From positions 744,001 through 808,000 of the forward strand of contig NZ_SGXE01000002.1 of the NCBI RefSeq assembly GCF_004216895.1: a DNA stretch of 64,000 nucleotides. The letters are read 5' to 3'. The DNA is from Aquimarina brevivitae. Its GTDB lineage: Bacteria > Bacteroidota > Bacteroidia > Flavobacteriales > Flavobacteriaceae. The notes beneath the pieces are model-generated. The model saw only the letters and a program-made list of their open reading frames with translations. It ran no database searches and was not told the DNA's origin. Below, one piece after another: positions 1-64,000 of the stretch (within the stretch, counting starts at the first letter, position 1; each line of letters starts with the position of its first letter). The position numbers and the translations under genes were made by a program.

Positions 1-551
1 TCAGCAAGATTCGGTAGATTGTCGATAAAGCCTTCGACCATTTCCAGCCTTTTGTTTTCGTTATCTATCCCTTGACTAGCTTTAAGATGAGCTACAAAAA
101 CCTCTAAGTAAATAGGGTTAGTTTCTTGGTTTTCGGTAATAAATTGTAAAGTATACCAATTGATGTCTCTGATTGTGTTACTAATTCTTTCGCTATTGAG
201 TAGCTTTAATTTCTTATTATTAAAAAATATAATTTGATGTAATTCTACATCAGAATTTGAAAAATTGGATAAAAAAGGTGCTCTAGAATATATTTGCCCG
301 TCATCATTCATGGCATCATTTAAAATTTCATCGGCACCTGTTTCGTTTTCTAATTCGCAAATCATAAACAAATCAGGTTCGTAGGAATCAATAATTGTTT
401 CCAAGTATACTTCTCTATTTGATGGTGGTGCCGTGGGATAATTCAAAACATTATAAAACATGGTTTTGATAACCGACTGTCCAAACCCAAGGGAACTACA
501 GAGTAGTGTCAAAAACACTACTAGCGATAGGCTATTGCAACGAATATTCAT
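1..551 (-). CDS. Secreted endonuclease/exonuclease/phosphatase-family protein (3' end outside window)
   Basis: The minus-strand reading frame opens with ATG at 551 and runs off the window start, so only the first ~183 residues are visible. It begins with a signal peptide (charged MNIR, hydrophobic SLSLVVFLTLLCSS, ending near GFGQS). Next comes IKTMFYNVLNYP and then EPDLFMICELEN, the N-terminal pattern of the endonuclease/exonuclease/phosphatase fold, where the Asn and the Glu of the second motif are catalytic or metal-binding. A later FVAHLKAS segment fits the third conserved strand. Known relatives are extracellular nucleases or phosphodiesterases; the substrate here cannot be told. The gene lies upstream of, and on the same strand as, whatever is left of the window. 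The downstream catalytic His motifs are not visible. Confidence 0.75.
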   Translation of the reverse strand, partial: MNIRCNSLSLVVFLTLLCSSLGFGQSVIKTMFYNVLNYPTAPPSNREVYLETIIDSYEPDLFMICELENETGADEILNDAMNDDGQIYSRAPFLSNFSNSDVELHQIIFFNNKKLKLLNSERISNTIRDINWYTLQFITENQETNPIYLEVFVAHLKASQGIDNENKRLEMVEGFIDNLPNLA

Positions 552-570
552 TCTATAAATGTAATAACGT

Positions 571-1260
571 TTAGAAATTAGGACTTAAGTTATATTCGCC
601 GTAGAATTTGTCTAAGATTGCCAAAACCTCTTCCGGAGTATCAACTACGTGAATTAGATCCATATCACCGGGACTAATGTTTTTAAAACTATCCAGTAGT
701 GTAGATTTAACCCAATCGATCAATCCACTCCAAAATTCTGTTCCTACCAGGATTATTGGAAACTTATCAATTTTTTTAGTTTGTATTAAAGTTATCGCTT
801 CGAATAATTCATCTAATGTTCCAAAGCCCCCAGGCATTACTACAAAGCCTTGAGAATATTTTACAAACATTACCTTTCTTACAAAGAAATAATCAAAATC
901 TAAGCTTTTATCACTATCGATATAAGGATTATCGTGTTGTTCAAAGGGTAAATCAATGTTTAGCCCTACGGAGGTTCCGCCTGCTAGGTGTGCACCTTTA
1001 TTACCAGCTTCCATAATACCTGGTCCACCACCGGTAATTACTCCGTAGCCGTGATCTACAATTTCTTTTGCAATGTCAACTGCTAATTGGTAATATTTAG
1101 TATCAATTTTTGTTCTTGCTGAACCAAATATGGAAACACAAGGTCCGATACGGCTCATTTTTTCAAAACCGTTAACAAATTCTCCCATAATCTTGAATAT
1201 TGCCCAGGAGTCATTGGTTTTAATCTCGTTCCAACCCTTATGATGTTGTTCTTTTCTCAT
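571..1260 (-). CDS. LOG-family Rossmann-fold protein (TIGR00730; probable nucleotide 5'-monophosphate phosphoribohydrolase)
   Basis: A 229-residue protein with the two signature motifs of the LOG/YgdH 'lysine decarboxylase-like' family: GGGPGIMEA at residues 77-85 and PGGFGTLDE at 143-151. In characterised members these bind the ribose-phosphate and carry the catalytic Glu of a cytokinin riboside 5'-monophosphate phosphoribohydrolase. The old label 'lysine decarboxylase' is a mis-annotation. No signal peptide is present, so it is cytosolic. It starts 3 bp after the uvrA stop codon on the same strand, which suggests co-transcription with uvrA. That placement does not explain its role. Family assignment is firm; the physiological substrate in this organism is not known. 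Confidence 0.9.
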   Translation of the reverse strand: MRKEQHHKGWNEIKTNDSWAIFKIMGEFVNGFEKMSRIGPCVSIFGSARTKIDTKYYQLAVDIAKEIVDHGYGVITGGGPGIMEAGNKGAHLAGGTSVGLNIDLPFEQHDNPYIDSDKSLDFDYFFVRKVMFVKYSQGFVVMPGGFGTLDELFEAITLIQTKKIDKFPIILVGTEFWSGLIDWVKSTLLDSFKNISPGDMDLIHVVDTPEEVLAILDKFYGEYNLSPNF

Positions 1261-1263
1261 CTT

Positions 1264-4101
1264 CTATGTATGCTTTAATTCCTTTTTTAAAAACCTTGCG
1301 GTATAACTTTTTTTGTCCTTTATTATTTCTTCGGGGGTTCCGGTCGCTACTACTTTTCCTCCATTTTTTCCACCCTCATAACCGATGTCAATAATATAGT
1401 CTGCCATTTTGATTACATCGAGATTATGTTCAATTATCAATACTGTATTTCCTTTGTCTACTAAGGTGTTGAGTACATTCATTAGTACCCTAATATCTTC
1501 AAAATGTAACCCAGTTGTGGGTTCATCCAGGATATAGAAAGTGTTTCCGGTATCCCTTTTGGATAATTCAGTAGCTAATTTGATGCGTTGAGCTTCACCA
1601 CCAGATAGGGTAGTGGATTGTTGCCCAAGGGTAATGTAGCCTAAACCAACGTTTTGTATTGTTTTTACCTTTCTATGAATTTTGGGAATAGGTTCAAAAA
1701 AGCTACACGCTTCATTAATAGTCATTTCTAAAATATCTGCAATGGACTTTCCTTTGTATCGTATTTCTAGGGTTTCTCTATTAAATCTCTTGCCCTGACA
1801 GGTTTCGCATTCCACATAGACATCCGGTAAAAAATTCATTTCTATTACACGCAGACCACCGCCTTTGCAAGTTTCGCAACGTCCTCCAGTAACATTAAAG
1901 CTAAATCGACCGGGTTTGTAACCCCGTATCATAGCTTCAGGAGTCTTAGCAAAAAGACTACGTATTTCAGAAAATACTCCGGTATACGTAGCTGGGTTAG
2001 ATCGAGGTGTTCTACCAATAGGTGATTGATTAATATCTATTACTTTATCAGCGTGATCTAAACCTTTAATGCTCTTATACGGCATTGGTTTTTTTACCCC
2101 ATTAAAATAATGCGCATTCAAAATAGGGTAAAGGGTTTCATTAATTAAAGTAGACTTACCACTACCAGAAACACCAGTAACCGCAATCATTTTACCTAAA
2201 GGTATGTCAACGCTGACATTTTTAAGGTTATTACCCGTAGCCCCTTTAAGTGATATAGACTTACCGTTACCTTTTCTTCTTTTCTCAGGAATTTCAATTT
2301 CCTTTGCACCACTAAGATAGTCTGCTGTGAGGGTATGGTGTTTTTTTATCTCTTTTGGAGTGCCCTGACTAATAATTTCACCACCGTGTCTACCTGCTCT
2401 TGGTCCAATATCGATAACGTGGTCTGCTCTTTCTATCATATCTTTATCGTGTTCTACCACGATAACAGAGTTGCCTATGTCTCTAAGCTGTTCTAGCGAA
2501 TTAATTAATTTTTCATTATCTCTTTGATGTAACCCGATGCTTGGCTCATCTAAAATATATAAGACCCCAACAAGCTGCGAGCCAATTTGTGTAGCAAGCC
2601 GTATACGCTGAGCCTCTCCACCGGATAAGGATTTACTGCTTCGATTGAGCGATAAATAGGTGAGTCCAACATCTATTAAAAACTGGAGTCGGGCATTAAT
2701 TTCTTTAAGAATTTCACTTGCAATTTTTTGCTGTTTTTCTGATAATTCTGAAGGCAACTTCGAAAACCAATCTGCTAACTCGCTAATATCCATTTGTGCT
2801 AAATCAGCTATGCTTTTTGCGTTTACTTTAAAATAAAGTGATTCTTTTCTAAGTCTGGATCCCTGACACTCAGAACATACTACTTTATCCATGTATTCCT
2901 TGGCCCATCTTCTCAAAGAGGTTGAATCATTTTTGTGATAGGTTTGCTCAATAAATGTAGCTACTCCTTCAAAGTCTATTTTATACTCGCGTGTAACACC
3001 AAGGGTTTTGCTATCTACTGAGAATTTTTCTTTACCTCCGTGTAAGATCATATCCATGGCTTCATTAGGAATGGATTTGATAGGGTCACTCAATTTAAAG
3101 TTAAAGCGTTGTGCGATTAGTTCCAACTGTTTAAAGGCCCAATTATTCTTTTGTGCGCCGTGTGGGGCTAAACCACCACTTTTTATTGATTTTCCTTCAT
3201 CAGGAATTATTTTCTTGAGATTTACTTCGTGTAAAGTACCGATACCGTTACACTTAGGGCAGGCACCCTTAGGGGAGTTAAAAGAAAAATTATTTGGCTC
3301 GGGATTAGGGTAAGAAATTCCTGTGGATGGACACATTAAATTTCTACTAAAAAATCGAGTTTCATTTGTATCTTGATCTAATACCATCAGAACATCATCA
3401 CCGTGATACATCGCTGTATTGATGGTTTCCATTAATCGTTTGGAATTGTCCTTGGAGGCATCAGGAATCAATCTATCAATAACGATTTCGATATCGTGGG
3501 TTTTATAACGATCAAGTTTAAGCCCTTTAACAATATCTTTTATTTCTCCGTCGGCTCTTACTTTAACAAAGCCTTGTTTGCCAATTTGCTCAAAAAGCTC
3601 TCTATAATGTCCTTTTCTTGACCGAACAACAGGGGCAAGTATATTAATCCGTTTGCCTTGAAAAGATTCAATAATTAAATCTTTGATTTGCTCATCACTA
3701 TAGCTGACCATCTTTTCGCCAGTATTGTAACTGTAGGCATCGCTAGCTCTTGCAAAAAGTAATCTTAAGAAATCATAGATCTCGGTTATCGTTCCTACAG
3801 TACTACGCGGACTTTTACTGGTTGTTTTTTGTTCAATGGCAATTACCGGAGATAGCCCATCAATTTTGTCTACATCTGGGCGTTCCAAACCACCTAAAAA
3901 CTGCCTAGCATAGGCAGAAAACGTCTCAATATATCTACGTTGCCCTTCGGCATATATGGTGTCAAATGCCAGTGAAGATTTTCCACTACCAGATAAACCA
4001 GTGATGACTACCAATTTTTCTCTAGGTATAGTTACATCAATATTTTTAAGGTTATGTACCCTAGCACCTAAAACTTCTATATTTTCTTCTGATGAAACCA
4101 T
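1264..4101 (-). CDS. uvrA: Excinuclease ABC subunit A
   Basis: UvrA, the damage-recognition ATPase of nucleotide excision repair, 945 residues from the chosen start. Both ABC modules are complete: Walker A GLSGSGKSS in the first and GVSGSGKST in the second, with two LSGGEAQRI signatures. Zinc-binding Cys pairs (CPKCNG, CSECQG, CETCKGG...CETCQG) are present. The open frame extends to 4170, but I prefer ATG at 4101 (MVSSEENIEVLGARVHNLKNI). The family's conserved N-terminus begins there, and a -7 promoter box at 4121-4128 lies inside the extension and would put the transcript start just upstream of 4101. The LOG-family gene follows 3 bp downstream. Confidence 0.97.
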   Translation of the reverse strand: MVSSEENIEVLGARVHNLKNIDVTIPREKLVVITGLSGSGKSSLAFDTIYAEGQRRYIETFSAYARQFLGGLERPDVDKIDGLSPVIAIEQKTTSKSPRSTVGTITEIYDFLRLLFARASDAYSYNTGEKMVSYSDEQIKDLIIESFQGKRINILAPVVRSRKGHYRELFEQIGKQGFVKVRADGEIKDIVKGLKLDRYKTHDIEIVIDRLIPDASKDNSKRLMETINTAMYHGDDVLMVLDQDTNETRFFSRNLMCPSTGISYPNPEPNNFSFNSPKGACPKCNGIGTLHEVNLKKIIPDEGKSIKSGGLAPHGAQKNNWAFKQLELIAQRFNFKLSDPIKSIPNEAMDMILHGGKEKFSVDSKTLGVTREYKIDFEGVATFIEQTYHKNDSTSLRRWAKEYMDKVVCSECQGSRLRKESLYFKVNAKSIADLAQMDISELADWFSKLPSELSEKQQKIASEILKEINARLQFLIDVGLTYLSLNRSSKSLSGGEAQRIRLATQIGSQLVGVLYILDEPSIGLHQRDNEKLINSLEQLRDIGNSVIVVEHDKDMIERADHVIDIGPRAGRHGGEIISQGTPKEIKKHHTLTADYLSGAKEIEIPEKRRKGNGKSISLKGATGNNLKNVSVDIPLGKMIAVTGVSGSGKSTLINETLYPILNAHYFNGVKKPMPYKSIKGLDHADKVIDINQSPIGRTPRSNPATYTGVFSEIRSLFAKTPEAMIRGYKPGRFSFNVTGGRCETCKGGGLRVIEMNFLPDVYVECETCQGKRFNRETLEIRYKGKSIADILEMTINEACSFFEPIPKIHRKVKTIQNVGLGYITLGQQSTTLSGGEAQRIKLATELSKRDTGNTFYILDEPTTGLHFEDIRVLMNVLNTLVDKGNTVLIIEHNLDVIKMADYIIDIGYEGGKNGGKVVATGTPEEIIKDKKSYTARFLKKELKHT

Positions 4102-4120
4102 AATTTTTTGACCAAGAGTG

Positions 4121-4128
4121 CAAATGTA
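4121..4128 (-). promoter_or_regulatory. uvrA promoter, -7 box
   Basis: Read on the minus strand this is TACATTTG, matching the Bacteroidota -7 consensus TAnnTTTG, 20 bp before ATG at 4101. No clear -33 TTG element is visible. Its position inside the extended open frame is the main argument for the shorter UvrA start. No SOS-type operator was recognised. Confidence 0.6.
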
Positions 4129-4262
4129 GTTAATAGATTGGTTTTTGTAAAATAGCTTTCCATTGATCAATGTTAAAGCGGTGTTATATTTTTTTGATAT
4201 TACCGTGTAAAGCTGTCTAATGTTTATATTTTAGCAGTCGTACTAATCAAATTTTTTAACTC

Positions 4263-4787
4263 ATGATTTTAGGAATAGGTTCAAGAATAAATCATCCCAA
4301 ATATGGTAAAGGTGTGGTTACTAATGTGACTTCAAAAATGTATTGGGTTACTTTTATTGATAATGGATTAGAAACTATCGATACCGATGATGAATTTGAA
4401 ATTATTGAAGCAGCGGAAGATGAAGTTGATACGGTTAGTTTTTATGAAGTAGAAAACACGCTAAGAAACTTACTAAAAAAGTATAGTGATATATCAGAGA
4501 TTGTTCCTATAGCTGATAAATGGAAAGGAGGTAAGATCATTCTAGAACCTGGTGATACTAACTTATCGTCTAAAGAAATTCCAATAGAAACGTTCTTTCA
4601 TAAAATTGTCATGGTTAGAGATCGTATCCGCGTTATGGAACAAAAAATCAATAGCTCCAAGGTGATTGATGACCAGGACAAGGTAGATCTGCAACAGTAT
4701 ATTACCCGGATGTATGGAAGTTTAACCACCTTTAATGTGATGTTTAAAAATAAATCTCAGCAATTTACCGGGAGTAGCAAAAAATAG
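4263..4787 (+). CDS. Conserved hypothetical protein with N-terminal Tudor/KOW-like small beta-barrel
   Basis: A 174-residue cytosolic protein that I do not recognise by name. The first ~45 residues (GIGSRINHPKYGKGVVTNVTSKMYWVTFIDNG) have the rhythm of a small SH3/Tudor-like barrel, as in CarD, Mfd RID or UvrD C-terminal domains. The PKYGKGVV stretch is typical of UvrD/PcrA-type modules that bind RNA polymerase. The rest is acidic and helical (residues 50-170), with no catalytic motif visible. It diverges from uvrA with ~160 bp between the starts. Tudor-type barrels bridging repair factors and RNA polymerase make the pairing with uvrA suggestive, but this is inference only. Confidence 0.65.
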   Translation: MILGIGSRINHPKYGKGVVTNVTSKMYWVTFIDNGLETIDTDDEFEIIEAAEDEVDTVSFYEVENTLRNLLKKYSDISEIVPIADKWKGGKIILEPGDTNLSSKEIPIETFFHKIVMVRDRIRVMEQKINSSKVIDDQDKVDLQQYITRMYGSLTTFNVMFKNKSQQFTGSSKK

Positions 4788-4805
4788 TCAGGAAAAAGAC
4801 TATTT
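4782..4805. terminator. Possible weak hairpin between convergent genes
   Basis: AAATAGTC and GACTATTT form an 8-bp inverted repeat around an 8-nt loop, spanning both stop codons of the convergent genes at 4787 and 4800. A-runs flank it but there is no long T tract, so terminator function is uncertain. Confidence 0.3.
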
Positions 4806-5510
4806 AAGAGTACTCACATTAAGATTACTAACTGGGATCTCTAAAACACCTAATACTTTGCGAGTTTTTGCGAATTGTGCACCACTGTTCATAGTGGTCC
4901 AATCACTCCAGGTAACTTCTAATCCTCCTATAGGAATAATAGAAACCCACATTTTGTAACTGATCGGAATATAGTTTTCATCTACTCGCCACAAGTAGGA
5001 GTCTCCAGGTGTGGTTCCTCCGCTGGTATAGGTGACTAATAATTCTTTGGTTCCACCTTCGTTAGTTATTATACTTCGTTTGGTACCGGGATCAAATAAT
5101 TTAAAAGGTGCTACTACCCAAAAGGAGTCATTATTAAAGTTGGCGATGGCATTTTCAATTATTTCGTCATCCGAGCTATTGCTTTGCTTCTTCAGTACTT
5201 TATTTTTTCTAGGATTCGAAAAATTTAAAAAAACACTGTCCTTAGCAATTTTTGCGTGCACTGTTTGATTTGATTTATTCCATTGGTAGCTGTTCTTACC
5301 TCTAAAGGTCCAGGAAATAATATCAGTTCTTTTATAAGCCTGATAATTTAGTGCTTCTTGTATGTTGCGAGCAAATTGATCCGCATCAGCGCTTGGGCTA
5401 GCAGATGGTATTTTTTCGTCTAAAACTAAAAATGTAATCAGTAGCGTTACTATAATTGCCAGTATACCAAAACCGGCGAATTTTATCGTTTTTAAGATGA
5501 TTTTTTTCAA
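4800..5510 (-). CDS. Membrane-anchored hypothetical protein
   Basis: A 236-residue protein of unknown function. Residues ~11-30 (FAGFGILAIIVTLLITFLVL) form one membrane segment preceded by Lys residues, so the remainder should lie outside the cytoplasm. The exported part has Trp-rich stretches (ISWTFRGKNSYQWNK, LEVTWSDWT) and no Cys, catalytic triad or metal motif that I can see. The gene is 9 bp upstream of aroB's stop on the same strand, and so is likely transcribed after aroB. The alternating beta pattern in the C-terminal half suggests a beta-sandwich or lipocalin-like exported domain, but this is only an impression. Confidence 0.6.
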   Translation of the reverse strand: MKKIILKTIKFAGFGILAIIVTLLITFLVLDEKIPSASPSADADQFARNIQEALNYQAYKRTDIISWTFRGKNSYQWNKSNQTVHAKIAKDSVFLNFSNPRKNKVLKKQSNSSDDEIIENAIANFNNDSFWVVAPFKLFDPGTKRSIITNEGGTKELLVTYTSGGTTPGDSYLWRVDENYIPISYKMWVSIIPIGGLEVTWSDWTTMNSGAQFAKTRKVLGVLEIPVSNLNVSTLK

Positions 5511-5519
5511 AATAGAGGT

Positions 5520-6596
5520 TTAAAGTGATTTGTAATAATTTAATGAGGCTGTGAGTAATGAGTTAGGTACTGTGCAATTATATTTGGCTTTGCCAATTTC
5601 TTCTAAAAGTACAAACAATATAGTATCGCCTTCATTTTTTTTGTCGTGTATTAATAGTTTAAGTATGGCTTCATAATCTTTTTCATCGATGTCAACCTTT
5701 GGAAAGGTATTTAAAATTATCGAAGCGATTTCATTCAATTCCTGATCGGTAAGGGTTAAAAGTTCTTTCGATAAAAAAGCTTCCGTAATCATGCCAATAG
5801 CGATGGCTTCGCCGTGTAATAAGGTTGGCTTTTGCGAATGTGTCAAATAAAAAGACTCTATAGCATGGCCTAAAGTGTGTCCAAAATTTAAGTATTTTCT
5901 AATATTTTGCTCTCTTGGATCTTCCTTTACAATTTTGTTTTTGATCTCAACAGATTCATAAATCAGTGTGGTTAGGTCTTCCGTCGTTAAGTTTGCTAAA
6001 TCTGTTAATTTTTTCCAATAGCTTTTGTCAGCGATCAATCCGTGCTTTAACATTTCTGCTAGTCCGCTACGCATTTGATCAGCGGGTAAAGTTGATAGAT
6101 AAGTGGAGTCGACCAATACCATCTCTGACTCACTGATGACACCCACCATATTTTTTAAATTACCAAGATCAACACCTGTTTTTCCCCCAACAGAAGCATC
6201 CACCATCGCTAATAAGGAAGTGGGTATGTTGATGTAAGGGATTCCTCTTTTAAACGTACAAGCTACAAAACCACCCAAATCAGTAACCACACCACCACCT
6301 AAATTAATCATTAAGCTTTTTCGATCAGCTCCTAATTCCGAAAGTACATTCCAAACTCCAGTACACGTTTCTATGTTTTTGTGAATTTCACCCGCCTCAA
6401 TTTCGATAATTTCGATTGTATAGTCACCCTTTACGTTTCCTAAAAAATAGGAAAGGCAAAATTGATGTGTATTGCTATCGACTAATACAAAAATTTTAGA
6501 AGGCTTACTTTTTTCGAGATATGTATTGAGATTGGTATAACCATCGGTGTTAAAATAAACGATAGAATCTTTGGAAACTATAGGTTTCATAGGCAT
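5520..6596 (-). CDS. aroB: 3-dehydroquinate synthase
   Basis: AroB catalyses the second step of the shikimate pathway, turning DAHP into 3-dehydroquinate with NAD+ and a divalent metal. At 358 residues it has the usual length. The NAD-binding and active-site core is clear: GGGVVTDLGGFVACTFKRG, then PTSLLAMVDASVGGKTGVD and LKNMVG. The metal-binding segment includes RSGLAEMLKHG (the Glu) and the His residues of FGHTLGHAIE and LHGEAIAIGM. ATG at 6596 gives MPMKPIV; the Met two codons later is an equally possible start. aroC, the last step of the pathway, is at 58.9 kb, so aro genes are scattered here. Confidence 0.95.
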   Translation of the reverse strand: MPMKPIVSKDSIVYFNTDGYTNLNTYLEKSKPSKIFVLVDSNTHQFCLSYFLGNVKGDYTIEIIEIEAGEIHKNIETCTGVWNVLSELGADRKSLMINLGGGVVTDLGGFVACTFKRGIPYINIPTSLLAMVDASVGGKTGVDLGNLKNMVGVISESEMVLVDSTYLSTLPADQMRSGLAEMLKHGLIADKSYWKKLTDLANLTTEDLTTLIYESVEIKNKIVKEDPREQNIRKYLNFGHTLGHAIESFYLTHSQKPTLLHGEAIAIGMITEAFLSKELLTLTDQELNEIASIILNTFPKVDIDEKDYEAILKLLIHDKKNEGDTILFVLLEEIGKAKYNCTVPNSLLTASLNYYKSL

Positions 6597-6650
6597 TTTT
6601 TAGAATCACGAAATTAAGTAGAATTTATAATAAAATAAACTTGCAAATTT

Positions 6651-6658
6651 TATATTTG
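6651..6658 (+). promoter_or_regulatory. Proline dehydrogenase promoter, -7 box inside an inverted repeat
   Basis: TATATTTG matches TAnnTTTG and lies ~95 bp before the ATG at 6753. It is the right arm of a perfect 7-bp inverted repeat (TGCAAAT at 6642-6648, ATTTGCA at 6654-6660). That arrangement could be a repressor or activator site for the proline dehydrogenase gene or the divergent aroB. Operator function is inference. Confidence 0.45.
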
Positions 6659-6752
6659 CAGATATCGTAAAATATATGGTATATCACCATTTTATTTGTT
6701 GAATAGACATAAAATATAATTCTTCATTGAAGATTTTTAATTTATATAGTTA

Positions 6753-7937
6753 ATGAGTAAAAAAAACCTTTTTGATAATACGGAAGTGGCTTTCGCCCTT
6801 AAGAGTGATGCTGAATTGGATAGAGCTTACTTTCTTTTTAAAATGATATCCATTGAACCTTTGGTAAAAATTGGTACTGCTATGACGAATTTTGCGTTAA
6901 AGGCAAAACTACCGGTTAAAAGCTTGATAAGAGCTACCGTTTTTGATCACTTTTGTGGTGGTGTTAGTGAGGCTGATTGTAGTTCAGTGGTCAATAAAAT
7001 GTATACAAAGCGGGTATGTTCTGTATTGGATTATTCTGTAGAAGGTAAGGAGGAAGAAGAGCAGTTTGATGAGGCTATGAACAGAATTTTAGAAATTCTG
7101 GATTTTGTAGATCAAAAAGAACCGATACCTTATGGAGTATTCAAACCAACTGCTTTTGGAAGATTTGCATTATGGCAAAAGAAAACAGAGGGCAAAACAC
7201 TTACTAAAGCAGAGGAAGAAGAATGGGATCGAATAGAAGCACGTTTTGACCGAGTATGTAATAAGGCTAGCGACTGCAATGTGGCCTTATTGATAGATAG
7301 TGAAGAGAGTTGGATGCAAGGTGCAGCTGATGATTTAGTCGCTAATATGATGCGTAAATATAATCGAGATAAAGCAATTATCTACAACACCCTACAATTA
7401 TATAGACACGATAGATTGGGATATCTTAAAGAACTGCACGAGGATGCCAAGAAACACGGATATAAAATTGGGATGAAAATAGTTCGGGGTGCGTATATGG
7501 AAAAGGAAAATGAAAGAGCGCAAGAACACGGGTACCTTTCTCCGATATGCATTGATAAACAAACTACAGACGATAACTTTAATACCACGTTAATCTATAT
7601 ACTTAATAATATTGAGGATATCGATGTTTTTATTGGTACCCATAATGAGTATAGTACTTTACTAGCCATAGAAACAATGGAGGAATTAGGTTTAGAGCCT
7701 TATGATCCTCGAATTTGGTTTGGGCAATTGTATGGTATGAGTGATCACATCAGTTTTAATTTAGCAGCAGCAGGTTACAACGTTGCCAAATACCTTCCTT
7801 TTGGTCCGGTTCGAGATGTAATGCCATACTTGATTAGAAGAGCACAAGAAAATACTTCAGTAGCAGGTCAAACCAGTAGAGAGCTTACATTAATCACCAG
7901 AGAACGAAAAAGACGTAAACTCGAAAATGAATCTTAA
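6753..7937 (+). CDS. Proline dehydrogenase
   Basis: A 394-residue FAD-dependent proline dehydrogenase (PutA PRODH-like TIM barrel), which oxidises proline to 1-pyrroline-5-carboxylate and passes electrons to quinone. Supporting motifs are the FAD/substrate-site strands LLIDSEESW, GMKIVRGAYMEKE, FIGTHNEYS and IWFGQLYGMSDHISF. The C-terminal LPFGPVRDVMPYLIRRAQENTS is the classic PRODH ending with its two substrate-carboxylate Arg residues. It is a monofunctional enzyme; no P5C dehydrogenase domain follows. The 3' end overlaps the next gene by 11 bp, so the two are translationally linked. Confidence 0.92.
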   Translation: MSKKNLFDNTEVAFALKSDAELDRAYFLFKMISIEPLVKIGTAMTNFALKAKLPVKSLIRATVFDHFCGGVSEADCSSVVNKMYTKRVCSVLDYSVEGKEEEEQFDEAMNRILEILDFVDQKEPIPYGVFKPTAFGRFALWQKKTEGKTLTKAEEEEWDRIEARFDRVCNKASDCNVALLIDSEESWMQGAADDLVANMMRKYNRDKAIIYNTLQLYRHDRLGYLKELHEDAKKHGYKIGMKIVRGAYMEKENERAQEHGYLSPICIDKQTTDDNFNTTLIYILNNIEDIDVFIGTHNEYSTLLAIETMEELGLEPYDPRIWFGQLYGMSDHISFNLAAAGYNVAKYLPFGPVRDVMPYLIRRAQENTSVAGQTSRELTLITRERKRRKLENES

Positions 7938-8307
7938 TCAAGTAACGGTTCCTTCTATCGATGTTGAAAATTCAATCCGTTTTTACAAAAAGCTCGGGCT
8001 TCAACTTATTGTAAAAGCTTTACCTCATTATGCTCGTTTTGAATGCCCTGATGGCGAAGCTACGTTTTCAATTCATCTCGTAGATCAATTACCCAATGGA
8101 GAAGGGGTATACCTTTATTTCGAGACGGAAGCAATTGATGAGGAGGTAGAGCGATTACAAAAAGAAGACATAGTATTTGACCTACTACCCACAGATCAAT
8201 CATGGCTATGGAGAGAAGCTCGTTTAAAGGATCCCGATGGTAATCGAATTGTTTTATACTACGCTGGTGAAAATCGTAAAGATCCTCCTTGGAGAATTAA
8301 TCAATAA
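7927..8307 (+). CDS. VOC-family (glyoxalase/bleomycin-resistance-like) protein
   Basis: A 126-residue single-domain protein of the vicinal oxygen chelate superfamily. It opens with LNQVTVPSIDVENSIRFYKKLGL, the standard first beta-alpha-beta unit, and ends with LKDPDGNRIVLYYAGENR, the standard last strand. Between these are only scattered possible metal ligands (H of SIHLVD, E of YLYFETEA). The family includes glyoxalase I, dioxygenases, antibiotic-binding and isomerase members; the exact activity cannot be assigned. It overlaps the proline dehydrogenase gene by 11 bp, suggesting a shared transcript. Confidence 0.85.
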   Translation: MNLNQVTVPSIDVENSIRFYKKLGLQLIVKALPHYARFECPDGEATFSIHLVDQLPNGEGVYLYFETEAIDEEVERLQKEDIVFDLLPTDQSWLWREARLKDPDGNRIVLYYAGENRKDPPWRINQ

Positions 8308-8371
8308 AAAATTAATGTTGATTTTAGAGCAAATAGATAGCTGAAATGATAAGCGTGAAATGCTTATTTGC

Positions 8372-8749
8372 TTAGTAATTAATACTTGTGATTTTTTGAA
8401 TAACCGCAATACTATCACAATTTTCAACAGTCAATTCAATAGCGATTTTTTTACTCTTTCCTTCAATACTATATAGATTACAAGAATCTAAATCGGTGTT
8501 ACTTTTTGAGAAATTAACACTACCATTTAGTAATATAGAAGAAACATTTGAAGTATCTAAATTATACTTTTTAAGGGATTGAAGTGCTTCCTCAGCATAA
8601 GCCCTTTCTTTAATTCGAATATTTTTTAAGACTCTAGCGCTTGGACCATAATCACAAGAAGTGTTTTTTCCTCCTAAAAAGAAAAATAAAAGGATAAGAC
8701 CAATTCCAAATCCACCTAGATAGTAGAGTAAACGTTGTCCTAAATTCAT
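8372..8749 (-). CDS. Membrane-anchored small protein, DUF4258-like
   Basis: A 125-residue protein with an N-terminal membrane segment (LLYYLGGFGIGLILLFFFLGG, ~residues 7-27), followed by NTSCDYGPSARVLKNIRIKERAY. From memory this N-terminus recurs in Flavobacteriia as a protein annotated DUF4258; I cannot run a search to confirm it. The soluble part alternates short strands and a helix and has three Cys (in SCDYG, LDSCNLY and VENCDS), which might pair if exported. It has its own -7 box at 8766-8773. The function is unknown. Confidence 0.65.
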   Translation of the reverse strand: MNLGQRLLYYLGGFGIGLILLFFFLGGKNTSCDYGPSARVLKNIRIKERAYAEEALQSLKKYNLDTSNVSSILLNGSVNFSKSNTDLDSCNLYSIEGKSKKIAIELTVENCDSIAVIQKITSINY

Positions 8750-8765
8750 TGACTTACATTTTCGG

Positions 8766-8773
8766 CAAATGTA
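8766..8773 (-). promoter_or_regulatory. Promoter -7 box for the small membrane protein at 8372-8749
   Basis: Minus-strand TACATTTG (TAnnTTTG) 17 bp upstream of the ATG at 8749. No convincing -33 element was seen. Confidence 0.5.
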
Positions 8774-8822
8774 ATAATTTGAAGAGTATTAAAAGCCAAT
8801 CAAAAAATTTTTACCTAATAAA

Positions 8823-10022
8823 CTAAAGAATTAATAAGTTAATGTCTCTATAGGATAAGTCAAACCAATCAGCAATGGGCTTGCTAGTGAGTATACCGTG
8901 ATAAAAATATAAGCCATTTTTTAGACCGCGATCAAAGCGGACGGCATTTTCTATTCCACCTTCTTCACCAATTTGCAACAGGTACGGGGTAAATATATTG
9001 CTGATGGATAATGATGAGGTACGCGCATATCTCGATGGGATATTAGGTACACAATAATGGATTACGTCGTGTTTTTCAAAAGTAGGATGATCGTGTGTAG
9101 TTACCTCGCTAGTTTCAACACAGCCACCGCGATCTATACTAACGTCGATAATTACGGCACCTTTTTTCATTTGTTCAACCATCATTTCTGTTACGATAAC
9201 TGGAGCTCTATTTTTACCGTGGACCGCACCGATTAATACATCACAACGCTTTAAGGCTTTTAGTAAATTCTTCGGCTGAATGGTAGAAGTGTAGAGGGGA
9301 CGTCCTAAATTCGTTTGGATACAGCGTAATTTAGTGATGGAGTTATCAAATATTTTTACATTAGCTCCTAGTCCTATAGCAGATCTACCTGCAAATTCCC
9401 CAACGGTACCAGCACCTAAAATAACGACTTCTACTGGCGGTACACCACTTATGTTACCCATCATTAAACCAGATCCCTGGGTGGCACTACTCATAAGTTC
9501 AGCAGCAATCAATATAGATGCTGTTCCAGCGATCTCACTTAATGCTCTTACTGCAGGATATGCACCATCTGCATCTCTAATAAATTCAAATCCAATTGCC
9601 GTGATCCTTTTTTTAGCCAAACATTGAAAATATTCTTTGGATTGCGTTTTTAACTGAAGTGCAGAAATTAATACGGTTTGTGGATTAACAAGCTCAAGTT
9701 CTTCTATAGAAGGAGGCTCAACTTTTAAAATGATTGGACATCCAAACACCTTTTTGTTGTCATTAGTTATTTCAGCACCGGCCTCGCTATAATCTTTATC
9801 CGTAAAACTAGCCCCTAAACCAGCATCAGACTCTAGCATAACTCTATGACCATGAGCAGTTAAAGCTGCGACCGCATCTGGAGTTAAGCATACTCTTTTT
9901 TCTTGATAATATGTTTCTTTAGGAATACCTATAAAAAGTTTACCTTTTTTTCGAGCTACCTCTAACATTTCCTCTTGAGGTAGTAATTGCTCTTTGGTAA
10001 AAGGGGAGGTTGGTTTGGTCAT
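8823..10022 (-). CDS. ald: Alanine dehydrogenase
   Basis: A 399-residue NAD-dependent alanine dehydrogenase of the AlaDH/PNT family (L-alanine to pyruvate plus ammonia). Key features are GIPKETYYQEKRVCLTPDAVAAL at the start of the catalytic domain, the Rossmann glycine-rich VVILGAGTVGEFAGRSAIGLGA, GAVHGKNRAPVIVT, and VIIDVSIDRGGCVETS near the active site. It carries ~28 residues before the usual family start (MTKPTSPFTKEQLLPQEEMLEVARK); the in-frame start is otherwise well supported. It follows porX, tsaE and a membrane protein on the same strand but with larger gaps. Confidence 0.93.
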   Translation of the reverse strand: MTKPTSPFTKEQLLPQEEMLEVARKKGKLFIGIPKETYYQEKRVCLTPDAVAALTAHGHRVMLESDAGLGASFTDKDYSEAGAEITNDNKKVFGCPIILKVEPPSIEELELVNPQTVLISALQLKTQSKEYFQCLAKKRITAIGFEFIRDADGAYPAVRALSEIAGTASILIAAELMSSATQGSGLMMGNISGVPPVEVVILGAGTVGEFAGRSAIGLGANVKIFDNSITKLRCIQTNLGRPLYTSTIQPKNLLKALKRCDVLIGAVHGKNRAPVIVTEMMVEQMKKGAVIIDVSIDRGGCVETSEVTTHDHPTFEKHDVIHYCVPNIPSRYARTSSLSISNIFTPYLLQIGEEGGIENAVRFDRGLKNGLYFYHGILTSKPIADWFDLSYRDINLLIL

Positions 10023-10112
10023 TTGTGCGAAATCATTTTAATCAAAGTAAGAATAAAAATAATAACAAAACAAGTATTATTGAAAATTAGAACAGCGCGG
10101 TGTTAAACTACG

Positions 10113-10625
10113 CTATAAAAACCGCTTCCATCCTTTCCTTTGATTGTTCATATCTATCAGCTCAGAAAGGTCAATATTATTTATACGATCAAAAAGTTTG
10201 GTCCTTATTCCGTATAACGAACAAAGCACTATAATAACAAAAGGTACTATATAATAAACCTGATGACTGTCGACTGTTTGAGAATCTTCGAACAAAACTG
10301 AGATAAATTGATAACAATACACAGCGATAGGTATTAACAGTGCTTTATACCACCAATTTTTACACGTAAAATACCAGATAGTTAATAATAAAAGGGGAAC
10401 CAACTTGCCTACCAGAACCCAAACAAATACACTTACGCTCTGAAAATATTTACTGTGATAGGTAAAAAAATCTGTTTCCCATAATTTTCCATCAGGAAAA
10501 ATAGCCACAATATAAAATAAAAGTGGGGCAGTTATTATTACAAAAGCTATACTGCTACCAACAGTCAAATACCTTAATTGAGTGAGTCGTTTAGTGTGTT
10601 CTTCCGGTTGATTCATTACAGCCAT
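10113..10625 (-). CDS. Four-helix integral membrane protein, unknown function
   Basis: A 170-residue protein with four predicted membrane segments at about residues 24-46, 63-86, 91-112 and 123-140, with short connecting loops. The N-terminus and the C-terminal tail (RINNIDLSELIDMNNQRKGWKRFL) are probably cytoplasmic. No catalytic or transport motif is visible, and I do not recognise the family. It sits between tsaE and ald on the same strand, with 126 bp and 90 bp gaps that would allow independent transcription. Confidence 0.6.
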   Translation of the reverse strand: MAVMNQPEEHTKRLTQLRYLTVGSSIAFVIITAPLLFYIVAIFPDGKLWETDFFTYHSKYFQSVSVFVWVLVGKLVPLLLLTIWYFTCKNWWYKALLIPIAVYCYQFISVLFEDSQTVDSHQVYYIVPFVIIVLCSLYGIRTKLFDRINNIDLSELIDMNNQRKGWKRFL

Positions 10626-10751
10626 AATTGTTATTGCGTGTCTAAAAATACTTTTTAAAAGCTGATATCAATACCCTTAAAGGGTGTTCAATTGATTTTA
10701 AAATTAGCATAAACCTACCGAAACTACAAGTATTTTTGAGCAATTTCTATC

Positions 10752-11156
10752 TTACCTAATCTCAAGATTTCTTAGATTTTGACCTGATAAGGTGATTCTA
10801 ATTTCTGTAGCATCTTGTGGCTTAAGTGTTTGTAAACGTTCTGGCCATTCGATAAATATCCAATTGCCAGAGTCTAAGTATTCTTCTATACCCATTTGAT
10901 AGGCTTCTTCTTCATCTTCCATACGATAAAGATCAAAATGATAAATTGCACCTTGATCACTACTGTATTCGTTGACTATTGAAAATGTAGGGCTCGACAC
11001 CCCTTCTTTAACACCAAGAACTTTACAGATTTCCTTGATTAGTGTGGTTTTACCTGTACCCATATCCCCATAAAAAAGTAAGGTTTTATGGGGTACATAA
11101 TCAATTATTTTTTTGGCAACGGTACTTACTTCTTCGAGCGAATAACGCACTTCCAT
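10752..11156 (-). CDS. tsaE: tRNA threonylcarbamoyladenosine biosynthesis ATPase TsaE
   Basis: A 134-residue TsaE (YjeE), the ATPase that works with TsaB/TsaD in making t6A37 on ANN-decoding tRNAs. The Walker A motif FYGDMGTGKTTLIKEI is at ~residues 29-44. The TSPTFSIVNEY switch region and the FHFDLYRMEDEEE and WIFIEWPERL motifs are all present. Length is typical. It lies 8 bp downstream of the porX stop on the same strand, a pairing I recall from other Flavobacteriia, so the two are probably co-transcribed. Confidence 0.95.
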   Translation of the reverse strand: MEVRYSLEEVSTVAKKIIDYVPHKTLLFYGDMGTGKTTLIKEICKVLGVKEGVSSPTFSIVNEYSSDQGAIYHFDLYRMEDEEEAYQMGIEEYLDSGNWIFIEWPERLQTLKPQDATEIRITLSGQNLRNLEIR

Positions 11157-11164
11157 AGCTATAC

Positions 11165-12715
11165 TTATCTTGGGTTAAATACTGCGAAAGGAATTATAAC
11201 TTCTTCAAGGGAAACACCACCGTGTTGATAAGTGTTTCTATAATAACTTACATAGTGATTGTAATTATTAGGATAAGCGAAGAAAAAGTCACCCTTAGCA
11301 AAAATAAAGGAGCTGCTAACATTTATAGATGGTAATTGTACAGATTTTGGATCCTCAACTGCTAAAACTTCTTTATGCTGATAAGTTAAACTTTTTCCCG
11401 TTTTATAACGTAAGTTTAAGCTGGTATTTTTATCACCAATTACTTTAGAAGGGTTTTTGACATTTATCGTACCGTGATCCGTAGTTATAATAAGTTTAAA
11501 CCCCAGATGTTGTGCTTGTTGAATCATCTCTAATAACGGGGAATTTTTAAACCAACTTAGCGTCAAAGAGCGATAAGATTTGTCATTAGATGCCAATTCT
11601 TTTATGACCTCCATTTCCGTTTTACTATGCGATAACATATCCACAAAATTATAAACTACCACCGTTAGGTCGTTATCCTTAAGCCCTTTAAAGTTAGCAG
11701 CTAAGGTTTTACCATCACGTTCATTGGTTATTTTGTAATATTCGTGTTTAATAGGTAACCCCAAGCGCTTTAATTGAGCTTGTAAAAATTCATTTTCGTG
11801 CATGTTTTTACCCCCTTCATCAGTGTCATCAAGCCATAGATCTGGATGTCTTTTTTTCATTTCTAAAGGCGTTAACCCAGAAAAAATAGCATTTCTTGCA
11901 TATTGTGTTGCTGTTGGTAATATACTGTAGTAAGAAGATTCTTGAGCCTTTTTGTAATAATTATTTACGATGGGTTCAAAAGCCTTGAATTGGTCGTATC
12001 TAAGATTGTCAATGACAATCAATAATGTAGGCTGTTCTTTATTGAGTTCAGGAACTATTTTTTCTCTAAATAAAGTATGAGACATTACAGGAGCCCCATC
12101 TCCATTGATAAACCAGTCTTTATAATTTTTATCTATAAACTTAAAAAACTGTGAATTGGCTTCTATTTTTTGAGATTCCAATATTTCAAACATTCCTGTG
12201 TCTTCAATATCTTCTAATTGCATCTCCCAGTAGACTAACTTTTGATAAAGCTCGGCCCAACCCTCAAAACTATTTATCATAGCCATGTCCATGGCTATTT
12301 TCCGAAACTCTTGTTGGTAATTAGAAGTTGTTTTTTCACTAATCAACCTAGAGTGATCTAAGTTCTTTTTGAGACTTAATAAAATTTGGTTAGGATTTAC
12401 AGGTTTGATCAAGTAATCAGCTATTTTACTACCAATTGCTTCTTCCATGATATATTCCTCTTCACTCTTGGTTATCATAACTACCGGCAAGTTGTCCTTC
12501 TTTTCTTTTATCTCTGATAACGTTTCTATACCTGTGAGACCCGGCATGTTTTCATCTAAAAAAACAATGTCAAAACTATCTTCTTCTAAAACATCAAGAG
12601 CTTCAGTACCACTTTGACATTTTGTTACTTCATAATTTTTCTTTTCTAAAAAAAGAATGTGTGGTTTAAGTAAGTCTATTTCATCATCAACCCAAAGAAT
12701 TTTTATTTTGCCCAT
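11165..12715 (-). CDS. porX: PorX response regulator with PglZ (alkaline phosphatase superfamily) domain
   Basis: A 516-residue two-domain protein. Residues 1-120 form a receiver domain: acidic pair D10/D11, phosphoacceptor D54 in FLDENMPG, and Lys in DYLIKPVNP. The C-terminal part from ~residue 200 is a PglZ/alkaline-phosphatase-like domain, seen in TLLIVIDNLRYDQF, the metal-site ATQYARNAIFSG, NFVDMLSHS, IITTDHGTINV and the ending HGGVSLEEVIIPFAV. In Porphyromonas and Flavobacterium, PorX regulates type IX secretion with PorY, and its effector domain is a metal-dependent phosphodiesterase/phosphatase. The presence of PorX implies type IX secretion in this organism; no T9SS structural gene is in the window. 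Confidence 0.95.
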   Translation of the reverse strand: MGKIKILWVDDEIDLLKPHILFLEKKNYEVTKCQSGTEALDVLEEDSFDIVFLDENMPGLTGIETLSEIKEKKDNLPVVMITKSEEEYIMEEAIGSKIADYLIKPVNPNQILLSLKKNLDHSRLISEKTTSNYQQEFRKIAMDMAMINSFEGWAELYQKLVYWEMQLEDIEDTGMFEILESQKIEANSQFFKFIDKNYKDWFINGDGAPVMSHTLFREKIVPELNKEQPTLLIVIDNLRYDQFKAFEPIVNNYYKKAQESSYYSILPTATQYARNAIFSGLTPLEMKKRHPDLWLDDTDEGGKNMHENEFLQAQLKRLGLPIKHEYYKITNERDGKTLAANFKGLKDNDLTVVVYNFVDMLSHSKTEMEVIKELASNDKSYRSLTLSWFKNSPLLEMIQQAQHLGFKLIITTDHGTINVKNPSKVIGDKNTSLNLRYKTGKSLTYQHKEVLAVEDPKSVQLPSINVSSSFIFAKGDFFFAYPNNYNHYVSYYRNTYQHGGVSLEEVIIPFAVFNPR

Positions 12716-12816
12716 TGTATAGTTCTAATTTCTAATTTATGTAAATCTATTATTCTTTTTTGGTAAGCTTTGGCTTACTCTACAAATTAAAGTAGCTATT
12801 ATGCCATACTAATCCA

Positions 12817-12824
12817 TATATTTG
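12817..12824 (+). promoter_or_regulatory. HD-domain gene promoter, -7 box
   Basis: TATATTTG on the plus strand (TAnnTTTG), 22 bp before the TTG start at 12847. It lies only 6 bp from the oppositely oriented porX -7 box, so the two promoters must compete for RNA polymerase. Confidence 0.55.
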
Positions 12825-12830
12825 TTTCCG

Positions 12831-12838
12831 CAAAAGTA
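12831..12838 (-). promoter_or_regulatory. porX promoter, -7 box
   Basis: Minus-strand TACTTTTG (TAnnTTTG) about 115 bp upstream of the porX ATG at 12715, giving a long leader. It overlaps the region immediately downstream of the HD-gene -7 box. Confidence 0.5.
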
Positions 12839-12846
12839 AATTAAAC

Positions 12847-14076
12847 TTGAAGAAAAGAAACAAGCTTAAAATATTTAACGATCCAATTTACGGTTTTATT
12901 ACGATACCAAATGAACTAATTTTTGATCTAATAGAACATAGATATTTTCAAAGATTACGAAGAATATCTCAAATGGGGCTGTCTTACCTGGTTTATCCAG
13001 GTGCGCATCATACCCGATTTCATCATGCACTTGGATGTATGTACCTGATGCAAAAAGCGGTTAGAGTCCTACGCTTTAAGGGAGTTACAATTACAGAACA
13101 AGAAGAGGAAGCATTATATATAGCTATATTGTTACATGATATTGGTCACGGTCCTTTTTCTCATGCTATGGAACACAGTATTGTGGAAAAGGTAAGTCAT
13201 GAGTCGATATCATTAATGTTTATGCAAAAAATTAATAGCGAGTTTGATGGCAAGTTATCTTTAGCTATAGACATATTTACAGCGAAATACCCAAGAAAAT
13301 TTTTGCATCAGCTCATCTCCAGCCAGTTGGATATGGATCGATTGGACTATTTAAAAAGAGATAGTTTTTACACCGGTGTAGCCGAAGGTAACATCAACAG
13401 TGAACGACTTATTACGATGCTTAATGTGGTTGATGATGAGCTGGTTGTAGAAGAAAAGGGAATCTATTCTGCAGAGAAATTTTTATTGTCCAGACGATTA
13501 ATGTATTGGCAGGTCTATCTTCATAAAACTAGCCTTGTTGCAGAAAATTTATTGATAAGAGTACTACAAAGAGCTAAGGAATTAGTTGACAGCGGTAGTA
13601 AATTGCGTTGTAGTGAATCTTTACAATATTTTTTAGTTCATAAGATAACAGCAGCTAATTTTACGGATCAAGTATTGGACATATTTGCCTCTTTAGATGA
13701 CTATGATATTGTTTCTGCGATGAAAGAATGGCGTAGATCAGAAGATTTTGTACTGCGTACTTTGTGCGCTATGCTGATTGATAGAGATTTATTAAAAATA
13801 AAGGTTAAAAAACGTCCTATAAAGAATGATAAGGTGGTAAAACATTTAGCAGTTTTTAAAGAGAAACACCAAATATCTGAAAAAGAAGCGGCCTATTTTG
13901 TTTTTACGGGGACCATTTCTAATCAGGCTTATCATCAAAATAAACAGAATATCAACATCCTATATAAAACAAAAAAAATCGTTGACCTTGTTAAAGCTAC
14001 GGATCAATTCAATTTAAAGGCCTTGGCTAAACCAGTAACAAAACATTTTATATGTTACCCTAAGCTTTCAGATTAA
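12847..14076 (+). CDS. HD-domain phosphohydrolase (dNTPase/SAMHD1-like family)
   Basis: A 409-residue HD-superfamily protein starting at TTG 12847 (KKRNKLKIFNDPIYGFI). Metal-binding residues are visible as H in RFHHALG, the HD doublet in ILLHDIGHGPFSHAMEH, and the distal D in SSQLDMDRLDYLKRD. The N-terminal IYGFITIPNELIFDLIEHRYFQRLRRISQMG is typical of the YdhJ/SAMHD1-like branch, whose members hydrolyse dNTPs or related nucleotides. Substrate specificity cannot be read from sequence. It is divergent from porX. The next gene, lpxD, begins 24 bp downstream but has its own promoter box. Confidence 0.85.
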   Translation: MKKRNKLKIFNDPIYGFITIPNELIFDLIEHRYFQRLRRISQMGLSYLVYPGAHHTRFHHALGCMYLMQKAVRVLRFKGVTITEQEEEALYIAILLHDIGHGPFSHAMEHSIVEKVSHESISLMFMQKINSEFDGKLSLAIDIFTAKYPRKFLHQLISSQLDMDRLDYLKRDSFYTGVAEGNINSERLITMLNVVDDELVVEEKGIYSAEKFLLSRRLMYWQVYLHKTSLVAENLLIRVLQRAKELVDSGSKLRCSESLQYFLVHKITAANFTDQVLDIFASLDDYDIVSAMKEWRRSEDFVLRTLCAMLIDRDLLKIKVKKRPIKNDKVVKHLAVFKEKHQISEKEAAYFVFTGTISNQAYHQNKQNINILYKTKKIVDLVKATDQFNLKALAKPVTKHFICYPKLSD

Positions 14077-14087
14077 CACTTTTTTTA

Positions 14088-14095
14088 TACTTTTG
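14088..14095 (+). promoter_or_regulatory. lpxD promoter, -7 box close to the start codon
   Basis: TACTTTTG ends 5 bp before the ATG at 14101. A -7 box so close puts the expected transcript start at or within a few bases of the ATG, suggesting a leaderless or nearly leaderless mRNA for the lipid A operon. Confidence 0.5.
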
Positions 14096-14100
14096 CTAGA

Positions 14101-15129
14101 ATGATTTTTACAGCCATACAAATTGCAGGAATTCTTGACGGTGAGATCGAAGGAGATGAAACAGTTGAGGTTTCTAAATTAGCCAAAATTGAAGAGGGTA
14201 CAGAAGGTTCGTTAACCTTTTTGTCTAACCCCAAATATACTCAGTATATATATTCCACTAATGCATCTATCACTATTGTTGATAAAAATTTTGAAGCGGA
14301 ATCTGATCTTACAACTACGTTAATTAGAGTCGACGATGCTTATAAAGCATTTTCAAAACTGCTGGAATATTATAATATGGTAAAAATGAATAAAACGGGG
14401 ATAGAACAGCCCAGTTTTATTTCAGCTTCGGCTAAATACGGAGAAAATATGTATTTAGGAGCGTTTTCTTATTTAGGAGATAACGTAAACATTGGTAAAA
14501 ATGCAAAAATTTATCCCAATGTATACATTGGTGATAATGTTACTATTGGAGATAATGTGGTTGTTTTTGCAGGTGCTAAAATATACTCTGAATCCATTAT
14601 TGGTGATAACTGTGTAATACACAGCGGGGCTATTGTTGGAGCAGATGGTTTTGGATTTACTCCTAATGAAAAAGGAGAGTATAGTAAAGTTCCTCAAACC
14701 GGAAATGTAATTATAGAAGACCACGTAGATGTTGGGGCAGGAACAACTATAGATCGCGCCACACTAGGTTCTACAATCATAAGAAGAGGAGTAAAACTAG
14801 ATAACCAAATACAAATCGCTCATAATGTTGAAATAGGTGAGCATACAGCAATTGCTGCCCAAACCGGTATTGCTGGATCAACCAAGATCGGTAAACATTG
14901 TTTGATTGGAGGTCAGGTAGGTATTGCAGGTCACCTTTACATCGGTGATAAAGTAAGGATACAGGCACAATCTGGTATAGGAAGAAATATTAAAGATGGA
15001 GAAACGATACAGGGATCTCCTGCGATTGGATATTCTGATTTTAATAAGTCTTATGTTCATTTCAAAAATCTTCCAAAAATTGTTGATAAACTTTATAAAC
15101 TAGAGAAAAAGATAACAAAAAATGATTGA
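14101..15129 (+). CDS. lpxD: UDP-3-O-(3-hydroxyacyl)glucosamine N-acyltransferase
   Basis: LpxD adds the second 3-hydroxyacyl chain, from acyl-ACP, to UDP-3-O-acylglucosamine in lipid A synthesis. At 342 residues it has the usual length. The N-terminal uridine-binding domain (residues ~1-105) includes EEGTEGSLTFLSNPKY. It is followed by a left-handed beta-helix of hexapeptide repeats (GDNVNIGKNAKIYPNVYIGDN...), with the catalytic-type segment HSGAIVGADGFGF and IDRATLGSTIIRRGVKLDNQIQIAHNVEIGEHTAIAAQTGIAGS. The 3' end overlaps lpxC/fabZ by 8 bp. A second, shorter LpxD-like protein is encoded at 17930-18868. Confidence 0.95.
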   Translation: MIFTAIQIAGILDGEIEGDETVEVSKLAKIEEGTEGSLTFLSNPKYTQYIYSTNASITIVDKNFEAESDLTTTLIRVDDAYKAFSKLLEYYNMVKMNKTGIEQPSFISASAKYGENMYLGAFSYLGDNVNIGKNAKIYPNVYIGDNVTIGDNVVVFAGAKIYSESIIGDNCVIHSGAIVGADGFGFTPNEKGEYSKVPQTGNVIIEDHVDVGAGTTIDRATLGSTIIRRGVKLDNQIQIAHNVEIGEHTAIAAQTGIAGSTKIGKHCLIGGQVGIAGHLYIGDKVRIQAQSGIGRNIKDGETIQGSPAIGYSDFNKSYVHFKNLPKIVDKLYKLEKKITKND

Positions 15130-16525
15130 TACTTCTATGAGTAAGCAGAGAACAATACAGCAAGAAGTTCAACTTACAGGAGTGGGGCTTCATACTGGTA
15201 AAGATGTTACACTTACATTTAAACCTGCCCCTGTAAATCATGGATATGCTTTTTGTAGAGTTGATTTAGAAGGTAGTCCTATCATTGAAGCGGATGCTAA
15301 CTATGTAGTCAATACACAAAGAGGTACCAATTTAGAAAAAAATGGGGTTAGCATTCAAACCTCAGAGCACGTTTTGGCTGCTTGCGTAGGTTTAGAAATT
15401 GATAATTTATTAATTGAGTTGGATGCTTCTGAACCACCAATTATGGATGGCTCCTCAAAGTTTTTTGTAGAAGCGTTGGAGAATGCGGGTATTGTAGAGC
15501 AAGATGCACAACGAGAAGAATATGTAGTTAAAGATGTAATTTCCTATACTGATGAAGAAAGTGGAAGCGAAATTTTAGTAATGCCATCTGACGAATATCA
15601 GGTGACCACTATGGTAGATTTTGGGACAAAAGTTTTAGGTACCCAAAATGCTTCGCTTAAGCACCTTTCAGAATTTAAGGAAGAAATTGCAGATGCGAGA
15701 ACGTTTAGCTTTTTACACGAGCTAGAGATGCTTTTAGAAAATGGATTGATTAAAGGAGGAGATCTAAATAATGCTATAGTCTATGTCGATAAAGAATTGA
15801 GTTCAACAACTATGGAGAAGCTTAAGGTTGCCTTTGGTAAAGATTCAATCGCAATAAAACCAAACGGAATATTAGATAACCTTACACTACATTACCCCAA
15901 TGAAGCGGCAAGACATAAGCTATTGGATGTAGTTGGGGACTTAGCTTTAATCGGTACTCGAATACGAGGAAAGGTAATCGCAAATAAGCCCGGTCATTTT
16001 GTAAATACCCAATTTGCAAAAAAGCTATCGAAGATTATAAAAATTGACAAAAGAAATAAAGTACCACAATTTGATCTATCCCAGGAACCATTAATGGATA
16101 TTAATAAAATAATGTCCATGCTTCCACATAGACCACCGTTTTTGCTTATTGATAAGATATTAGAAATGTCTGATAAGCACGTCGTAGGTCTAAAAAATGT
16201 TACCATGAATGAACCTTTCTTTGCAGGACATTTCCCTGGAGCACCGGTTATGCCAGGTGTACTTCAGGTAGAGGCCATGGCTCAGACAGGTGGGATTTTA
16301 GCATTAAGTACTGTGCCTGATCCTGAGAATTACTTAACGTATTTTATGAAGATTGATAAAGTTAAGTTTAAACAACAGGTGCTACCGGGAGATACGCTAA
16401 TCTTTAAATTAGAGTTGCTCACTCCAATCAGAAGAGGAATTTGCCATATGCAGGCTTTTGCGTATGCCAACGGAAAATTAGCAACAGAAGCAGAACTGAT
16501 GGCTCAAATTGTAAAATCGAAGTAA
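15122..16525 (+). CDS. lpxC/fabZ: Bifunctional UDP-3-O-acyl-N-acetylglucosamine deacetylase / 3-hydroxyacyl-ACP dehydratase
   Basis: A 467-residue fusion typical of Bacteroidota. Residues ~5-305 are LpxC, the Zn-dependent committed step of lipid A synthesis, with SEHVLAACVGLEIDN (Zn ligand His), DGSSKFFVEAL, DARTFSF and RHKLLDVVGDLALIG (two further Zn ligands and the catalytic His region). Residues ~315-467 are FabZ, the dehydratase of fatty acid elongation, with LPHRPPFLLIDKI and the catalytic GHFPGAPVMPGVLQVEAMAQ. Fusing the two couples use of 3-hydroxyacyl-ACP between phospholipid and lipid A. It overlaps lpxD by 8 bp, and lpxA begins 10 bp downstream. Confidence 0.97.
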   Translation: MIDTSMSKQRTIQQEVQLTGVGLHTGKDVTLTFKPAPVNHGYAFCRVDLEGSPIIEADANYVVNTQRGTNLEKNGVSIQTSEHVLAACVGLEIDNLLIELDASEPPIMDGSSKFFVEALENAGIVEQDAQREEYVVKDVISYTDEESGSEILVMPSDEYQVTTMVDFGTKVLGTQNASLKHLSEFKEEIADARTFSFLHELEMLLENGLIKGGDLNNAIVYVDKELSSTTMEKLKVAFGKDSIAIKPNGILDNLTLHYPNEAARHKLLDVVGDLALIGTRIRGKVIANKPGHFVNTQFAKKLSKIIKIDKRNKVPQFDLSQEPLMDINKIMSMLPHRPPFLLIDKILEMSDKHVVGLKNVTMNEPFFAGHFPGAPVMPGVLQVEAMAQTGGILALSTVPDPENYLTYFMKIDKVKFKQQVLPGDTLIFKLELLTPIRRGICHMQAFAYANGKLATEAELMAQIVKSK

Positions 16526-16535
16526 CTTAAAAATT

Positions 16536-17318
16536 ATGAATCAACCTTTAGCATACGTACACCCAGGTGCAAAAATTGCAAAAAACGTAGTTATCGAGCC
16601 TTTTACTACTATTCACAATAATGTAGTAATAGGCGAGGGTACTTGGATTGGATCCAATGTAACCATTATGGAAGGTGCACGTATAGGAAAAAATTGTAGT
16701 ATTTTTCCAGGGGCAGTTATTTCTGCTATTCCACAGGATAAAAAGTTTAATGATGAGGATACGGTGACAGAAATTGGCGATAACACAACAATTAGAGAGT
16801 GTGTAACCATCAATAGAGGTACTACCGATAAAATGAAAACCAAAATTGGAAAGAATTGTTGGATTATGGCGTATTGCCATATTGCGCACGATTGTATTGT
16901 AGGCGATAATTGTATTTTTTCTAATAATAGTACGTTAGCAGGTCATATCAATGTAGGCGATTATGTAGTACTGGCTGGAATGGCAGCAGTTCAACAATTT
17001 TGTAGTATTGGTAATCACGCATTTGTAACAGGTGGATCCTTGGTTAGAAAAGATGTTCCTCCTTTTGTAAAGGCAGCACGCGAGCCACTTTCGTATGTAG
17101 GAATCAACTCTATAGGTTTGAGACGTAGAGGTTTTACAACTGAAAAGATTCGGGAGGTACAGAATATTTATAGGATATTGTACCAACAAAACTATAATAA
17201 CTCTCAGGCGGTGGCAATTATTGAAGCCGAGATGGAAGCTACCCCAGAACGTGATGAAATTCTGGAATTTGTAAAGAATTCTCAACGTGGAATTATGAAA
17301 GGATATTTTTCAAGTTAA
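16536..17318 (+). CDS. lpxA: Acyl-ACP--UDP-N-acetylglucosamine O-acyltransferase
   Basis: A 260-residue LpxA, the first enzyme of lipid A synthesis. The N-terminal left-handed beta-helix is made of hexapeptide repeats (VHPGAKIAKNVVIEPFTTIHNNVVIGEG...). The catalytic His lies in MAYCHIAHDCIVGDN, and the conserved GDYVVLAGMAAVQQFCSIGNHAFVTGG follows. The C-terminal helical domain is AAREPLSYVGINSIGLRRRGF onward. It is 10 bp downstream of lpxC/fabZ and 21 bp upstream of efp, in a compact operon. Several long antisense open frames across it are only by-products of the repeat composition. Confidence 0.96.
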   Translation: MNQPLAYVHPGAKIAKNVVIEPFTTIHNNVVIGEGTWIGSNVTIMEGARIGKNCSIFPGAVISAIPQDKKFNDEDTVTEIGDNTTIRECVTINRGTTDKMKTKIGKNCWIMAYCHIAHDCIVGDNCIFSNNSTLAGHINVGDYVVLAGMAAVQQFCSIGNHAFVTGGSLVRKDVPPFVKAAREPLSYVGINSIGLRRRGFTTEKIREVQNIYRILYQQNYNNSQAVAIIEAEMEATPERDEILEFVKNSQRGIMKGYFSS

Positions 17319-17339
17319 TAATTACTGAATATAAATAAA

Positions 17340-17906
17340 ATGGCAAGTACAAGCGATATCAGAAACGGATTATGTATTAGATACAATAATGATATTTATA
17401 AGATTATAGAGTTTTTACATGTTAAACCAGGTAAAGGACCTGCATTTGTGAGAACTAAATTAAAAAGCGTTACAACCGGTAAAGTGCTGGATAATACATT
17501 TTCTGCAGGTCATAAAATAGATGATGTAAGAGTAGAAACGCATAAGTTTCAATTTTTGTATGCAGAAGGTGAAACCTACCATTTTATGAATACAGAGGAT
17601 TATAACCAAATTACCCTACAAAAATCAGCATTAGACGCTCCTGATTTATTAAAAGAAGGAGAAGTGGTAACGGTTAGTATTAATTCTGAAGACCAAATGC
17701 CATTGTCCGTAGATATGCCAGCTAGTGTAATATTAGAGGTAACTGCAACAGAACCTGGTGTAAAAGGAAATACCGCAACTAATGCGACCAAACCAGCGAC
17801 AGTAGAGACAGGAGCGGAAGTTATGGTACCACTTTTTATAAATGAAGGGGATAAAATCAAAATAGAAACCGAAAAAGGGAGCTATAAAGAAAGAATCAAA
17901 GAATAA
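17340..17906 (+). CDS. efp: Elongation factor P
   Basis: A 188-residue EF-P, which rescues ribosomes stalled at polyproline stretches. The three-barrel layout is clear: KOW-like domain I (residues 1-62) with the loop KPGKGPAFVRTK, whose Lys between the glycines is the usual modification site; then OB domain II (YLYAEGETYHFMNTEDYNQ), and domain III ending GDKIKIETEKGSYKERIKE, with the canonical VTATEPGVKGNTATNATKPATVETGAEVMVPLFI signature. It sits inside the lipid A gene block between lpxA and the second lpxD-like gene. Confidence 0.97.
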   Translation: MASTSDIRNGLCIRYNNDIYKIIEFLHVKPGKGPAFVRTKLKSVTTGKVLDNTFSAGHKIDDVRVETHKFQFLYAEGETYHFMNTEDYNQITLQKSALDAPDLLKEGEVVTVSINSEDQMPLSVDMPASVILEVTATEPGVKGNTATNATKPATVETGAEVMVPLFINEGDKIKIETEKGSYKERIKE

Positions 17907-17929
17907 TTATTCTTTATTCGTACTAGGAT

Positions 17930-18868
17930 ATGAAATTTCCTCAAGAACATACGCTGAAGCAAATTGCGACGATCATAAATGCTGAATTTATAGGTAGTCC
18001 TGATTTTCCGGTTTTAGGGATGAATGAAATACACGTGGTTACTCCAGGTGATATTGTATTTGTAGATCACCCTAAGTATTATGAAAAAGCATTACACAGT
18101 AAAGCAACAGTGGTGTTAATCAATAAGAAAGTAGCTTGTCCCGAGGGAAAAGCATTATTGATTTCAGATGATCCATTCCGAGACTTTAATAAACTTACCG
18201 ATTATTTTAAGCCATTTCAGCGCAGTACTGCTCAAATTGCAGAAACAGCTATTATAGGTGAAAATACTGTAATTCAGCCTGGTGCATTTGTGGGCAATAA
18301 TGTAAGTATAGGTAAAAACTGTATTATTCATGCTAATGTTAGTCTTTATGATAATACTGTAATTGGGGATGGAGTGACAATACATTCTGGTAGTATACTG
18401 GGAGCTGATGCATTTTATTACAAAAATAGACCAGAGGGTTTTGATAAGTTAAAATCGGGTGGGAGAGTAGTCATTGAAGATCATGTAGATATTGGAGCGC
18501 TATGTACAATAGATAAAGGGGTTACTGGAGATACAACTATTAAGACAGGTACTAAAATTGACAATCAGGTACACATAGGTCATGATACCGTAATTGGTAA
18601 AAAATGCTTAATCGCTTCGCAAGTAGGTATTGCAGGTTGTGTGATTGTTGAAGATGAAGTTACCATGTGGGGTCAGGTTGGTATTACTAGTGGTATTACT
18701 ATAGGTGCTAAAGCAGTTATTTCTGCACAATCTGGGGTTAGCAAATCACTGCCTGGCGGTAAAAGCTATTTTGGAACTCCTGCGGATGATTTTAGAAAAA
18801 AATATAAGGAATTGGCATCGATTAAGCAGATTCCTGAATTGTTAAATAAATTGAAAGAAAATGAGTAA
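17930..18868 (+). CDS. Second LpxD-like hexapeptide-repeat acyltransferase
   Basis: A 312-residue paralogue of LpxD. It has a shortened LpxD-type N-terminal domain (EIHVVTPGDIVFVDHPKYYEKALHS), then the beta-helix (IIGENTVIQPGAFVGNNVSIGKNCIIHANVSLYDNTVIGDG), with HSGSILGADAFYYKNRPEGF and DIGALCTIDKGVTGDTTIKTGTKIDNQVHIGHDTVIG. The FGF of classical LpxD is replaced by FYYKNRPEGF. It could acylate another UDP-sugar or act as an alternative LpxD. It is 23 bp after efp and overlaps the following NTF2-like gene by 8 bp. It is often annotated as LpxD in Flavobacteriia; I leave the symbol blank because two LpxD-type proteins are present. Confidence 0.8.
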   Translation: MKFPQEHTLKQIATIINAEFIGSPDFPVLGMNEIHVVTPGDIVFVDHPKYYEKALHSKATVVLINKKVACPEGKALLISDDPFRDFNKLTDYFKPFQRSTAQIAETAIIGENTVIQPGAFVGNNVSIGKNCIIHANVSLYDNTVIGDGVTIHSGSILGADAFYYKNRPEGFDKLKSGGRVVIEDHVDIGALCTIDKGVTGDTTIKTGTKIDNQVHIGHDTVIGKKCLIASQVGIAGCVIVEDEVTMWGQVGITSGITIGAKAVISAQSGVSKSLPGGKSYFGTPADDFRKKYKELASIKQIPELLNKLKENE

Positions 18869-19265
18869 TAAAGCAAAAGAAGTTGTTCGATCTTTTTACG
18901 AATCGGATTTGTTAAAGGATGAACAGGCTTTTTCTGAATTTTTACACCCTGAAGTTGAATTGTATTGGAATAGCAGTTTTGGTTTTTCAAAAAAGAATTT
19001 GACAGACATAAAAAACATGTTCAAGGAAATGGCTGTAGCTTTTGAAAGCTTAAAATGCGAAATATCTCATATTTTAGCTGAGGATAATAAAGTATCCATA
19101 CGGTACACATTTTTGGTAAAAACAATTGAAGAGCCTGATCATGAGGAGGCTGTAGCACATTTCATTTCCATATGGGAGTTAAGAGAGAATCAATTGTATC
19201 GAGGATATCAAATTAGTCAGCAAGGGGATCTTACTAAAGAAAACTTACGGACCTATTTTCAATAG
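18861..19265 (+). CDS. NTF2-like (SnoaL) family protein
   Basis: A 134-residue protein with the NTF2-like fold pattern: an opening helix (KEVVRSFYESDLLKDEQAFSEFLHPEVELYWNSS), a middle helix, and curved sheet strands (KVSIRYTFLVKT, AVAHFISIWELRENQLYRGYQISQQGD). Such domains serve as small-molecule enzymes or as binding modules; no catalytic residues can be assigned. It overlaps the preceding acyltransferase gene by 8 bp, so it is translationally coupled to the lipid A block. sucD follows after ~107 bp with its own promoter box. Confidence 0.75.
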   Translation: MSNKAKEVVRSFYESDLLKDEQAFSEFLHPEVELYWNSSFGFSKKNLTDIKNMFKEMAVAFESLKCEISHILAEDNKVSIRYTFLVKTIEEPDHEEAVAHFISIWELRENQLYRGYQISQQGDLTKENLRTYFQ

Positions 19266-19333
19266 ATTTTTATAGATTAAGTAAAGATTAGTTAATTTTT
19301 TAAATTTAATTTTAACTACTGTTTTCAAAACCG

Positions 19334-19341
19334 TACTTTTG
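19334..19341 (+). promoter_or_regulatory. sucD promoter, -7 box
   Basis: TACTTTTG (TAnnTTTG) 31 bp upstream of the sucD ATG at 19373. No clear -33 TTG was seen. Confidence 0.5.
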
Positions 19342-19372
19342 AAGACTTCAAAAAATAAAATAACATAACATA

Positions 19373-20245
19373 ATGAGTGTTTTAGTAAATAAGGATTCTA
19401 AAATTATAGTTCAAGGATTTACAGGTAGTGAAGGTACTTTTCACGCTAGTCAAATGATTGAATACGGTACTAATGTTGTTGGAGGTGTTACTCCAGGAAA
19501 AGGAGGTCAAACTCATCTAGACAAACCTGTATTTAACACTGTAGAGGATGCAGTTAAAGAGGTAGGCGCTGATACTTCAATTATTTTTGTTCCACCTGCC
19601 TTTGCAGGAGATGCAATTATGGAAGCTGCCGATGCTGGTATTAAAGTAATCATAACAATTACAGAGGGTATTCCTGTAGCTGATATGATTAAAGCATATG
19701 ATTATGTTAAGCGAAGTGGAGCACGTCTTATTGGACCTAACTGTCCGGGGGTGATAACTCCAGGCGAGGCAAAAGTAGGTATTATGCCTGGTTTTGTATT
19801 TAAAAAAGGAAATGTAGGTATCGTTTCTAAATCAGGAACCTTAACTTATGAGGCTGCAGATCAAGTAGTAAAGCAAGGATTGGGGATAACAACAGCTATT
19901 GGTATTGGTGGAGATCCAATCATTGGAACAACGACCAAAGAGGCCGTAGAATTATTAATCAACGACCCAGAAACCGAGTGTGTGGTTATGATTGGAGAAA
20001 TTGGTGGACAATTAGAAGCGGATGCTGCAAAATGGATCAAAGAAAGTGGTACTAAAAAACCTGTTGTAGGTTTTATCGCTGGTGAAACTGCCCCTGCTGG
20101 TAGAACTATGGGTCACGCTGGTGCTATTGTTGGTGGAAGTGATGATACTGCAGAGGCTAAGAAAGCAATTATGAAGGAATGTGGTATTCACGTTGTTGAT
20201 TCTCCTGCAGAAATTGGTAAAAAAGTAGCTGAAGTTTTAGGCTAA
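19373..20245 (+). CDS. sucD: Succinate--CoA ligase (ADP-forming) subunit alpha
   Basis: A 290-residue alpha subunit of succinyl-CoA synthetase (TCA cycle). It contains the CoA-binding [31 protein letters not shown], the [21 protein letters not shown] loop, and SGTLTYEA. The phosphohistidine is in [21 protein letters not shown]. The length is standard. The beta subunit gene (sucC) is not in this window, so the two subunits are encoded apart. A strong rho-independent terminator follows. Confidence 0.97.
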
Positions 20246-20270
20246 TACAAAACAATATAGTTAATTAAGA

Positions 20271-20295
20271 ACCCTCAAAAATTTGAGGGTTTTTT
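20271..20295 (+). terminator. Rho-independent terminator after sucD
   Basis: An 8-bp stem ACCCTCAA/TTGAGGGT with a 4-nt loop is followed by a T run at 20290-20295, 26 bp past the sucD stop. Confidence 0.85.
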
Positions 20296-20386
20296 ATTGT
20301 GGCAAAATGTTAAATAGTTAAAATTATGTAACGTTTATATACATTTTGCGTTAAATAGAGGTAACAAACGAAACAAAATAATTTAT

Positions 20387-23362
20387 ATGAAGATTTTAAA
20401 ATCGCTTTTAATTCTTGCAGTTGCGCTTACACTATTCAACTGTAAAAATTCATCATCAGAGGATTCTGAAAAATTACAAGTAGAAAAACACACAGATCCT
20501 GCTGGATTTTCTTACGAAACAGTAACTAATGACCCTACAGGACTTCGATTATATACATTAGACAATGGATTGAAGGTGTACTTAGGCAAAAACGAAGAAG
20601 AACCAAAGATTCAAACCTTAATTGCAGTACGTGCTGGTTCTACCTATGACCCAGCTGATAATACCGGCTTGGCTCATTATTTAGAGCACATGGTTTTTAA
20701 AGGTACAGACGAAATAGGTACCCAGGATTTTACCAAAGAAAAAGAACTTATAGCGCAAATTTCTGATTTATATGAGAAACATAAAGCAGAAACTGACCCT
20801 GAAAAGAAAAAAGAAATTTATAAGGAAATTGATAAAATTTCACTTGAAGCATCTAAATATTCTATTGCTAATGAGTATGATAAAATGGTTGCTTCGCTTG
20901 GAGCGGAAGGAACGAATGCATTTACATCAAATGAACAAACGGTATATGTAAATAAAATTCCTTCTAATGAATTGGACAAATGGCTTACTTTAGAAAGTGA
21001 GCGTTTTAGCAAATTAGTTTTAAGACTTTTTCATACGGAATTGGAAGCCGTTTATGAGGAATTTAATAGAGGACAAGATAGCGATGGAAGAAAACAATAT
21101 TTTGCAGTTTTAGAAGGATTGTTTCCTAATCACCCTTATGGTACGCAAACCACTATTGGTAAGTCTGAACATTTGAAAAATCCTTCTATGAAGGCGATTA
21201 ACAATTATTTTGACACGTATTATGTGCCAAATAATATGGCGATTATTTTAGTTGGTGATTTGGATTATGATGCAACTATTAAACAAGTTAATGAAGCTTT
21301 TGGAGGATATGAGGCTAAAGAAGTAAAGCATCCTGAATTTCCAGAAGAACCTGCTATGACTGAACCAGTTAAAAAGGAGGTTTACGGGCCAACAGCAGAG
21401 TCTATTTATGTTGCTTATAGAACAGATGGTTATGGTACTAAGGCTGAAGTAATGACCACTTTGGTGGATTACATTTTGGCAAATTCCAAGGCTGGTTTAA
21501 TTGATTTAAACCTTAATCAGCAACAAAAAGTACAGCGTGCCTCTTCTTTTACAAATTTTGATAATGATTATGGATTTCACTTGTTGTATGGTACTCCAAA
21601 GTCTGGTCAAACTTTAGACGAAGTAAAGGTATTATTACAAGAACAGATTGAAAAAGTGAAAAATGGAGAGTTTGATGATTGGCTTATTGAGGCGATTATC
21701 AATGATCTTAAATTAAACAAAATTCAGCAATACGAAAATGCAAGTGCAACAGCTTATGCATATTTAGATGCTTTTGTTCATTTTGCGGATTGGAAAGATA
21801 GATTGGCGATGCTTGATGAGATGGGTGAAATCACCAAACAGGATGTGATGGATTTTGCAAAGAAGCAATATGGAAATAATTATGTTGAAGTTCATAAAAT
21901 CAAAGGAGAAGACAAAAACATAGTGAAAGTTGAAAACCCGGGTATAACACCGATTGAATTAAATAGAGATAAAGAATCAGAATATTTAACGGCTTTCAAA
22001 AAAATTACCTCTCCAGATTTGCAGCCTAAATTTGTAGATTATGAAACTGCAATTAAAGAATATACTACAGATTCTGGTATCAAGGTATCTTATGTAGAAA
22101 ATAAAAATAATGATCTTTTTAACTTGAACATTATTTTTGATATGGGCAGCGACCATGACAAAAAACTGGCTATGGCAGCGAGCTATTTTGATTACTTAGG
22201 AACTGACAAATACACTGCAGAAGAAATAAAGAAAGAATTTTATAAAATAGGGGTAAACTATTCTATAGGTTCCGCTTCAGATAAAACATATATTAGTGTT
22301 TCTGGGCTTAAAGAAAACTTAGATAAAGGACTTGAGCTTTTAGAAAACCTTTGGCAGAATGCTGTTGCAGATCAGGATGCTTATGATAAGTTCGTAGATA
22401 AAATTGCTAAGGGAAGACAGGATGCAAAAACTCAAAAAGGAAATATTCTTCGAGTAGGTTTAGTGAATTATGGAAAATATGGAGAAAACTCTAGATTAAG
22501 AGATATTTATACTATTAGTGAGTTGCAGGAAATGAATCCTCAAGAATTAGTGGATAAAATAAAGGCACTGCTTAATTATAAACAAAGAGTTTTTTATTAT
22601 GGAAAAAATATCGATGGTGCGATAGCTTCCTTAGAAAAACTTCATCCGGTATCTGAAACCCTGAAAGATTATCCAGAAAAAACTGAATATGTGGAAAAGG
22701 AAACAGGTGGAAACGTGTATTTCGTTGATTACGATATGGTGCAAAGCGAAATGATTTTCTTGGCTAAGGGAGCAGAACTAGATCCTTCTAAATTTGCGGC
22801 CTCAACCTTGTTTAACACTTACTTTGGTAGTGGATTATCTTCCATAGTTTTCCAAGAAATTAGAGAGTCTAAATCTTTAGCTTATTCTGCCTATGCATAT
22901 TATGGTAACGCTAACGAAGCAGGTAAACCAAATTATGTTACAGCATATATCGGTACGCAAGCTAATAAAATGCCGCAAGCTGTTGATGCAATGATGGAAT
23001 TAATGACGAATATGCCAGAGGCTGAACAACAATTTAAAGCAGCTAAAGAAGCAACACTCAAGAAGATTGCAGCTGAAAGAATTATCAAGTCTAATATATT
23101 CTGGACTTACGAATCCTTAAAAAAGCGTGGCATTTCAAACGATTATAGAAAAGATATGTATAACACGATTAAAGATATGGAGCTATCTGATCTAAAAGCC
23201 TTTTTCAACGAAAATATTAAAGGTGAAAATTATAATGTACTTGTAATTGGAAATAAGAATGAAGTAGATATGGACGCTCTATCCAAGCTTGGTGTGGTAA
23301 AAGAGCTTGATGTAGACTATCTTTTCAATTACGAAAAGAAAAATGAGGATTTAAAATTGTAA
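20387..23362 (+). CDS. M16-family zinc metallopeptidase, lipoprotein
   Basis: A 991-residue, two-halved insulinase-like (M16) peptidase. The N-terminus has a signal sequence ending at a lipoprotein Cys (LTLFNC, C19), so it is probably anchored in the periplasm or outer membrane. The inverted zinc motif HYLEH is at 97-101, with the downstream Glu in LEAVYEEF (~224). An insert of ~50 mostly charged helical residues (117-165) separates them. The second half (from ~555) repeats the fold without the zinc motif, which is normal for M16, and ends with the ESKSLAYSAYAYYGN segment. It is monocistronic: preceded by the sucD terminator and followed by its own. Confidence 0.92.
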   Translation: MKILKSLLILAVALTLFNCKNSSSEDSEKLQVEKHTDPAGFSYETVTNDPTGLRLYTLDNGLKVYLGKNEEEPKIQTLIAVRAGSTYDPADNTGLAHYLEHMVFKGTDEIGTQDFTKEKELIAQISDLYEKHKAETDPEKKKEIYKEIDKISLEASKYSIANEYDKMVASLGAEGTNAFTSNEQTVYVNKIPSNELDKWLTLESERFSKLVLRLFHTELEAVYEEFNRGQDSDGRKQYFAVLEGLFPNHPYGTQTTIGKSEHLKNPSMKAINNYFDTYYVPNNMAIILVGDLDYDATIKQVNEAFGGYEAKEVKHPEFPEEPAMTEPVKKEVYGPTAESIYVAYRTDGYGTKAEVMTTLVDYILANSKAGLIDLNLNQQQKVQRASSFTNFDNDYGFHLLYGTPKSGQTLDEVKVLLQEQIEKVKNGEFDDWLIEAIINDLKLNKIQQYENASATAYAYLDAFVHFADWKDRLAMLDEMGEITKQDVMDFAKKQYGNNYVEVHKIKGEDKNIVKVENPGITPIELNRDKESEYLTAFKKITSPDLQPKFVDYETAIKEYTTDSGIKVSYVENKNNDLFNLNIIFDMGSDHDKKLAMAASYFDYLGTDKYTAEEIKKEFYKIGVNYSIGSASDKTYISVSGLKENLDKGLELLENLWQNAVADQDAYDKFVDKIAKGRQDAKTQKGNILRVGLVNYGKYGENSRLRDIYTISELQEMNPQELVDKIKALLNYKQRVFYYGKNIDGAIASLEKLHPVSETLKDYPEKTEYVEKETGGNVYFVDYDMVQSEMIFLAKGAELDPSKFAASTLFNTYFGSGLSSIVFQEIRESKSLAYSAYAYYGNANEAGKPNYVTAYIGTQANKMPQAVDAMMELMTNMPEAEQQFKAAKEATLKKIAAERIIKSNIFWTYESLKKRGISNDYRKDMYNTIKDMELSDLKAFFNENIKGENYNVLVIGNKNEVDMDALSKLGVVKELDVDYLFNYEKKNEDLKL

Positions 23363-23385
23363 TACAGCAAAGCGTATTAATAAAA

Positions 23386-23412
23386 AACCCTGCGAGAAAT
23401 CGTGGGGTTTTT
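23386..23412 (+). terminator. Rho-independent terminator after the M16 peptidase
   Basis: The stem AACCC-TG-CGA pairs with TCG-TG-GGGTT (two G-U wobbles) around a GAAA tetraloop and is followed by a T run, 24 bp past the stop codon. Confidence 0.75.
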
Positions 23413-23414
23413 AC

Positions 23415-23444
23415 TTGTTAAGGAAGTACTTATTAGTATATTTG
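23415..23444 (+). promoter_or_regulatory. fabG promoter (-33 TTG and -7 box)
   Basis: TTG at 23415-23417, a 19-bp spacer, then TATATTTG at 23437-23444, a good fit to the Bacteroidota TTG/TAnnTTTG promoter, 37 bp before the ATG. Confidence 0.65.
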
Positions 23445-23481
23445 AGTATTACATAGACCAAAAAATAAAAACATAGATCTA

Positions 23482-24228
23482 ATGAATCTTTTAGAAGGAA
23501 AAACAGCTATTATCACAGGGGCCACTCGTGGAATAGGAAAGGGAATTGCTCAAGTTTTTGCTAAGCACGGGGCAAATATTGCATTTACGTATAGTTCTTC
23601 GGTAGAAGCAGCAAACGAATTAGAAAAAGAACTTATAGAATTGGGTGTAAAGGCGAAAGGATATCAAAGCGATGCAGCAAGTTTTGACCAGGCACAAGAA
23701 TTAGCATCGGATGTTTTAGAACGATTCGGTAGTATTGACGTGTTGGTTAATAATGCCGGTATCACTAAAGATAATTTGTTGATGCGGATGAGCGAAGAAG
23801 ATTTTGATAAAGTGATTGAGGTAAACCTTAAAAGCGTTTTCAATATGACCAAAGCGGTTCAAAAGACAATGCTTAAGCAAAGAAAAGGTAGTATTATCAA
23901 TATGAGTTCTGTTGTTGGGGTTAAAGGTAATGCCGGGCAGGCTAATTATGCAGCTTCTAAAGCGGGTATTATTGGTTTTTCAAAGTCAGTTGCTTTAGAA
24001 ATAGGTTCAAGAAATATTCGTAGTAATGTTATTGCTCCAGGATTTATTGAAACAGAAATGACAGATAAACTTGACGAAAAAGTGGTTGAAGGTTGGAGAA
24101 ATGCTATTCCTTTAAAACGAGGCGGAACACCTGAAGATATAGCAAATGCGTGTTTATTTTTAGCTAGTGATTTAAGCACCTATGTTACTGGGCAAGTTTT
24201 AAATGTCGACGGAGGGATGTTAACCTGA
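23482..24228 (+). CDS. fabG: 3-oxoacyl-[acyl-carrier-protein] reductase
   Basis: A 248-residue short-chain dehydrogenase that reduces 3-oxoacyl-ACP in fatty acid synthesis with NADPH. Motifs: cofactor-binding TGATRGIGKGIA, NNAG at VNNAGITKDNLLMRM, catalytic Ser in NMSSVVG, YAASKAG carrying Tyr and Lys, and the FabG ending FLASDLSTYVTGQVLNVDGGM. The ITKDNLLMRM stretch favours FabG over generic SDRs. A VWA membrane protein gene follows 41 bp downstream on the same strand. Confidence 0.95.
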   Translation: MNLLEGKTAIITGATRGIGKGIAQVFAKHGANIAFTYSSSVEAANELEKELIELGVKAKGYQSDAASFDQAQELASDVLERFGSIDVLVNNAGITKDNLLMRMSEEDFDKVIEVNLKSVFNMTKAVQKTMLKQRKGSIINMSSVVGVKGNAGQANYAASKAGIIGFSKSVALEIGSRNIRSNVIAPGFIETEMTDKLDEKVVEGWRNAIPLKRGGTPEDIANACLFLASDLSTYVTGQVLNVDGGMLT

Positions 24229-24269
24229 TAAGCATCATATAATCTTAAAATTAAAGGAATAAGTTTTTT

Positions 24270-26300
24270 ATGAGTACAGAAACCATTGTATGGATCATAT
24301 TTGCTGGTATTGCTGCTATACTCATATCCTTATTTCAATATTATTATAAGGCAAAAAGAAAGGATAAAACAACACTGCTTTTTGCCTTTTTAAGATGCTT
24401 AACTTGGTTTGCGGTTTTTTTATTATTGATTAATCCTTCTTTAAAAAAGAAAACCTATTATCAAGAAAAGCCTAAGCTAGTTCTTGCAGTTGATAACTCG
24501 GCTTCCATAAAACATTTGGATCAAACTCAAAATGTAAACCAGTTACTAGCACAAATTAAAGCTAGTAAAACACTACAAGATCGATTTGATTTTGAATTTT
24601 ATTCCTTTTCAGAGCAGTTAAGAGATACCTTAGATTTATCTTTTAAAGGACCACAAACCAATATATCTAAGTCCTTAGAAGAATTAGACCAGGTATATAA
24701 AAATAAAATAGCTCCGGTTGTATTAATCTCTGATGGTAATCAAACTTACGGTAAGGATTATCAGTATTTAGGAACAGGGTTTAAACAGCAAATCTACCCA
24801 ATAGCAATAGGAGATACGATAAAATTTACGGATGCTAAAATAAATAAGCTCAATGTTAATCGTTATGCCTTTGTTAAAAATAGATTTCCGGTAGAAGTCA
24901 TAGTGTCGTACTCCGGTTCGGATCAAATTACTACCAATCTTTCGGTTACCAATAATGGTGCTACAGTTTATGCAACTAATGTTGACTTTTCAAAAAATAA
25001 TAACTCTGCGGTACTCAACTTTGAGTTACCAGCAGAAGTTCCAGGAGTGCAGGTGTATAAAGTAAATCTAGATCCAATACCTGGGGAAAAAAATAAAGTT
25101 AACAATGTAACAACTTTTGCAGTTGAAGTTATTGATCAAAAAACTAATGTTTTAGTTATTAGTGATATAACTCACCCAGATTTAGGTACAATTAAAAAAA
25201 GTATTGAAAGTAACGAGCAAAGATCTGTAACTTTAAAAAAGCCTATAGAGGTTAAGGATTTAGAAGATTATCAGCTAGTAATTTTGTATCAGCCTAACAG
25301 TAGATTTCAAGCTATTTTTGAAAAATTGAGCTCACTAAGAAAAAACTATTTCATTGTTGCCGCTTCAAATACTGATTGGGTATTTCTCAATAGAATTCAG
25401 GATAAATATCGACAAGAAATAACGCGTCAAACAGAATATTATTTACCGAGATTTAATTCTAATTATGGGTCTTTTTTAGCAGAGGATATTGGATTTAGTG
25501 ATTACCCTCCTTTAATAGGTAATTTTGGAGAATCATCTTTTAATGGCGCAGCGGAGATCTTATTGTATCGTAATATTAACGATATAGAAACCCAAGACCC
25601 ATTACTAATCACCGCTGAAGAAGATGGTATACGAACAGGTATGTTATTTGGTGAAGGTATTTGGCGATGGAGAGCCAATAGTTACCTGATTAATAAGGAG
25701 TTTGAAAGTTTTGATAATTTCTTTGGTAAGATTATTCAGTATCTGGCTTCCAATAAAAAGCGTAGTAGGTTAAATACCATAGCAGAATCGTTTTATTATG
25801 GTAATGCAGGAGTTACTATAAAAGCGGAGTATTTTACAAAGAATTACGAGTTTGATAGTAGAGGAAATCTACAGATTGATGTAAGAAATAAGGCAACTGA
25901 TAAAGTTCAAACGATTCCTATGCTACTAAAAAATAATTCTTATGAAGTCGTTTTTAGTAATCTTGTTCCTGGAGAATATGACTATACGGTCCGTGTTATG
26001 GGTGAAAATTTATCTAGATCAGGGTCTTTTAGCGTGCTGGAATATGACGTAGAACAACAATTTGTTGGAACAGATGTAACAAAACTATCCCAATTAGCTA
26101 CTAATTCTAATGGAAAGTTGTATTATGCTAATCAGTTTACTGATTTGGTCAACAGTCTTACAACTAATCCAAACTATAAAATTTTACAAAAAAGTAACAC
26201 CACGGTAGTTTCTTTTATAGACTGGAAATACTTGTTAGCATTCATAATTTTTTGTTTAGCAGCAGAATGGTTTTTAAGAAAATACTACGGTCATATTTAA
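24270..26300 (+). CDS. VWA-domain-containing membrane protein
   Basis: A 676-residue protein with two N-terminal membrane helices (residues ~5-24 and ~38-56) and one near the C-terminus (LLAFIIFCLAAEWFL). The large middle part is therefore extracytoplasmic. A von Willebrand A-like domain begins at ~70 with LAVDNSASIKHL, a MIDAS-type DxSxS, and continues with VVLISDGNQTYGKDY. The domain from ~290 (TNVLVISDITHPDLGTIKKSIE) looks like a glutamine-amidotransferase-like or second Rossmann fold, as in BatA/YfbK-related aerotolerance proteins. No partner AAA ATPase is adjacent. The next gene encodes a prohibitin-like protein 32 bp downstream. Confidence 0.75.
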   Translation: MSTETIVWIIFAGIAAILISLFQYYYKAKRKDKTTLLFAFLRCLTWFAVFLLLINPSLKKKTYYQEKPKLVLAVDNSASIKHLDQTQNVNQLLAQIKASKTLQDRFDFEFYSFSEQLRDTLDLSFKGPQTNISKSLEELDQVYKNKIAPVVLISDGNQTYGKDYQYLGTGFKQQIYPIAIGDTIKFTDAKINKLNVNRYAFVKNRFPVEVIVSYSGSDQITTNLSVTNNGATVYATNVDFSKNNNSAVLNFELPAEVPGVQVYKVNLDPIPGEKNKVNNVTTFAVEVIDQKTNVLVISDITHPDLGTIKKSIESNEQRSVTLKKPIEVKDLEDYQLVILYQPNSRFQAIFEKLSSLRKNYFIVAASNTDWVFLNRIQDKYRQEITRQTEYYLPRFNSNYGSFLAEDIGFSDYPPLIGNFGESSFNGAAEILLYRNINDIETQDPLLITAEEDGIRTGMLFGEGIWRWRANSYLINKEFESFDNFFGKIIQYLASNKKRSRLNTIAESFYYGNAGVTIKAEYFTKNYEFDSRGNLQIDVRNKATDKVQTIPMLLKNNSYEVVFSNLVPGEYDYTVRVMGENLSRSGSFSVLEYDVEQQFVGTDVTKLSQLATNSNGKLYYANQFTDLVNSLTTNPNYKILQKSNTTVVSFIDWKYLLAFIIFCLAAEWFLRKYYGHI

Positions 26301-26332
26301 TTATTTTAATCAAATTATAACAAACACATATC

Positions 26333-27148
26333 ATGGAAAGATTACCAAAAATAGGCTTGCCAATATTAATCGGCGTCGTATTACTTATTATATTTATTGC
26401 TAAATCAACTATTACCATAGGTTCTGGAGAAGCTGGAGTTTTGTATAGAACTTTTGCGGGTGGAGTGGTTACTGATGAACCTCCGCTAGGGGAAGGATTT
26501 CATCTTGTCGCTCCTTGGAACAAAGTGTATACGTATGAAGTTAGACAGCAAGAAGTTTTTGAAAAAATGCAGGTACTGTCTTCTAACGGTTTAGAGATCA
26601 AATTAGATGCGTCTGCTTGGTTTCAGCCTCAGTACGATAAATTAGGGTCCTTACATCAAGAAAAAGGAGAAAATTACGTAGCAAGAATATTATTGCCTAC
26701 CATACGATCTGCAGCGCGTAGTGTAGTGGGTCGTTACACACCAGAACAATTATACTCTAGTAAAAGAGATGTGATCCAGAAAGAGATTTATGAAGAGACT
26801 AAAAAAATTGTAGAAGACCAATATGTACAACTTAATGAAGTTTTAGTGCGTGATGTTACCTTACCTCCAACAATAAAAGAGGCTATTGAACGTAAATTAA
26901 GACAAGAACAAGAATCCTTGGAGTATGAGTTTAAATTAACAAAAGCCCAAAAGGAAGCTGAAAGACAGAAGATTGACGCAGAAGGTAAAGCTGTTGCTAA
27001 CCAAATTTTAAGTGAATCCTTAACAGATAAGATATTAAAAGAGAAAGGAATACAAGCTACTTTAGAACTAGCAAAATCTCCAAACTCTAAAGTTATTGTT
27101 GTAGGTTCAGGAAAAGATGGAATGCCATTAATTTTAGGTAACCAGTAA
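26333..27148 (+). CDS. Prohibitin/SPFH-domain membrane protein
   Basis: A 271-residue stomatin/prohibitin family protein. An N-terminal membrane helix (LPILIGVVLLIIFIAKS) is followed by the SPFH domain (SGEAGVLYRTFAGGVVTDEPPLGEGFHLVAPWNKVYTYEVRQQE). The ending coiled coil (EAIERKLRQEQESLEYEFKLTKAQKEAERQKIDAEGKA) is typical of prohibitins and allows ring assembly. These scaffolds organise membrane proteases or microdomains. It lies 32 bp after the VWA gene and before the SatD-like unit, from which it is separated by a large inverted repeat. Confidence 0.9.
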   Translation: MERLPKIGLPILIGVVLLIIFIAKSTITIGSGEAGVLYRTFAGGVVTDEPPLGEGFHLVAPWNKVYTYEVRQQEVFEKMQVLSSNGLEIKLDASAWFQPQYDKLGSLHQEKGENYVARILLPTIRSAARSVVGRYTPEQLYSSKRDVIQKEIYEETKKIVEDQYVQLNEVLVRDVTLPPTIKEAIERKLRQEQESLEYEFKLTKAQKEAERQKIDAEGKAVANQILSESLTDKILKEKGIQATLELAKSPNSKVIVVGSGKDGMPLILGNQ

Positions 27149-27176
27149 AAATACTTTAACCGAAGTATAATAATAA

Positions 27177-27226
27177 ATATACGTTAATTAGCATATAACT
27201 AAATTTATATGTATATTAGCGTATAT
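27177..27226. promoter_or_regulatory. Large inverted repeat upstream of the SatD-like gene; candidate operator
   Basis: Two 22-bp arms (27177-27198 and 27205-27226) are inverted repeats with 18 of 22 positions complementary, separated by a 6-bp spacer. Each arm contains ATATACG and CATATAA. The right arm ends 8 bp before the ATG at 27235. There is no T tract directly behind a GC-rich stem, so it is unlikely to be a terminator. It may be bound by the HTH of the SatD-like protein; this is inference. Confidence 0.55.
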
Positions 27227-27234
27227 TTTTTTAT

Positions 27235-27834
27235 ATGATAGCAGTATTAACAGGAGATATTATCAATTCCAGATCGGTAGCGGCTAACTTATGGATGCCA
27301 AAATTGAGGCATATATTAGGTATATACGGAAAAGAGTTTGCGGATTGGGAGATATACAGAGGCGATACATTTCAATTACAACTCAGTCCCGTAAATGCTC
27401 TAGAAGCAGCGATACACATCAAATCTTATATCAAACAATTTAAAGAGTTGGATGTACGTATCGGTATTGGTATTGGAGAAAAAGACTTTAAAGGTAAATC
27501 TATTTCAGAGTCTAATGGCAGTGCTTTTGTAAACTCAGGTTACTGTTTTGATCATTTAAAGAAAAGAACATTAGCCATCAAAACACCTAATACATCGCTC
27601 AATGAAGTGATGAATTTATGTTTGGAACTGGCTACGCTGACAATGGATAACTGGCCACCAGTTACATCAGAAGTTGTGGCGGCAGCGCTTGAAAATAAAA
27701 AATTAAATCAAACTCAACTTAGTAAAGTTTTGGATAAGCCACAAAGTAATATCAGCGAATCATTGAATAGGGCAGGATATGATGCCATACGCAAGCTAAT
27801 AAACGTATACACCACAAAAATAGCCGAATTATAA
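27235..27834 (+). CDS. SatD-family protein: cyclase-like N-terminal domain plus C-terminal helix-turn-helix
   Basis: A 199-residue protein resembling the SatD family of unknown function. Residues 1-110 follow the order of a class III nucleotide cyclase domain: AVLTGDIINSR with D8, EIYRGDTFQL with D44 (the two Asp would be metal ligands), a helix, DVRIGIGIGE (73-82), and GSAFVNSGYCFDHL (95-108), comparable to the GDAVNxAARL helix of cyclases. Residues ~155-185 (KKLNQTQLSKVLDKPQSNIS...) form a helix-turn-helix. The stop codon overlaps the ATG of the DUF3307 gene (TAATG), so the two are coupled. The cyclase resemblance is my reading of the sequence, not an established function. Confidence 0.7.
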   Translation: MIAVLTGDIINSRSVAANLWMPKLRHILGIYGKEFADWEIYRGDTFQLQLSPVNALEAAIHIKSYIKQFKELDVRIGIGIGEKDFKGKSISESNGSAFVNSGYCFDHLKKRTLAIKTPNTSLNEVMNLCLELATLTMDNWPPVTSEVVAAALENKKLNQTQLSKVLDKPQSNISESLNRAGYDAIRKLINVYTTKIAEL

Positions 27835-28547
27835 TGCTTTCATTTTTCTTTAAATTACTGTTATCTCATTTGGTCGGGGACTTTCTATTGCAGCCAACAA
27901 AATGGGTGGAACATAAAACTAAAAAAAAGATCAGGTCACCATATCTGTATGTTCATCTATTGGTTCACTTTTGTGCACTAGTGGTAATTTTACAAACTTC
28001 ATACTGGGTAGGAATATTCGCAGTCATAGGTTCGCATTACCTGATAGATTTATTCAAATTATACTTCACTAAACCATATAATGAGAGGTTATTGTTTATC
28101 ATAGATCAGCTATTACACATCTTGGTTTTAGTAGGAGTTTCCTATTATTATTATCCACAGGATATGGACCTGGATTTTTTGATTACTGATCAGATGATAT
28201 TATTTTTCACATTCTTAATAGTAGTCACCTATGCCGGTTCAGTTATTATTAAGTACTTAATTGCACCCTGGGACAATGAAATTGAATTTGATAATAAATC
28301 CATCCCAGGAGCAGGTAAATATATAGGCATATTAGAGCGTTTATTCGTTTTTAGCTTTGTACTCTTAGGTACCTGGTCTGCTATCGGGTTTTTAATTACA
28401 GCAAAATCGGTATTTAGGTTCGGTGATCTTAATGAAGGGAAAAACCGAAAACTTACCGAATATGTACTTATTGGTACTTTGTTGAGTTTTGGGATTGCAA
28501 TACTCTCAGGATTATTATATAATTATTGTCTAACACTTATAAAGTAA
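27834..28547 (+). CDS. DUF3307 polytopic membrane protein
   Basis: A 237-residue membrane protein with ~7 hydrophobic segments; the N-terminal SHLVGDFLLQPTKWVEHK matches what I know of DUF3307. Four segments carry polar pairs at i/i+4: H12/D16, H41/H45, H68/D72 and D91/H95. In helices such pairs face one side, which suggests a metal site within the membrane, as in membrane-embedded metallohydrolases. Translation is coupled to the SatD-like gene by a 1-bp overlap. The protein ends with membrane helices and has no soluble domain. Function is unknown; the metal-site idea is inference. Confidence 0.8.
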   Translation: MLSFFFKLLLSHLVGDFLLQPTKWVEHKTKKKIRSPYLYVHLLVHFCALVVILQTSYWVGIFAVIGSHYLIDLFKLYFTKPYNERLLFIIDQLLHILVLVGVSYYYYPQDMDLDFLITDQMILFFTFLIVVTYAGSVIIKYLIAPWDNEIEFDNKSIPGAGKYIGILERLFVFSFVLLGTWSAIGFLITAKSVFRFGDLNEGKNRKLTEYVLIGTLLSFGIAILSGLLYNYCLTLIK

Positions 28548-28629
28548 GATATTCCTATTGCTAAAACACTATAAATGAACCTTTAAAAAATCAAAAACTA
28601 CAAATCCGTAAAAAATGCTAGAAAGGGAT

Positions 28630-28659
28630 TTTGAATAAGAGATTTTTTTTATAGATTTG
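28630..28659 (+). promoter_or_regulatory. Histidine operon promoter
   Basis: TTTG at 28630-28633, an 18-bp spacer and TAGATTTG at 28652-28659 fit the Bacteroidota promoter consensus well. The expected transcript start, around 28664, is just upstream of the leader peptide ATG at 28678. Confidence 0.75.
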
Positions 28660-28677
28660 CGCAAGTAAAAAATATCA

Positions 28678-28734
28678 ATGAATACTTTTTTTGTACATCA
28701 TCATCATTCTTACAGCAACGCTCAGGCGAGGTAA
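28678..28734 (+). CDS. hisL: Histidine operon leader peptide
   Basis: An 18-codon open frame, MNTFFVHHHHSYSNAQAR, with four consecutive His codons (28696-28707), between a strong promoter and a rho-independent terminator ahead of hisG. This is the layout of transcription attenuation. When charged tRNA-His is scarce the ribosome stalls on the His codons and an alternative RNA structure prevents termination. CGCTCA at 28719-28724, within the leader, can pair with TGAGCG at 28777-28782, inside the terminator's left arm and loop, as an antiterminator. Confidence 0.88.
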   Translation: MNTFFVHHHHSYSNAQAR

Positions 28735-28767
28735 GTATGGTATGTGTATAAATTAACAATATTATAA

Positions 28768-28797
28768 AAACCCGTTTGAGCGATCAAACGGGTTTTT
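28768..28797 (+). terminator. Attenuator terminator of the his operon
   Basis: A 12-bp perfect stem (AAACCCGTTTGA / TCAAACGGGTTT) with a GCGA loop is followed by a T run, 34 bp after the hisL stop and 53 bp before hisG. Part of the left arm is complementary to the hisL coding region. Confidence 0.88.
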
Positions 28798-28849
28798 CAT
28801 TTTTTACTAACCCGTTTTCTGATTCGTTTAAGCACAAAACTCAACAAAA

Positions 28850-29707
28850 ATGTCTAAAATTAAAATTGCGATTCAAAAAAGCGGTAGACTCAATGAAGAC
28901 TCCGTAAAAATTCTAAAAGACTGTGGTATTTCTATTGATAATGGAATAGATCAGCTCAAAGCCGAAACAAGAAATTTTCCGATGGAAGTGATGTTTCTTC
29001 GTAACGGTGATATACCAAAATACCTTCGAGATGGAGTTGTCGATATAGCAATTATTGGAGAGAATGTTTTGATTGAAAAGGGCAAAGATATCGCTATTGC
29101 AGAAAAACTTAACTTTTCAAAATGTAAAGTATCATTAGCAGTACCCAAAGATTTTAATTACAATTCTATTGAAGATCTTCAAGGTAAAAAAATAGCCACT
29201 TCCTATCCTAATACGGTAACCGAATATTTAGATGCTAAAGGTATTAAGGCCGATCTTCACCAAATTTCAGGATCAGTAGAAATTGCACCTAATATCGGTC
29301 TCGCAGATGCAATTTGTGACATTGTATCTAGCGGTAGTACACTTTTTAAAAATAACTTAAAAGAAGTAGAAGTAATGCTAACTTCCGAGGCTGTTTTGGC
29401 GGTTTCACCTAAAATTTCTGAAGACAATAAAAAAATACTCGAAAAGCTTCAGTTTAGAATCAAATCTGTATTAAAAGCAAGAAATTCTAAATATGTATTG
29501 CTTAATGCACCCAATGAAAAGATAGAGGATATCGTAAAAATTTTACCAGGAATGCGAAGCCCTACCGTTTTGCCTTTAGCAGAAGAGGGTTGGAGCTCTA
29601 TACACACGGTGATTGATCAAGATAAATTCTGGGATATAATTGATGAGCTTAAAGCTGAAGGTGCAGAAGGGATTTTAGTTTGTCCAATAGAAAAAATGGT
29701 ACTCTAA
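28850..29707 (+). CDS. hisG: ATP phosphoribosyltransferase (long form)
   Basis: HisG condenses ATP with PRPP, the first step of histidine synthesis. At 285 residues it is the long form, with a C-terminal ACT-like regulatory domain (KNSKYVLLNAPNEKIEDIVKILPGMRSPTVLPL...) that confers histidine feedback inhibition without HisZ. N-terminal motifs: KIAIQKSGRLNEDSVKILKDCG, DVAIIGENVL and the PRPP-binding DIVSSGSTL. Its TAA stop shares an A with the hisD ATG. Confidence 0.97.
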   Translation: MSKIKIAIQKSGRLNEDSVKILKDCGISIDNGIDQLKAETRNFPMEVMFLRNGDIPKYLRDGVVDIAIIGENVLIEKGKDIAIAEKLNFSKCKVSLAVPKDFNYNSIEDLQGKKIATSYPNTVTEYLDAKGIKADLHQISGSVEIAPNIGLADAICDIVSSGSTLFKNNLKEVEVMLTSEAVLAVSPKISEDNKKILEKLQFRIKSVLKARNSKYVLLNAPNEKIEDIVKILPGMRSPTVLPLAEEGWSSIHTVIDQDKFWDIIDELKAEGAEGILVCPIEKMVL

Positions 29708-30996
29708 TGAATAAAGTATATCAACCAAAACGATCAGATTGGGCAGAGGTGCTAAAACGCCCAACACAAACTGTTGAAGATATCGAATCCATTGTGCAGG
29801 ATATTTTTAAGGATGTTCAGCAAAACGGAGACAAAGCGGTTTTTAAATACACTTCTAAGTTTGACAAGGTTACCTTAGATAGTATGCAAGTAACTGAGAA
29901 AGAAATTAGTAATGCGGCTGCACTTGTAAGTACTCCATTGAAAGAGGCCATCTCTTTAGCGAAGAGTAATATTGAAAGTTTTCATACTGCGCAACAGACA
30001 CGAAAAGTTTCCATAATTACTACTACTGGAGTACGATGTTGGCAGGAAAAGCGAGCTATCGAAAAGGTGGGCTTGTACATCCCAGGGGGTACTGCACCCT
30101 TATTTTCTAGTATTTTAATGCTTGCTGTTCCGGCTAATATTGCGGGTTGTAAAGAAATTGTATTGTGTACGCCGCCGGATCAAGAGGGAAACATCAATCC
30201 AGTTATCTTATATACAGCATCCTTGTGTGGAGTCACTAAGATTTTTAAAGTTGGAGGTATACAGGCAATTGCTGCGATGACATTTGGTACAGAAACCGTG
30301 CCAACTGTATATAAAATATTTGGGCCAGGAAATCAGTTTGTCACCGTTGCCAAGCAAATCGCAACCAAATATGGAGTAGCGATTGATATGCCAGCAGGTC
30401 CTAGCGAATTGTTAGTGGTTGCTGATGATAGTGCTCATGCATCCTTTGTAGCCTCAGATTTATTAAGTCAGGCAGAACATGGTAAAGATAGCCAGGTGAT
30501 TTTGGTATCAACTTCTAAAGAATTAATTGATAAAGTCGAACAAGAAATTGAGAAACAACTACCCCTTTTACCACGAAAAGATATTGCAGCAACAGCTATC
30601 GATAATTCTAAACTGATTTATGTAGAAAACGATGAGATAGCTTTAGCTTTAATTAATGAATATGGTCCTGAACATTTTATCGTTTGTGTGGATAATGAAG
30701 ACTTCTACATCGATAATATAGTAAACGCTGGCTCAGTTTTTATAGGTAATTATACGCCAGAAAGTGCTGGGGATTATGCTTCTGGTACTAATCATACGCT
30801 GCCAACCAATGGTTATGCCAAGCAGTATAGCGGGGTTAATCTGGATAGCTATTTAAAGTCAATGACATTTCAAAAAATTACTAAAGAAGGAATTCAAAAC
30901 ATTGGTGAAGCTATTGAATTAATGGCCGAGGCAGAAGGCTTACAAGCACATAAAAATGCAGTAACCTTAAGATTGGATAGTTTAAATAATAAGTAG
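29707..30996 (+). CDS. hisD: Histidinol dehydrogenase
   Basis: HisD performs the last two oxidations from histidinol to histidine with NAD+ and zinc. It has 429 residues from ATG 29707, which overlaps the hisG stop (TAATG). The open frame reaches 9 codons further upstream, but those codons lie inside hisG and do not match the family. Motifs: EKVGLYIPGGTAPLFSS, IFGPGNQFVTVAKQ, DMPAGPSELLVVAD, LSQAEHGKDSQV (Zn ligand region), EYGPEHFIV (catalytic Glu/His) and SGTNHTLPT. Confidence 0.97.
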   Translation: MNKVYQPKRSDWAEVLKRPTQTVEDIESIVQDIFKDVQQNGDKAVFKYTSKFDKVTLDSMQVTEKEISNAAALVSTPLKEAISLAKSNIESFHTAQQTRKVSIITTTGVRCWQEKRAIEKVGLYIPGGTAPLFSSILMLAVPANIAGCKEIVLCTPPDQEGNINPVILYTASLCGVTKIFKVGGIQAIAAMTFGTETVPTVYKIFGPGNQFVTVAKQIATKYGVAIDMPAGPSELLVVADDSAHASFVASDLLSQAEHGKDSQVILVSTSKELIDKVEQEIEKQLPLLPRKDIAATAIDNSKLIYVENDEIALALINEYGPEHFIVCVDNEDFYIDNIVNAGSVFIGNYTPESAGDYASGTNHTLPTNGYAKQYSGVNLDSYLKSMTFQKITKEGIQNIGEAIELMAEAEGLQAHKNAVTLRLDSLNNK

Positions 30997-31000
30997 GAGG
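30995..31000 (+). promoter_or_regulatory. Perfect Shine-Dalgarno-type sequence before hisC
   Basis: AGGAGG overlaps the hisD stop codon and lies 8 nt before the hisC ATG. Strong SD sequences are rare in Bacteroidota, and most genes in this window have none, so this one stands out. Confidence 0.5.
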
Positions 31001-31008
31001 ACGCTGGT

Positions 31009-32067
31009 ATGAAAATAACACAATTCAACATAGATACACTGATAAGGGATAACGTTAAGCACCTCAAACCGTATTCTTCAGCTAGAGATGAGTATGTCAG
31101 TGATGGTTCAGAAATGGTTTTCTTGGATGCTAACGAAAACCCTTTTGAAAATGGAGTAAATCGGTATCCCGATCCATTACAAAGAAAGGTAAAAGAAATA
31201 CTAGCTGCTCAAAAAAAGGTATCTCCAACTAATATCTTGCTAGGTAATGGTAGTGACGAAGTACTCGACTTGATTTTTAGGGTGTTTTGTGAACCCAAAG
31301 AAGATAATATTATTAGTTTACCACCGACTTATGGAATGTATAAAGTACTTTGCGGTATCAATAATATCGAAAATCGAGAGGTACTTTTAACGGAAGATTT
31401 TCAGTTGGATATTGAAAATATTGCAAAATCAATCGATGAGCATACTAAAATTATTTTTGTGTGTTCTCCTAATAACCCAACAGGGAATACTATTGCTACA
31501 TCGAGTATTGAGCAACTCTTAACAAGTTTTAATGGACTTGTTGTAATTGATGAGGCGTATATCGATTTTTCCGCAAACGAAAGCTGGATCAACCGATTGG
31601 AGCAATTTCCAAATTTAATTGTTACACAAACATTATCTAAAGCTTACGGTCTTGCAGGTATTCGCCTTGGAGTTTGTTATGCCTCACCAGAGATTATCTC
31701 AACCTTAAATAAGATAAAACCGCCTTATAATGTTAACGAGCTTACTCAAAAAAGGGCTTTGGAACGTTTACAACATATAAAACAGGTAAAAGAAGAAGTG
31801 GCTCAACTACTAACTGATAGAAAGAAATTGAATGCTGCTTTACTAGAAGTTCCTTTTATTGAAGAGGTATTTCCATCAGATGCTAACTTTTTATTAGCAA
31901 GAGTGGATGATGCTAATAAAAGATATGATCAACTACTGGCGAAAGGGATAGTGGTAAGAAATCGAAGTACCCAACCGCTTTGTGATAACACTTTAAGATT
32001 TACGATAGGTACGGCACAAGAAAACCAGCAATTGATGGATGCGCTAAGATCAATTGCAGCATCGTAG
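31009..32067 (+). CDS. hisC: Histidinol-phosphate aminotransferase
   Basis: A 352-residue PLP-dependent class I/II aminotransferase, converting imidazole-acetol phosphate to histidinol phosphate. Evidence: LDANENPFENGVNRYPDP, LGNGSDEVLDLIFR, VCSPNNPTGN, VVIDEAYIDFS and the PLP-Lys motif TLSKAYGLAGIRLG. The C-terminal LRFTIGTAQEN is the substrate-carboxylate Arg segment. It is 12 bp after hisD, with a strong SD. Confidence 0.96.
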   Translation: MKITQFNIDTLIRDNVKHLKPYSSARDEYVSDGSEMVFLDANENPFENGVNRYPDPLQRKVKEILAAQKKVSPTNILLGNGSDEVLDLIFRVFCEPKEDNIISLPPTYGMYKVLCGINNIENREVLLTEDFQLDIENIAKSIDEHTKIIFVCSPNNPTGNTIATSSIEQLLTSFNGLVVIDEAYIDFSANESWINRLEQFPNLIVTQTLSKAYGLAGIRLGVCYASPEIISTLNKIKPPYNVNELTQKRALERLQHIKQVKEEVAQLLTDRKKLNAALLEVPFIEEVFPSDANFLLARVDDANKRYDQLLAKGIVVRNRSTQPLCDNTLRFTIGTAQENQQLMDALRSIAAS

Positions 32068-32115
32068 TTAGTTAAAATAATTAATAAAACATAACCCTTA
32101 CTGTAGTAAGGACAT

Positions 32116-33258
32116 ATGAATACAATGAAAAAAGTACTATTTATTGATCGCGATGGAACTATCATCAAAGAAACAGTTGATGAGCAAATTGATGCTTTCG
32201 ACAAAATGATCTTCTATCCTAAAGTTTTTACATATTTAGGTAAGATTGCTAAAGAATTAGATTATGAACTGGTAATGATAACCAATCAAGATGGCTTAGG
32301 AACAGAGGCGTTTCCGGAGGATACTTTTTGGCCCGTTCATAATTTTATAATGAAAGCATTTGAAAATGAAGGTGTTGTTTTTGAACAGGTTTTTATTGAC
32401 AGAACCTTTCCGCACGAAAACGCTGAAACCAGAAAACCAGGTACCGCGCTACTAAAACAATATTTTTCTGATCAATACGATTTAAAAAACTCTTTTGTTA
32501 TAGGCGATCGATTAACAGATATCGAGTTAGCCAAAAACCTTGGTGCTAAAGGAATTTTTATCAATGACAACACCAATTTAGGCACAGGAGAAATTACGGT
32601 GAAACGCGAAGAATTAAACGATTATATCGGCTTAGAAAGCAATGATTGGGAGAGTATCTACGAGTTTTTAAAGTTACAGGATAGAGTTGCTGAAATTGAT
32701 AGAAAAACCAATGAAACCGATATTAAAATCAAATTAAATCTTGATGGTACTGGTAAAAGTACTATTAGTACAGGCTTGGAGTTTTTTGATCATATGTTAG
32801 ATCAGATCGCCAGACACGGACAAATGGATTTAGATATTAAAGTCAAAGGTGATTTAGAAGTAGATGAACATCATACTATTGAAGATACAGCCATAGCTTT
32901 AGGCGAGGTGTTTGCTAAAGCTTTGGGCAACAAACTAGGTATTGAACGCTACGGTTTTTGTTTGCCGATGGATGATTGTTTAGCGCAAGTGGCAATTGAT
33001 TTTGGAGGTAGAAATTGGTTAGTTTGGGAAGCAGATTTCAAACGCGAAATGATTGGGAAAATGCCTACCGAGATGTTTTTTCATTTCTTTAAATCTTTCA
33101 CTGACGGAGCCAAAGCAAACCTTAATATAAAAGCAGAAGGCACCAATGAACATCATAAGATCGAAGCAATCTTTAAAGCTTTTGCTAAAGCTATTAAGGT
33201 GGCGGTAAAAAGAGACCCTGATAAGATGGTACTTCCAAGTACAAAGGGGATGTTATAG
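32116..33258 (+). CDS. hisB: Bifunctional histidinol-phosphatase / imidazoleglycerol-phosphate dehydratase
   Basis: A 380-residue fusion. Residues ~5-165 form a HAD phosphatase: [11 protein letters not shown] with the nucleophile Asp and acid Asp, [19 protein letters not shown], and [16 protein letters not shown]. Residues ~190-380 form IGPD, with [32 protein letters not shown], the second metal-site repeat [14 protein letters not shown], and the LPSTKGML ending. The fused arrangement is the one found in enterobacteria and many Bacteroidota. It carries out two non-consecutive steps of histidine synthesis. The ATG at 32116 is followed by a second Met three codons on, either of which might start. 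Confidence 0.96.
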
Positions 33259-33291
33259 ATTTCTGAGCGATTAACTTAAAGTAAAAAAACA

Positions 33292-33873
33292 TTGAAAATA
33301 GTAATAATCAATTACGGAGCAGGTAATATTCAATCTATAAAATTTGCCATTCAACGTTTGGGGTATGAGGCCGAACTGAGTCATGATGCTCAGGAAATTC
33401 AAAACGCGGATAAAGTAATTTTTCCGGGAGTAGGAGAAGCGAGTAGTGCCATGTCAAAACTTAAAGCTACTCATTTAGATACGGTTATTCCTACATTGAC
33501 CCAGCCTGTATTAGGAATTTGTCTAGGAATGCAGTTAATGTGTAATTATTCTGAAGAAGGCAATACCCAGGGATTAAAAATTTTTGATGTTGATGTACTG
33601 CGATTTAACCATAAGGTAAAAGTACCACAAATCGGTTGGAATCAAATTGAAAACCTTAATTCACCTTTGTTTGAAGGGGTCACTGAAAAGGAATACGTTT
33701 ACCTGGTACATAGTTATTATGCGCCCATAACTGATCAAACGGTGGCACGGTCTACTTATGGACTGCCGTACGCAACGGCCCTGCAAAAGGATAATTTTTA
33801 TGGAGTACAATTTCACCCAGAAAAGAGTAGTAGTACCGGGGAGAAAATCCTGAAGAATTTTTTAGAGCTCTAA
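33292..33873 (+). CDS. hisH: Imidazole glycerol phosphate synthase, glutaminase subunit
   Basis: A 193-residue class I glutamine amidotransferase that feeds ammonia to HisF. Cys nucleophile in LGICLGMQLM, His/Glu of the triad in VQFHPEKSS, N-terminal NYGAGNIQSIKFAIQRLGY. The start is TTG at 33292 (KIVIINYGAGN); no closer ATG is in frame. Confidence 0.96.
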   Translation: MKIVIINYGAGNIQSIKFAIQRLGYEAELSHDAQEIQNADKVIFPGVGEASSAMSKLKATHLDTVIPTLTQPVLGICLGMQLMCNYSEEGNTQGLKIFDVDVLRFNHKVKVPQIGWNQIENLNSPLFEGVTEKEYVYLVHSYYAPITDQTVARSTYGLPYATALQKDNFYGVQFHPEKSSSTGEKILKNFLEL

Positions 33874-33901
33874 ACAAACAACTAAAAACTAGTAACTAAA
33901 C

Positions 33902-34654
33902 ATGCGAATCATCCCAGCAATAGATATCATAGATGGAAAATGTGTAAGACTGTCAAAAGGTGATTATGATACGAAAAAAGTATATAATGAAAATCCCTTA
34001 GAAGTAGCAAAACAATTTGAAGACCACGGTATTCAGCACTTGCATTTGGTCGACCTAGATGGAGCGAAATCTAAGCACATAGTCAATCATAAAATATTAG
34101 AACAAATTGCTTCAAAAACAAACCTAAGTATTGATTTTGGAGGAGGTCTAAAAACCAATGAAGATCTTCAAATAGCTTTTGAAAGTGGTGCTAATCAGAT
34201 TACAGGCGGAAGTATAGCTGTCAAAAATCCTGAAACATTCATCAACTGGTTGGATATATATGGTTCAGAAAAAATTATTTTAGGTGCAGATGCTACTAAT
34301 GAAAAAATAGCTATTAGCGGTTGGGTTGAAGAAAGTGACCAGCAGTTAATTCCGTTTATTCAAAAATATCAAGAAAAAGGGGTTGCTTATGTGATTTGTA
34401 CAGATATTAGCAAAGATGGTATGTTGCAAGGGCCTTCCTTTGAGCTATATGAGAAAATCATCAAACAATGTCAGGGAAATAAAGATAGTAATCCGCTAAA
34501 ATTAATAGCTTCTGGAGGTATTTCAACTTTTGATGAACTCCCTAAATTGGCAGAAATAGGTTGCGAGGGAACTATCATTGGTAAGGCTATCTATGAAAAT
34601 AGAATTACCTTGAAACAATTAGAAGGTTTTATTTTAAATTATAAAAATGTCTGA
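33902..34654 (+). CDS. hisA: Phosphoribosylformimino-5-aminoimidazole carboxamide ribotide isomerase
   Basis: A 250-residue TIM barrel isomerase (ProFAR isomerase). It begins [22 protein letters not shown] with the first catalytic Asp. [16 protein letters not shown] and [20 protein letters not shown] follow. The second catalytic Asp is in [13 protein letters not shown], and phosphate binding is at ASGGIST. Its last 8 bp overlap the start of the tRNA-binding-domain gene. Confidence 0.96.
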
Positions 34655-34988
34655 AACAACCCTTAGCTGGAGTGACTTTGAAAAGGTAGATATGCGCATT
34701 GGAACCATAATCGATGCGCAAGTATTTGAAGAGGTATCAAAACCAGCATATAAGCTCTGGATTGATTTTGGAGCAATAGGCACCAAAAAGACTTCTGCAC
34801 AGATTACTCAGTTATATGAGGTTAGTGAGTTGATAGGAAAACAAGTCGTTGCAGTGATTAACTTTCCTCCAAAGCAAATTGCAAATTTTATGAGTGAATG
34901 TCTACTCATCGGAGGATTAGGAGATGGGAAAGAGGTAATTTTAATTCAACCGGATCGTAAGGTATGTAACGGTACAAAAATAAGTTAG
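34647..34988 (+). CDS. CsaA-like tRNA-binding-domain protein inside the his operon
   Basis: A 113-residue single OB-fold protein of the EMAP/Trbp111/CsaA tRNA-binding family: [32 protein letters not shown], the strand-loop [41 protein letters not shown], and an ending typical of CsaA. Known members bind the elbow of tRNA or act as export-related chaperones. It overlaps hisA by 8 bp and hisF starts 2 bp later, so it is translated as part of the operon even though it has no known step in histidine synthesis. Confidence 0.88.
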
Positions 34989-34990
34989 AG

Positions 34991-35746
34991 ATGTTAACAA
35001 AAAGAATAATTCCTTGTTTGGATATAAAAAACGGACGAACCGTTAAGGGGGTGAATTTCGTAGATCTACGAGACGCCGGTGATCCTGTCGAATTAGCTGA
35101 TGTCTATTCCAAAGCTGGTGCAGATGAATTGGTATTTTTGGATATTTCAGCTACTGAAGAACAAAGAAAAACGCTAGCTGATCTTGTCCGAAGCGTAGCA
35201 GAAAAAGTGAATATTCCCTTTACAGTTGGCGGTGGTATTTCCTCTGTTGAGGATGTAGATATTCTTCTTCAAAATGGTGCAGATAAAGTTTCTGTCAATT
35301 CCTCTGCAGTTAAAAACCCGGAGTTGATCAATCAACTGTCTGCTAAATTTGGTAGTCAATGCATTACCGTAGCTATTGATGCTAAGCAAATTGATGGACA
35401 ATGGAAAGTGCATTTAGTCGGGGGCAAAGTTCCAACAGAATTAGACCTGTTCGAATGGGCAAAAGAAGTAGAACAACGAGGTGCTGGAGAAATCCTTTTT
35501 ACTTCTATGGATAATGACGGTACTAAGGATGGATTTGCTAATGACGCCTTGGCTAAACTATCTACGGATTTAAATATACCAATTATCGCTTCCGGGGGAG
35601 CAGGAAATATTCAACATTTTGTGGAATCTTTTACACTAGGAAAAGCGGATGCTGCTTTGGCAGCTAGTGTTTTTCATTTTAAAGAAATAGAAATCATAGA
35701 CCTAAAAGAAGAATTAAGAAAAAATAACATTCCGGTTAGGATTTAA
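34991..35746 (+). CDS. hisF: Imidazole glycerol phosphate synthase, cyclase subunit
   Basis: A 251-residue TIM barrel partner of HisH. It starts [28 protein letters not shown] (catalytic Asp in CLDIKNGR), with [23 protein letters not shown], the second catalytic Asp in [13 protein letters not shown], and ASGGAG. Length and motifs are canonical. hisIE follows after a 93-bp gap with no visible terminator. Confidence 0.97.
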
Positions 35747-35839
35747 TGGATGTCATTCCAGACTTGATCTAGAATATGATAAGAAAGGAGTATTTATTCT
35801 TTACATTAAAATGGCTCTAAGGGTAATAATATATTTATA

Positions 35840-36436
35840 ATGAAAATAGACTTTAATAAAAACAACGACGGACTAATACCTGCGATCATACAAGATGCAG
35901 AGACTAAGAATGTTTTAATGTTGGGCTACATGAATGAAGAAGCCTATACCAAGACATTAGAGATTAAAAAGGTTACATTTTATAGTAGGTCTAAACAACG
36001 CCTTTGGACTAAAGGTGAAGAAAGTGGGAATTTTTTACAGCTTGTGGATATAAAAAATGACTGTGATCAAGATACTTTATTGGTTAGCGTTGAACCAAAA
36101 GGACCTACCTGTCATAAGGGATCAGATACGTGCTGGAATGAATCTAATGAACAAACCTTTGGATTTTTGTCGCAGCTCGAGACTATTATTAAAAGCAGAA
36201 AAGAAAATCAAGAGGATGAAAAATCTTATGTAGCTTCTTTGTTTAGAAAAGGAATTAATAAGGTAGCTCAAAAAGTAGGTGAAGAAGCGGTCGAGGTAGT
36301 TATTGAGGCTAAAGATAATAATGAAGAGTTGTTTCTAAACGAAAGTGCAGATTTACTATTTCATTATTTGATTTTACTACAAGCCAAAGGGTATACTTTG
36401 AAGGATATTGTGGCTGTATTGCAAAGTCGACACTAA
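35840..36436 (+). CDS. hisIE: Bifunctional phosphoribosyl-AMP cyclohydrolase / phosphoribosyl-ATP pyrophosphatase
   Basis: A 198-residue fusion that performs the second and third steps of histidine synthesis. Residues ~1-105 are HisI: LMLGYMNEEAYTKTLEIKKVTFYSRSKQRLWTKGEESGN, then metal-binding DCDQDTLLV and GPTCHKGSDTCW. Residues ~110-198 are HisE: SYVASLFRKGINKVAQKVGEEAVEVVIEAK. It is the last gene of the operon. Confidence 0.96.
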   Translation: MKIDFNKNNDGLIPAIIQDAETKNVLMLGYMNEEAYTKTLEIKKVTFYSRSKQRLWTKGEESGNFLQLVDIKNDCDQDTLLVSVEPKGPTCHKGSDTCWNESNEQTFGFLSQLETIIKSRKENQEDEKSYVASLFRKGINKVAQKVGEEAVEVVIEAKDNNEELFLNESADLLFHYLILLQAKGYTLKDIVAVLQSRH

Positions 36437-36484
36437 AGCATCAGTACTTATACAGTTTAAAAGCAACTATCTTTAAACAACTTC

Positions 36485-36515
36485 TTGGTTTATAAAAATT
36501 TAAGTTGTAATTTTG
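36485..36515 (+). promoter_or_regulatory. rpsA promoter
   Basis: TTG at 36485-36487 and TAATTTTG at 36508-36515 with a 20-bp spacer, a good consensus match. The rpsA ATG is 112 bp further, leaving a leader of ~105 nt that might hold autoregulation; no clear structure was identified. Confidence 0.6.
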
Positions 36516-36627
36516 CACTCCTTTTGGCGAGTAAGAGAAAAAAGGAATAATCAAAAACTATAACCCTTCTGTATAAGGTTTCGTCTTAAAATTCTCTGAC
36601 ACATACAGAATACAAATTAAATCTTCA

Positions 36628-38442
36628 ATGTCTGAAGAAACTAAAAACACTGAAGTTCAGGAAAAAGAAGCTCCTGCAGCATCTCCGCAACAGGCTAATC
36701 CTGAGCAATTTTTGAAAGAATTTAACTGGCACAATTACGAAGAGGGTATTGACCCAATCGCTGACTCTAAATTAGAAGAGTTTGAGAAGCTAGTTGAAGA
36801 AAATTTTGTTGACACCTTAGATGACGAGGTTGTAGAAGGTACAGTAATTAATATTACGGACCGTGATGCAATCATTGATATCAATGCAAAGAGTGAAGGT
36901 GTTATCTCCTTAAATGAATTCCGTTACAACCCGGATTTAAAAGTAGGTGACAAAGTAGAAGTATTAATTGACGTTCGTGAAGACGCAACAGGTCAATTAA
37001 TTTTATCTCATAGAAAAGCTAGAGTAATTAAAGCTTGGGATAGAGTAAACGATGCTCACGATACTGGAGAGATTGTTAATGGTTACGTAAAATGTAGAAC
37101 AAAAGGAGGAATGATCGTTGACGTATTCGGTATCGAGGCGTTCTTACCAGGTTCTCAGATTGATGTTAAACCAATCCGTGATTATGATGCTTATGTAGGA
37201 AAAACTATGGAATTTAAAGTGGTTAAAATTAATCACGAGTTTAAAAACGTAGTAGTTTCTCATAAAGCACTTATCGAGGCTGATATTGAAGAGCAGAAGA
37301 AAGAAATCATTGGTCAGTTAGAAAAAGGACAAGTATTAGAAGGTGTGGTTAAAAACATCACTTCTTATGGTGTGTTCGTTGACCTTGGTGGTGTAGATGG
37401 ACTTGTTCATATTACTGATCTTTCTTGGTCTAGAATTAATCATCCAAATGAAATCGTTGAGCTTGATCAAAAGCTTAACGTAGTAATTCTTGACTTTGAT
37501 GAGGATAAAACAAGAATCCAACTTGGTCTTAAGCAATTAAAACCACATCCGTGGGAAGCTTTAGATAAAGAGCTTAAAGTTGGTGATAAGGTAAAAGGTA
37601 AAGTAGTAGTTATTGCTGATTACGGTGCCTTTATCGAAGTTGAAGAAGGAGTAGAGGGTCTTATCCACGTTTCTGAAATGTCTTGGTCTACACACTTAAG
37701 ATCTGCACAAGATTTTGTAAATGTAGGAGACGAAGTAGAAGCAGTTGTACTTACATTAGATAGAGAAGAGCGCAAAATGTCACTTGGTATTAAGCAATTG
37801 ACTCCAGATCCTTGGACAGATATAACTACTAAATATCCTGTAGGTTCTAAGCACAGTGGTGTAGTTCGTAACTTTACTAACTTTGGAGTATTCGTAGAGT
37901 TAGAAGAAGGTATTGACGGACTTATCTATATTTCAGACCTATCTTGGACTAAGAAAATTAAGCACCCATCAGACTTTACTAATGTAGGTGATAAACTTGA
38001 TGTTGTTGTTCTTGAGCTTGATGTTGAAGGACGTAAATTAAGCTTAGGTCACAAACAAATCGAGGATAATCCTTGGGATAAGTATGAGACTGAGTTTGGT
38101 GTAGGAACTAAGCACACTGCTAAGATTGCAGAAATCGTAGATAAAGGTGCTACATTAGAGTTTAACGAGGATATCGTTGCATTCGTTCCTTCAAGACACT
38201 TAGAGAAAGAAGATGGAAGTAAACTTAAAAAAGGTGATGAGGCAGAATTCCAAATCATTGAATTCAACAAAGAATTCAAAAGAGTGGTAGCTTCTCATAC
38301 AGCTTTATTTAAGGAAGAAGAAGCAAAGATTGTTAAGCAAGCTGCGAAAAAAGCTGCTGCAAACACAGCAGAAAGAACAACGCTTGGTGATATCGATGCA
38401 TTAGCAGATTTAAAAGCTAAATTAGAGAAAGGCGAAAAATAA
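36628..38442 (+). CDS. rpsA: 30S ribosomal protein S1
   Basis: A 604-residue protein with six S1 (OB-fold) repeats beginning at about residues 58, 140, 230, 315, 400 and 490. The middle ones are most canonical (LEGVVKNITSYGVFVDLGGVDGLVHITDLSW, GKVVVIADYGAFIEVEEGVEGLIHVSEMSW). The N-terminus is an acidic, Ala/Pro-rich extension. S1 brings mRNA to the 30S subunit; in Bacteroidota, which rarely use SD sequences, it is presumably important for initiation. Codon choice is enriched in highly expressed forms. It is monocistronic, with its own promoter and terminator. Confidence 0.96.
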   Translation: MSEETKNTEVQEKEAPAASPQQANPEQFLKEFNWHNYEEGIDPIADSKLEEFEKLVEENFVDTLDDEVVEGTVINITDRDAIIDINAKSEGVISLNEFRYNPDLKVGDKVEVLIDVREDATGQLILSHRKARVIKAWDRVNDAHDTGEIVNGYVKCRTKGGMIVDVFGIEAFLPGSQIDVKPIRDYDAYVGKTMEFKVVKINHEFKNVVVSHKALIEADIEEQKKEIIGQLEKGQVLEGVVKNITSYGVFVDLGGVDGLVHITDLSWSRINHPNEIVELDQKLNVVILDFDEDKTRIQLGLKQLKPHPWEALDKELKVGDKVKGKVVVIADYGAFIEVEEGVEGLIHVSEMSWSTHLRSAQDFVNVGDEVEAVVLTLDREERKMSLGIKQLTPDPWTDITTKYPVGSKHSGVVRNFTNFGVFVELEEGIDGLIYISDLSWTKKIKHPSDFTNVGDKLDVVVLELDVEGRKLSLGHKQIEDNPWDKYETEFGVGTKHTAKIAEIVDKGATLEFNEDIVAFVPSRHLEKEDGSKLKKGDEAEFQIIEFNKEFKRVVASHTALFKEEEAKIVKQAAKKAAANTAERTTLGDIDALADLKAKLEKGEK

Positions 38443-38466
38443 TTTTCGTACTATCATTATAACATC

Positions 38467-38499
38467 AAAGGCTGCTATTTTAGCAGCCTTTGTTTTTTT
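38467..38499 (+). terminator. Rho-independent terminator after rpsA
   Basis: An 11-bp perfect stem AAAGGCTGCTA/TAGCAGCCTTT with a TTT loop is followed by a run of T, 24 bp past the stop codon. Confidence 0.92.
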
Positions 38500-38548
38500 A
38501 TGTGTATAATAAAGCCCAACACTTAATTTTAAAATACTAAATTTTCAT

Positions 38549-38556
38549 TACTTTTG
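38549..38556 (+). promoter_or_regulatory. pyrR promoter, -7 box
   Basis: TACTTTTG (TAnnTTTG) 27 bp before the chosen pyrR ATG at 38584. It makes the upstream in-frame ATG at 38569 less likely, since the transcript would begin close to it. Confidence 0.55.
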
Positions 38557-38583
38557 TAATACACAGATTTGCTAACCTATCTT

Positions 38584-39123
38584 ATGAGTCAAAAACTACT
38601 ACTTAGTGCAAAAGAAATAGATATTATCTTGCACCGATTGGCTTGTCAAATTTTAGAAAATCATCCAGACTTTAGTGATACAGTGCTTATTGGTATACAG
38701 CCAAGAGGAAAGTATTTAGCAGATCGTATCAAAAAAATTTTAGAAGAGGAGCATCAAATCTCTAACCTGTCTTTGGGCTATCTTGATATTACATTTTATA
38801 GGGATGACTTTAGAAGGGGAGAAAAAATTTTAGAAGCTAATAAAACAGATATAAATTTCATTGTTGAAAACAAAAGGGTTGTTTTTATAGATGATGTACT
38901 CTATACAGGTAGAAGCATAAGAGCAGCACTTACAGCGGTACAATCCTTCGGACGCCCCACAGAAATTGAATTATTGACCTTAATTGATAGACGATTTAGT
39001 AGACACTTGCCCATACAGCCCAATTATCGAGGAAGACAAGTAGATGCAATAGATTTGGAAAAGGTAAAGGTAAATTGGGTAGAAAATGAGGGTGAAGATG
39101 CGGTTTACCTAGTTAGCAGATAA
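38584..39123 (+). CDS. pyrR: Bifunctional pyr operon regulator / uracil phosphoribosyltransferase
   Basis: A 179-residue PyrR from ATG 38584 (MSQKLLLSAKEID). The open frame could start five codons earlier, but the family start and the -7 box favour this one. The PRPP-binding loop RVVFIDDVLYTGRSIRAAL and the N-terminal GIQPRGKYLADRI are diagnostic. In Firmicutes, PyrR binds UMP and an RNA attenuator; I see no anti-antiterminator or terminator in the 30-bp gap before pyrB, so RNA-based control here is not evident. It leads the pyrR-pyrB-orf-rnz-pdxH run. Confidence 0.93.
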   Translation: MSQKLLLSAKEIDIILHRLACQILENHPDFSDTVLIGIQPRGKYLADRIKKILEEEHQISNLSLGYLDITFYRDDFRRGEKILEANKTDINFIVENKRVVFIDDVLYTGRSIRAALTAVQSFGRPTEIELLTLIDRRFSRHLPIQPNYRGRQVDAIDLEKVKVNWVENEGEDAVYLVSR

Positions 39124-39152
39124 AGATAACAGCTAAAAAGAAAACGTAAAAA

Positions 39153-40082
39153 ATGAGCGAATTAAGTGTAGATCACTTATTAGGAATTAAGTACCTAAAA
39201 CCCGAAGATATTCAGCTTATATTCGAAACAGCTGATCATTTTAAGGAGGTGATCAATCGACCAATAAAAAAGGTTCCTTCGCTTAGAGATATTACGATTG
39301 CCAATTTGTTTTTCGAAAATAGTACAAGGACGCGTCTTTCTTTCGAACTAGCAGAAAAGCGATTGTCGGCAGATGTAGTTAATTTCTCTGCAGCCTCTTC
39401 TTCGGTTAAAAAGGGAGAAACCTTAATAGATACCGTAAACAATATCCTTTCTATGAAAGTGGATATGGTAGTGATGCGGCACCCAAATCCGGGCGCAGGC
39501 GTTTTCCTATCGAAACACGTAGACGCCAAAATTGTCAATGCTGGTGATGGAGCTCACGAACACCCAACACAAGCCTTGTTGGATTCTTATTCCATTCGAG
39601 AACGTTTAGGTGAAGTAGCTGGAAAGAAAGTAGTAATAGTTGGGGATATACTACACTCCAGAGTAGCTTTGTCAAATATTTTTGCGCTGCAATTACAAGG
39701 TGCAGAGGTTATGGTGTGTGGTCCAAAAACACTATTACCAAAATATATTCAGCAATTAGGCGTCAAAGTAGAAACGAATCTTATCAAAGCATTGGAGTGG
39801 TGTGATGTAGCCAATATGCTTAGAGTGCAAAATGAACGGATGGAAATTAGTTATTTTCCTTCTACAAGAGAATATACCCAGCAATTTGGATTAACAAAAA
39901 AGATAGTCGACAGTTTAAATAAAGAGATCGTTATTATGCATCCCGGTCCCATCAATAGAGGAGTAGAAATCACTAGTGATGTGGCTGATTCAGAACAAGC
40001 TATCATTCTGGATCAAGTAGAAAACGGGGTTGCGGTTAGGATGGCTGTTATTTATTTATTAGCTTCAAAGATAAAACGATAA
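39153..40082 (+). CDS. pyrB: Aspartate carbamoyltransferase catalytic subunit
   Basis: A 309-residue ATCase catalytic chain, the committed step of pyrimidine synthesis. Carbamoyl-phosphate binding FFENSTRTRLSFELAEKRL, SSSVKKGETLIDT, VMRHPNPGAG, GDGAHEHPTQALLDSYSIRE, and the Asp-binding MLRVQNERM and MHPGPINRGVEI are all intact. No pyrI regulatory subunit gene is adjacent. It is 29 bp after pyrR. Confidence 0.97.
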   Translation: MSELSVDHLLGIKYLKPEDIQLIFETADHFKEVINRPIKKVPSLRDITIANLFFENSTRTRLSFELAEKRLSADVVNFSAASSSVKKGETLIDTVNNILSMKVDMVVMRHPNPGAGVFLSKHVDAKIVNAGDGAHEHPTQALLDSYSIRERLGEVAGKKVVIVGDILHSRVALSNIFALQLQGAEVMVCGPKTLLPKYIQQLGVKVETNLIKALEWCDVANMLRVQNERMEISYFPSTREYTQQFGLTKKIVDSLNKEIVIMHPGPINRGVEITSDVADSEQAIILDQVENGVAVRMAVIYLLASKIKR

Positions 40083-40085
40083 CGT

Positions 40086-40418
40086 ATGATATTTAATAAA
40101 GAAGGTTCAACAACCATTATCACTCAAGAGAAGTCAACAATAGGGGATTTCTTAAAAAAACTAGACGAAAAGTATACTACTTTTGCTAATGACAATGTAA
40201 TTATTAATCTATTTTCATTAAAAAGTTTAACAGCAAAAGACATCACTGAGTTTTTAATGATGTCAAAAACCCATAAAGCAAAAAATAGATCTTTCGTAAT
40301 CGTTACTGAACAGGTAACGTATGACGAAGTTCCTGAAGAGATTACTATAGTGCCAACACTGCAGGAGGCCTATGATTTAGTAGAAATGGAAGAGATCGAA
40401 CGCGATTTAGAGTTTTAA
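40086..40418 (+). CDS. Small protein with a possible STAS-like fold
   Basis: A 110-residue protein 3 bp after pyrB and 25 bp before rnz. The order NVIINLFSLKSLTAKDITEFLMMSKTHKAKNRSFVIVTE...IVPTLQEAYDLVEMEE resembles the strand-helix-strand-helix rhythm of STAS (anti-sigma antagonist-like) domains, ending in the typical eeA helix. The phosphorylatable Ser/Thr of true anti-anti-sigma factors is uncertain; S47 or T49 are possible. It has no membrane segment. I recall this position being occupied by a similar small gene in other Flavobacteriia, but cannot check. The function is unknown. Confidence 0.6.
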   Translation: MIFNKEGSTTIITQEKSTIGDFLKKLDEKYTTFANDNVIINLFSLKSLTAKDITEFLMMSKTHKAKNRSFVIVTEQVTYDEVPEEITIVPTLQEAYDLVEMEEIERDLEF

Positions 40419-40443
40419 TAAAATAAATACCTTATTATAAATT

Positions 40444-41349
40444 TTGAAATTAACCATATTAGGTTGTTACTCTGCTACTCCGAGGACATTTACTAATCCA
40501 ACATCTCAGGTTTTAGAAATAAAAAATAGATTATTTCTTATTGATTGCGGTGAGGGAACGCAGGTTGAATTAAGAAGAAATAAAATACGGTTTTCAAAAA
40601 TTGAACACATATTTATTTCGCATTTACACGGTGATCATTTTTATGGTTTAATAGGTTTAATTAGTACGTTTAAGTTATTAAAAAGAGATAAACCATTGAC
40701 GATTCACGGTCCTAAAGGTATTAAGGAGATAATAACGCTGCAGCTCAAATTATCTGATTCCTGGACAGATTATCCGCTTTATTTTAAAGAATTGACAGCA
40801 ACTGAATCGGTGGTTATATTTGAAGATGAAAAAGTTAAAGTGAGTACGATACCCTTACAACATCGTATTTATTGCAATGGGTTTTTATTCGAAGAGAAGT
40901 TAGCTGATCGGACCTTATTGATAGATAAGGTTGAGGAATATGGAATTGATCGGGCGTATTACAGAGGAATAAAAAAAGGTAAGGATGTAATACTTGAAGA
41001 TGGAACGGTTGTTCCTAACGAGAAGATCACAATGGATCCACCTGCCCCAAAAAGCTATGCTTTTTGTAGTGATACCAGGTATGATGAAACAAAAATTGAA
41101 TTAATAAACGGCGTTACGGCATTATATCACGAATCTACATTTTTAGAGAGCCATAAGCACCTCTCTTATCCTACAGGGCATAGTACAGCTACCGAAGCAG
41201 CGCTCATAGCAAAAAAAGCTAACGTTGGCTATTTAATATTGGGCCATTATTCTACCCGATATGATAGTATCGAAAAGTTTAGAGAAGAAGCTTTAAAAAT
41301 ATTTGAAAGAGTAGGTATTGCAGAGGATGGCAAATTTTTTAACTTTTAA
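40444..41349 (+). CDS. rnz: Ribonuclease Z
   Basis: A 301-residue tRNase Z (beta-lactamase fold) that matures the 3' end of tRNAs. The metal motif FISHLHGDHFYGLIGL, FCSDTRYDE and the GHSTATEAALIAKKANVGYLILGHYSTRY block are present, and length is that of the short form. The start codon is TTG at 40444 (KLTILGCYSATP). It sits in the same-strand run from pyrR to pdxH. Confidence 0.95.
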   Translation: MKLTILGCYSATPRTFTNPTSQVLEIKNRLFLIDCGEGTQVELRRNKIRFSKIEHIFISHLHGDHFYGLIGLISTFKLLKRDKPLTIHGPKGIKEIITLQLKLSDSWTDYPLYFKELTATESVVIFEDEKVKVSTIPLQHRIYCNGFLFEEKLADRTLLIDKVEEYGIDRAYYRGIKKGKDVILEDGTVVPNEKITMDPPAPKSYAFCSDTRYDETKIELINGVTALYHESTFLESHKHLSYPTGHSTATEAALIAKKANVGYLILGHYSTRYDSIEKFREEALKIFERVGIAEDGKFFNF

Positions 41350-41356
41350 ATAAAAA

Positions 41357-42001
41357 ATGAATAGAGATTTATCAGAGTATCGAAAAAATTATAAACTAGA
41401 TTTTCTTGAAGAAAAAGATTTAACAGCTTCACCAATGGATTTGTTTTCTAAGTGGTTTAAGGAAGTTGAAAATGAAGGAAGCTTGGAAGAAGCAAATGCT
41501 ATGACTTTGAGTACGTTGGAGGAGGATGGTTTTACCCGGGGTAGAATTGTTTTGCTTAAAAGTTATGATAAAGATGGTTTTGTGTTTTATACTAATTATA
41601 CATCACAGAAAGCTAAAGCTATAGAAAAACACAATAAAGTTGGTATTTCATTTTTCTGGCCAAACCTAGAGCGGCAGGTTACTATAAAAGGAATTATTGA
41701 AAAATTGGATGAAGCTAAAAGCGAGTTATATTTTAATAGTCGTCCAGAAGGTAGCAAGTTAGGAGCATGGGCTTCAAATCAAAGTTCGGTGATTGAATCT
41801 AGAGAAGTTTTAGAAAATAAACTGGCAGCATTAGAAGAAGAATATAAAAATAAAGAAATAACTAAACCTCCTTTTTGGGGTGGTTATATTGTTAGGCCAG
41901 TTGAAATTGAATTTTGGCAAGGTAGGCCTAATCGGTTACACGATCGGTTTAGATATGCAAAAAAGGGTAATGATTGGAAAGTAGATCGTTTAGCACCCTA
42001 A
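41357..42001 (+). CDS. pdxH: Pyridoxamine 5'-phosphate oxidase
   Basis: A 214-residue FMN-dependent oxidase making pyridoxal 5'-phosphate. Motifs: AMTLSTLEEDGFTRGRIVLLKSYDKDGFVFYTNYTSQKAKAIEKH (FMN site), WPNLERQVTIKG, FNSRPEGSKLGAWASNQSSVI, and the C-terminal VEFWQG-like IEFWQGRPNRLHDRFRY and WKVDRLAP. It starts 7 bp after rnz. A bidirectional terminator separates it from the convergent OmpA-family gene. Confidence 0.96.
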   Translation: MNRDLSEYRKNYKLDFLEEKDLTASPMDLFSKWFKEVENEGSLEEANAMTLSTLEEDGFTRGRIVLLKSYDKDGFVFYTNYTSQKAKAIEKHNKVGISFFWPNLERQVTIKGIIEKLDEAKSELYFNSRPEGSKLGAWASNQSSVIESREVLENKLAALEEEYKNKEITKPPFWGGYIVRPVEIEFWQGRPNRLHDRFRYAKKGNDWKVDRLAP

Positions 42002-42050
42002 GTTTTAAATACCAATATTGATTGATATATAATTGATCAGATAAGCATAA

Positions 42051-42086
42051 AAAAAGAGCGTTTTATCTTGTTAAAACGCTCTTTTT
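42051..42086. terminator. Bidirectional rho-independent terminator between pdxH and the OmpA-family gene
   Basis: A 15-bp perfect stem (AAAAAGAGCGTTTTA / TAAAACGCTCTTTTT) with a 6-nt loop. The A and T arms give U tracts in both directions, fitting the convergent genes. Confidence 0.92.
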
Positions 42087-42120
42087 ATGGATATTTAATT
42101 TAAGGGATAGTTCTGTTTTT

Positions 42121-44304
42121 TTAATCCATAATTACAAAACTGGATCTTCTGTTTAGTTTATATTCTTTTTCACTACAATCTTCACCATCCTTACATTTAT
42201 TGATCGGTCTGCTTTCGCCATAACCGATATATGATAATATTCTATTTTTAGAAATATCTTTGCTGATCAGATATTGATAGATCGATTCTGCTCTTTTCTG
42301 AGATAGTTCTAAATTGTATAATTTTTCTCCTCGGCTATCGGAATGGGTTTCAATCCGTATGATCATATCCGGATAATCCGTTGTCATAAGGTTAACAATT
42401 TTGGTTAACTCTATTTCAGCACGTGGTGTAATATCCCATTTATCAAATTCAAAATAAATTTCATTGAGTTCGATAAGATCCTGAATGGTCTTGTTTACTT
42501 TAGTAGTTGCCGTTCTTTCAGAGGTTGGATCAGTTGGATTGGCTACAACATCATTTGGTTCGATACCAGAACTCTCCGTGTTTTTATCCTCAGAAACCTC
42601 AGTAATCTCTGTGTTTTTTTCTGTAAGTTCTTTATCTGGCCTATTGGCTAATCGAATATAGTTTGGGCAATTTAGTCCGCTCATATCAACTGCTAATTTT
42701 AACCTGTAAAAGTCTGGGAAATTACATTTGTTGATATGATTAAATCCTTTAGTCGTAACCCTATTGTCATTAAGGGAACCACTAAATTCTGCAAATACAG
42801 GCTCATCTTCTATAAAAATTTCATAAGTATCTTCTAATAGGCTGCAACCGGTATTAACCTGTACGCTATAACTGATTTCAACAGGTTCACTGTTGAGCTT
42901 TACAAATTTATCAGGTATTGAGAAGCTTAGGCTTCCGGACTCTTCATTGTAGTGATATTTTATTCTTTTGGATGGTAATGTGATCGACTCCTCAGATAAA
43001 ATTACATTCTTAGGTAGTTGGTCTTTTATGATAGTATTTTTTGCATCGTCATTACCGTCATTGTACACCTTTAAGCTGTAGGTGATCTGTTGATCTGGCG
43101 CTATCAAATCGTTGGGATAAACGAATTTATTATCTGGATACTTAGAACGTTTTACAACCTGAATAGCAGGTTCATAGATTTCAATGCTAAACGCCACAGC
43201 CATAACAGAGTATCCATCATTATCCGTCAATAGTCTAAATTTAGCTTCTGTTTGGTTATTACCTATGATGGAATTAAATGAATTTTTAATACTAAAAAGA
43301 TCTGCATCGTATCCTAAGGTATTTTCGCTTGCAGGAACTCGGGTTTTTACATTTCTACCATTTTCGGTAATATTTGCATTGAAAAAGTTATTCATTGGGT
43401 TAGAACTGTCCGTAATCCCTCTATATTTTTCAGCTTCATTAGAATATACCTGAAAGCGATCACCTCTAATTCCTTTATCTCCTTCGTAAGCGATTACCCC
43501 AATTTTACCATTTACTGCTCCTTTAGGAATCGTTTGAAAATTATTGAATGAAAAGTCAACAGGATCAGCTTGGGAATCAATATTAACAAACCCATCATAT
43601 ACATAGAAACGTTTTCTTTGCTTGTTGTCATCTTGATAAATCACAACCATTGTCCAACCACCAGCCAGACCGTTGCCTAACTTTTCATCATCATTAACTT
43701 CAGTTGTAGTTGCAGGTATGTTAGCTACTGTATAGGTGCCTATAGGGCTTGCTAAGCGCAAAACATCTTCAGTAATATCCTTGTAGCAAGAATATTGTTT
43801 AAAATCAGAATTTGGATCCTTATAGTAATCGTGGATCACTTCTGCACCAGTTAATGTGGTGTAAGAGGAGTTCCCTGGATATTTTATTTTAATAGACCGT
43901 ATATCGTGAGCTCTTGGAGTATCTGCGTAAGAAGCTGTCCAGTATAATCCTACGTGTTTTATTGAATTACAAGGGGTTTCAAGATCTAAATCAGCACTAC
44001 TGGAGTTGAATGTAGAAGGGTCATCATCAATATCAATGAATCCCATTTTAAATTGATTGTTTAGACCACCATCGTTATAGCTATTATTAGGATCAAAAAC
44101 TTGTGACCCGTCATCATGGCTCACTTTTCCCAATACCGTATTCGATACAAACTTAAAATCTCCTTTTAAGGTGAATTCTGTTCGCTTAGTTAACGGTACT
44201 TCTACCTGAGCAGATAAGCTCTGGTTATAAAAGAAATTGAAAATAAGCAGGCCTAGAATCTGAAATCCTAAAAGTCTTCTGTGATGTAAAAATAGTTTTT
44301 CCAC
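42121..44304 (-). CDS. OmpA-family outer-membrane protein with DUF11-like domain
   Basis: A 727-residue exported protein. N-terminal residues ~1-33 look like a signal peptide (hydrophobic LLGFQILGLLIFNFFYNQSLSAQ). Residues ~40-375 form a large beta-rich region of unknown type (ILWTASYADTPRAHDIRSIKIKYPG-like sequence; no known motif). Residues ~385-490 resemble a DUF11/conserved-repeat domain (QQITYSLKVYNDGNDDAKNTIIKDQLPKNV). The C-terminal ~115 residues are an OmpA peptidoglycan-binding domain (IYFEFDKWDITPRAEIELTKIV, RIETHSDSRGEKLYNLELSQKRAESIYQYL, IGYGESRP). Two Cys (NKCKDGEDC) lie in the OmpA loop. It probably links the outer membrane or the surface to peptidoglycan. Confidence 0.85.
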   Translation of the reverse strand: MEKLFLHHRRLLGFQILGLLIFNFFYNQSLSAQVEVPLTKRTEFTLKGDFKFVSNTVLGKVSHDDGSQVFDPNNSYNDGGLNNQFKMGFIDIDDDPSTFNSSSADLDLETPCNSIKHVGLYWTASYADTPRAHDIRSIKIKYPGNSSYTTLTGAEVIHDYYKDPNSDFKQYSCYKDITEDVLRLASPIGTYTVANIPATTTEVNDDEKLGNGLAGGWTMVVIYQDDNKQRKRFYVYDGFVNIDSQADPVDFSFNNFQTIPKGAVNGKIGVIAYEGDKGIRGDRFQVYSNEAEKYRGITDSSNPMNNFFNANITENGRNVKTRVPASENTLGYDADLFSIKNSFNSIIGNNQTEAKFRLLTDNDGYSVMAVAFSIEIYEPAIQVVKRSKYPDNKFVYPNDLIAPDQQITYSLKVYNDGNDDAKNTIIKDQLPKNVILSEESITLPSKRIKYHYNEESGSLSFSIPDKFVKLNSEPVEISYSVQVNTGCSLLEDTYEIFIEDEPVFAEFSGSLNDNRVTTKGFNHINKCNFPDFYRLKLAVDMSGLNCPNYIRLANRPDKELTEKNTEITEVSEDKNTESSGIEPNDVVANPTDPTSERTATTKVNKTIQDLIELNEIYFEFDKWDITPRAEIELTKIVNLMTTDYPDMIIRIETHSDSRGEKLYNLELSQKRAESIYQYLISKDISKNRILSYIGYGESRPINKCKDGEDCSEKEYKLNRRSSFVIMD

Positions 44305-44686
44305 ACTTTAAAAGGTTTTTATAATACCTGCTTTAAATACTAAAACAGGATATTATTGTATGATATAGTTATAGGGCAATAGGTCTATTTTAAGGGAAAA
44401 CCGTAAGGTAAAATTAAATGTTAAAATTTAATTAATTAAGAAAAAAAAAGCTTTTTCGATATAAATGGTGATTTAAACGATAAAAGTGTTTTTGCCTTTA
44501 GTTATCTCAAAATCATAAAATTAGCGGTGTCGGATGTGCTTAATGATAAAAAACCTATCAACTGAATAAATTTTAAAACAGATCTTTTTTATTATATTTT
44601 TAAGTTGAATAGTTATAGATTCTAAAACCTTATTAGTAAACTTGTAACAGATAGCCATAGCAAGGAATCGAAATACAATTCAAGGT
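44305..44686. other. Intergenic region between divergent genes, no recognisable element
   Basis: 382 bp of AT-rich sequence between the divergent OmpA-family and SixA-like genes. It holds no open frame, RNA gene or strong hairpin that I can see. A degenerate -7 box, TAAACTTG at 44637-44644 (one mismatch to TAnnTTTG), could serve the SixA-like gene. Confidence 0.4.
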
Positions 44687-45175
44687 ATGAAAACGCTTTA
44701 CTTAATACGTCACGCTAAATCATCTTGGGAGTATAACCTACCAGATGAAGAGCGACCGTTAAATGAGAGAGGAGAAAATGACGCTAAATTAATGGGTCAA
44801 TTTCTTTCCGATATAGATAAACCAATAGATTTGGTGCGTAGTAGTCCAGCAAATCGAGCCTTAACTACAGCAAAAATTGTTACTGAATATTTAGGTATTT
44901 CTGAGGAGGATATTATAATTACAGAAGATTTATATGACTTTCAGGGTTACCAGGTATTAGATTGCATAAAGAATACAGATGATAAGGTCAACTATTTATT
45001 AATTTTTGGACATAACCATGCATTTACATCTTTATGTAATACACTGGGAGATAAACAAATTGACAATTTACCAACTGCTGGATTTGTAGAAATTCAGTTT
45101 GATGTAGACCATTGGAAAGATATTAAAGTAGGAAAAAACTTACTTTCAATATTTCCTAAAGCATTAAAAAAATGA
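44687..45175 (+). CDS. SixA-like histidine phosphatase family protein
   Basis: A 162-residue member of the histidine (phosphoglycerate-mutase-like) phosphatase superfamily. The RHG-type start is LYLIRHAKSSW with the nucleophile His; the second catalytic His is in LLIFGHNHAFTSL. The small size matches SixA, which dephosphorylates phosphohistidine in signalling proteins; its real substrate here is unknown. Its stop overlaps the ppk1 start by 4 bp, so it is coupled to polyphosphate synthesis. Confidence 0.88.
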   Translation: MKTLYLIRHAKSSWEYNLPDEERPLNERGENDAKLMGQFLSDIDKPIDLVRSSPANRALTTAKIVTEYLGISEEDIIITEDLYDFQGYQVLDCIKNTDDKVNYLLIFGHNHAFTSLCNTLGDKQIDNLPTAGFVEIQFDVDHWKDIKVGKNLLSIFPKALKK

Positions 45176-47277
45176 TTCAAAAGCACAACAACCAATACAT
45201 AAACCGAGAATTAAGCTGGTTACAATTCAATGCAAGGGTATTACAAGAGGCGGCAGATGATTCAGTTCCTTTGCTAGAGCGTCTAAGATTTATAGGTATT
45301 TTTTCGAATAACTTGGATGAATTTTTTAAAGTTCGCTATGCTACTATTAAGCGAATAGATTTGGCAAAAACGGATAGTAGAGAGGTACTTAAAGGAGAAG
45401 TGGCTAGTGAATTATTAGAGAAAATAACCAAAATTGTTATTAAGCAACAGGCGCAAAGCTTAAAAACGATTGATATTATCAAAGAAAAGCTCAAGGAGCA
45501 AGATATATTTATTATTGATGAAAAAGAGGTAACTGAAGATCAGGATGCTTTTATTAGAAATTATTTTGTAACCAAGGTAAGTCCCGCATTGGTAACCTAT
45601 ATTTTGAATGACTTGGATAAATTTCCACATCTCAAAGATAGTGTTGCTTATTTGGCGGTAAAATTAACGCTAAAGGATAAAATACCTAAAGAAGGTCGCA
45701 TCTCCAAGATGTTACAACAAAAAACGAAAGAGAAAATCTATGCACTTATTGAAATTCCAAAAACACTCGATCGCTTTGTTGTATTACCAGATAAGGATGG
45801 AAAGAAATATATCATTATCCTTGATGATTTGATTCGCTATTGTATGCGTATCAACTTTAGTATTTTTGATTACGAAAACGCTACATCTCATATGATTAAA
45901 ATTACCAGAGATGCACAGTTGGATTTTGATAATGACTTAAGTAAAAGTTTTATCCAAAAAATATCTAGTAGTGTTAAATCCAGGAGAGACGGTGAGCCGG
46001 TGCGATTTGTCTATGATAAAGAACTGGATAAAGATACCTTAACCTTTTTAATGGATAAAATGGGAGTTGATAACTCGGATAGTATCATTCCCGGAGGTAG
46101 GTATCATAACCGTCGAGATTATATGAAATTTCCGGATTTAGGTAAAAAAGATCTAGTCTATCAGGTTAATCCACCTTTGGAGATTCCTGGCTTGAGTTTA
46201 CAAGGCAATTTGTTGGCTAAAATTGCCAAAAAAGATTATTTACAGTATGCGCCTTACCATACGTTTTCTTATACCGTAAAATTTTTAAGAGAATGTGCTA
46301 TTGATCCCAAGGTAAAAACTATTAAAATTACAATTTATCGATTAGCAACCATATCGCATATTGCATCTTCTTTGATAAACGCAGCTAAAAACGGAAAACA
46401 GGTTACGGTTCAGATTGAATTACAAGCGCGTTTTGATGAGGAAGCGAATATCAGATATGCCGAACAAATGCAACGCGAAGGGATTAATTTAATTTTTGGT
46501 GTTACCGGACTTAAAGTGCATTGTAAGGCCTGTCTAATTGAGCGCGAAGAGGATGGTGTATTGAAAAGATATGGTTTCATAAGTACAGGTAATTTCAACG
46601 AATCAACAGCCAGAATTTATACAGACTATACCTTGTTTACCACCAATGAAGCGATTCTGAAGGAAACAAATAAAGTATTTAAATTTTTTGAAATCAATTA
46701 TAAAATTAATAGGTATAAACATCTTTTGGTTTCACCTCATTATACCAGGTCCTCATTAAAAAAGTTGATAAAAAGAGAAATTAAAAATAGCAATGAGGGA
46801 AAACCATCTGGGATTAAGCTCAAACTAAATAGCCTTAGTGATTATGAAATGATCGATATGTTATACGAGGCAAGTAGAGCAGGGGTTAAGATTGATTTAA
46901 TCATTAGAGGTATTTGTTGTCTGGTACCTGGAATACCTGGTATGAGCGAAAACATCAGGGCAATAAGTGTGGTGGATAAGTTCTTGGAACACCCAAGATT
47001 ATATGTGTTTCATAATGCAGGAGACCCTAAAATTTATATATCCTCCGCAGATTGGATGACTAGGAACTTAGACAGACGAGTTGAAATATCTTGCCCTATC
47101 TATGATGAAGATATTAAGAATGAACTCTTAGAAACTTTTGAAATTTGTTGGAATGATAACGTAAAAGCAAGAATACTTTCCAAAGATCAGGATAATAGGT
47201 ATATTAGAAACGACAATACTAAGATAAGGTCACAAATCGCTACTTATGACTATTATCTTAATAAACTAGCAAACTAG
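45172..47277 (+). CDS. ppk1: Polyphosphate kinase 1
   Basis: A 701-residue Ppk1, which makes polyphosphate from ATP at the membrane. The N-terminal domain begins YINRELSWLQFNARVLQEA; the head domain follows. The catalytic PLD-like halves carry VHCKACLIERE with the autophosphorylated His, FISTGNFNESTARIYTDYTLFT, and the second GIC CLVPGIPGMSENIRAISVVDKFLEH..ADWMTRNLDRRVE block. The full length is present. It overlaps the SixA-like gene by 4 bp, and the Ppx/GppA gene follows 7 bp after it. Confidence 0.96.
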   Translation: MIQKHNNQYINRELSWLQFNARVLQEAADDSVPLLERLRFIGIFSNNLDEFFKVRYATIKRIDLAKTDSREVLKGEVASELLEKITKIVIKQQAQSLKTIDIIKEKLKEQDIFIIDEKEVTEDQDAFIRNYFVTKVSPALVTYILNDLDKFPHLKDSVAYLAVKLTLKDKIPKEGRISKMLQQKTKEKIYALIEIPKTLDRFVVLPDKDGKKYIIILDDLIRYCMRINFSIFDYENATSHMIKITRDAQLDFDNDLSKSFIQKISSSVKSRRDGEPVRFVYDKELDKDTLTFLMDKMGVDNSDSIIPGGRYHNRRDYMKFPDLGKKDLVYQVNPPLEIPGLSLQGNLLAKIAKKDYLQYAPYHTFSYTVKFLRECAIDPKVKTIKITIYRLATISHIASSLINAAKNGKQVTVQIELQARFDEEANIRYAEQMQREGINLIFGVTGLKVHCKACLIEREEDGVLKRYGFISTGNFNESTARIYTDYTLFTTNEAILKETNKVFKFFEINYKINRYKHLLVSPHYTRSSLKKLIKREIKNSNEGKPSGIKLKLNSLSDYEMIDMLYEASRAGVKIDLIIRGICCLVPGIPGMSENIRAISVVDKFLEHPRLYVFHNAGDPKIYISSADWMTRNLDRRVEISCPIYDEDIKNELLETFEICWNDNVKARILSKDQDNRYIRNDNTKIRSQIATYDYYLNKLAN

Positions 47278-47284
47278 AACGAAT

Positions 47285-48181
47285 TTGTTAACTATAGAAA
47301 AATATGCAGCTATTGATATTGGGTCTAATGCGATTAGACTATTAATCAATAGCGTACACGAGCATCAAGACAAACCTCCTCGGTTTAAGAAAACAAGTTT
47401 GGTAAGGGTTCCTATTCGGTTAGGGGCTGATGTTTTTGTAACTAAAAAAGTATCGGATGAAAATATAGCAAGACTAATCGATACTATGCAGGCCTATCAA
47501 TTACTAATGAAAACACATAAAATCACCAGATATAAGGCCTGTGCTACATCAGCGATGCGAGAAGCAACCAATGGAGCAGAAGTGGTACAGCTGATTAAAG
47601 AAAAAACAGGTATTGAGATTGATATCATTGATGGTAAAAATGAAGCTGCCATTATCGCACTAACTGATCTACATGAACTGATCAATTCGGATACTACCTA
47701 TTTATATGTAGATGTTGGAGGAGGGAGCACAGAATTTACCCTTTATGATCACGGCAAAACGATTGCTTCAAAATCTTTTAAGCTTGGAACAGTAAGATTA
47801 TTGAATGAATTAGTGGGTGATGAAACCTGGAAAGAAGTCGAAACTTGGATAAAGAGTCAAACCGCTACTTATGATGATATTTCTTTAATTGGTTCTGGAG
47901 GGAATATCAATAATATTTTTAAAACCAGCGGTAAGAAAATAGGAAAACCATTGACGTATCTTTACTTAAGCTCCTATTTTAAATTGTTAAATTCTTATAC
48001 TTACGAAGAACGCATTTGGGAGCTAAACTTAAATCAAGATCGAGCGGATGTAATCATCCCAGCTACAAAAATTTATCTTTCTGCCATGAAGTGGAGTGGG
48101 GCCAGTAAGATCTTCGTTCCAAAAATTGGGTTAGCAGATGGAATAATTAAATCGCTTTATAACAATAAATTTAAAGGCTAA
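47285..48181 (+). CDS. Ppx/GppA-family phosphatase (exopolyphosphatase-like)
   Basis: A 298-residue Ppx/GppA protein of the ASKHA superfamily, with the phosphate loops AAIDIGSNAIRLLI, TSAMREATNG, VDVGGGSTEFTLY and SGGNINNIF. It corresponds to the N-terminal half (domains I/II) of E. coli Ppx and lacks the C-terminal HD-like domain. Such short forms degrade polyphosphate or pppGpp. The start is TTG at 47285. It lies 7 bp after ppk1, so synthesis and breakdown are encoded together. Confidence 0.9.
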   Translation: MLTIEKYAAIDIGSNAIRLLINSVHEHQDKPPRFKKTSLVRVPIRLGADVFVTKKVSDENIARLIDTMQAYQLLMKTHKITRYKACATSAMREATNGAEVVQLIKEKTGIEIDIIDGKNEAAIIALTDLHELINSDTTYLYVDVGGGSTEFTLYDHGKTIASKSFKLGTVRLLNELVGDETWKEVETWIKSQTATYDDISLIGSGGNINNIFKTSGKKIGKPLTYLYLSSYFKLLNSYTYEERIWELNLNQDRADVIIPATKIYLSAMKWSGASKIFVPKIGLADGIIKSLYNNKFKG

Positions 48182-48259
48182 ATAGCCATTGAATCAACCT
48201 TAGCAGTAGCTATTTCCGAAATATAAATTATTTAAAGGTTTCTAAAAGAACAGCAAAAT

Positions 48260-48841
48260 TTATCCGTGGATCGTTTCTTTTTTACTCAGGTTTTTCATGA
48301 TTTCCGCCTCAAAGTGTAGTAAATCTTGCCATTTTTGGTCAACTTGAGTTCGGTCTCCATATTGACGCGCAAAACCAAGAAACATGGTATAGTGGTTTGC
48401 TTCACTTACCATTAGGCTTCTGTAAAATTCAGCCAATTCTTTATCCGTTAGCTCTTCTGATAACAATCGGAAACGTTCACAACTTCTAGCTTCGATTAAA
48501 GCAGCATACAATAAACGATTAACTAATTGATCCGTTCTACTACCTCCTTTGGGAAAAAATCGCAATAATTGATTTACATATTCGTCTTTTCGTTCTCGAC
48601 CTAATATCCATCCTCTTTCAATAATTTTATCATGCACCATCTTAAAATGGCTAATTTCTTCCTTCACCAATTTAACCATTTCCTGGACAAGATCGGTATA
48701 TTCTGGAAAGCTAACAATTAATGAAATTGCTGTGGAGGCTGCCTTTTGTTCACAAAAAGCGTGATCTGTAAGGATCTCTTCAATATTTTTTTCAACGATA
48801 TTAATCCATCTAGGGTCTGTAGGTAATTTTAAACCAAGCAT
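48260..48841 (-). CDS. miaE: tRNA-(ms2io6A)-hydroxylase
   Basis: A 193-residue ferritin-like diiron protein of the MiaE family, which hydroxylates the isopentenyl group at A37 of certain tRNAs. Diiron ligands fit the ExxH pattern: HAFCEQKAASTAISLI, KEEISHFKMVHDKI, LIEARSCERFRLL and SEANHYTMFLGFARQYG. Length is that of the short MiaE form common in Bacteroidota. A -7 box lies just upstream at 48858-48865. dnaX ends 45 bp upstream, in the same direction. Confidence 0.92.
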   Translation of the reverse strand: MLGLKLPTDPRWINIVEKNIEEILTDHAFCEQKAASTAISLIVSFPEYTDLVQEMVKLVKEEISHFKMVHDKIIERGWILGRERKDEYVNQLLRFFPKGGSRTDQLVNRLLYAALIEARSCERFRLLSEELTDKELAEFYRSLMVSEANHYTMFLGFARQYGDRTQVDQKWQDLLHFEAEIMKNLSKKETIHG

Positions 48842-48857
48842 TATAGTTAATTTTTTG

Positions 48858-48865
48858 CAAAGATA
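48858..48865 (-). promoter_or_regulatory. miaE promoter, -7 box
   Basis: Minus-strand TATCTTTG (TAnnTTTG), 17 bp upstream of the ATG at 48841 and just past the dnaX stop codon. Confidence 0.5.
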
Positions 48866-48885
48866 ATAAATACATTAACTATACT

Positions 48886-49557
48886 CTACAGGTCAAGGTC
48901 AAAGGTGCTTCTTAATTTATCAATCAGTGGATTTTTTTCTTTTAGCTTTTCATACTTATCTTGCGGCGTAAAGGCATACTTTTTTGAAGCTTCTTCATTC
49001 ACCTCAATTTCTAGTTCGATGCTATAATTATTGAGCTTTTTATAGAGGTATTGAAAAAAACTAGGTAAGGCATTTTCTAAGTCTACTTTCATAGACTGGT
49101 TAGGTAAGGTAACCACAATTTTTTGATCTCTGAGCTCCGGAATATTCATAGCAAACATTGACCCTAGAATGCGCTCTCCCTTTTTATCCTGTTTTTTTCC
49201 GTAAGCTACCCATGCAGCTTGCATTTCAGACTCTGTAAATTCTTCAGTAGGTAAGCTTTTTGGATCAACTACATTATTGGTCTTACTCTTTTCAAACTCT
49301 TTTTTCTTTTTTATACTTTTTAAAGATAGTCCTGAAGCTTTTCGTTTCTTGATATCAACTACTGGCGTGGTTGGCATCGTTGAAGCTATAGGGTCCGATG
49401 TATTTTCTATCTCATCCGGTTTACTAGGAGGACTTGTTTGACGTTCTACTGATTGGCTTTCTTCACTTTTATTCGGAAGCGTAACTTTTACGGGTGTGAT
49501 TCCTTTATTCTTAAAGTAAGAGGGTGGAATTATGTAGGGTTGGTCATTTTTTTTTTT
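48886..49557 (-). CDS. dnaX: DnaX tau C-terminal part, in the -1 frame after the A12 slippery run
   Basis: The reading frame one base behind the upstream dnaX frame continues from the A12 run (KKKNDQPYIIPPSYFKN...) for ~220 residues to 48886. It contains a Ser/Thr/Lys-rich linker (PSKPDEIENTSDPIASTMP, RKASGLSLKSIKKKKEF), then a domain (ESEMQAAWVAYGKKQ...QKIVVTLPNQSMKVDLENALPSFFQYLYKKL) that looks like the tau C-terminal domain contacting the polymerase. No independent start with family support exists. It is probably made only as an extension of the 359-residue upstream part, giving a product of ~579 residues. A true frameshift mutation or a miscounted A run would give the same picture. Confidence 0.8.
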   Translation of the reverse strand, partial: KKKNDQPYIIPPSYFKNKGITPVKVTLPNKSEESQSVERQTSPPSKPDEIENTSDPIASTMPTTPVVDIKKRKASGLSLKSIKKKKEFEKSKTNNVVDPKSLPTEEFTESEMQAAWVAYGKKQDKKGERILGSMFAMNIPELRDQKIVVTLPNQSMKVDLENALPSFFQYLYKKLNNYSIELEIEVNEEASKKYAFTPQDKYEKLKEKNPLIDKLRSTFDLDL

Positions 49558-50624
49558 TCTCCTTCCGGTGTGGTAAGGATTGAAGCCAATTGCATCAAGC
49601 AAAGTTCTACGAGCAGTCGTTGGTTTTTACTCGATTTGTATTTTAGATCGCAATCATTAGCAAGCTCAATGCCTTTGATTAAAAAAGATCTTGAAGTTTT
49701 GGTAGCTTGCTCAGCATATTTTTGTTTGGTCTGATCTCCAACTTCTAATAATTGTATAGTAGCAGGATCCTTACAGACCAGTAAATCCCTAAAGTGAGAA
49801 GCTAGACCGGATATAAAATGATGACCATCAAAACCTTGAGCTAAAATTGAATTGAACGCTAGGAGTAACTCAGGGATATTTCCATCTACTATTAAATCCG
49901 TTACACTAAAATACGTTTCATAATCCAGTACATTTAGATTTTCAGTAACGGCCTGGCGTGTTAAGGTGTCTCCACTATAACTCACCACCCGATCAAAGAT
50001 TGAAAGTGCGTCGCGCATAGCACCATCAGCCTTTTGTGCAATAATCTGTAGTGCATCTTCTTCTGCGTCAATACCTTCTTGTTTAGCCACATCCATCAAA
50101 TGATTTTTGGCATCGGTGACGGTGATTCTTTTAAAATCAAATATTTGACATCTAGATAAGATGGTTGGTATTATTTTATGCTTTTCCGTCGTGGCCAGTA
50201 TAAAAATAGCGTGCTTTGGTGGTTCCTCTAAAGTCTTTAAAAAGGCATTAAAGGCGGCTTGAGATAGCATATGCACCTCATCAATAATATATACCTTGTA
50301 TTTACCAACTTGCGGAGGAATACGAACCTGATCAATTAAGCTACGGATATCATCAACGGAATTGTTTGAAGCTGCATCTAACTCAAAAATATTGAAAGCA
50401 AAATCCTCGTCAGGGTTTTCGTGCCCTTCTTGATTTATAGTTTTTGCTAAAATCCTGGCACAAGAAGTTTTTCCTACCCCTCGAGGTCCAGTAAAAAGTA
50501 AAGCTTGTGCAAGATGGTTGTGTTCTATAGCATTTAGCAATGTATTGGTAATAGCCTGCTGCCCCACAACATCTTTAAATGTTTGAGGTCTGTATTTACG
50601 GGCTGATACAATAAAATGCTCCAT
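49530..50624 (-). CDS. dnaX: DNA polymerase III gamma/tau subunit, N-terminal (gamma-length) frame
   Basis: The clamp-loader ATPase part, 364 residues in the zero frame. Walker A GPRGVGKTSCARIL, DEVHMLSQAAFNAFLKTLEEPP (Walker B), sensor 1 LATTEKHKIIPTILSRCQ and the GAMRDALSIFDRV sensor 2 region are intact. The zinc-finger Cys cluster of E. coli DnaX is replaced by GHENPDEDFAFNIFELDAASNNS. The frame ends MTNPT-stop just after an A12 run; one base behind, it continues to the tau domain at 48886. A gamma-like protein would thus be ~364 residues and tau ~579. A -7 box at 50630-50637 is only 5 bp before the ATG. Confidence 0.92.
   Translation of the reverse strand: MEHFIVSARKYRPQTFKDVVGQQAITNTLLNAIEHNHLAQALLFTGPRGVGKTSCARILAKTINQEGHENPDEDFAFNIFELDAASNNSVDDIRSLIDQVRIPPQVGKYKVYIIDEVHMLSQAAFNAFLKTLEEPPKHAIFILATTEKHKIIPTILSRCQIFDFKRITVTDAKNHLMDVAKQEGIDAEEDALQIIAQKADGAMRDALSIFDRVVSYSGDTLTRQAVTENLNVLDYETYFSVTDLIVDGNIPELLLAFNSILAQGFDGHHFISGLASHFRDLLVCKDPATIQLLEVGDQTKQKYAEQATKTSRSFLIKGIELANDCDLKYKSSKNQRLLVELCLMQLASILTTPEGEKKKMTNPT
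49547..49558 (-). other. A12 slippery run in dnaX, candidate programmed -1 frameshift or transcriptional slippage site
   Basis: On the minus strand, twelve A follow AAGGAG and precede TGACC. The zero frame reads GAA-AAA-AAA-AAA-ATG and stops 5 codons on; the -1 frame runs on through the tau domain. In Thermus a similar A run allows RNA polymerase slippage. In E. coli, an SD-like AGGGAG upstream of A-AAA-AAG stimulates ribosomal slippage. Here AAGGAG is adjacent to the run, closer than in E. coli. Confidence 0.7.
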
Positions 50625-50629
50625 CGATA

Positions 50630-50637
50630 CAAATTTA
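50630..50637 (-). promoter_or_regulatory. dnaX promoter, -7 box next to the start codon
   Basis: Minus-strand TAAATTTG (TAnnTTTG) ends 5 bp before the ATG at 50624. As with lpxD, the expected transcript starts at or next to the ATG, suggesting leaderless dnaX mRNA. Confidence 0.5.
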
Positions 50638-50745
50638 TAAATTGAAGACTAAAAATTAATTTTGAAGGGGTTATTTTATAGAGTAGTTATTAACAAAGGT
50701 CGTAGCGCATAAAATAAAACATAACATAGGTATACATTTTAATTC

Positions 50746-50753
50746 TATATTTG
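50746..50753 (+). promoter_or_regulatory. Promoter -7 box for the secreted coiled-coil protein at 50782
   Basis: TATATTTG (TAnnTTTG), 28 bp upstream of the ATG at 50782. Confidence 0.5.
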
Positions 50754-50781
50754 CGCTTTTTTACACTAAATAGTCAGTTTT

Positions 50782-51225
50782 ATGAAAACAAATATTGCAT
50801 TCATAGTATTGGGGATAACATTATTAGTAGCTACTTCAACAAGCGCACAAGAGGAAATAGCGATAAACGTTAAAGATTCTATCGTTAACTTAGAAACGTT
50901 AATAGAAAAGCATAAAGATTCGCTACAAATGTTAATCATTTCAAGTGCAAGAGCAATGACCTTATCACCAGAGGTTAAAACAGCCAAAGAAACTAAGGTA
51001 GTGAAGGAAGAAGAGTTAAAAAAACTAGAAAAAAAATTAAAACGTAAAAAAATCAGTCAATCTGATTTTGACAAAGAAAAAGGTGAAATTGAAAAGGTTT
51101 TAGTCAAATGTGATAGTATTGAGCAGTATTTTATGGCTATGCATCGTAACTCGCATAACCTCGTTAGGACTAAAATAGATAGCTTGGAACAACGCAAAGC
51201 CTATTTTAAATCTTTAAATAAATAA
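50782..51225 (+). CDS. Secreted coiled-coil hypothetical protein
   Basis: A 147-residue protein of unknown function with an N-terminal signal peptide (NIAFIVLGITLLVATSTSAQ, cleavage probably after SAQ). The mature part is highly charged and helical, with heptad-like stretches (ETKVVKEEELKKLEKKLKRKKISQSDFDKEKGEIEKVLVK), so it is likely a coiled coil in the periplasm. No enzymatic motif is visible. It has its own promoter box, and rnpB follows ~60 bp downstream. The relation between the two is probably only positional. Confidence 0.65.
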   Translation: MKTNIAFIVLGITLLVATSTSAQEEIAINVKDSIVNLETLIEKHKDSLQMLIISSARAMTLSPEVKTAKETKVVKEEELKKLEKKLKRKKISQSDFDKEKGEIEKVLVKCDSIEQYFMAMHRNSHNLVRTKIDSLEQRKAYFKSLNK

Positions 51226-51247
51226 TGTAGCATAATTAAGGCTTCAA

Positions 51248-51255
51248 TATTTTTG
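51248..51255 (+). promoter_or_regulatory. rnpB promoter, -7 box
   Basis: TATTTTTG (TAnnTTTG) ~33 bp before the first base of the P1 helix of RNase P RNA. The transcript start would be near 51260, implying a short 5' leader or another start. Confidence 0.4.
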
Positions 51256-51287
51256 TAGTTAGTATTATTAAAGTATCTTTTTAACAT

Positions 51288-51596
51288 AAGATGCAGGTCA
51301 CCTTATCGCTGTTTCAGTAATGAAAGAGAGGAAAGTCCGGACACCGTAGTGCAGTATAGCGGGTAACACCCGTCCGTCGAAAGGCGAGGACAAGTGCAAC
51401 AGAAAGAATGTACAGGTAATGCTGTAGTGAAATCAGGTAAACTCTATGCGGTGCAACGCCATGTAAACCAGCTTTTGAGGGTTGCACGCCCAATGCTGGA
51501 GGGTAGGCGGTTCGATCTTGTTAGTAATGACAAGGCTAGATAAATGATAAGGGCTTCTACATAGAAGACAGAATCCGGCTTATGACCTGCTTCTTT
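51288..51596 (+). ncRNA. rnpB: RNase P RNA (M1 RNA, class A)
   Basis: A ~309-nt RNA with the signature elements of bacterial RNase P RNA: GAGGAAAGTCCGGAC near the 5' end (CR-I), ACAGAAAGAATGTACAG (CR-II/III region), GATAAATGATAAGGGC, and ACAGAATCCGGCTTAT near the 3' end (CR-V). The ends pair as helix P1 (AAGA-GCAGGTCA at 51288-51300 with TGACCTGC-TCTT at 51583-51596). The RNA is the catalytic part of the enzyme that removes tRNA 5' leaders. It lies between the coiled-coil gene and bshA, on the plus strand. A T run after P1 may assist termination. Confidence 0.95.
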
Positions 51597-51661
51597 TTAC
51601 TATACTTTTAACAAATCTATTCTGCTTTTTCCAGTACATTGCGAGCAAAAGAACTTCTTTA

Positions 51662-52789
51662 ATGAATATTGCCATTGTTTGTTACCCTACTTTTGGAGGT
51701 AGTGGAGTTGTTGCTACGGAATTAGGTATTGCACTTGCTAAGTTAAATCATCAGGTCCATTTTATAACCTATAAACAGCCAGTAAGATTGGATTTATTGA
51801 GTCCAAATATTCATTTTCACGAAGTTACGGTTCCAGAATATCCACTTTTTCATTATCAACCCTATGAACTTGCCTTATCTAGTAAGTTAGTGGATTCGGT
51901 TAAGAAATATAAGATTGATGTTTTACACGTGCACTATGCAATACCACACGCGTATGCGGGATATATGGCGAAGAAAATGTTAGCGGAAGAAGGAGTATCC
52001 ATTCCTATGGTTACCACCCTGCACGGTACAGATATTACGTTAGTTGGTAATCATCCTTTTTACAAGCCCGCAGTAACCTTTAGTATTAATAAAAGTGATA
52101 TAGTCACTTCGGTATCACAGAGTTTAAAAGATGATACGCTGCGTCTTTTTGATATTAAAAAAGAAATCGAAGTAATACCTAACTTTATTGATGTGTCCCT
52201 GGTGAAAAATGATATCTCCGAATGTCAAAGAGGTTTAATGGCAACGGATGAAGAACGAATTATTACACATATTAGTAATTTTAGACCGGTAAAGCGCATA
52301 ATGGATGTCATTAATATCTTTTATAATATTCAAAAAACATTACCTGCAAAATTATTAATGGTGGGTGATGGTCCAGAACGTCTAAAAGCAGAGCAGAGAT
52401 CAAAAGAATTGGGCTTAAAAGAAAAAGTCATCTTTTTTGGTAATAGTAATGAGGTGGAAAAGATCTTATGTTTTTCAGATTTATTCTTACTACCCTCGGA
52501 GAGTGAAAGCTTTGGTTTAGCAGCTTTGGAGGCTATGATTAATAAAGTTCCTGTGATATCCAGTAATACTGGTGGGATACCAGAAGTCAATGTGCCGGGT
52601 ATATCCGGTTACCTAAGCGATGTGGGTAATATTGCAGAAATGTCGGCTAATGCGATAAAGATTTTAAAGGATGATGATACCTTAGAAAACTTTAAGATGG
52701 GAGCTTTTCAACAAGCTTCTAAATTTGATATAAATAAAATTGTTCCTAAGTACATCAAACTTTATGAAAAAGCAATGATACCTACTTAG
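51662..52789 (+). CDS. bshA: N-acetyl-alpha-D-glucosaminyl L-malate synthase
   Basis: A 375-residue GT4 glycosyltransferase matching BshA, the first step of bacillithiol synthesis (UDP-GlcNAc plus L-malate). The N-terminal domain has CYPTFGGSGVVATELGIALAKLNHQVHFITYKQPVRLD, LHVHYAIPHAYAGYMAKK and TTLHGTDITLVGNH, diagnostic for BshA. The nucleotide-sugar domain has ISNFRPVKRIMDVINIF and LFLLPSESESFGLAALEAM. BshB and BshC genes are not in the window. Bacillithiol is the main low-molecular-weight thiol in many Bacteroidota and Firmicutes. Confidence 0.95.
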   Translation: MNIAIVCYPTFGGSGVVATELGIALAKLNHQVHFITYKQPVRLDLLSPNIHFHEVTVPEYPLFHYQPYELALSSKLVDSVKKYKIDVLHVHYAIPHAYAGYMAKKMLAEEGVSIPMVTTLHGTDITLVGNHPFYKPAVTFSINKSDIVTSVSQSLKDDTLRLFDIKKEIEVIPNFIDVSLVKNDISECQRGLMATDEERIITHISNFRPVKRIMDVINIFYNIQKTLPAKLLMVGDGPERLKAEQRSKELGLKEKVIFFGNSNEVEKILCFSDLFLLPSESESFGLAALEAMINKVPVISSNTGGIPEVNVPGISGYLSDVGNIAEMSANAIKILKDDDTLENFKMGAFQQASKFDINKIVPKYIKLYEKAMIPT

Positions 52790-52848
52790 GAACAATATAT
52801 TTTAAGATTTCGTTCTATAAAGAACTATGCTGTAGCTTCAGTAATGGA

Positions 52849-53337
52849 TTAAAACTGATATCGAATCCCTAATCCTATATCAAAATCTAAGTCATCATTA
52901 TAGTCTCCAAAACCAATTTCAGGTCTTAAATCTAGGGATATTAATAAAGGAATATCAAAATTGTACTCAATACCAATATCTCCGGCCAGGAATATAAAAC
53001 TATCACTGCCATCATCTCCTGGGAAATCATCATCGAAATCAATAATACCAAATCCACCTCCAGGACCTACATACCAATTAAATCCTTTATCTAGGTTAAA
53101 TACCCACTGGTAAATTCCTGCGACTTTAATTGCATTTCCTCCATCAAAATCTCTCCATCCTAGATCGAACTCCAATCGGTTATTTTCACCGATTCCAAGT
53201 TGATAAGAAATTTCTGCTCCAAAACCGTCGTTGTCTCCTAAACGAACCCCTAAAGCGTGTTTCGAAATACTTTGTGCTTGTATTGAGCCCACGGTGGCCA
53301 ACACAAAACCAGCAATAAATAGTATGCGTTTCATCAT
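52849..53337 (-). CDS. Outer-membrane beta-barrel-like protein
   Basis: A 162-residue protein with a signal peptide (MMKRILFIAGFVLATVGSIQAQ). The remainder is alternating amphipathic strands rich in Gly, Asp and aromatic residues (GVRLGDNDGFGAEISYQLG, LEFDLGWRDFDGG, GIYQWVFNLDKGFNWYVGPGGGFGI), ending in GLGIRYQF with the C-terminal aromatic typical of outer-membrane barrels. Asp-rich turns could bind calcium. It is probably an 8-stranded barrel; function unknown. Met1 and Met2 are alternative starts. Confidence 0.8.
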   Translation of the reverse strand: MMKRILFIAGFVLATVGSIQAQSISKHALGVRLGDNDGFGAEISYQLGIGENNRLEFDLGWRDFDGGNAIKVAGIYQWVFNLDKGFNWYVGPGGGFGIIDFDDDFPGDDGSDSFIFLAGDIGIEYNFDIPLLISLDLRPEIGFGDYNDDLDFDIGLGIRYQF

Positions 53338-53396
53338 TGTGTTAAGTTTATAATTATATCGAAGATAACGTCATAATCGAATTGATATGAGATCTA

Positions 53397-53404
53397 CAAA
53401 CTTA
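53397..53404 (-). promoter_or_regulatory. Promoter -7 box for the beta-barrel protein at 52849-53337
   Basis: Minus-strand TAAGTTTG (TAnnTTTG), ~60 bp upstream of the start at 53337 and just after the end of the DUF1338 gene. Confidence 0.4.
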
Positions 53405-53418
53405 AAATTTTGTTAATA

Positions 53419-54234
53419 TTATTTAGGGGATTGTAGTTTCATATCCGTGCTTTCAAAGATTTTGTCAGCAGAATTAGCAATAAATCCTGTAAATAACTCT
53501 CCATCAGCTTTTGGGTAACGATATGCGAATTCATAATAGCAAGAAGTGATCTCTTTTGTCCCTTCCTTAAAACTAGTAGGAACGACGTCAGCTAAAATAC
53601 TGGATTGTTCTAATAATTGATCAGGTGTACCTTTAATTTCTCCACCAGAAGCATTCATTTTAAAACCATTAGTTTTTAAAAATTCATTTACCTGTTCCAG
53701 GCTATCAAATGTTGCTAGTTTATTAACATCTACGGTGAAGTGATTGGCACAGAATCCATTGACGTACATCCAGGCTGCGTATTCAGATTCTGCTTGTAAC
53801 TCTTGATAAATTTCAAAGGAAGGAGTGTCCCATAAACATCCTTTGACAATTAAATCTTCTTGCTCAAATGCAGTATTTGGTAGGCTATCCAAAATTGCTT
53901 TTACCCTTTCCTGTAACTTCAAAGAAAACTCTTCAACTAATAATTGGCTTATAAAAATCTTAGGTGCAGTAGGATCGTTTTTGAGTTCAAAATGTTTAGC
54001 ATACAATTTTTTTGCTTCAAATGTATACTCACCTATAGGTTCATAGCCCATAGCAATGAATGGTTTGGCTAACACTTCAATAGCCACTCGTGGATCATTG
54101 AAAGTTCGTATCGCAATATGATCATTGAATACAGTATTTCCTTCACGCTCAAAAAGATCCTTTACCTTCTGGGCAGAAGGGGTCTTTTTTGAATACTGAT
54201 TCCATAATTTTTCAAAAACTTCATTTGTTTTCAT
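53419..54234 (-). CDS. DUF1338 protein, candidate 2-oxoadipate dioxygenase/decarboxylase
   Basis: A 271-residue DUF1338 protein. In Pseudomonas, HglS of this family converts 2-oxoadipate plus O2 to D-2-hydroxyglutarate and CO2 using an Fe(II) held by two His and a Glu. Visible here are H39 with R43 (HIAIR), H165 (NHFTVDV) and E235 (YYEFAYR). The H-to-R gap of 4 and the His-to-Glu gap of ~70 are as I recall for HglS. It is much shorter than HglS, so it lacks extra domains. It is divergent from the Lrp regulator gene, which is followed by a D-2-hydroxyglutarate dehydrogenase-like gene. DUF1338 is firm; the exact substrate is inference. Confidence 0.85.
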   Translation of the reverse strand: MKTNEVFEKLWNQYSKKTPSAQKVKDLFEREGNTVFNDHIAIRTFNDPRVAIEVLAKPFIAMGYEPIGEYTFEAKKLYAKHFELKNDPTAPKIFISQLLVEEFSLKLQERVKAILDSLPNTAFEQEDLIVKGCLWDTPSFEIYQELQAESEYAAWMYVNGFCANHFTVDVNKLATFDSLEQVNEFLKTNGFKMNASGGEIKGTPDQLLEQSSILADVVPTSFKEGTKEITSCYYEFAYRYPKADGELFTGFIANSADKIFESTDMKLQSPK

Positions 54235-54260
54235 TAGAATAAAAATGTTTTTATTTAAGA

Positions 54261-54277
54261 CAAAATTATTAATTTTG
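54261..54277. promoter_or_regulatory. Overlapping divergent -7 boxes forming a perfect palindrome
   Basis: CAAAATTA-T-TAATTTTG, a 17-bp perfect palindrome. Read left it is a -7 box (TAATTTTG) for the DUF1338 gene at 54234; read right it is one for the Lrp gene at 54400. Both match TAnnTTTG. One regulator could control both. Confidence 0.55.
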
Positions 54278-54343
54278 ACATTATATTTTAAATATAAAAA
54301 TCATTTTTACACTATATAGTTTATTTTTTAATCATTTTTTAAA

Positions 54344-54360
54344 ATTTCAATTTTTGAAAT
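54344..54360. promoter_or_regulatory. Inverted repeat upstream of the Lrp gene; candidate operator
   Basis: ATTTCAA-TTT-TTGAAAT is a perfect 7-bp inverted repeat 40 bp before the Lrp ATG. AT-rich palindromes of this kind are usual Lrp/AsnC sites, and autoregulation is common; binding is inference. Confidence 0.45.
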
Positions 54361-54399
54361 ATAAAAAAATGACATCAAAAGCTATTCAAATTCAAGGTA

Positions 54400-54882
54400 A
54401 TGAACCATTTTGATTATATAGACCAACAAATATTACTTCAGATACGAGAAGATGCCCGAAAACCTTTTTCGCAGATCGCTGAAGATCTAAAAATTTCAAA
54501 TTCTTTAGTGCATCAACGTATCAAAAAACTTAAAAAGAAAGGGGTAATTGATAATGCAGAGTTTGTAGTTAATGAACGCAAGATTGGGTACAGAACAAAA
54601 TCATATGTAGGGATCCGATTGCGAGAAGCACGCTATGCTGAAGAAGTAGTGGAAGGCCTAAAAAAGATTCCAGAGATTTTAGAGTGTAATTACGTATCCG
54701 GAAACTATGCGTTATTTATATTAATATTTGCGGTGGATAATCACCATCTTAGAGAAATCCTCTATGAGCAAGTACACCGCATTGATGGTGTTGCAGGAAC
54801 AGATAGTTTCATTTGTTTTGACACCAACTTTAGAAGACCCGTTGCTCTAGACTCATTAGCCAAACAAGATTTTTATGAATAG
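54400..54882 (+). CDS. Lrp/AsnC-family transcriptional regulator
   Basis: A 160-residue Lrp-type regulator. The N-terminal winged HTH (FDYIDQQILLQIREDARKPFSQIAEDLKISNSLVHQRIKKLKKKGVI, residues ~4-52) is followed by the RAM effector/oligomerisation domain (YVGIRLREARYAEEVVEGLKKIPEILECNYVSGNYALFILIFA). It overlaps the FAD/Fe-S dehydrogenase gene by 8 bp and is divergent from the DUF1338 gene, so it is likely the local regulator, perhaps responding to lysine or a derived oxo acid. Confidence 0.92.
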   Translation: MNHFDYIDQQILLQIREDARKPFSQIAEDLKISNSLVHQRIKKLKKKGVIDNAEFVVNERKIGYRTKSYVGIRLREARYAEEVVEGLKKIPEILECNYVSGNYALFILIFAVDNHHLREILYEQVHRIDGVAGTDSFICFDTNFRRPVALDSLAKQDFYE

Positions 54883-57805
54883 TAATGATGCATTACTCAA
54901 TTTAGCAAATCAATTAGAAGGAGAATTAAAATTTGATAAGCTCACTAAAGCCTTATACGCTACGGATGCCTCTGTGTATCGTCGAATTCCTTTGGCGGTC
55001 TGTTACCCAAAATCTAAAGCAGATATAAAACAATTGATTCAATTTGCGAATGATCATAAAATTGGCCTTATTCCTAGAACTGCGGGTACTTCATTGGCTG
55101 GTCAATGTGTAGGAGATGGAATTGTGGTTGATGTTTCCAGACATTTTACACAAATCATCGATTTAGATAGTAAGGAAAAAACTGTAACGGTAGAGCCTGG
55201 AGTCATTCGCGATGACCTGAATAGGTATTTAAAGCCGTATGGATTATTTTTTGGACCTAATACATCTACCTCTAATCGTTGTATGATAGGAGGGATGATT
55301 GGTAATAATAGTAGCGGAACTACTTCCATAAAATATGGGGTCACCAGAGATAAAGTCATAGCTATGGAAACGTTATTATCTGACGGATCTGAGGTAATTT
55401 TTGAATCCATCACAGCGCCAGAGTTTGCTGCAAAGACAAAGTTGAAATCTTTAGAAGGTAGTATTTATAAAACGGTGTATAATGAGCTTCAGTCAAAGGA
55501 GGTCCAACAACGTATAATCGATAGCTTTCCTAAAGCAGAAATTCACCGTAGAAATACAGGATATGCTATTGATCAATTACTAGATTCTGAAGTTTTTGGA
55601 ACGAATAATAAAAAGATAAACCTATGTGATTTACTTTCGGGTAGTGAAGGTACACTTGCTTTTACTACAAAAATTAAATTACAGTTAGATCCATTGCCGC
55701 CTGCAGAAACCTTAATGGTTGCTGCGCACTTTGATAGTATTGAAGCTTGTATGAAGGCTGTGGCACCCATAATGCAGCATTCGCTTTATACTTGTGAAAT
55801 GATGGATAAAACTATATTGGACTGTACGCTGGATAATATTGAACAGCAAAAGAATAGATTTTTTATTTTGGGTGATCCAAAAGCAATACTAATGTTAGAG
55901 CTTAGATCTGATGATCCGCAGGATTTAGCGCAACAGCATAAAGCAATTCTTAAAACGCTTCAAGAACAAACCGATAGTTATGCAAACCCTGATCTTCGTG
56001 GGAAGGAAATTGACCAGGCCTTGGAATTGCGAAAAGCGGGATTAGGTTTATTAGGAAACATTGTTGGTGATAAAAAAGCAGTTGCCTGTATTGAGGACAC
56101 TGCTGTAGCTATTGAAGATTTGGCAGGTTACATTGATGATTTCACCAAATTGATGGAGCAACATCAACAGCAATCTGTGTATTATGCACACGCTGGGGCG
56201 GGAGAATTACATTTGCGCCCTATTTTAAACCTAAAGAAAAAAGAAGATGTAGCGCTATTCAAACAAATTACTGATGACGTCGCTGTTTTGGTTAAAAAGT
56301 ACCAAGGGTCCATGAGTGGTGAGCACGGAGATGGTATTGTGAGAGCTCCCTACATTCCATATATGATCGGTGAAGAGAACTACCAAATCGTTAAGAGTAT
56401 AAAGTCTGCTTTTGATCCTAATACTATTTTTAATCCAGGAAAGATTGTAGATGCCTATCCTATGGATCAAAAATTAAGGTATGAGATAGATAGAGAGGAA
56501 CCACAAATTGAAACTTTATTAGATTTCTCTGACTCCTTGGGTATACTAAGAGCCGCAGAAAAATGTAATGGGAGTGGGGATTGTAGAAAATCTGTCGATG
56601 CTGGGGGAACAATGTGTCCTAGTTATAGAGCTACTAAAGATGAAAAAGACACCACCAGAGGTAGAGCAAATACATTACGAGAGTTTTTAACCAATAGTAC
56701 CCAACCTAATAAATTTAATCATAAAGAATTAAAGGAAGTCTTCGATTTATGTCTAAGCTGCAAAGGCTGTAGTAGTGAATGTCCTTCTAATGTTGATGTA
56801 GGGTCACTAAAAGCAGAATTTGAATATCAATATCAAAAAGCTAACGGAGCTTCTTTAAGAACCAAATTGTTTGCCTACAATACTAAATTCAATGCGATTG
56901 GTAGCAAGTTACCTTCTTTAACCAATTTCTTTTTTACTAATAAAATTACTTCTGGTATACTAAAATCAACCTTAGGTATTGCTTCATCACGTAGTCTTCC
57001 TACAGTTTCTAAGCAATCTTTAAGAAGTTGGATCAAAAAGAATTTAAGTGTTATACAACCAGTATCTCCTAAACAGGAGGTGTATTTGTTTATAGATGAG
57101 TTCACAAATTATCTGGACGCCAATATTGGTATCGATGCCATTCAACTGTTAGCAAAATTAGGGTATAAGGTTTCTGTTGTGGAGCATAAAGAAAGTGGAA
57201 GAACTTTCATTTCCAAAGGTTTATTAGATCAGGCAAAGAGTATTGCTAATGATAACATTGAGGTGTTAACTAAAGTAGTTTCAGAAGACACACCACTTAT
57301 AGGAATAGAACCTTCGGCCATACTGACACTACGCGATGAGTATAAACGATTGGCTGATGATAAGGATAAGGCTACGGATCTTGCTAAAAACACTTTTCTT
57401 ATCGACGAATTCTTGGATACGGAACTAAAGAAAGGAAACATTAGTACAGCTCAATTTTCTAAAGAAGCAAAATCCATAAAACTTCATGGGCACTGTCACC
57501 AAAAAGCATTGTCATCAATTAAGCATACGTTTGATCTATTGAATTTACCTGAAAATTTTAAAGTTACTATAATACCCTCAGGATGTTGTGGTATGGCAGG
57601 ATCATTTGGATATGAAAAAGAGCATTATGATATCAGTATGCAAATTGGAGAACAAACCTTATTCCCGGCAGTACGAAAAGCAGAGAAAGAAGTGTTGATA
57701 GCAGCTCCAGGTACCAGTTGTAGACATCAAATCGTTGATGGTACCAAGCGACAGGCCGAGCACCCGATTAGTATTTTAAATAGGTATTGTATCGATAGAG
57801 CGTAA
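54875..57805 (+). CDS. FAD-binding and (Fe-S)-binding oxidoreductase, D-2-hydroxyglutarate dehydrogenase-like
   Basis: A 976-residue protein in the YdiJ/D-lactate dehydrogenase class. The N-terminal FAD_binding_4 domain has PRTAGTSLAGQCVGDGIVVDVSR and GMIGNNSSGTTSIKYG. The FAD-oxidase C domain has MSGEHGDGIVRAPYIPY and NPGKIV. From ~560 there are two 4Fe-4S motifs (CNGSGDCRKSVDAGGTMCPSY and CLSCKGCSSECPSNVD), then a CCG domain (HGHCHQKAL, PSGCCGMAGSFGYE). YdiJ-type enzymes oxidise D-2-hydroxyglutarate to 2-oxoglutarate; D-lactate is an alternative substrate. It shares an 8-bp overlap with the Lrp gene. Its neighbour DUF1338 favours the hydroxyglutarate role. Confidence 0.88.
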   Translation: MNSNDALLNLANQLEGELKFDKLTKALYATDASVYRRIPLAVCYPKSKADIKQLIQFANDHKIGLIPRTAGTSLAGQCVGDGIVVDVSRHFTQIIDLDSKEKTVTVEPGVIRDDLNRYLKPYGLFFGPNTSTSNRCMIGGMIGNNSSGTTSIKYGVTRDKVIAMETLLSDGSEVIFESITAPEFAAKTKLKSLEGSIYKTVYNELQSKEVQQRIIDSFPKAEIHRRNTGYAIDQLLDSEVFGTNNKKINLCDLLSGSEGTLAFTTKIKLQLDPLPPAETLMVAAHFDSIEACMKAVAPIMQHSLYTCEMMDKTILDCTLDNIEQQKNRFFILGDPKAILMLELRSDDPQDLAQQHKAILKTLQEQTDSYANPDLRGKEIDQALELRKAGLGLLGNIVGDKKAVACIEDTAVAIEDLAGYIDDFTKLMEQHQQQSVYYAHAGAGELHLRPILNLKKKEDVALFKQITDDVAVLVKKYQGSMSGEHGDGIVRAPYIPYMIGEENYQIVKSIKSAFDPNTIFNPGKIVDAYPMDQKLRYEIDREEPQIETLLDFSDSLGILRAAEKCNGSGDCRKSVDAGGTMCPSYRATKDEKDTTRGRANTLREFLTNSTQPNKFNHKELKEVFDLCLSCKGCSSECPSNVDVGSLKAEFEYQYQKANGASLRTKLFAYNTKFNAIGSKLPSLTNFFFTNKITSGILKSTLGIASSRSLPTVSKQSLRSWIKKNLSVIQPVSPKQEVYLFIDEFTNYLDANIGIDAIQLLAKLGYKVSVVEHKESGRTFISKGLLDQAKSIANDNIEVLTKVVSEDTPLIGIEPSAILTLRDEYKRLADDKDKATDLAKNTFLIDEFLDTELKKGNISTAQFSKEAKSIKLHGHCHQKALSSIKHTFDLLNLPENFKVTIIPSGCCGMAGSFGYEKEHYDISMQIGEQTLFPAVRKAEKEVLIAAPGTSCRHQIVDGTKRQAEHPISILNRYCIDRA

Positions 57806-57807
57806 AG

Positions 57808-58644
57808 CTATTTAGTAAAGGCTGAAGTTATGATTTCTGCTAATGGAATAGGAACTAAGTCATCAGTTTCCTCTTGAAGTTGTGGTACATCATGGTTTAC
57901 TAATAGATCCTCATAACGGACTAAAGTCCACTCTTTTTGGTGATACTCTAGCGCGGTAAGGTTTTCTATCCAGTCGCCAGAATTAAGGTACAAACAAGAT
58001 CCATTTTTGTTAGTCACCATTCTTTTTTGAGGCTGATGGATATGACCGCAGATTACGTATTCATAATGATTATCAATAGCTAATTCTGAGGCAACATCTT
58101 CAAAATTATTGATATAAGAAACTGCTTTTTTTACACTATTCTTGATTTTCTTGGATAGTGAATACTTTTCTTTACCACATCGAACTAGGCACCAATTTAT
58201 GGCCTGATTGACTAAGATAAGCAGATCATACCCCCAGCCGCCTAGCTTAGCTAACCATTTGGCGTTTTGGATGGAGGCATCAAATACATCTCCGTGAAAA
58301 AACCATGCTTTTTTACCATCGAGTTCTAGCACCAATTTATCCAGTATGTGAAAATCTCCAATTTTGGTATCGCTGAATTTTCTAAGCATTTCGTCGTGAT
58401 TACCTGTAATGTAAAAAACTTCCGTTTCCTTAGAAGCAAGGGATATTATTTTTTTAATAACCTTTAAATGTGACTTAGGGAAATAGCGTTTTCTAAATTG
58501 CCAAATATCAATAATATCACCGTTGAGAATAAGTTGTTTAGGCTTGATACTATTAAGATAGTGCAACAATGCCTTTGCTTGACAGCCGTAGGTTCCTAAA
58601 TGAACATCAGAGATTACGACTACATCAACATTTCTTTTTTTCAT
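57808..58644 (-). CDS. LpxH-like metallophosphoesterase (UDP-2,3-diacylglucosamine diphosphatase family)
   Basis: A 278-residue calcineurin-like phosphoesterase. Metal ligands: SDVHLGTYG, LNGDIID, ITGNHDEMLRKF, WFFHGDVFD and CGHIHQPQ. This set and length match the LpxH-type enzymes annotated in Bacteroidota, which cleave UDP-2,3-diacylglucosamine to lipid X after LpxA/C/D. The other early lipid A genes are at 14-17 kb. It ends 2 bp from the convergent FAD/Fe-S gene. Confidence 0.85.
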   Translation of the reverse strand: MKKRNVDVVVISDVHLGTYGCQAKALLHYLNSIKPKQLILNGDIIDIWQFRKRYFPKSHLKVIKKIISLASKETEVFYITGNHDEMLRKFSDTKIGDFHILDKLVLELDGKKAWFFHGDVFDASIQNAKWLAKLGGWGYDLLILVNQAINWCLVRCGKEKYSLSKKIKNSVKKAVSYINNFEDVASELAIDNHYEYVICGHIHQPQKRMVTNKNGSCLYLNSGDWIENLTALEYHQKEWTLVRYEDLLVNHDVPQLQEETDDLVPIPLAEIITSAFTK

Positions 58645-58839
58645 ATGTCAAAGTTAGATCAACTTTTGAGACATTACGGTTATGTATTGATTATGTATAC
58701 TTTAAGGATATATTATATCTAATTATATCACATTAAGAAGAAGTTAATTAGCTATCGTTTAGTAACGCTTCTCGGTTGTAAAATATCAGGATCATCCTTT
58801 TAAAATGTAATAAGCCTTATGATTTTAAATATTAAAATT

Positions 58840-58847
58840 TACATTTG
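58840..58847 (+). promoter_or_regulatory. aroC promoter, -7 box
   Basis: TACATTTG (TAnnTTTG), 17 bp upstream of the aroC ATG at 58865. Confidence 0.55.
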
Positions 58848-58864
58848 TTATAAATTCTACTTAG

Positions 58865-59929
58865 ATGGCTGGAAATACATTTGGAACGCTTTTTAAACTC
58901 ACTACTTTTGGAGAATCACACGGACCTGCAATAGGCGGTATTATTGATGGTTGCCCATCGGGTGTAACCATAGATATGGAGTTCGTTCAGGCTGAATTAG
59001 ATAGAAGAAAGCCAGGGCAGTCAGCAATTGTCACACAACGTAAGGAACCCGATACAGTTGAATTTTATTCTGGGATTTTTGAAGGCGTTACTACTGGTAC
59101 ACCTATCGGTTTTGTAATTAAAAATGCAAATCAAAAATCCAAAGATTACGCTCATATTAAGGACTCTTATAGACCATCACACGCGGATTATACCTACGAT
59201 CAAAAGTATGGAGTTAGAGATTACAGAGGAGGAGGCCGGTCATCTGCGCGCGAAACCGCAAGTAGAGTGGTCGCAGGGGCTATCGCAAAACAAGTACTTC
59301 AAGAAGTAAATATAAATGCCTATGTAAGTGCTGTTGGTCCGCTTAAGTTGCATAAACCCTATTCGGAATTAGATTTAGCCCAAACCGAAAAAAATATCGT
59401 GCGTTGTCCAGACCCCGAGGTAGCAGAACAAATGGAGCGCTACATTAAAGAAATACGAAAACAAGGGGATACCGTTGGAGGTATTGTAAGTTGTGTCATA
59501 CAAGGAGCTCCCGTAGGATTAGGTGAACCGGTTTTTGATAAATTACATGCGGAATTGGGTAAAGCCATGCTTTCAATTAATGCGGTTAAAGGATTTGAAT
59601 ATGGAAGTGGTTTTGAAGGCGCTTCATTAAAAGGTAGTCAGCATAACGATTTGTTCAATACCGATGGCAGTACACAAACCAATCTTTCTGGTGGTATTCA
59701 AGGAGGCATCTCTAATGGTATGGATATTTATTTCAATGTAGCATTTAAACCCGTAGCAACCATTATGCAGGACCAAGAAACTATAGATAATAAGTGCGAA
59801 AAAGTAGTGATGCAAGGTAAAGGTAGACACGATCCTTGTGTAGTGCCAAGGGCAGTACCTATTGTGGAGGCAATGGCGGCCTTAGTGCTTTTAGATTTCT
59901 ACTTACTAAACAAAACCATAAAATCTTAA
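58865..59929 (+). CDS. aroC: Chorismate synthase
   Basis: A 354-residue AroC, the last step of the shikimate pathway (EPSP to chorismate, with reduced FMN). Canonical motifs: [92 protein letters not shown] and [21 protein letters not shown]. It has its own promoter box and a ~135-bp gap to the symporter gene. Confidence 0.97.
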
Positions 59930-60066
59930 AACTTTAGGTTTTAATCGAATCGATCAAAAATTCTTAGGAATCTTTATGCTGCTTTGATGATTGATTTACG
60001 AGGTCTTTAAGGTTTACAAATATAATTCATATCTTCGACGCTGTTTGGAAAAAAAAGAAAGCTTAG

Positions 60067-61377
60067 ATGAAAAAACTTGCATTACACTGGCAAATTTTAA
60101 TAGGAATGGTAGCAGGGGTTGTATTTGCCCTTATACTTTCGCGATTTGAATGGGGATCTGATATCATTAGTGATTGGGTAAAACCATTTGGTACCATTTT
60201 TATCAATGCGTTAAAACTTATTGCTGTACCCCTGATCTTGGCCTCTTTGATTAAAGGAGTTTCGGATCTAAAGGATATCTCTAAATTATCCAAAATGGGG
60301 GGTAGGACAATTGCTACCTATATCGTAACTACAGTGATTGCGGTTACTATAGGTTTATTGGTAGTAAATATTGTAAAACCTGGGAGTACGATTACCGAAG
60401 AAACCCGTAATGAATTAGTTGAAAACTATAAAGGAGATGCCGACAGCAAAATTGCAGATGCCCAGAAACAAAAAGATGCGGGACCATTACAAGCGTTGGT
60501 TGATCTAGTGCCTGAAAATATATTCAACGCTGCCGGAGATAATAGAAATATGCTTCAGGTTATCTTTTTTGCGATATTCTTTGGTATCGGCTTAATTCTT
60601 ATACCCGAAAAAACTGCACAACCGGTTAAAGATTTCTTCGATGGCTTCAATGAGGTTATTCTAAAACTGATTGACTTAATTATGCTCACGGCACCATATG
60701 GTGTATTTGCGTTATTGGCTGCGTTAGTGGTTGAATCTCCAAGTGCAGATTTATTCGCTGCTTTAGCTATGTATGCGGTATGTGTAATAGTCGGTCTTGC
60801 ATTGATGATTTGTATCTATACATTATTTGTTTGGATATTTACCAAAAAAACACCTTCGTTTTTTATTAATGGTATCTCTCCTGCGCAGTTATTAGCATTT
60901 TCCACCAGCTCTAGTGCCGCTACCTTACCGGTAACTATGGAAAGAGTAGAAGAACATTTAGGCGTTGAGAAGGAGGTATCTAGTTTTGTTTTGCCTATTG
61001 GTGCTACTATAAATATGGATGGCACGAGTTTGTATCAAGCAGTAGCTGCGGTATTTATTGCTCAAGCTTTTGGTATGGATCTTTCATTAGGAGCACAGCT
61101 AGGAATTATTGTTACGGCTACCTTAGCTTCAATCGGTTCTGCTGCAGTTCCTGGAGCAGGGATGGTAATGTTGGTTATCGTGTTAGGTCAGGCAGGTATT
61201 CCTGAAGCCGGATTAGCCTTAATTTTTGCCGTTGATAGACCATTAGATATGTGCAGAACTACAGTGAACGTTACAGGGGATGCAGCGGTATCTATGATGG
61301 TAGCTAAAAGCGTCGACAAACTCGGTGACCCCCATGTGAAGGACTGGGATGATAACTACAAAAAGCAAGCTAGTTAA
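60067..61377 (+). CDS. Dicarboxylate/amino acid:cation symporter (DAACS family)
   Basis: A 436-residue membrane transporter with the glutamate/aspartate transporter fold. The hairpin 1 serine motif is at AFSTSSSAATLPVTMERVEEHLG. TM7 has PIGATINMDGTSLYQAVAAVF (the NMDGT motif), hairpin 2 is at SIGSAAVPGAGMVML, and TM8 has AVDRPLDMCRTTVNVTGDAAVSM (DxxxxxxRTxxNVxGD), binding substrate carboxylate and cation. The N-terminal helix is at ~8-28. The extra region at ~115-150 (EETRNELVENYKGDADSKIADAQKQ) is a charged extracytoplasmic loop. Likely substrates are glutamate, aspartate or C4-dicarboxylates, with H+ or Na+. Confidence 0.93.
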   Translation: MKKLALHWQILIGMVAGVVFALILSRFEWGSDIISDWVKPFGTIFINALKLIAVPLILASLIKGVSDLKDISKLSKMGGRTIATYIVTTVIAVTIGLLVVNIVKPGSTITEETRNELVENYKGDADSKIADAQKQKDAGPLQALVDLVPENIFNAAGDNRNMLQVIFFAIFFGIGLILIPEKTAQPVKDFFDGFNEVILKLIDLIMLTAPYGVFALLAALVVESPSADLFAALAMYAVCVIVGLALMICIYTLFVWIFTKKTPSFFINGISPAQLLAFSTSSSAATLPVTMERVEEHLGVEKEVSSFVLPIGATINMDGTSLYQAVAAVFIAQAFGMDLSLGAQLGIIVTATLASIGSAAVPGAGMVMLVIVLGQAGIPEAGLALIFAVDRPLDMCRTTVNVTGDAAVSMMVAKSVDKLGDPHVKDWDDNYKKQAS

Positions 61378-61710
61378 TTATAATTCGTTTTTATGAAATT
61401 TTTAGCCCTTTAGATTTTAAAGTAGTAACATAACTCAAATTCATTGCATATTAAAGCTGTGAACTTGGGCTGGTCGATACGTTTACAGAATCATTTCTTT
61501 ATAGAAAAATTCCAGGACTTAGGTGGATTACATTAGGTTAAATCAAATTAACGCAATCAATAGTCGCTTTAAGCATATTTGTTTGCCTACTCTATGTATT
61601 AGTTTTTTTTGATTGTATCTACTAGTTGGTTTGATTCTTATCTAAAAAAAGGGGGAAAACCCCTATTGAATCCTAGTGAACATCCCCTTATTTTAGCGAT
61701 GTCAATAATT
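61378..61710. other. Intergenic region without a recognisable gene
   Basis: ~330 bp after the symporter. I find no open frame with good features, no RNA gene, and only a short hairpin (AGGGG...CCCCT near 61650-61665) without a T tract. The symporter may rely on a distant or Rho-dependent terminator. Confidence 0.4.
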
Positions 61711-61718
61711 TACTTTTG
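61711..61718 (+). promoter_or_regulatory. Promoter -7 box for the 58-residue membrane protein
   Basis: TACTTTTG (TAnnTTTG), 33 bp before the ATG at 61752. It supports the short frame being expressed. Confidence 0.5.
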
Positions 61719-61751
61719 ACGTATCACATCCAAATTAAATAACTCACTATT

Positions 61752-61928
61752 ATGAAAAGGCTTGTATTACCCGTTTTATTAATTGCATTTGCAGTTGTTT
61801 GTCTATGTATATTTCATTTAGAGACAATCGACAATAGAGTACGTGAAACTACATCCATAAACGAAGAATCTACAGAATTAGTTATTCAAAAGGCAGAAGA
61901 GGAACAACCAATCTCATCTTTAGATTAG
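61752..61928 (+). CDS. Small single-pass membrane protein, 58 residues
   Basis: An ATG-initiated frame of 58 codons with a -7 box at a good distance. The N-terminus is MKRLVLPVLLIAFAVVCLC, either a membrane anchor or a signal sequence. The ~35-residue tail is acidic (EESTELVIQKAEEEQPISSLD). It contains a lone Cys pair (CLC) near the end of the hydrophobic stretch that does not fit a clear lipobox. I do not recognise it. It lies convergent to the DCC-family gene with ~22 bp between them. Confidence 0.45.
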   Translation: MKRLVLPVLLIAFAVVCLCIFHLETIDNRVRETTSINEESTELVIQKAEEEQPISSLD

Positions 61929-61950
61929 TTATGGCTGTTCAGCAATTTAC

Positions 61951-62370
61951 TCAGGCGTCCTGATCTAGAAATAAAGACCTTAACTCAGGAGTTGGAATTA
62001 CACATTGTTCTTTTTTGCCAAACCATTTATATCTATTCTTTGCGATAAAATCGTAAATCCAATCTCTTAAAACCTTTGGGAAAATCAAAAAAATCGAGAG
62101 CAAGGGATAGAATCCAGACAGCTGTTTTGCTATTTGCAGGGCAGCTGTTGATTTGATATAGTAGGCTTCATTAGGATCGATTAAAATGATAGAGTCGATT
62201 TGAGTGGTATCAATACCTCGTTCTGAAGTCAATTGTTGACCTATTTCACTTTGTAAAGAAGCGTATCTAAAAATAGAATTCTTATCTCGCTTAATTATAA
62301 AATTTACAGCTCCGTTACACAGGTTACATACCCCATCAAACAAAATGATTTTATGTTTTACTGTTGACAT
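61951..62370 (-). CDS. DCC-family thiol-disulfide oxidoreductase (DUF393)
   Basis: A 139-residue protein of the DCC family. The defining DxxCxxC motif is in LFDGVCNLCNGAVNFIIKRDK near the N-terminus. Further on is RYASLQSEIGQQL, and the C-terminal part contains WIYDFIAKNRYKWFGKK, which is typical. Members are assumed to be thioredoxin-like redox enzymes. It is 25 bp downstream of the epimerase-like gene on the same strand, so they may share a transcript. Confidence 0.88.
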   Translation of the reverse strand: MSTVKHKIILFDGVCNLCNGAVNFIIKRDKNSIFRYASLQSEIGQQLTSERGIDTTQIDSIILIDPNEAYYIKSTAALQIAKQLSGFYPLLSIFLIFPKVLRDWIYDFIAKNRYKWFGKKEQCVIPTPELRSLFLDQDA

Positions 62371-62395
62371 ATGACTTTAAACTAAAACTTACTAT

Positions 62396-63217
62396 TTATT
62401 TGGGTTTGATGACAACTGATTCAATGACCTCTTCAATGGTTAATTGCAAATTTTTGGGTAACATATTATCTTTTGGTATCACCGCAAGATATCTGTCGTT
62501 ATTGGAGTCAAAAACTTGCTTATAAATTGGATCGTCTAATGCTAACATATCACAAATCTCTCTAATCAGGTCATAATGATATGATAAATCTGTACTCCCT
62601 AAATGAAATACCCCTTTTTTATTGCGATTAATGATATAATGCACTTGCTGGGTGAGTTTAGCAATATGAGTGGCATTAATTATAACATTTGGAAATACCT
62701 CTATCGGGGCGTTTAAGTCGTGGAGCATTTTCAATTCTTCTACTCGTGGAGTTTTTGCCCCAAAAATCATCGGTATTCTTAGAATGGCGTAGCGGCTAGT
62801 AGGTAAGCGCATTAAGGCATTTTCAATCTTTATTTTAAAACGGCCATAAACACTTTCACTAAGCGTTTTATCATATTCATAGGATGGATAATTGCTAAAG
62901 GAGTCAAAAACATTGGCACTTGACAGGAATAATAGTTTTGATTTATGTTTTGTTATCCAGTTTATGATTCGGTAGTGCGCGTCCAATTGCGAATTAAAAT
63001 TTCCGCGTATAGCAGAAACGATGACCTTTGGCTTTAGATTATCTAATAATATAGTGATATCTTCAAGCTCCATATCATACTGAAAAAATTTTTGATTTTT
63101 TTCGTAAAAATCATTATCCGTATGATAGGTACCATAGGTGTCAAAATAGGAATTGAGCTCCTTATATAAGGCGCTGCCTATAAATCCACTTGCTCCTATG
63201 ATTAAGACTTTACTCAA
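62396..63217 (-). CDS. NAD(P)-dependent sugar epimerase/reductase-like protein (RmlD/extended SDR)
   Basis: A 273-residue extended SDR-type protein. The nucleotide-binding GASGFIGSALYKEL is at the N-terminus. LLFLSSANVFD supplies a Ser, and VYGRFKIKIEN has the YxxxK pair of catalytic Tyr and Lys. PMIFGAKTPRVEELK and the C-terminal VFHLGSTDLSYHYDLIREIC complete an RmlD-like pattern. The family reduces or epimerises nucleotide sugars, but no partner sugar gene is nearby, so the substrate is unknown. Confidence 0.8.
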   Translation of the reverse strand: MSKVLIIGASGFIGSALYKELNSYFDTYGTYHTDNDFYEKNQKFFQYDMELEDITILLDNLKPKVIVSAIRGNFNSQLDAHYRIINWITKHKSKLLFLSSANVFDSFSNYPSYEYDKTLSESVYGRFKIKIENALMRLPTSRYAILRIPMIFGAKTPRVEELKMLHDLNAPIEVFPNVIINATHIAKLTQQVHYIINRNKKGVFHLGSTDLSYHYDLIREICDMLALDDPIYKQVFDSNNDRYLAVIPKDNMLPKNLQLTIEEVIESVVIKPK

Positions 63218-63261
63218 AAATTGTTACTGTTTAATTGCTAAATGTTGCTTTTTATAAGTGT

Positions 63262-63307
63262 ATAAAAAAAAGTTTCAAAATCACCTACTAACGTAATCTT
63301 GAAACTT
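63262..63307 (-). terminator. Rho-independent terminator after gcvT
   Basis: Read on the minus strand: a 9-bp stem AAGTTTCAA/TTGAAACTT with a ~20-nt loop followed by a run of T (A run at 63264-63271 on the plus strand). It lies just past the gcvT stop, between gcvT and the epimerase-like gene. Confidence 0.7.
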
Positions 63308-63332
63308 CATAAATCTGTTTTTATTATGTGTC

Positions 63333-64000
63333 TTATCCTTTGTAAAATGGTAATTTAACTACGGTTGCTGGTATGGATTTTTTTCGCACCTGAATAAATA
63401 CATTACTTCCAGGAGAAGCGTAACTTTTAGGTACGTATCCCAATCCAATTGCTTTTTGTAACGAAGGCGACATCGTACCAGAAGTTACGACCCCTATCAC
63501 TTTACCTTGTTCATCTACAATATCGTAATCTTTTCTTGGAATACCTCTTTCCTCTATCTCAAATCCTACTAGTTTGCGCGATACACCTTCTTCTTTTTGC
63601 TTTGCTAAAGCTTCTGAGTTTATAAAATCTTTAGTAAACTTGGTAATCCAACCTAATCCAGCTTCTAGTGGACTAGTTTGGTCAGTGATATCATTACCAT
63701 ATAAACAGTATCCCATTTCTAAACGTAATGTATCTCTTGCAGCAAGACCAATAGGCTTAATTCCATAAGAAGCACCAGCTTCTAATACTTTATCCCAAAT
63801 TTGCTTTACTTCTGTGTTTCTGCAATAGATTTCAAACCCACCACTACCAGTGTAACCCGTAGCAGATATAATTACATTAGGGATATCAGCAAAATCACCT
63901 ACCACAAAGTTGTAAAAGGAAATCTCGCTAAGTTTTACCGAAGTTAATGACTGCATGGCTTCAGCTGCTTTTGGACCTTGAATAGCAAGTAAAGAATACT
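63333..64000 (-). CDS. gcvT: Aminomethyltransferase of the glycine cleavage system (5' end outside window)
   Basis: The open frame continues through position 64000, so only the C-terminal ~222 residues are visible. They begin [17 protein letters not shown], continuing with [16 protein letters not shown] (tetrahydrofolate-binding region), [38 protein letters not shown], and the C-terminal [21 protein letters not shown]...[13 protein letters not shown]. These are standard for the T-protein. An in-frame Met at 63956 is internal, not the start. Confidence 0.95.

Follow-up and report, generated by a model that had tools for sequence, protein, structure and literature searches.

A SatD-like palm-domain protein and a DUF3307 membrane partner behind a tandem operator array: a candidate self-regulating module in Aquimarina brevivitae

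The window analysed here, a 64,000-nucleotide stretch of the Aquimarina brevivitae genome, contains two plus-strand genes that overlap in the sequence TAATG. The upstream gene, satD (27235..27834; 199 aa), lies 86 bp downstream of a Band 7 gene that ends at 27148 and encodes a palm domain followed by a C-terminal helix-turn-helix (HTH), as assigned from the open-reading-frame list, a profile match, a structure model, and Foldseek and VIA-align comparisons. The second gene (27834..28547; 237 aa), assigned from the open-reading-frame list, a DUF3307 profile match and a structure model, encodes a membrane protein that we call the partner. The TAATG coupling reported in a first-pass annotation is confirmed at 27834, and a search of the organism's own genome for satD returned this single match. 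Upstream of satD, the first-pass annotation had described an inverted repeat, which is real (32-nt arms, 78% complementary) but is better described as three unstranded 20-bp dyads at exactly 28-bp steps: dyad 1, AATACT-N8-AGTATA (27150..27169), recognized from the 28-bp-period chain, and dyads 2, TATACG-N8-CATATA (27178..27197), and 3, TATATG-N8-CGTATA (27206..27225; 9 bp before the satD start), each recognized from both the inverted repeat and the chain. The earlier observation is confirmed, its interpretation is supported in part, and the module is larger than first described. Beyond the partner gene, a short reading frame, MNTFFVHHHHSYSNAQAR followed by a stop codon, lies within 28678-28797, and a strong terminator-like hairpin of 14 pairs (28766-28797) follows it, ahead of the next gene at 28850, taken for hisG; the frame and hairpin look like a histidine attenuation leader.

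The SatD model (mean pLDDT 97.4, pTM 0.93, from 56 aligned sequences) has the order strand-helix-strand-strand-helix-strand, and then helices ending in a helix-turn-helix (residues 142-197), so that the proposed C-terminal HTH is visible in the model. On the predicted structure, we assign residues 1-139 with very high confidence to the palm domain, whose relatives include class III cyclases, GGDEF domains and Cas10. Fold searches with Foldseek and VIA-align bear out the palm that had been proposed from the letters. The top Foldseek match in the PDB was adenylyl cyclase Ma1120 (E 1.0e-3, probability 1.00, TM 0.40 by query length), with no match at E under 1e-3, and the best 50 matches listed comprised 16 class III cyclases, 17 Cas10-type CRISPR chains, 10 GGDEF-bearing chains, 3 Y-family polymerases, 2 GTP cyclohydrolase III chains, 1 Thg1-like protein and 1 small CRISPR endonuclease. 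VIA-align gave Z scores of 10.3-11.3 for the palm across 98-134 residues, including the DosC GGDEF domain (Z 11.3, rmsd 3.1, 113 aligned), GTP cyclohydrolase III (Z 11.1, rmsd 3.6, 109 aligned) and Cmr2 (Z 10.8, rmsd 3.4, 122 aligned), where rows no more than 1 Z apart count as ties.

Evidence for this fold from sequence comparison alone was weak. A profile search of PDB sequences was topped by an unrelated chain (E 0.0074) and then by HTH proteins, with DosC and cyclases at E 0.15-1.3, and Pfam Guanylate_cyc was not among the families listed for the window SatD at E up to 1. The cyclase-like motif order named in the first-pass annotation is present, with D8 in TGDIINS and D44 in RGDTFQ, followed by DVRIGIGIG and GSAF..SG. 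Two sets of SatD sequences were aligned by profile with 24 class III cyclases (E 0.01 and 0.036; probabilities 4.0% and 1.4%): D8 falls on the Asp of ADIVGFT, G43-D44 matches IGD, and the RIGIG segment matches the RIGxHTG strand. Class III cyclases use the Lys of EKIKTIGD, just before the GD hairpin, in catalysis; this substrate Lys is absent at the aligned place in the window SatD, which reads WEIYRGD, and a Lys stands one position off from it in 22 of the 89 SatD rows from plasmids and other phyla. Likewise, the GG(D/E)EF signature does not occur in the window SatD (RGDTF), and most SatD rows outside the phylum read xGDE (E45 in 78 of 87 ungapped). SatD has in common with class III and GGDEF cyclases a palm fold, two predicted metal-site aspartates, a GD hairpin and a RIGIG strand, but is fused to an HTH and carries WEIYRGD in place of EKIKTIGD.

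The family names given to the two proteins fared differently: DUF3307 (Pfam PF11750) is clear, at 98.9 bits against a cut-off of 23, but the match of the window protein to the SatD family PF16264 falls under the gathering cut-off (25.8 bits vs 29; 24.9 bits in a six-frame search). An HMM of the window's family finds a Haloplanus protein annotated as SatD at E 4.4e-20, and that protein scores 110.9 bits against PF16264. Because of this HMM homology to an accepted member and its own score under the cut-off, we class the window SatD as a divergent relative of PF16264 and not as a curated member; it has a similar length, the same D...GD palm motifs and a C-terminal HTH.

Both predicted metal-site aspartates, D8 (codon 27256..27258, plus strand) and D44 in the GD hairpin (codon 27364..27366, plus strand), are strongly conserved. 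Among 115 SatDs of the window's taxonomic family, D8, D44 and G43 are each found in 113, R75 in 114, and G81 and G95 in all 115, and the 89 rows from plasmids and other phyla carry D8 in 84 of 85 ungapped cases and G43 and D44 in 86 of 87 each, so that conservation of the two aspartates holds across SatD homologues. The palm differs in subtype: E45 with A101-R102 is found in 74 of the 89 rows from plasmids and other phyla, S45 with S101-G102 in 86 of 135 phylum rows (excluding 8 rows that match only the C-terminal part, with 5 genomes having no other match), and the window protein has T45 with S101-G102. Because E45 and R102, the usual residues in other phyla, are replaced by T45 and G102 in the window subtype, the palm may be a mere scaffold here. 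We know of no activity described for SatD, and the suggestion that it makes a cyclic or oligonucleotide messenger is so far unsupported; the window subtype lacks the Glu45 and Arg102 common outside the phylum.

The dyads upstream of satD genes share the general form TATNNN-N8-N'N'N'ATA, in which the arm triplet varies by species. In the window's family, the best pair of dyads spaced by 28 bp reaches at least 15 of 18 positions in 87 of 115 satD upstreams, compared to about 1.2 expected from shuffles, and a looser count, with no shuffle control, gives chains of at least two dyads in 108 upstreams, with a step of 28 bp in 88 and 29 bp in 20. Of 78 satD upstreams from outside the phylum, 55 exceed the 95% shuffle level and 24 exceed the 99% level; 22 of these 24 have a period of 28 or 29 bp, and one is a run of N. 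Arm triplets differ by 0.70 mismatches within loci compared to 1.82 between loci. Across 107 loci, with palm and partner relatedness removed, the arm correlates with SatD residue 175 (codon 27757-27759), which lies in the recognition helix (residues 170-180; 27742..27774, plus strand) identified from the model and from this covariation. The partial correlation is 0.529, where the next SatD column (56) reaches 0.319, SatD columns average 0.010 (sd 0.086), and the maximum over 217 control columns from the partner is 0.201. Gln at this position pairs mostly with TAG or AAG, Lys with TCC and TAC, and Glu, the residue of the window SatD, with CTG, CGT or CGG. The sequence covariation thus identifies residue 175 as the main specificity position in the window's family. 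Among 55 loci of other phyla, residue 175 is outside the 14 best columns, which are led by 159 and 172; K175 is again found with TCC, and also with AAC and AGC, and haloarchaeal E175 with CGC or CGG. This covariation between operator and recognition helix supports the earlier proposal that SatD also binds DNA.

A TAnnTTTG box, which we take to be the Bacteroidota -7 box consensus, occurs in 62 of 108 satD upstreams compared to 15 expected, and in 35 of the 62 it falls exactly on the 28-bp steps counted from the last dyad; the exact box is found neither upstream of the window satD nor in 46 of the 108 upstreams. SatD binding should therefore block the promoter in relatives with a -7 box and, by analogy, in the window. 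A reading of the repeats as RNA structure was rejected because the arms of relatives track a protein residue and adjoin the -7 box, and Rfam gave no match in 26900-28900 at E up to 0.1. A wider SatD regulon acting through tandem arrays was also rejected: with up to 3 mismatches allowed, the tandem pattern occurs in the organism's own genome only at the satD operon, and a reversed control pattern gave one match per strand. From the arrays before most satD genes of the family, the covariation of residue 175 and the sole tandem array, we conclude that SatD is very probably a dedicated autoregulator.

The partner model is almost all-helical, in keeping with the polytopic membrane protein of the first-pass annotation, whose probable membrane placement is read from its hydrophobic helices. 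Its fold gave nothing above noise against the PDB (Foldseek best E 1.8; VIA-align best Z 6.2), an absence that does not in itself argue for a new fold. A profile match defines an N-terminal DUF3307 domain (residues 4-117; 27843..28184, plus strand), the variable half of the protein, and a survey of relatives defines a C-terminal three-helix domain (about residues 155-237; 28296..28544, plus strand). Neither Pfam nor NCBIfam recognized the C-terminal half, and PDB sequences gave no match to it at E up to 1. The DUF3307 half of the window protein has the polar pattern HxxxD, H, HxxxD, DQxxH, and the corresponding residues H12, D16, Q20, H41, H68, D72, D91, Q92 and H95 are each kept in 55-58 of 59 rows of other phyla. 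Its profile matches the YdjM membrane family weakly (E 0.0013, probability 18.6%; E 0.04-0.51 for unrelated pairings), a sequence relation that is suggestive only.

Pairing of the two genes is near-obligate. Single-sequence searches of 199 genomes of the family found SatD in 108 and DUF3307 in 114, and in all 106 genomes with both, satD is directly upstream on the same strand. After HMM iteration, satD accompanies 113 of the 114 family partners; the sole exception (L146) is a 114-aa protein with the DUF3307 half only, and two family SatDs (G106 and G150) have no partner. In 296 phylum genomes, satD is upstream of 73 of 77 DUF3307 genes. What goes with SatD in the partner is, however, the C-terminal domain and not DUF3307 as such. 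Of 15 phylum SatDs without a DUF3307 neighbour, 12 adjoin an open reading frame matching the partner's C-terminal half (some only 107-137 aa, one 69 aa), one adjoins a 46-aa fragment, one is at a contig end, and one is alone.

We surveyed the C-terminal domain by scanning genome contigs with four diverse C-domains and the pattern [TA]AKSI[AFL]RF[GKE], which yielded at least 571 relatives, 80 of which were kept; the residues of the pattern are fixed in the 80 by this selection. Outside it, G165, E168, R169, G214 and S218 are invariant, and the domain signature reads G-x-x-I-G-x-x-E-R ... A-K-S-x-x-R-F ... E-Y-x-L-x-G-T-x-x-S. From Bacillota to haloarchaea and ANME-1, satD is upstream on the same strand at 79 of the 80 loci (78 before HMM iteration), a count for which the HMM was iterated on the very loci counted. 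At twelve of the 80 loci the partner consists of the C-domain only, and no trace of DUF3307 separates it from satD; among these 12, one has a broken SatD frame and another a SatD frame interrupted by N.

Exceptions to the pairing bear on the role of the C-terminal motif. In L356 and L357, where the partner is intact and satD is missing, AKA..R(V/L) and EF replace the AKS..RF and EY of the motif; L222, a relative in which satD follows the neighbour gene that L357 has as well, keeps the motif. The motif is lost in L359, which has no satD, and L358 and L146 have no C-domain match; in all five satD-less DUF3307 genes of both surveys it is altered, lost or missing. These changes suggest that the C-motif is what SatD acts on, with exceptions in both directions: L207 and L212 have satD yet read AKG..RY, and L241 keeps the motif without satD. 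An intact SatD accompanies a broken, fragmentary or missing partner at 10 loci (L239, L260, L264, L270, L298, L314, L098, L123, L205 and L206), the first six of which have a partner broken by frameshift, deletion or stop beside an intact satD. The opposite case, a broken or missing SatD with the C-domain kept, was found at 3 loci (L302, G051 and L241). This asymmetry of 10 to 3, which leaves out L276 (upstream a run of N), L216 (a contig end), L146 and L356-L359, comes from draft assemblies, is post hoc and is not significant alone. Together with the full partner frames of L356 and L357, the 3 loci imply that a free partner is not always lethal.

The partner also occurs in 19 plasmid records, including those of haloarchaea, Fusobacterium, Sphingomonas and Vibrio, as well as E. 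coli and Klebsiella plasmids of 3.8-4.4 kb. In 8 of the 19 plasmid loci that were opened, satD was recognized by HMM in seven and, in Fusobacterium, by position and motifs. The pair (L228:1792-3481) takes up almost half of pEC34A, an E. coli plasmid of 3.77 kb, and five Klebsiella plasmids encode a partner at least 99% identical to the pEC34A one; blastn of E. coli genomes gave no match to the pEC34A pair, and phage records gave none to SatD or partner. On a Sphingomonas insulae plasmid (L234:3201-7652), the pair adjoins one gene annotated as a Pycsar effector and another annotated as a nucleotide cyclase, and a TIR-domain gene lies about 2.3 kb upstream; as one of eight opened plasmid loci, this single Pycsar neighbour is an anecdote. 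A location in defence islands was considered and rejected. Among 119 neighbours of the 80 C-domain loci (119 of 121 scanned, only proteins of 110-600 aa being picked and two that overlap the module dropped by hand), 61 PADLOC families had matches with an E value no higher than 1e-10, each in at most 2 neighbours; as the scan had no control set, it gives no sign of defence islands and is not an enrichment test. The top neighbour Pfam families were FeoB_N (7), photolyase (6) and cyclophilin (6).

Literature searches, with most subscription papers outside their coverage, found no paper on a satD/DUF3307 module. One study reports S. pyogenes satD, tied to the window satD by gene name, as the sole accessory gene (present in 178 of 249 genomes) whose score lies in the top essentiality range (PMC11323703). 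Other papers place SatD in a set of proteins elevated in one S. pyogenes emm1 sublineage (PMC10210942), annotate a Fusobacterium SatD by prediction (PMC10326533) and list S. suis satD as a DNA-binding protein (PMC12005413), and a jumbo-phage paper contains the word DUF3307 once. Two transposon studies, of S. mutans (PMC5806208) and S. canis (PMC13167042), contain no module terms in their main text, an absence that carries no weight.

The palm-HTH fold, the conserved aspartates, the near-obligate pairing, and the operator array with its recognition-helix covariation were computed here, and on them we favour, at slightly better than even, a closed loop in which a nucleotide-state-sensing SatD repressor and a membrane effector that is harmful when uncontrolled form one self-regulating module. 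SatD would repress its own operon by binding of its C-terminal HTH to two to four tandem 20-bp dyads, 28-29 bp apart, that overlap the operon promoter; we propose repression rather than activation because the dyads overlap the promoter in relatives. Through D8 and D44, we infer, the palm would bind a metal-nucleotide, either an NTP or a nucleotide messenger, and its ligand state would set DNA binding by SatD. The membrane protein would be the effector or output, and its C-terminal domain would present E168 R169, K191 S192 R195 F196 and E209 Y210 for contact with and coupling to SatD, the conserved charged residues of the partner probably lying near the cytosolic face. The free partner would be harmful, so that SatD would act like an antitoxin or safety lock; a hint of this toxicity is that S. 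pyogenes satD, linked by gene name, is reported to be essential yet accessory (PMC11323703).

The same autoregulation step would also serve a harmless homeostatic circuit, which we regard as possible but doubtful, in which a nucleotide-sensing SatD tunes the level of a membrane enzyme or transporter. DUF3307 would then be the active half and the C-terminal domain a regulatory subunit, the partner would not be toxic, and essentiality in S. pyogenes would be an overexpression effect. The highly conserved polar set of DUF3307 resembles an active site, and the weak YdjM match and the ordinary character of the commonest chromosomal-neighbour families are consistent with such a role. However, an enzyme in DUF3307 cannot be the common function, since 12 of 80 SatD-linked partners lack this domain yet have satD upstream, and the patchy spread (108 of 199 family genomes) and carriage on small plasmids better fit an accessory unit.

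Plasmid carriage, the palm fold with its metal aspartates and the one copy beside an annotated Pycsar effector, cyclase and TIR protein would fit Pycsar-like signalling, with an anti-phage operon whose palm makes a cyclic nucleotide or an oligonucleotide to open the membrane partner. We consider this improbable: PADLOC models gave no good match to the window pair (best E 0.018, in the HTH), no PADLOC family recurs beyond two neighbours in the scan without a control set, no cyclic-nucleotide-binding domain was found in the partners scanned, and the window SatD has WEIYRGD where class III cyclases have EKIKTIGD. Overlapping with the closed loop, and in our estimate unlikely to about the same degree as the homeostatic circuit, is a membrane-sequestered regulator: the partner would sense a membrane or outside signal and capture SatD through its C-terminal domain, turning the operon on, with the palm mainly a protein-binding surface. 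Retention of the C-motif with SatD and its change in the surveyed SatD-less genes argue for this mechanism, as do the tandem array with no second site in the genome and T45 and G102, which suggest lost catalysis in the window subtype. By contrast, a pure protein-binding role does not require D8, S12, G43 and D44, which are near-invariant in both subtypes, and L241 has the C-motif without SatD.

The closed loop that we favour has partial likenesses to known systems. In SdpR/SdpI-type operons, which are small and autoregulated, a DNA-binding repressor is likewise encoded together with a polytopic membrane protein, but the DNA-binding and membrane domains differ and the palm has no counterpart there. 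It also recalls type II toxin-antitoxin systems as we understand them, in placing the regulator gene first, in short spacing or overlap, in dyads before the operon and in a patchy, plasmid-borne distribution. In contrast to those systems, the protein paired with SatD is of membrane type, has three to about nine helices and is putatively toxic, and some genomes keep the partner without SatD. Palm domains are known both as catalysts and as degenerate receptors.

More tentatively, and with somewhat less than even confidence, we suggest that the pair is a new and ancient bacterial and archaeal signalling unit, in which a polymerase/cyclase palm serves as the ligand-sensing half of a one-component repressor, an unrecognised membrane domain is the toxic or signalling output, and the 28-29 bp operator has been kept from haloarchaea to the window's phylum. 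The pairing of recognition helix and operator makes the regulatory claim directly testable. The analysis offers a starting function for two families that lack one, SatD and DUF3307, and defines a third domain that was missed here by Pfam and NCBIfam. The module could explain how satD can be reported as essential where present yet be missing from some S. pyogenes strains. If the proposal is true, the repertoire of one-component regulators would gain a type in which a palm carries a DNA-binding domain of its own and controls a single membrane partner.
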